Below are positions 1-10,718 of a stretch of 10,718 bases of DNA, one piece after another (position 1 is the first letter of the stretch; every line of letters starts with the position of its first letter). A model generated the notes under the pieces. It did no database searches, was not told where the DNA came from, and saw only the letters and a program-made list of their open reading frames with translations. A program made the position numbers and the translations under genes. This DNA is from Candidatus Iainarchaeum sp. (GTDB taxonomy: Archaea > Iainarchaeota > Iainarchaeia > Iainarchaeales > GW2011-AR10), in the NCBI GenBank assembly GCA_016186855.1, contig JACPKT010000015.1:1-10718 (forward strand), in the 5' to 3' direction.

Positions 1-142
1 CGAAGAATTCTTCGTCTATTCCGTCACTTGCAGGAGTGCCAGAAGGCAAAGTACCATCCAAACCCAAAGCCGTGTCTTGAGGGACCTGTGTGCACCCAAA
101 AAGCAGAAAAAACAAGCCCAAAAATAAAACAAAATTTTTCAT
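1..142 (-). CDS. Putative secreted lipoprotein, N-terminal part (cut by window edge)
   Basis: Forty-seven codons are visible on the minus strand from ATG at 142 to the window edge. The protein begins MKNFVLFLGLFFLLFGC: a short basic start, a Leu/Phe core and a lipobox-like LFGC with Cys at residue 17. It then passes into a polar, Gly/Pro/Thr/Ser/Asp-rich stretch. This is the usual layout of a lipid-anchored protein with a disordered linker, which would sit outside the membrane. The same layout, with Cys also at residue 17, occurs in the lipoprotein at 8333-8896. No functional domain is inside the window, so the role cannot be named. The frame has no stop up to base 1. Confidence 0.7.
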   Translation of the reverse strand, partial: MKNFVLFLGLFFLLFGCTQVPQDTALGLDGTLPSGTPASDGIDEEFF

Positions 143-242
143 GCAAAGAAAAAATAACACCAAAAAAGCTTTAACTTTTTTCCCACAATCCAACAATCCA
201 AAAACCATAAAATTAAACAAAAAAAAATAAAAGCCGCACTAA

Positions 243-257
243 AAACGTTTAAATAAA
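243..257 (+). promoter_or_regulatory. Archaeal promoter (BRE + TATA) of the tRNA-Cys unit
   Basis: AAACG at 243-247 followed by TTTAAATAAA at 248-257 has the shape of an archaeal BRE plus TATA box. A nearly identical AAACG-A-TTAAATAAA lies 5' of the gene at 8946. Transcription would be expected to start near 279, giving about 125 bases of leader before the tRNA. No TATA-like sequence lies at the normal 25-30 bases upstream of the tRNA. Confidence 0.6.
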
Positions 258-298
258 GTTGCAGGTGATACCTCTATAGCTTAGCCAGCGAAGCCAGT

Positions 299-349
299 GC
301 CATTGAACGAAGTGAAATGGCGAAAATTTGACAACGGAATTTGCCGTTG
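299..349 (+). repeat. Palindromic two-hairpin element, copy A (diverged)
   Basis: Hairpin 1 pairs GCCATT (299-304) with AATGGC (316-321). A 10-base spacer GAAAATTTGA follows. Hairpin 2 pairs CAACGG (332-337) with CCGTTG (344-349) around the loop AATTTG. The order and composition match copies B (360-405) and C (3129-3175): a GCCAT/ATGGC stem, an AAAA-containing spacer, then a 6-bp stem closed by ATTTTG or AATTTG. A competing small hairpin TTGCC-GAA-GGCAA (347-359) links A to B. Confidence 0.5.
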
Positions 350-359
350 CCGAAGGCAA

Positions 360-405
360 GCGCCATCTTTAGATGGCGCAAAAGTGTCGCGTGATTTTGC
401 ACGCG
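360..405 (+). repeat. Palindromic two-hairpin element, copy B, abutting the tRNA
   Basis: Hairpin 1 is a perfect 9-bp stem, GCGCCATCT (360-368) with AGATGGCGC (371-379), with a 2-base loop. Spacer AAAAGTGT (380-387) follows. Hairpin 2 pairs CGCGTG (388-393) with CACGCG (400-405) around ATTTTG. Copy C at 3129-3175 has an identical spacer and hairpin-2 loop but different stem bases that still pair. The element ends two bases before the first base of the mature tRNA. Confidence 0.65.
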
Positions 406-406
406 T

Positions 407-618
407 GCTGGGGTGGCAGAGTGGTCATGCACCCGCCTGCAGATCCAGTTGCGTCTGGATGACCCGCATACGTCGTCCCGATTTCATCGGGACATAAATA
501 TAATTCCTGTAAATAAAATGGCAATATTACCGCCACATCCTCAGATAGAGCACGTACGCGGCACAACCGGACGCAAGCGGACAGCGGGAGATCGCGAGTT
601 CAAATCTCGCCCCCAGCT
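407..618 (+). tRNA. tRNA-Cys (GCA) interrupted by a 140-base intron
   Basis: Acceptor arms GCTGGGG (407-413) and CCCCAGC (611-617) pair over all 7 bp. T-stem GCGAG/CTCGC (594-598, 606-610) encloses TTCAAAT. Anticodon stem CCCGC (432-436) pairs with GCGGG (584-588). After removal of 443-582 the anticodon loop reads CTGCAGA, so the anticodon is GCA (439-441). The discriminator base is T618; U73 together with GCA is the known identity set for cysteine tRNA. The variable loop AGATC has 5 bases. The D-stem has only three clear pairs (416-418 with 428-430). CCA is not encoded. The gene delivers cysteine to UGU/UGC codons. Confidence 0.93.
443..582 (+). other. tRNA-Cys intron at position 37/38 with bulge-helix-bulge features
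   Basis: The intron lies after position 37 (G442) and before position 38 (A583), the commonest archaeal site. The central BHB helix is CTGC (437-440) with GCGG (577-580), one G-U pair, and the 3' bulge ACA (581-583) is regular. The intron stem is long: TTGCGTCTGG (449-458) pairs with CCGGACGCAA (567-576), one G-U pair. In this fold the 5' bulge is 8 bases (441-448) instead of the standard 3. Inside is a perfect 8-bp hairpin, GTCCCGAT (475-482) with ATCGGGAC (486-493). I see no convincing box C/D or H/ACA guide motif. Confidence 0.8.
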
Positions 619-621
619 TAA

Positions 622-652
622 GGGCATTAGTGCCTCAACCAGCTAATTTTTT
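622..652 (+). terminator. Probable terminator after tRNA-Cys
   Basis: A small hairpin GGGCA (622-626) with TGCCT (631-635), loop TTAG, is followed by an AT stretch with TTTTTT at 647-652. Archaeal termination mainly needs the T-run. The rest of 653-778 is AT-rich and holds no gene I can support. Confidence 0.45.
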
Positions 653-778
653 ACAGTTTAATTTCCGGTTTTGCGTTTTTTGCAGCTTTGAAGCACAACA
701 GCCGCAAGTTCTGGAATAAAACCAGTCCAAAAATCACATGGTTAGTGCATTAGTGTAAAGCTGGGCTCAGTTCTTTTT

Positions 779-1452
779 TTATTTCAACAAATCATTTACA
801 GCAGCTGAAAGCTGTTGGGAAACAAAAATTTCTATAAATGCGGCAAGTAAAAAAATCGGGAGAATAACAATTACAAATGTTTTTAGCAGTTCTGAAAAGA
901 ATTGCATTCTGGTTTTTTCGGGGGCAATTTTTTTATTGAAAAAAAATTTTAGTCCAATCAAAGTACCGAAAATACTGCTTATGATCAGTGCGGGTATTTC
1001 AAGAATGGCATGTGGTAAAAGTGCCAACAGGAAAATAAAAATATTTAAAGCGCTATACCCTGCAATTTTGAAAAAATAATCTGATCCAACTCCAAGGATT
1101 AGGCCATTATAAAAAATAATTAAAGCAGGCAAAATGAATGTCAACCCTGTAACGATTTCAAAAATGCCAGTATATGAATTATTTAAAAAAAGCAGAAAAA
1201 AATCTAAAATGATGTTACCACTGTCAAGATTTTCAAATTTTTTGGTACCATGGCTAAATAATCACCAGTTATTTCTTGAGGCAACAAGAAACCGCTAAAT
1301 AATCCAAGAAAATAAAAAAAAGTCATTGCAATAGTTATTGATTTATTGTTGTTTAAAATTCCCAAAGTATAATTTACATATCTTTCCAGAATATCCTTTA
1401 GCCAACTGTAATTTTGGTTTTTATCAACAAAATTCTTATGCTTTGACGCCAT
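779..1452 (-). pseudogene. SpoIIM-family (DUF95) integral membrane protein, frameshifted
   Basis: Two adjacent minus frames make one protein. The upstream part from ATG 1452 begins MASKHKNF and has a first membrane segment (FFYFLGLFSGFLLP). It breaks near 1235 in the six-base run AAAAAA (CCA-AAA-AAT). One extra A restores FENLDSGNIILDFFLLFL, which runs into LTFILPALIIFYNGLILG and then LLPHAILEIPALIIS, the PH-x3-E-P-A signature of SpoIIM. Repaired length is about 224 residues with roughly five to six membrane helices. GGAGG at 1462-1466 supports the start at 1452; an in-frame ATG at 1542 would overlap the upstream gene by 68 bases. SpoIIM relatives are widespread in archaea and their role there is unclear. 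The break could be an assembly indel or a true mutation. Confidence 0.8.
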
Positions 1453-1474
1453 CAACTCAACCCTCCGACTATTT

Positions 1475-2137
1475 TCAGCTATTTTCTGCTGCAATGCTTT
1501 CAATTCTTGCAGCGCCGTCCCCTTTAAAACCCAAGCAGTCATAGTTTAGCAGCAAAGCACGGAGAGCCGCCATGTCATAAGGCTCTTTTGACAGCACAAG
1601 TTTTAGCATGAGCTTGCTTGCAAGAGACCTTGAAGCCTTAATAGCCTCTGCTGCTGAAGAATTTTTTATGATTTTTAGAGGAATAAGGTTTGACACTTCA
1701 AACACTGGTATGGCAGCAGGGTCCCTTAAGGGGGTTGCCTCAAACTTTTCAACTGTTGGAAACCAAAAATCCTTTGAATAGCCAACAAATACCTGACAGC
1801 CGTTTTCAACAGCCGCGCTTCCAAGACCAACAAGGCACTTGCACGAGCGTGCAAAAGTAATGGAACCCCTCAGCAGATGCGATTCATCTTCGTCCAAAAT
1901 GACCTCATCGTTGTGCCCACAAATCTCTGACTCGCTACCGTGGCCGTTGAAAAACACAAAGTCTGGGGAAATTTTTTCAAGCTTGGCAGTTACTTCCCCT
2001 TTATTTGCTTTATGACCGTCAGCAGTAAATACTTTTACCCCCCTTTCTTTTGCCTTTTCAAGTATTTCTTTGGACCATTCGTAAAGGTACTCCGTTGCCT
2101 TATCGTGCCTTGGCATTGTTACAAACAGTTTGTTCAT
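1475..2137 (-). CDS. Caspase/CHAT-like cysteine protease (clan CD type)
   Basis: The product has 220 residues. The visible signature is a hydrophobic strand leading into FFNGHGS (His66) and, 33 residues on, a strand leading into ITFARSCKC (Cys99), followed by GLGSAAVENGCQVFVGY. This His-then-Cys order, NGHG then A-x-SC, is that of CHAT, caspase-like and gingipain-type clan CD peptidases, so His66 and Cys99 are the inferred catalytic dyad. The N-terminal 60 residues fit a Rossmann-like half. No signal peptide or membrane segment is seen, so it should act in the cytoplasm. Its ATG overlaps the stop of the 2134-2343 gene by 4 bases (ATGA), implying translational coupling. Protease class is fairly secure by motif; substrate and exact family are not known. 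Confidence 0.72.
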   Translation of the reverse strand: MNKLFVTMPRHDKATEYLYEWSKEILEKAKERGVKVFTADGHKANKGEVTAKLEKISPDFVFFNGHGSESEICGHNDEVILDEDESHLLRGSITFARSCKCLVGLGSAAVENGCQVFVGYSKDFWFPTVEKFEATPLRDPAAIPVFEVSNLIPLKIIKNSSAAEAIKASRSLASKLMLKLVLSKEPYDMAALRALLLNYDCLGFKGDGAARIESIAAENS

Positions 2138-2343
2138 TCAATCATCTTTGCAATGTGAGGCATCTTTCGCAAAAAATTTAGCTCCATCTCCTCTGCAGCC
2201 TTGCCCACTTTGCTTCCCTTTTCAACTTCTTGAATAAGTTGGTCGCGGGTAAAAGAGCCATAATCACCAATAGAAAAACTCACGTCTGGCGGAATAGTGC
2301 GAAGCCTTGTAACAACCAGTTTTTTCAAATACTCTTCATCCAT
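2134..2343 (-). CDS. Conserved-looking small protein of the protease operon
   Basis: The product has 69 residues from ATG 2343 (MDEEYLKKLVVTRLRTIPP). A helical start is followed by a short strand DVSFSIGDYGSF and a helical end rich in charged residues (LIQEVEKGSKVGKAAEEMEL). GGTGAT just upstream and the matching start MDEDYLRKLVVARL in the decayed copy at 3949-4067 support this ATG over an in-frame GTG a few codons earlier. It begins one base after the upstream stop and ends in a 4-base overlap with the protease gene. The existence of a second, decayed copy shows it is a real protein family. I do not recognise a named domain; a regulator or adaptor of the protease is only inference from gene order. 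Confidence 0.75.
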   Translation of the reverse strand: MDEEYLKKLVVTRLRTIPPDVSFSIGDYGSFTRDQLIQEVEKGSKVGKAAEEMELNFLRKMPHIAKMIE

Positions 2344-2344
2344 T

Positions 2345-2563
2345 TCAATCACCAAGCAAGTTAAGGCTATCTATGTGCCTCAGTATCTCATCGCCCTTTT
2401 TGGTTTGGCCTTTTATCTCAATGTGGGCGGCAGACCAAGTAAACGGCTCGTCACCTATCACAGCCACTATTTCGTCCCTCATGTTAAGAGGTACTGCTGC
2501 ATAAGCTCTTAAAAACTTGGAACGCAAAACCTCAATATTTTTTTCTTTGACCATCTCAATCAT
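2345..2563 (-). CDS. Small protein, first gene of the protease operon
   Basis: The frame opens at ATG 2581, but the TATA-like TTTAAATAA at 2598-2590 would place transcription start near 2568, so ATG 2563 (MIEMVKEKN, 72 residues) is preferred. The protein is soluble and mixed alpha/beta: a Lys/Arg-rich helix (VLRSKFLRAYAAVP), then MRDEIVAVIGDEPFTWSAA and HIEIKGQTKKGDEILRHI. The D-E-P-F-T-W turn followed by a strand and a Lys-rich helix suggests a compact fold of 60-70 residues. It is separated from the next gene by one base. Function unknown; the operon places it with a caspase-like protease. The reading is firm, the start less so. Confidence 0.7.
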   Translation of the reverse strand: MIEMVKEKNIEVLRSKFLRAYAAVPLNMRDEIVAVIGDEPFTWSAAHIEIKGQTKKGDEILRHIDSLNLLGD

Positions 2564-2589
2564 CCCTAAAAAAGGGTTCATTAAAACTT

Positions 2590-2598
2590 ATTTAAAAT
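2590..2598 (-). promoter_or_regulatory. TATA-like box of the protease operon
   Basis: Read on the minus strand the sequence is TTTAAATAA. It lies about 27-31 bases upstream of ATG 2563, the spacing expected for a leaderless or near-leaderless archaeal transcript. No T-rich terminator is visible between the four genes downstream. Confidence 0.45.
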
Positions 2599-2708
2599 TG
2601 GTCTTTCCACTAAAAGCATATAGTAGAAAGCATTTATAGAATAAAAACCTTCTCGCCAAAAAAAGGGGTTTTGAGGTAGTTTTTGACTTCCGCTGCAACG
2701 AGCCGGTT

Positions 2709-2752
2709 TTTTATAATCAGGATTATAAAATTTTATAATCTAGATTATAAAC
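2709..2752. promoter_or_regulatory. Twin 22-base palindromes, likely tandem operator
   Basis: Site 1 is TTTTATAATC (2709-2718), AG, GATTATAAAA (2721-2730): a perfect 10-bp inverted repeat. Site 2 follows with no gap: TTTTATAATC (2731-2740), TA, GATTATAAAC (2743-2752), perfect over 9 bp. The centre-to-centre distance is 22 bases, about two helical turns, so two dimers would sit on the same DNA face. The sites lie in the 325-base gap between two divergent units, the protease operon (minus) and the toxin-antitoxin pair (plus). The rest of 2599-2838 is AT-rich with no gene I can support. Confidence 0.6.
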
Positions 2753-2838
2753 GGAAAAACCAATGGTTTGGGTTGTTTAAATTTTTCAAAAATCCGCCAA
2801 ACTTGAACTGCAGCGCCCGTATCCCGCCCCCAGCTTTT

Positions 2839-2864
2839 GATATCTCAAGATATCTTTAAATATC
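2839..2864 (+). promoter_or_regulatory. Promoter region of the toxin-antitoxin-like pair
   Basis: GATATC (2839-2844), TCAA, GATATC (2849-2854) form a small inverted repeat directly followed by the TATA-like TTTAAATATC (2855-2864). Initiation would be expected near 2885, just before the TTG codons at 2890 and 2893. The repeat touching the TATA box could be an autoregulatory operator (inference). Confidence 0.45.
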
Positions 2865-2889
2865 TGTTTCTTCATAATTTTATTGTGGT

Positions 2890-3109
2890 TTGTTGCTTAA
2901 AGGAAAATATGAAATCATAATAAAGCGGCACGCGTTTATTCAAGCAATGAAGCGTGGAATAAGCCCAGATATTATTGAAGACACAATAAACCAAGGCAAA
3001 ATGAAACACTTTGGAAAAAAAGTTTCGAAAAATGACAGTGATTTGCGTTGATGAAATCATTGGACATGTCATAAAAATTGTGACAATCGTGAGGAAGGTG
3101 AAAAAATGA
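2890..3109 (+). pseudogene. DUF4258-like (RelE-like) toxin gene, frameshifted
   Basis: From TTG 2890 or 2893 the frame reads KYEIIIKRHAFIQAMKRGIS, then PDIIEDTINQGKMKHFGKK, and stops at 3049-3051. The next frame carries RKMTVICVDEIIGHVIKIVT followed by IVRKVKK and ends at 3109. Removing one A from the seven-A run in GGAAAAAAAG (near 3014-3021) joins them into about 70 residues. The strand-His-helix start (IIIKRHA), the RGI-S-P-x-x-I turn, FGKK and the late ICVDEI and IKIVTIVRK strands are the pattern of DUF4258 proteins, small RelE-like putative RNases often encoded just before a YgiT-type zinc-ribbon protein, as here. A toxin role is inferred from family and neighbour. Indel error is possible. 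Confidence 0.6.
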
Positions 3110-3190
3110 ATGTGAGCGGAGAGAACAAGCGCCATACAAAGTATGGCGCAAAAGTGTCAACTGATTTTGCAGTTGAGGTGAAAAAATGAA
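3096..3190 (+). repeat. 15-base direct repeats flanking inserted element C
   Basis: AGGTGAAAAAATGAA occurs at 3096-3110 and again, identical, at 3176-3190, exactly 80 bases apart. The first copy holds the toxin stop, the second the ribosome site and ATG of the antitoxin. Deleting one period restores a normal ATGA overlap of toxin stop and antitoxin start. The inserted stretch also leaves an open frame of 27 codons (3106-3189, begins MNVSGENKRH) whose start and stop overlap its neighbours by the same ATGA, so coupling could survive. Whether that peptide is made is unknown. Confidence 0.65.
3129..3175 (+). repeat. Palindromic two-hairpin element, copy C
   Basis: Hairpin 1 pairs GCGCCATAC (3129-3137) with GTATGGCGC (3141-3149), a perfect 9-bp stem with loop AAA. 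The 8-base spacer AAAAGTGT (3150-3157) is identical to copy B. Hairpin 2 pairs CAACTG (3158-3163) with CAGTTG (3170-3175) around ATTTTG. Compared with copy B, all differing stem bases change in pairs. Confidence 0.65.
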
Positions 3191-3482
3191 ATGCACTAAA
3201 TGCAGCTCAAAAATGGAAGAAAAAAAAGATGAAACGCCAGAAGGGGTTAGCTATACCTATTTTGCCTGCACAAATTGTGGAGAAGAAATAGTTGACATGA
3301 AACAATTGCACTCAGTGGCACAAAAATACAGGGAACTAAAAAAATATGTTGCAACTGTTTCAAAATGGGGAGAAAGCATAGCGATAAGAATACCGAAAGA
3401 ATTAGCAGAAGAATACGGGTTAAAACCAAACAAACGAGTTAATTTGATTCCTGAAAAAGAGGCAATTAAAATAACCGCATAA
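3186..3482 (+). CDS. Zinc-ribbon + SpoVT/AbrB domain protein, likely antitoxin/repressor
   Basis: The product has 98 residues. The N-terminus has a four-cysteine zinc ribbon, CTKC (Cys3, Cys6) and CTNC (Cys28, Cys31), of the YgiT/MqsA style. A helical linker follows (residues 38-53). Residues 54-98 form a swapped-hairpin AbrB/MazE domain: ATVSKWGESIAIRIPKELAE, then a GLKPN turn and a final strand. AbrB dimers bind palindromic DNA, so this protein is a good candidate to bind the nearby palindromes and to neutralise the DUF4258-like partner encoded upstream. AGGTG sits 5 bases before ATG 3186. Family assignments rest on motifs; the antitoxin role is inferred from order and domains. Confidence 0.82.
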   Translation: MKCTKCSSKMEEKKDETPEGVSYTYFACTNCGEEIVDMKQLHSVAQKYRELKKYVATVSKWGESIAIRIPKELAEEYGLKPNKRVNLIPEKEAIKITA

Positions 3483-3488
3483 ATTCAA

Positions 3489-3496
3489 TTTAAATT
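3489..3496 (+). promoter_or_regulatory. TATA box of the SpeD-like gene
   Basis: TTTAAATT lies 26 bases (centre) before ATG 3519, the distance expected for transcription starting at the start codon itself. The gene therefore seems to have its own leaderless promoter and to be independent of the antitoxin gene, which ends at 3482. Confidence 0.5.
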
Positions 3497-3518
3497 ATTT
3501 TGTCAAAAATATACATTT

Positions 3519-3926
3519 ATGTGGAAGGATTTGGCACCAAACCTGACAAGGCAAAGGCTAATTATTGAAGGCACAACTGAAAAAATAGTTGAACCCGCCC
3601 AGATCAAGGACTATTTGAAAAAGCTTTCACATCTCATTGGAATGAAAGCAAAAGGTGAAGTTCTAACATATTCAGCAGAAGAGCCACCAAAAGACGGGAA
3701 ATGGAGTTCACTAAACATGGGCTATGCCGGCTGGCTTTATTGGATTTCTTCAGGCGTACATTTCCACTCTTATCCGACTAACCCACCAATTTTTAGCGTT
3801 GACGCTTATACATGCAAGCCATTTTCAGTTGAAAAAGCTGTCCAGTTCACAAAAAAATATTTCAACACAAAGGAAATCGTTTGGAAAGATTTATCATCAA
3901 GAGGCAAGCTTTCATTCAGCCAATGA
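3519..3926 (+). CDS. Pyruvoyl-dependent decarboxylase of the SpeD (AdoMetDC) family
   Basis: The product has 135 residues, close to the usual prokaryotic SpeD length. The region WISSGVHFHSYP followed by FSVDAYTCKPF aligns with the SpeD active site (SESH...IHTWPE...VDVFTC). Ser78 would be the self-cleaving residue that becomes pyruvoyl, His83 the processing His and Cys99 the catalytic acid. The residue after Ser78 is Gly, where classical SpeD has His. SpeD makes decarboxylated AdoMet for spermidine synthesis; some SpeD homologues in bacteria and archaea have instead been shown to decarboxylate arginine or ornithine, and the changed active-site loop and N-terminus (KDLAPNLTRQRL) make such a change of substrate possible here. 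No spermidine synthase gene is in the window. Confidence 0.75.
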   Translation: MWKDLAPNLTRQRLIIEGTTEKIVEPAQIKDYLKKLSHLIGMKAKGEVLTYSAEEPPKDGKWSSLNMGYAGWLYWISSGVHFHSYPTNPPIFSVDAYTCKPFSVEKAVQFTKKYFNTKEIVWKDLSSRGKLSFSQ

Positions 3927-3948
3927 AGCACAACACCACTCTAAAATT

Positions 3949-4067
3949 TACTTCTTGGATTAGCTGGTCTCTTGTAAAGTACCAAAACCTGAAATCCAAA
4001 GACTCAGTTCCGGCGGAATTGCATTAAGTCTTGCAACCACAAGCTTTCTCAAATAATCTTCATCCAT
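3949..4067 (-). pseudogene. Decayed paralogue of the 69-residue protease-operon protein
   Basis: From ATG 4067 on the minus strand the reading is MDEDYLRKLVVARLNAIPP, then ELSLWISGFGTLQETS and a stop at 3960-3962. Against the intact gene at 2134-2343 (MDEEYLKKLVVTRLRTIPP...SIGDYGSFTRDQLIQEV) it is clearly the same family. After FGT the frame slips by one; the other frame then reads TRDQLIQEV down to 3949, identical to the intact copy, after which similarity ends abruptly. It thus lacks one base and the last 30 or so residues. No partner genes of the operon accompany it. It may be the scar of a second copy of the cassette. Confidence 0.75.
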
Positions 4068-4143
4068 TCAAAACACCAAACAATTAACGATTTTTAATTA
4101 TAAATTCATATCATTGGACCTTTGGAAAAACGTTCAAGTAACC

Positions 4144-4166
4144 ATAATTACTTTTAAAGTAATTAT
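4144..4166. promoter_or_regulatory. Perfect 11-bp inverted repeat
   Basis: ATAATTACTTT (4144-4154) and AAAGTAATTAT (4156-4166) are exact reverse complements around one base. The site lies between the decayed gene and the ATPase promoter. It could be an operator; the AT-richness makes a chance origin less unlikely than for a mixed sequence. No other gene is seen in 4068-4261. Confidence 0.4.
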
Positions 4167-4201
4167 AAGAGACCAGAGATTTTCAATAGCTATTTTGCAT
4201 C

Positions 4202-4239
4202 AAAACATTTATATATAAATTGTATACCATAGTATACAA
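4202..4239 (+). promoter_or_regulatory. ATPase promoter with overlapping palindromic operator
   Basis: A-rich AAAACA (4202-4207) precedes the TATA box TTTATATATAAA (4208-4219). Directly after it TTGTATAC (4220-4227), CATA, GTATACAA (4232-4239) form a perfect 8-bp inverted repeat that covers the expected transcription start near 4238. A protein bound there would block initiation, so this is a likely repressor site. Confidence 0.55.
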
Positions 4240-4261
4240 ATAACATAATAATTTGATTACT

Positions 4262-5473
4262 ATGGAAGAAGTTTTATTTAAAAGGAAGGTTGTTGACGAA
4301 ATCCTGAAATTTTTGGATTCCAAGCAAACACTAGTTATTTATGGGGCAAGGCAGGCAGGAAAAACCTCTCTTTTAAAGTACTTGATGAAACACCATCTCA
4401 AAGAGAACGCTTTTTACTTTGATTTAGAGTACCAGAACCTGCTTGACTTGTGCAATGAAGGTGACAAAGCCGTTTATGACTACCTCCTCCAAAAAGGGGC
4501 AGATGAAAAAAAGAAAGTTTTCCTAATCATTGACGAAATCCAGTACCTGGAAAACCCAAGCAAATTCATTAAAATATTTCACGACCATTACCCAAACATA
4601 AAGCTGCTTGTATCAGGCTCTTCCACTTTTGAAATCAAAAAAAAGTTCAAGGAAAGCCTTGTTGGAAGAACCATCACTTTTGAGTTATATCCTTTGAATT
4701 TTGAGGAATTTTTAACATTTAAAGGCAAAAGTTACAATCTCATAAAAGAAAATTCAAAAGCAATTAATGACGAGCTTGTTTTTTTGGCGCACGAGTTCAT
4801 TAAATTTGGCGGATACCCGGCCATTGTTTTGGAAAAAGAAGAAGAAAAAAAGAAAGCTTACCTATTCCAAATAATCAGCACTTACATAAAAAAAGACATA
4901 CGGGACATTGGAAAAATAAGAAACATTTCCACTTTCAACAAGCTTGTTGAAATCGTTGCATCACAGTCAGGGCAATTGCTCAACGTTGCAGAGATTGCAA
5001 GCACACTCGGGATAAGCAGAGTGACTGTTTTGGAATACCTTGACCTGCTTGAAAACACTTTTGTAATAAGAAGAATTGCCCCATTCCACAAAAACCTGAG
5101 AAGCGAGCTTTCAAAAAATCCAAAAATTTTTATGATGGACACGGGGTTTATGCATTTGCTCTGGCTAAAAGAATTTCCAGAAATAGTTTTCGGGCAAGCG
5201 TTTGAAACATTTGTATTTCTGGAGCTAATGAAGGCAGGAAAAAAAATCAGCTTTTGGAGAACCACAAACAAGCAAGAAATAGACTTCATTTTGCCAGAAA
5301 AAAAACTCTATGCAATTGAAGCAAAATACAGTTTTGGAAATGTTGACGCCAAAACCCTAAAGTTTTTTGAAGAAAATTATAAATCCAAAAGCGCAACAGT
5401 GGGATTAAAAGGGGAAAAAAGAGGAAAATATATATGGGAACTAATCAAAGAACTTGAAAATGAAGTGAGCTAA
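4262..5473 (+). CDS. AAA-type ATPase with DUF4143 C-terminal domain
   Basis: The product has 403 residues from ATG 4262; an upstream TTG at 4253 is less likely. Walker A is GARQAGKTS (residues 28-36), Walker B VFLIIDEIQ (residues 86-94), and SGSS marks sensor 1. The middle carries a winged-helix-like part (LNVAEIASTLGISRVTVLEYLDLLE). The C-terminus has EIDFILPEKKLYAIEAKYS, matching the D...E-x-K core of a PD-(D/E)XK-like DUF4143 domain. Such ATPases are abundant in archaea and bacteria; their biological role is still poorly defined, with defence or DNA-linked roles proposed. The ORF at 5478 starts 4 bases after its stop, so the two are probably co-transcribed. Family assignment is firm. Confidence 0.92.
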   Translation: MEEVLFKRKVVDEILKFLDSKQTLVIYGARQAGKTSLLKYLMKHHLKENAFYFDLEYQNLLDLCNEGDKAVYDYLLQKGADEKKKVFLIIDEIQYLENPSKFIKIFHDHYPNIKLLVSGSSTFEIKKKFKESLVGRTITFELYPLNFEEFLTFKGKSYNLIKENSKAINDELVFLAHEFIKFGGYPAIVLEKEEEKKKAYLFQIISTYIKKDIRDIGKIRNISTFNKLVEIVASQSGQLLNVAEIASTLGISRVTVLEYLDLLENTFVIRRIAPFHKNLRSELSKNPKIFMMDTGFMHLLWLKEFPEIVFGQAFETFVFLELMKAGKKISFWRTTNKQEIDFILPEKKLYAIEAKYSFGNVDAKTLKFFEENYKSKSATVGLKGEKRGKYIWELIKELENEVS

Positions 5474-5477
5474 AAAA

Positions 5478-5858
5478 ATGGGAACTACAACAATTTTCAC
5501 AAGACACAATGACCTAAAAAACCCGCTGGACAAAATGACAAAAAAAGAATTGCAAGAACAAGCCAGTTATCCCCATACAAACAACAAGACAGGTTCCACG
5601 GCTGGCGAGCACCCATTGAACTGCACAATGGAAACATTGACATTCTCGTATGGTGGCAAGGCAGGTTAATGAAGCTTGATGAAGCCCCGAAAAAACTGGC
5701 ACAAAAATATTACCACGGGCATAAGGGCAAAACGCTTAACTTATACGAATGGACAATACTCAAAAAATTCTTGAACACCCAATACAATATTTGGCGGAGT
5801 GCTAATAATTATAGGAACAGTTGTTTTAATTTTAAAAGGAAAGAAAGACAAAATCTAA
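5478..5858 (+). pseudogene. Small protein with C-terminal membrane helix, two apparent frameshifts
   Basis: Three pieces make one plausible protein of about 126 residues. Frame 3 from ATG 5478 reads MGTTTIFTRHNDLKNPLDKM and on to TKKELQEQ. Frame 2 then reads SPYKQQDRFHGWRAPIELHN, GNIDILVWWQGRLMKLDEAP and YEWTILKKFLNT, with no ATG of its own before 5669. Frame 3 again ends the protein with TIFGGVLIIIGTVVLILKGK and stops at 5856-5858. The last piece is an obvious membrane helix with a basic tail, which is absent if frame 2 is read on to its own stop at 5866. The first shift lies about 5520-5560 near long A-runs, the second about 5765-5790 near AAAAAA. I do not recognise the family. It follows the ATPase by 4 bases. 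Confidence 0.5.
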
Positions 5859-6012
5859 AAAAATGACTTCGACATAATTGGTTAGTTAGAATTAAAAACC
5901 AAACGCTGGGAGGCAATTTATAATAAAAAAATGCATTCAATGGCTTTTGGGTAAAATCAAAGCTGTTGGTACATTAAAGCCAAAAAAAAGTAAAAAAAAG
6001 GAGTTGAAAGGT

Positions 6013-6153
6013 ATGGCCAAAAAAACTGCAAAAAGCAGCACTACTAAAAAGAAATCCAAAAAAATGGAAACGGAAGAGGAAGAAGGAAGCGGCGCGGAAA
6101 GCGAAAGCGAAGAAATGGAAGAAGAAACAGAAATGAGCGAAGAAGAAGAGTAA
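6013..6153 (+). CDS. Small Lys/Glu-rich low-complexity protein
   Basis: From ATG 6013 the product has 46 residues: a Lys-rich first half (MAKKTAKSSTTKKKSKK) and a Glu/Ser-rich second half. GGAG and GAAAGGT lie in the 12 bases before the ATG. The frame also extends upstream to a TTG at 5947 and an ATG at 5932, adding another Lys-rich stretch (VGTLKPKKSKKKELKG); a TATA-like AATTTATAATA at 5916-5926 would start transcripts near 5947, so the ATG at 5932 is unlikely. The segregated charges predict an unfolded, zwitterionic chain that could bind nucleic acid by its first half. No family recognised. A strong terminator follows. Confidence 0.5.
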   Translation: MAKKTAKSSTTKKKSKKMETEEEEGSGAESESEEMEEETEMSEEEE

Positions 6154-6172
6154 AGCATTTTTTTCCTCTGAT

Positions 6173-6211
6173 GGGCGGCAGAACTGCTGCCCGCATTAAA
6201 ATTTTTTTTTT
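6173..6211 (+). terminator. Strong hairpin plus T10 terminator
   Basis: GGGCGGCAG (6173-6181) pairs with CTGCTGCCC (6184-6192) over up to 9 bp including one G-T. The hairpin is followed after 9 bases by ten Ts (6202-6211). An additional T8 run lies just before, at 6158-6164. It closes the unit ending with the charged protein at 6153. Confidence 0.65.
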
Positions 6212-6242
6212 GAATAGATTATTTTCAATTTGGCACATACAG

Positions 6243-6341
6243 ATGGCCAGTGAATCATTTCGTTGCAGAACAAACGAGTGCAATGGTTGTTTTGATAAAA
6301 ATATTATATGCTGCAGAAGACAGCACACATGTGCGTTGTAA
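6243..6341 (+). CDS. Cys-rich mini-protein, possible zinc-binding peptide (may be frameshifted)
   Basis: ATG 6243 opens 32 codons containing CRTNECNGC and CCRRQHTC: six cysteines in the pattern C-x4-C-x2-C-x6-CC-x5-C. C-x2-C, CC and C-x2-C spacing is typical of small zinc-binding peptides. After the stop at 6339-6341 another frame continues RCNYKLAME and stops at 6361-6363; a further cysteine right at the junction suggests the original protein was some 38-40 residues and lost its frame at the end. The terminator at 6173-6211 and the next gene at 6413 make it a separate unit. Short length keeps confidence modest. Confidence 0.35.
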   Translation: MASESFRCRTNECNGCFDKNIICCRRQHTCAL

Positions 6342-6412
6342 CTACAAATTGGCAATGGAATAAATAGATTACTGTTCTTTTGCCAAATTGTTGCGGACGC
6401 AAACGTTTTTTT

Positions 6413-6992
6413 ATGCCTGCTTTTAGTGCAAAAGTGTTGGATGCAAAAAGCCAAACCCACGAAGTGAAAACCTTAAGGTTTGACACAAGTGCAAAGCGAT
6501 TTCTCAAAAAAAATTGCGTCACTAAAAGAAGGTGACAAAGTCAAAATACAAGGCCCTTTTGGAAAATTTGTCCTAGAAGAAAATCAAAAAAACGTTGTGA
6601 TGCTTTCAGGCGGAATCGGCATCACCCCCCTTAGAAGTATGATACAGTACGCAACAGACAAAAACCTGCCGATAAAAATATGGCTTTTTTATTCAAACAA
6701 AAAACCAGATGACATCTCTTTCCTTGAAGAGCTGAACGCACTTGCGGAAACAAACAAAAACTTTAAAATAATTCACACAATAACCCGACCAGAAGAGTCA
6801 AAGCAAAAATGGGGCGGCCATATTGGAAGAATCGACAAAGAACTGATATCAAAAAATGTTTTAAATTTGGAGAAAAATGTTTTTTACATTTGCGGACCCC
6901 CTTCGATGGTTTCCGCGCTTGAAGAACTTGTGCAATCAATGAACATTCCGAAAGAAAAAATCAGAAAAGAGCTGTTTGCTGGATATGAGTAA
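6413..6992 (+). pseudogene. Ferredoxin reductase-like FAD/NAD oxidoreductase with internal deletion
   Basis: From ATG 6413 the frame reads MPAFSAKVLDAKSQTHEVKT then LRFDTSAKR, the usual first strands of the FAD-binding barrel in the FNR family. It then breaks. A second frame from about 6490 to 6992 reads DFSKKIASLKEGDKVKIQGP, then FGKF, the NAD(P)-binding GGIGITPLRSM, and YICGPPSMV near the C-terminus. Between LRFDTS and DFSKK an intact member has about 45 more residues including GQF and R-x-Y-S, which bind FAD. Their absence together with the frame change indicates a deletion of roughly 135 bases that is not a multiple of three. The C-terminal part alone (TTG at 6480, 170 residues) could not bind FAD normally. 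Likely a pseudogene; no electron-transfer partner is adjacent. Confidence 0.75.
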
Positions 6993-7017
6993 TGGAAAAA
7001 AAATGGTAAATTAAAAG

Positions 7018-7025
7018 TTTTTTTT
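7018..7025 (+). terminator. T8 run between convergent genes
   Basis: TTTTTTTT at 7018-7025 follows the plus-strand oxidoreductase gene by 25 bases and overlaps the end of the minus-strand glycosyltransferase gene. On the minus strand an A8 run in 6995-7002 offers the opposite T-run. No hairpin is visible. Confidence 0.4.
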
Positions 7026-7689
7026 ATTTTTGCGTCTTAAAAAACTTGTCAGGCGTTATTGTGCCGCCCCAGTGTCCGACCAAATTGTTTGTATCCACGC
7101 AGATTTTGAGCCCTTCTTTTTTGGCCAATTTGCAGAAAACCAAATCCTCCCCCAAATCTTCCCCGTTGAATGGGTCAATCACGTGAAATGCTTTTGCCAC
7201 ACCATATTTTTCAGCCACTTTTTTCAGAGCACTCATTTTCATCAAAAGAAAGCCAAAGCCAACACCATCGACTTCAAAAACATATTTTTTATCCACTTCC
7301 TTTGGCGACTCATAGCCGCCGTTTTTTTCAAAGTAAAAAACAGGCGAAATGGGTTCCCTTTTTGTAACATAAAAAGCGGACATTAGATCTGCATTGTGTT
7401 GTTTTGCGGCTAAAAAAAGCATGGAAATGTTCTCAACAGAAAAAACCATGTCAGAATCAATCCACAGCAAAAATTCAACTGGGCCTTCTTTGTCGCGATT
7501 TAACACGTCTTCTGCAATTTTTCTGCGCGCAATTTGCAGGTATGTTCCACGGGTGCTTGAAAAACCAAGTTTGCCAAAAAGCTTTGGCGCACTGCCAAAA
7601 GCTGTAATGAACGAACTAAAAGAAGGAACCGGCACAAGCTCGTACAATGGGGTGCAAATTACAACGTGCCCGGCAATCTTTTCAGACAT
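7024..7689 (-). CDS. GT-A fold glycosyltransferase, family 2-like
   Basis: The product has 221 residues. VVICTPLYE at the start is the first nucleotide-sugar-binding strand. FLLWIDSDMVF (about residues 73-83) carries the DSD motif (residues 78-80) that binds the metal and sugar nucleotide in GT-A enzymes. VGFGFLLMKMSAL, GEDLVFCKLAKKEG (Glu181-Asp182, the usual catalytic-base region) and LVGHWGG (His206) follow. No membrane helix is present, so it is a soluble or peripheral enzyme; the donor and acceptor cannot be told. Length is short but complete for the catalytic domain. A TATA-like stretch 27 bases upstream indicates a leaderless start at ATG 7689. It is a single-gene unit divergent from nothing nearby. 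Confidence 0.82.
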   Translation of the reverse strand: MSEKIAGHVVICTPLYELVPVPSFSSFITAFGSAPKLFGKLGFSSTRGTYLQIARRKIAEDVLNRDKEGPVEFLLWIDSDMVFSVENISMLFLAAKQHNADLMSAFYVTKREPISPVFYFEKNGGYESPKEVDKKYVFEVDGVGFGFLLMKMSALKKVAEKYGVAKAFHVIDPFNGEDLGEDLVFCKLAKKEGLKICVDTNNLVGHWGGTITPDKFFKTQK

Positions 7690-7707
7690 AAAAAATTAAC
7701 CAAGGAA

Positions 7708-7722
7708 AAATATTTATTATAA
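7708..7722 (-). promoter_or_regulatory. TATA box of the glycosyltransferase gene
   Basis: On the minus strand the sequence reads TTATAATAAATATTT, centred about 26 bases before ATG 7689. This is the spacing expected when transcription starts at the start codon. Confidence 0.5.
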
Positions 7723-7772
7723 CCGCGGACGCCAATAATTTCTTTAAAATAAGAGCAAGGCATTTAAGTTAT

Positions 7773-8132
7773 TTATCCAATCATTTTCCCGATGTCAGCA
7801 TCGTGGCGAACAATTATTGGGGCCGCTTTTTGGTTTGAAGTTTTTTTTCGGTCAAAAAAATTTGTCAACTCTTCCCAGACTTCTTTTCCCTCTTTTTGCC
7901 TTAAAATTCTCCAAACAATCGGCTCTGGCTGCGCATAGCGTACCAGCACAAAATCGTCTTCTTTCAGAGAGCCTGCAAGAGATGGGTGAACCATTACAAT
8001 TATCTGGTTTGTATCCCACATTTCAAGCTGGGCCTGCACTGAATTGTCAACCGCACTCGAATCTTTTGGGTTCCCACTAAAAATTCGCATAACCTTGCCC
8101 AAATGGTACACTTTAACCGACCAAAAAAACAT
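7773..8132 (-). CDS. Uncharacterised small archaeal protein
   Basis: The product has 119 residues, soluble and beta-rich. Its centre reads SVQAQLEMWDTNQIIVMVHP followed by SLAGSLKEDDFVLVRY, then IVWRILRQKEGKEVWEELTNF and a basic tail. The alternation of strands with K-E-D-D-F-V-L-V is like a small barrel such as those in nucleic-acid-binding proteins, and I believe similar proteins occur widely in archaea without an assigned role (recollection, not checked). ATG 8132 gives WSVKVYHLGKVMRIFSG as a first hairpin; ATG 8090 is an alternative that fits better with a TATA-like TTAAATAT at 8153-8146. Function cannot be stated. Confidence 0.72.
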   Translation of the reverse strand: MFFWSVKVYHLGKVMRIFSGNPKDSSAVDNSVQAQLEMWDTNQIIVMVHPSLAGSLKEDDFVLVRYAQPEPIVWRILRQKEGKEVWEELTNFFDRKKTSNQKAAPIIVRHDADIGKMIG

Positions 8133-8200
8133 TAAACAAGGTTAGATATTTAATAGTATTGCAATAAAAAAACGAAAAGATTCGTTTGCAATCCATACCT

Positions 8201-8262
8201 GCCCTGCTTTTAGCAGGGCGATAATATGAAGATAATTTTGGATGACCATGAAAAAAACCCTT
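8201..8262 (+). repeat. Leader repeat, copy 1 (hairpin + 44-base conserved block)
   Basis: Hairpin GCCCTGC (8201-8207), TTTTA, GCAGGGC (8213-8219) leads into a 44-base block (8219-8262) that ends with ATGAAAAAAACCCTT. The block matches copy 2 at 41 of 44 positions. The ATG at 8248 opens a frame beginning MKKTLAGVYAAYMAFLRK that runs across copy 2 in a different frame; it looks like the remnant of a duplicated gene start, not a real gene. Confidence 0.65.
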
Positions 8263-8285
8263 GCGGGAGTTTACGCCGCATACAT

Positions 8286-8347
8286 GGCCTTTCTGCGAAA
8301 GGCCGATAATAGGAATATAAATTTGGATGACCATGAAAAAAACCCTT
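8286..8347 (+). repeat. Leader repeat, copy 2, at the lipoprotein start
   Basis: Hairpin GGCCTTT (8286-8292), CTGCG, AAAGGCC (8298-8304) leads into the second 44-base block (8304-8347), 85 bases after the first. It holds AATATAAAT (8314-8322) and GGATGACC just before the lipoprotein ATG at 8333. The hairpin differs almost entirely in sequence from copy 1 but keeps a 7-bp stem, a 5-base loop and the same place relative to the block. Confidence 0.65.
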
Positions 8348-8896
8348 TTCTTCCTGCTTGCACTGACCGTGCTTTTTGGCTGCATTGAAATAACAAAAAA
8401 ACAGGCACAAAATATTCAGGAACAAGATGGGCAAAATGCGGATCAGAACGATTCAGTAATCCCGCCACTGGTTCCAGACCAGAACCTGCCAGAGCAGCCA
8501 CCACAAGAACCAATTGACCAGAACGAGCCAGTTGAACCGCAAGAACCGCCCGAACCAGAAGCACCACTACAACCACCACCCGTTACTCCTCCGATAAAAA
8601 GTGATAACTGGGCTGACCTGATAGTCAACTCCAAAAGAATTGACTTGGCAGAAGGCGAATTTTTTGAAATAAACGGCGCAGGAAACATTGCTGGAGCAAA
8701 ACTTAAAGTGACGCTTGAAAGCATTTTAATTACGCAAGGCCGGTACGCTGCAAGGTTTTTGCTTGAAAACCAAGCCGGCCAAGAGCTTGACCTAAGAACT
8801 TTTTTTGCAGGAGAAGACGTTTTCTTTGAAAACTCAAGCGGAGACCCTATTCAGATAGACGGAGTAATAACAGTCAACGCAGTGTATGTGGGCTAA
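8333..8896 (+). CDS. Putative lipoprotein with Pro/Glu/Gln-rich stalk
   Basis: The product has 187 residues from ATG 8333 (MKKTLFFLLALTVLFGC); the ATG at 8327 adds only two residues, and the 8333 start is the one kept in both leader repeats. The signal peptide ends in lipobox LFGC with Cys17. Residues about 20-90 are a disordered stalk of repeated P, E, Q, N and D (EQPPQEPIDQNEPVEPQEPP). The last 95 residues are beta-rich (FFEINGAGNIAGAKLKVTLE ... YAARFLLENQAGQELDL ... VITVNAVYVG), resembling a small extracellular immunoglobulin-like domain. It should be lipid-anchored on the outer face of the membrane. No named domain recognised. A run of A follows; the next gene has its own promoter. Confidence 0.82.
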   Translation: MKKTLFFLLALTVLFGCIEITKKQAQNIQEQDGQNADQNDSVIPPLVPDQNLPEQPPQEPIDQNEPVEPQEPPEPEAPLQPPPVTPPIKSDNWADLIVNSKRIDLAEGEFFEINGAGNIAGAKLKVTLESILITQGRYAARFLLENQAGQELDLRTFFAGEDVFFENSSGDPIQIDGVITVNAVYVG

Positions 8897-8914
8897 AAAA
8901 AAAACAATTGCAAA

Positions 8915-8927
8915 CGATTAAATAAAC
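8915..8927 (+). promoter_or_regulatory. Promoter (ACGATTAAATAAA) of the 8946 gene
   Basis: The sequence AAACGATTAAATAAA (8913-8927) is nearly identical to the tRNA-Cys promoter at 243-257. Its TATA centre lies about 25 bases before ATG 8946, predicting a leaderless transcript. Confidence 0.55.
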
Positions 8928-8945
8928 AAAAAACAATTCCTTGTA

Positions 8946-9563
8946 ATGCCACAGGTTTCTAATAGAAAAAGACGAGGATTTCAAATTCCATTTGGAAGAA
9001 GAACGCTACCTATTAGTCAGAGGAGCGCAATGCCTGCAAGGCGTGAGCCCCAAGCTGCACGAAGTCAAAACCTTCCGCGCCAAAAACCTTTTAGAAAACT
9101 ATTTAATCAACAGGCTCTTCAAAGAGCTGGCAGGCAAGCTGGAGCAATAATTGCCGAGCGCACGAGAATGGCAATAGAAGGCGAACAACTGGCTGAAAGA
9201 AGCGAGCACTTGGCTTTTGGTTGGCGGCAAGTGAAAGAAGAGGGCGAATTAAAGCGTGCATTTGAAAACCTTGCAAGATTTTACAAAAACCCGCAGAACG
9301 GAAAAAGGCCGGCAACAGGTGTCGGGGTGAAAATAAAACAAGTGATTTTACAGCACATTTTTGAGGCCAAGATAAAGTCTTTTGGCGAATTACTCGAATT
9401 TTTGAAAAAAAACGGGTTATATCGAAACGAGGGGGAATTTTTACGACTTTATGATTCGTTATTTGACCGGAAGGAAAAACTGCTTTTGCAAAAGCTTTTT
9501 CCATTGAAAAGAGAGTCTCACAATCAACTTTTTATTTTACGCTATCTCTACAGCCGACAATGA
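8946..9563 (+). CDS. Unknown basic protein
   Basis: The product has 205 residues and is strongly basic. Residues 1-60 are rich in R, Q and P (NRKRRGFQIPFGRR; RREPQAARSQNLPRQKPFRK) and are predicted disordered. Residues 60-205 are helical with no membrane segment or signal: AGRQAGAIIAERTRMAIEGE, FENLARFYKNPQ, KQVILQHIFEAKIKSFGELL and EFLKKNGLYRNEGEFLRLYD. The basic tail plus helical body would suit an RNA- or DNA-bound protein, but I recognise no family. A clear promoter at 8915-8927 with leaderless spacing and an uninterrupted frame support that it is a real gene. It lies directly before ribosomal protein L10e without sharing an obvious operon. Confidence 0.68.
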   Translation: MPQVSNRKRRGFQIPFGRRTLPISQRSAMPARREPQAARSQNLPRQKPFRKLFNQQALQRAGRQAGAIIAERTRMAIEGEQLAERSEHLAFGWRQVKEEGELKRAFENLARFYKNPQNGKRPATGVGVKIKQVILQHIFEAKIKSFGELLEFLKKNGLYRNEGEFLRLYDSLFDRKEKLLLQKLFPLKRESHNQLFILRYLYSRQ

Positions 9564-9648
9564 AACCTGCTATAAGCTTAAAAATCGTTTTGAAGGCAAT
9601 CTCTTATTGTTTAAAGAGCTGTTTTTGAGCTTTTTTTGGTGAGTTTTG

Positions 9649-10296
9649 ATGGGTCTTCGTCCAGGGCGATGCTATAGGAGAAGCAATAAGAGGGCTTACA
9701 CTCGTTTAGCAATAACAGTGCATAAAAAAAACTATGTAGGGGCAGCGCCGGCGCTAAAAATTAGGCAGTTCAACATGGGAAATTCCATTAAAGAGTTCAG
9801 CCACATTCTTGACCTGAAAGTCACTGATGACGTGCAAATAAGGGACAATGCCATTGAAAGCATCAGGATTGCAATTAACCGGTTTTTGATGAAAAAAATC
9901 GGAAAAGACGCTTTTTTTATCAAAATAAGGGTTTTTCCTCACATTGTTTTGCGCGAAAACAAGCAAGCACAGGGTGCTGGCGCGGACAGAATAAGCAAAG
10001 GAATGAGCTTATCATTTGGAAAACCTGTTGGAAGAGCTGCACGGGTTTCACCAGGTCAAACAATTTTAAGCGTTCTGGTTGACAAAGAGCACGTTGAAAT
10101 TGCAAAACAAGCGCTAAAGAGGGCCAATTCGAGAATCCCAAGCGGGATAGCAATAATAGTGCACACTGACACAAAATCTATAGGCACAAAGCCTTCAAAA
10201 ATAAAAGAAGAGGTTGCGGAGGAAAAGAAAGAAACATTGGAAACAACAGAAAAGAAAGAGGGCGCAGAGGAAAAGAAAGAAGAAAAAGCCGGATAA
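9649..10296 (+). CDS. rpl10e: 50S ribosomal protein L10e (uL16), with acidic/Lys-rich tail
   Basis: The product has 215 residues. The start MGLRPGRCYR, then KRAYTRLAITVHKKNYVG and IRQFNMGN, are hallmark L10e sequence; ENKQAQGAGADRISKGMSLS and GKPVGRAARVSPGQTILSV form the conserved core loop near the peptidyl transferase centre, where L10e/uL16 helps seat the tRNA acceptor end. GGTGAG (9638-9643) lies 5 bases before ATG 9649, which is preferred over an in-frame TTG at 9646. The core ends near residue 180; the remaining 35 residues are K/E repeats (EEKKETLETTEKKEGAEEKK), an extension not needed for the fold and probably surface-exposed. After the stop, 14 more codons of similar composition follow in frame. 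Confidence 0.96.
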   Translation: MGLRPGRCYRRSNKRAYTRLAITVHKKNYVGAAPALKIRQFNMGNSIKEFSHILDLKVTDDVQIRDNAIESIRIAINRFLMKKIGKDAFFIKIRVFPHIVLRENKQAQGAGADRISKGMSLSFGKPVGRAARVSPGQTILSVLVDKEHVEIAKQALKRANSRIPSGIAIIVHTDTKSIGTKPSKIKEEVAEEKKETLETTEKKEGAEEKKEEKAG

Positions 10297-10341
10297 GAAA
10301 AGCCAAAAAAAGAGGCAGGCAAAGAAAAAAAAATGGCTTAA
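10297..10341 (+). other. In-frame, tail-like codons after the L10e stop
   Basis: Immediately after TAA 10294-10296 the same frame reads EKPKKEAGKEKKMA and stops at 10339-10341. The residues continue the K/E/A/G/P composition of the L10e tail, so the stop may be a recent nonsense change of a longer tail. With A-rich DNA a chance K/E-rich reading is also possible. Confidence 0.35.
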
Positions 10342-10387
10342 CTAATTTTTGAAAAATTTTTTGCTATCTATTTTTTTTAGTGCATTT

Positions 10388-10718
10388 ATGCTTGAAATAA
10401 AATTGGATGAAGCAGTAAAAGAAATAAGGGAACTCAATGCAAAAACCGTTTTGGTGCAGCTGCCGGAAGGATTAAAACAGCACACCACAAAAATTGTCCA
10501 AACGCTCGAAGGCACTGGAGCACAGGTTTTTGTTTCAATGGACCCGCTTTTTGGCGCCTGCGATTTGGCGCTTGAAAAAATGAAACTGCTCCAAGCAGAT
10601 TTGCTGATTCATTTAGGGCACGCGCCAATCCACCGCCCCGCAAACGTTTTTCACATTCCAGTTTATGACAAAATTCCAAAAAAAACTTTTAACGCCCTGA
10701 TAAATTCTCTTGAGAAAG
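10388..10718 (+). CDS. dph2: Diphthamide synthase subunit Dph2 (N-terminal part, cut by window edge)
   Basis: One hundred and ten codons are present from ATG 10388. VLVQLPEGLKQHTTKIVQTL and VFVSMDPLFGACDLALEKM are typical of the first domain of archaeal Dph2. Cys58 in GACDL is the first of three cysteines that hold the [4Fe-4S] cluster; LIHLGHAPI follows as expected. Archaeal Dph2 works as a homodimer. It uses a non-canonical radical reaction on S-adenosylmethionine to place the 3-amino-3-carboxypropyl group on a histidine of elongation factor 2, the first step of diphthamide formation. The other two cysteines are outside the window. It follows L10e on the same strand, tying the right end to translation. 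Confidence 0.93.
   Translation, partial: MLEIKLDEAVKEIRELNAKTVLVQLPEGLKQHTTKIVQTLEGTGAQVFVSMDPLFGACDLALEKMKLLQADLLIHLGHAPIHRPANVFHIPVYDKIPKKTFNALINSLEK

Follow-up and report, generated by a model that had tools for sequence, protein, structure and literature searches.

The window that we analysed, the whole 10,718-nt stretch of a Candidatus Iainarchaeum sp. contig, carries three copies (A, B and C) of a short two-hairpin element, all on the forward strand (see table). The stem-2 foot of copy B is separated by a single letter from a tRNA-Cys(GCA) gene, which was visible to ARAGORN with introns allowed, while the default ARAGORN run reported no tRNA. Copy C lies between 15-bp direct repeats inside a two-gene operon.

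Table. Coordinates of the element copies and neighbouring features in the window.
Feature	Position	Strand	Basis or remark
Element copy A	297..349	+	Sequence; match 295-351 on source-genome contig C145, E 2.6e-12
Copy A stem 1, inner loop GAACGAAGTGA	~297-304 with 315-322	+	Sequence
Copy A linker; stem 2, loop AATTTG	323-331; 332-337/344-349	+	Sequence
Element copy B	360..405	+	Match 358-407 on C145, E 5.1e-17
Copy B stem 1; linker	360-368/371-379; 380-387	+	Fold
Copy B stem 2; loop	388-393/400-405; 394-399	+	Fold
tRNA-Cys(GCA) gene, 140-nt intron	407..618	+	ARAGORN, introns allowed
Upstream copy of 15-bp target duplication around copy C, AGGTGAAAAAATGAA	3096..3110	+	Direct-repeat analysis
Copy C insert, 5' tail (variable part)	3111..3128	+	Insert is 65 nt between direct repeats
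Element copy C	3129..3175	+	Match 3127-3177 on C145, E 4.1e-18
Copy C stem 1; linker	3129-3137/3141-3149; 3150-3157	+	Fold
Copy C stem 2; loop	3158-3163/3170-3175; 3164-3169	+	Fold
Downstream copy of 15-bp target duplication, copy C	3176..3190	+	Includes the next gene's start codon
MazE-type antitoxin gene, downstream of copy C	3186..3482	+	PF04014, E 4.4e-9

All three copies described in the earlier note were present, with the start of copy A moved from 299 to 297, and the two-hairpin fold proposed for them was recovered, with shuffle z-scores of -2.24, -3.47 and -4.73 for A, B and C, respectively. Copies B and C share an identical linker, AAAAGTGT, and an identical stem-2 loop, ATTTTG (AATTTG in copy A), and the paired stem changes reported between them (CGCGTG/CACGCG against CAACTG/CAGTTG, and CATCT/AGATG against CATAC/GTATG) are real and compensated in both stems.

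The earlier note had described an interspersed, copied element, a reading that depended on further copies in the source genome and on stem changes being paired; further copies were found both there and in relatives. In the source genome (817 kb, 60% complete) we detected 35 matches at E<=0.0012 on 20 contigs, and relatives of the element were also detected in other archaeal families, so that A, B and C are members of a dispersed element family. These counts are lower bounds, since 150 of 895 first-look candidates were scored in the source genome and the searches of more than 40 genomes used stricter filters. The source genome also yielded an archaeal RNase P RNA match scoring below the curated threshold, a ribosomal L16/L10e gene and intron-bearing tRNAs, all indicating an archaeal host, and genome sizes suggest the DPANN group. 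Of the 35 source-genome matches, 27 entered our first set of 75 copies, to which relatives contributed the other 48. Eight weaker, truncated or long-form source-genome matches were left out, as were the single hits in G045, G076, G074, G018, G120 and G069, one copy in G040 (C37) and a duplicate locus in G116 (C5:41). A later set of 22 copies consisted of every previously unseen match of a subsequent search, and is not independent, as 9 of the 22 are near-identical and tandem copies from one genome (G229). A strict script rule found no stem 1 in 32 of 97 copies, and a GCGAGC-like 5' module was present in 15 of 65 copies compared with 103 of 3,730 control positions. Seven head-to-head pairs, with stem 2 at both outer ends, were also found (C24, C32, C146, C66, C11, C74 and C6).

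The window gave no match in an Rfam search and, consistent with the earlier note's statement that it knew of no named archaeal element of this form, we found none in Rfam or among the top literature entries listed. A scan of a genome collection, source genome excluded, returned 45 stretches with exact pattern matches (best, 34.7 bits), and the six whose alignments were inspected were bacterial records with some stem positions left unpaired. Spread by viruses was considered and set aside: the exact pattern turned up in 12, 1 and 0 stretches in three scans of viral contigs, none of the 12 exceeded 19.9 bits under the covariance model, and the lone stretch of the second scan lies within a coding sequence on a contig that looks phage-like by eye.

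Pairing in the stems was assessed with a pattern derived from B and C in which three stem letters were left open and their partners omitted. In the source genome this pattern had 13 occurrences, two of them B and C, while the reversed pattern had none. Among these occurrences, 38 of the 39 open letters can pair with the partner in the same copy, compared with 284 of 468 when partners were swapped between copies. In an alignment of 15 copies (A2; 15 of 18 listed rows, with three near-duplicates omitted), 98.1% of cells pair, 10 of the 15 pairs changed on both sides, and the covariation score was reached by 0 of 500 shuffles; several of these rows came from a script that demanded pairing. RNAalifold, unaided, returned the same two stems, with changes on both sides in 9 of its 14 pairs. 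A 30-row alignment (A3), partly picked by a script demanding five paired letters, is no independent test of pairing. Both stems covary, and the paired changes show, in line with the earlier note, that the folding of the element matters.

The linker is, in addition, complementary to the stem-2 loop, which is usually 6 nt long, and this complementarity holds copy by copy: the observed mean over all copies was reached by 0 of 2000 swaps, although matching was weaker in G001 alone, where 41 of 2000 swaps among six combinations scored as high. A complete linker-loop helix and a complete stem 2 could scarcely coexist in one molecule, as the loop runs straight into the 3' arm of stem 2, and for the same reason we did not accept the pairing as an ordinary H-type pseudoknot.

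The conserved letters of linker and loop are also, we think, the source of the peptide reading A-K-V-S-x-D-F-A common to B and C, which had led the earlier note to liken the element to the palindromic elements that enter genes in Rickettsia. Both are palindromic and dispersed and have a readable peptide frame. By published definition, a large share of the copies of Rickettsia palindromic elements are in-frame inserts within protein-coding genes (PMC10969869, PMC3767692). Such a share was not seen here: among the 27 source-genome copies tested, one lies at the very 3' end of a convincing gene (C130) and one close to the start, itself doubtful, of a 487-aa open frame (C102), whereas no open frame overlapped by the remaining 25 exceeds 121 aa. 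One copy in G046 also lies, by eye, at the end of an open frame. Unlike the Rickettsia elements, the archaeal element is found outside protein genes in all but one clear and one doubtful case among the 27 copies, and RNA genes are frequent targets. The likeness therefore fails, and a protein-coding palindrome of the Rickettsia kind, for which the shared reading and the copies at open-frame ends would speak, is largely refuted and hardly credible.

We next consider how the copies came to lie where they do. Direct repeats of 14 to ~40 bp (score >=28) flank 14 of the 75 first-set copies, compared with 2 of 886 swapped and 0 of 66 same-locus controls, and 8 of the 22 later-set copies, compared with 4 of 376 and 0 of 22 in the two controls; at this score they are absent from the remaining 61 and 14 copies, respectively. 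The downstream repeat begins -1 to +7 nt from the stem-2 foot in 13 of 14 first-set cases and -1 to +2 in 7 of 8 later-set cases, and the two outliers (C32, and C2 of G229), which start at least 20 letters from stem 2, reflect other repeats. The inserts thus delimited are 52-145 nt long, with a constant 3' end and a variable 5' end, and no common tail was seen between stem 2 and the repeat in the inserts examined. One copy (C11:28) is nested at the stem-2 foot of another, with a 16-bp duplication of which 15 letters are identical. For copy C, we compared 11 relatives' loci carrying an orthologue of the antitoxin gene, excluding two with no readable start, and found the operon uninterrupted in all nine readable cases. 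Together with the 15-bp flanking repeats, this demonstrates the insertion of copy C. The element is very probably mobile and inserts with target duplication.

In 18 of the 75 first-set copies, no more than 2 nt separate the foot of stem 2 from the end of a tRNA gene, compared with 7 of 14,923 control positions (ARAGORN), with a further case at a tRNA-Leu on C154 (offset 0). This preference belongs to the first set; in the later set stem 2 was at a tRNA end in only 1 of 22 copies (ARAGORN), and three copies instead have an intact tRNA upstream of the element. Copies also lie in tRNA introns, in G009, G094 and G195 by ARAGORN and in G116 by eye, as introns outside the anticodon loop are invisible to ARAGORN. 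A bulge-helix-bulge at the exon borders, as in archaeal tRNA introns, could be drawn by eye for one tRNA each of G116 and G094; most copies lie outside introns and do not have such a feature. In two families, copies lie inside RNase P RNA, near its conserved 3' region (source genome and G016). RNA-level excision from RNase P RNA was considered and dropped, since the insertion site varies in length from 16 to more than 100 letters in relatives (2 of 29 loci had no readable motif). The earlier note had described neither the targeting of tRNA ends, nor the fixed end at stem 2 and its target duplication, nor the complementarity of linker and loop.

The covarying stems, the linker-loop matching, the copies within RNase P RNA and the copies at the same place in tRNA-Cys (source genome and G046) and tRNA-Trp (source genome and G071) would all suit a functional RNA, such as a tRNA leader or intron element or a processing signal, maintained by selection at the genes for tRNAs and RNase P RNA and leaving dispersed copies as by-products. 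We consider this highly improbable, as only 20 of the 75 copies involve a tRNA gene, whether at its end or in its interior (ARAGORN), the tRNAs hit largely differ from genome to genome, the length of the RNase P site is far from constant among relatives, and copies insert with target duplication into a site seen empty elsewhere.

Hairpin feet were tried as a general rule of targeting and rejected: relative to random positions in the same loci, hairpins starting at non-tRNA junctions showed a slight excess (Mann-Whitney p 6e-4; 23 of 54 above the control 75th percentile), and 5 of 54 exceeded the control 90th percentile, about the number expected by chance. Because non-tRNA targets are only slightly shifted, we hold tRNA ends, not hairpins, to be the preference. 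The same data bear on a scheme with no dedicated mover, in which replication forks stall at hairpins and tRNA genes and the nascent strand copies the element elsewhere and returns, duplicating the target. Such a scheme would account for the fixed entry, the ragged exit, the long variable duplications and the want of a known enzyme, and the slight hairpin excess agrees with it; the near-chance count at the 90th percentile does not, and fork stalling alone would not conserve one particular structure across distant genomes. We judge it quite unlikely.

Among known mobile units, prokaryotic MITEs resemble the element in being short and non-autonomous and in having target duplications, found here in 14 of 75 and 8 of 22 copies against controls. 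The archaeal element differs in its variable 5' end, its targeting of tRNA ends and the lack of apparent terminal inverted repeats in single copies: none were apparent by eye in 14 inserts, whose 5' ends differ, and stem 2 stands at both ends only in head-to-head pairs. Casposons, which target tRNA gene ends, are likewise archaeal and make target duplications; the archaeal element has no genes and, in single copies, no inverted termini, and Cas1 (PF01867) was detected in only 1 of 21 genomes (G081), which does not point to a casposon derivative. REP/BIME sequences, which go with RAYT (Y1) transposases, are short dispersed palindromes, often in inverted pairs and mostly intergenic, as is the archaeal element, which is set apart by its two-hairpin unit, its linker-loop matching and its long target duplications. 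No Y1 transposase gene (PF01797) was found in the source genome (60% complete) or G001 (99% complete), although the family was present in 5 of 20 genomes examined.

A DNA transposon remnant or MITE-like element could be moved by an integrase or transposase supplied elsewhere, one that makes widely staggered cuts at tRNA ends in the manner of casposases and tRNA-targeting integrases. Enzymes of this type typically produce target duplications and use tRNA ends (PMC3293823). In favour of this, duplications run from the tRNA end to about the D-loop or T-loop by eye in G027, G081, G105 and G040, and the seven head-to-head pairs resemble inverted termini. That single copies have no fixed 5' end, that duplication length varies from 14 to ~40 and that, of the families searched, Cas1 was found in 1 of 21 genomes and Y1 in neither the source genome nor G001 all weigh against it, and we regard it as unlikely.

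The layout of a constant 3' end, a variable 5' end and long variable target duplications is the one found in SINEs and non-LTR retroposons of eukaryotes, which have a constant structured 3' end, a ragged 5' end, long variable target duplications and no gene of their own. The archaeal element shares each of these features and differs in its archaeal host, in having no visible tail and in its frequent head-to-head pairs. It also differs in that a reverse transcriptase (PF00078), as a SINE-like retroposon would call for, was not found in 20 of 21 genomes, many of them incomplete, and was present in G081 only; 17 of those 20 genomes carry the element, and two of them are 98-99% complete.

We infer from this layout a primed-copying mechanism, to which we assign a little less than an even chance. 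The element would be a non-autonomous mobile unit of ~50-145 bp whose 5' tail is ragged and is followed by stem 1, the short linker and stem 2, the loop of which is complementary to the linker. Copying into a new site would proceed from the stem-2 end: a nick in the target, with tRNA gene ends as favoured sites, would provide a 3' end that primes copying, which would begin at the stem-2 foot and stop at variable places upstream, and the second strand would be cut 14-40 bp away, giving the target duplication. The template would most likely be RNA of the element and, less probably, DNA; the folded stems would be the feature that the copying enzyme recognises. Tentatively, and with considerable doubt, the element may be an archaeal SINE: a structured RNA parasite returned to the chromosome through primed copying, frequently at the ends of tRNA genes, by an enzyme other than a recognised reverse transcriptase. 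As such, the element would have seeded tRNA introns and RNase P RNA insertions across several archaeal lineages.

In bacteria, short palindromic repeats of several families are linked to a known transposase. The archaeal family joins a conserved two-hairpin fold and copy-by-copy linker-loop matching to a SINE-like insertion layout, in genomes mostly without a detected reverse transcriptase or Cas1, and points to a copying or integration activity. It also offers a source of new tRNA introns and of insertions in structural RNAs, a question still unsettled for archaea. Where a repeat is found at a tRNA end, the duplication preserves an intact tRNA gene, which offers a simple explanation of how such an element could spread in very small genomes.

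Folding of the three window copies of this short two-hairpin element was better than the shuffle mean in every case (z-scores of -2.24 for A, -3.47 for B and -4.73 for C), confirming the placement and fold that the earlier note had given them. We then searched with a pattern derived from B and C, in which three stem letters were left open and the partners of these open letters were absent. In the source genome this pattern hit 13 sites, of which B and C are two; its reverse hit none. Across the 13 matches, 38 of 39 open letters were paired with their partners (12 copies being complete), compared with 284 of 468 when partners were swapped between the copies. In an alignment of 15 copies, part of whose rows had been collected by a script that required pairing, 98.1% of cells paired, 10 of 15 pairs had changed on both sides, and none of 500 shuffles matched the covariation score. 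RNAalifold on the aligned copies returned the same two stems, and the paired stem changes noted earlier between copies held up.

Element copies and insertion features in the window
Feature	Position	Length	Relation
Element copy A	297-349		
Element copy B	360-405		
Element copy C	3129-3175		
Insert including copy C	3111-3175	65 letters	copy C forms its last 47 letters
Target duplication AGGTGAAAAAATGAA, upstream and downstream copies	3096-3110 and 3176-3190		flank the copy C insert

Searching by covariance model, as the earlier note had proposed, yielded further copies both in the source genome and in others. The full model, built from the 15 aligned copies, gave 35 matches in the source genome (816,866 bases, 60% complete; E <= 0.0012), spread over 20 contigs, and hits in 19 of 143 genomes when the source is counted (E <= 0.01). 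A core model of linker and stem 2 had hits in 12 of the 75 genomes searched from the order (E <= 0.001), in 10 of 87 from the phylum (E <= 1e-4) and in 15 of 198 genomes related to G116, a distant archaeon (E <= 1e-4), these genome sets overlapping and the larger searches being filtered more strictly. Seven head-to-head pairs, with stem-1 feet almost touching, were present in the source genome (contigs C24, C32, C146, C66, C11, C74 and C6). On C24 and C66 such a pair lies within a bigger composite repeat (AAACGGCTGGC...GTTTACACGCC), which also occurs without the pair on C32 at about 1395-1430, a possible intragenomic empty site.

Toward its fixed end, the element consists of a tail of variable length, stem 1, a linker and stem 2. 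A GCGAGC-like module was found in the tail of 15 of 65 copies, against 103 of 3,730 control positions. Stem 1 differs in sequence and length from genome to genome, the linker has 8-10 letters (for example AAAAGTGT), and stem 2, detected by our linker-loop script in 73 of a first set of 75 copies, usually has six pairs closing a loop of six letters (ATTTTG, for instance). Linker and loop are complementary and vary in concert: the source genome has the linker/loop types CAAAA/TTTTG, CAAATT/AATTTG, CTAAAT/ATTTAG and CAAAG/CTTTG, and G001, a compared genome, has AGGT/ACCT, ACCT/AGGT and CAAGGT/ACTTTG (with one G-T pair). Over 59 distinct combinations the complementarity score averaged 9.2, compared with 8.08 (sd 0.21) for swapped combinations, and not one in 2000 swaps equalled the observed mean; when G001 was taken by itself (six combinations), 41 of 2000 swaps reached its value. 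Head-to-head partners can differ in linker type (C24, C32, C66, C146), each fitting its own loop. Since by geometry the linker-loop helix and stem 2 could hardly both be complete in one molecule, the matching may reflect a switch or intermolecular pairing. A long form, in which linker and stem 2 are separated by a roughly 50-nt hairpin (CAACAAATTGAC...GTCAATTTGTTG), was seen at about 744-796 of locus L213 (C154) and on C6, C151 and C66; the C151 arms show a compensated change.

Insertion with target duplication was well supported. We compared the 45 letters 3' of stem 2 with the 160 letters before the core, and direct repeats scoring at least 28 were found in 14 of the 75 copies, against 2 of 886 swapped comparisons and 0 of 66 same-locus controls (a stretch 420-580 letters upstream). 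The downstream repeat began -1 to +7 letters from the stem-2 foot in 13 of the 14. Among 22 copies found later, 8 had repeats (4 of 376 swapped, 0 of 22 same-locus), starting at -1 to +2 in 7 of the 8. First-set inserts between repeats measured 52-145 letters, with stem 2 last and differing 5' starts. Repeats included one of 26 letters, 24 identical, on C134 and a 20/20 repeat on C33; on C11, one copy sits at the stem-2 foot of another with a 16-letter duplication. Duplicated targets included the first 20 letters of tRNA-Met in G027 and, by eye, what resembles a gene's last codons in G046. At copy C, a MazE-type antitoxin gene begins within the repeat; this antitoxin was matched in 24 of 113 genomes, source counted. 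In the 9 readable loci of 11 fetched from relatives, the antitoxin start lies insert-free directly beside an upstream partner gene, identified by eye; in the window no partner frame of at least 60 aa was listed on the + strand, so the partner seems broken.

The fixed stem-2 end, the ragged far end and the long, variable duplications suggest that insertion probably proceeds by primed copying, in which a nick at the target would expose a 3' end and copying would begin at the stem-2 foot and break off upstream. This route would resemble that of SINEs and other non-LTR retroposons, which insert by primed copying. Counting against it, a PF00078 reverse transcriptase was found in one of 21 genomes (G081), 17 of the 21 being element-bearing. 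These sole matches are frames of 1607 and 1876 aa on G081 contigs C1 and C8 (loci L218 and L219). If a cellular polymerase switched templates and copied the element from DNA, the same marks as those of primed copying would be expected. Integrase-driven insertion is also possible. Of the two families covered by the search for such enzymes, Cas1 was found in one of 21 genomes. Y1 transposases occurred in 5 of 20 genomes, and searches of the source genome (60% complete) and G001 returned none.

Many copies adjoin tRNA genes. Using ARAGORN with introns allowed, we found that the stem-2 foot lies no more than 2 letters from a tRNA gene end in 18 of the 75 copies (12 at 5' ends and 6 at 3' ends); among other same-locus positions the figure was 7 of 14,923. 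Of the 22 later copies, 1 lies this close, against 6 of 4,388 control positions. The preference for tRNA ends is strong for the first set of copies and mixed for the later one. Source-genome cases were tRNA-Cys (following copy B), tRNA-Trp (C24) and tRNA-Ser (C25), and a long-form copy outside the 75 has its stem-2 foot exactly at the end of tRNA-Leu on C154. Among the later copies, those on C42 of G229 and in G146, and one on C52 of G175, have the intact tRNA on their upstream side and its end repeated beyond stem 2, so that either orientation relative to the tRNA is possible. Copies also lie within tRNA introns in G009, G094 and G195 (ARAGORN) and G116 (by eye), and inside RNase P RNA in two families, in G016 (RF00373, 89.2 bits) and in the source genome (50.8 bits, under the curated score); the length of this site varies in relatives, and G001 has a weak element match just past the RNA's end. 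Related ideas appear in two papers, one on tRNA intron gain via mobile elements, proposed for Caldiarchaeum (PMC3293823), the other, more generally, on intron-bordering direct repeats (PMC11782384).

Other repeats were observed alongside. The window tRNA-Cys gene (407-618), in a window where the default ARAGORN run reported no tRNA, has a 140-nt intron holding an extra hairpin (about 475-495). CCTTTT...AAAAGG hairpin inserts, followed by a G+A-rich GCGAAAA-like tail, recur in RNase P loci L152 and L171, and such inserts recur in or near relatives' tRNA genes (tRNA-Trp locus L193; also L185). A second hairpin family, a stem-loop then a GATAATA-like stretch with an ATG about 30 nt beyond it in several places, occurs at 8190-8230 and 8283-8316 in the window, within a 48-nt direct repeat (92% identical), and on C24, C32, C66, C6, C74 and C154. 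A 108-nt direct repeat (73% identical) spans 2252-2359, overlapping a minus-strand open frame, and 3976-4083.

The likeness to coding palindromes of Rickettsia drawn in the earlier note did not survive: of 27 source-genome copies, a single one lies inside a gene that looks convincing and another in a frame that is doubtful, which makes that type very unlikely. On C130 (3611-3703), two copies encode the last part of a 163-aa frame whose start resembles, by eye, ribosomal protein uL24. The companion remark, that no named archaeal element is known to have this form, agrees with our searches, in which no Rfam family matched the window and no description of such an element was found among the entries listed from the open-access literature. 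As far as we searched undescribed, the element forms a real and mobile family in archaea.
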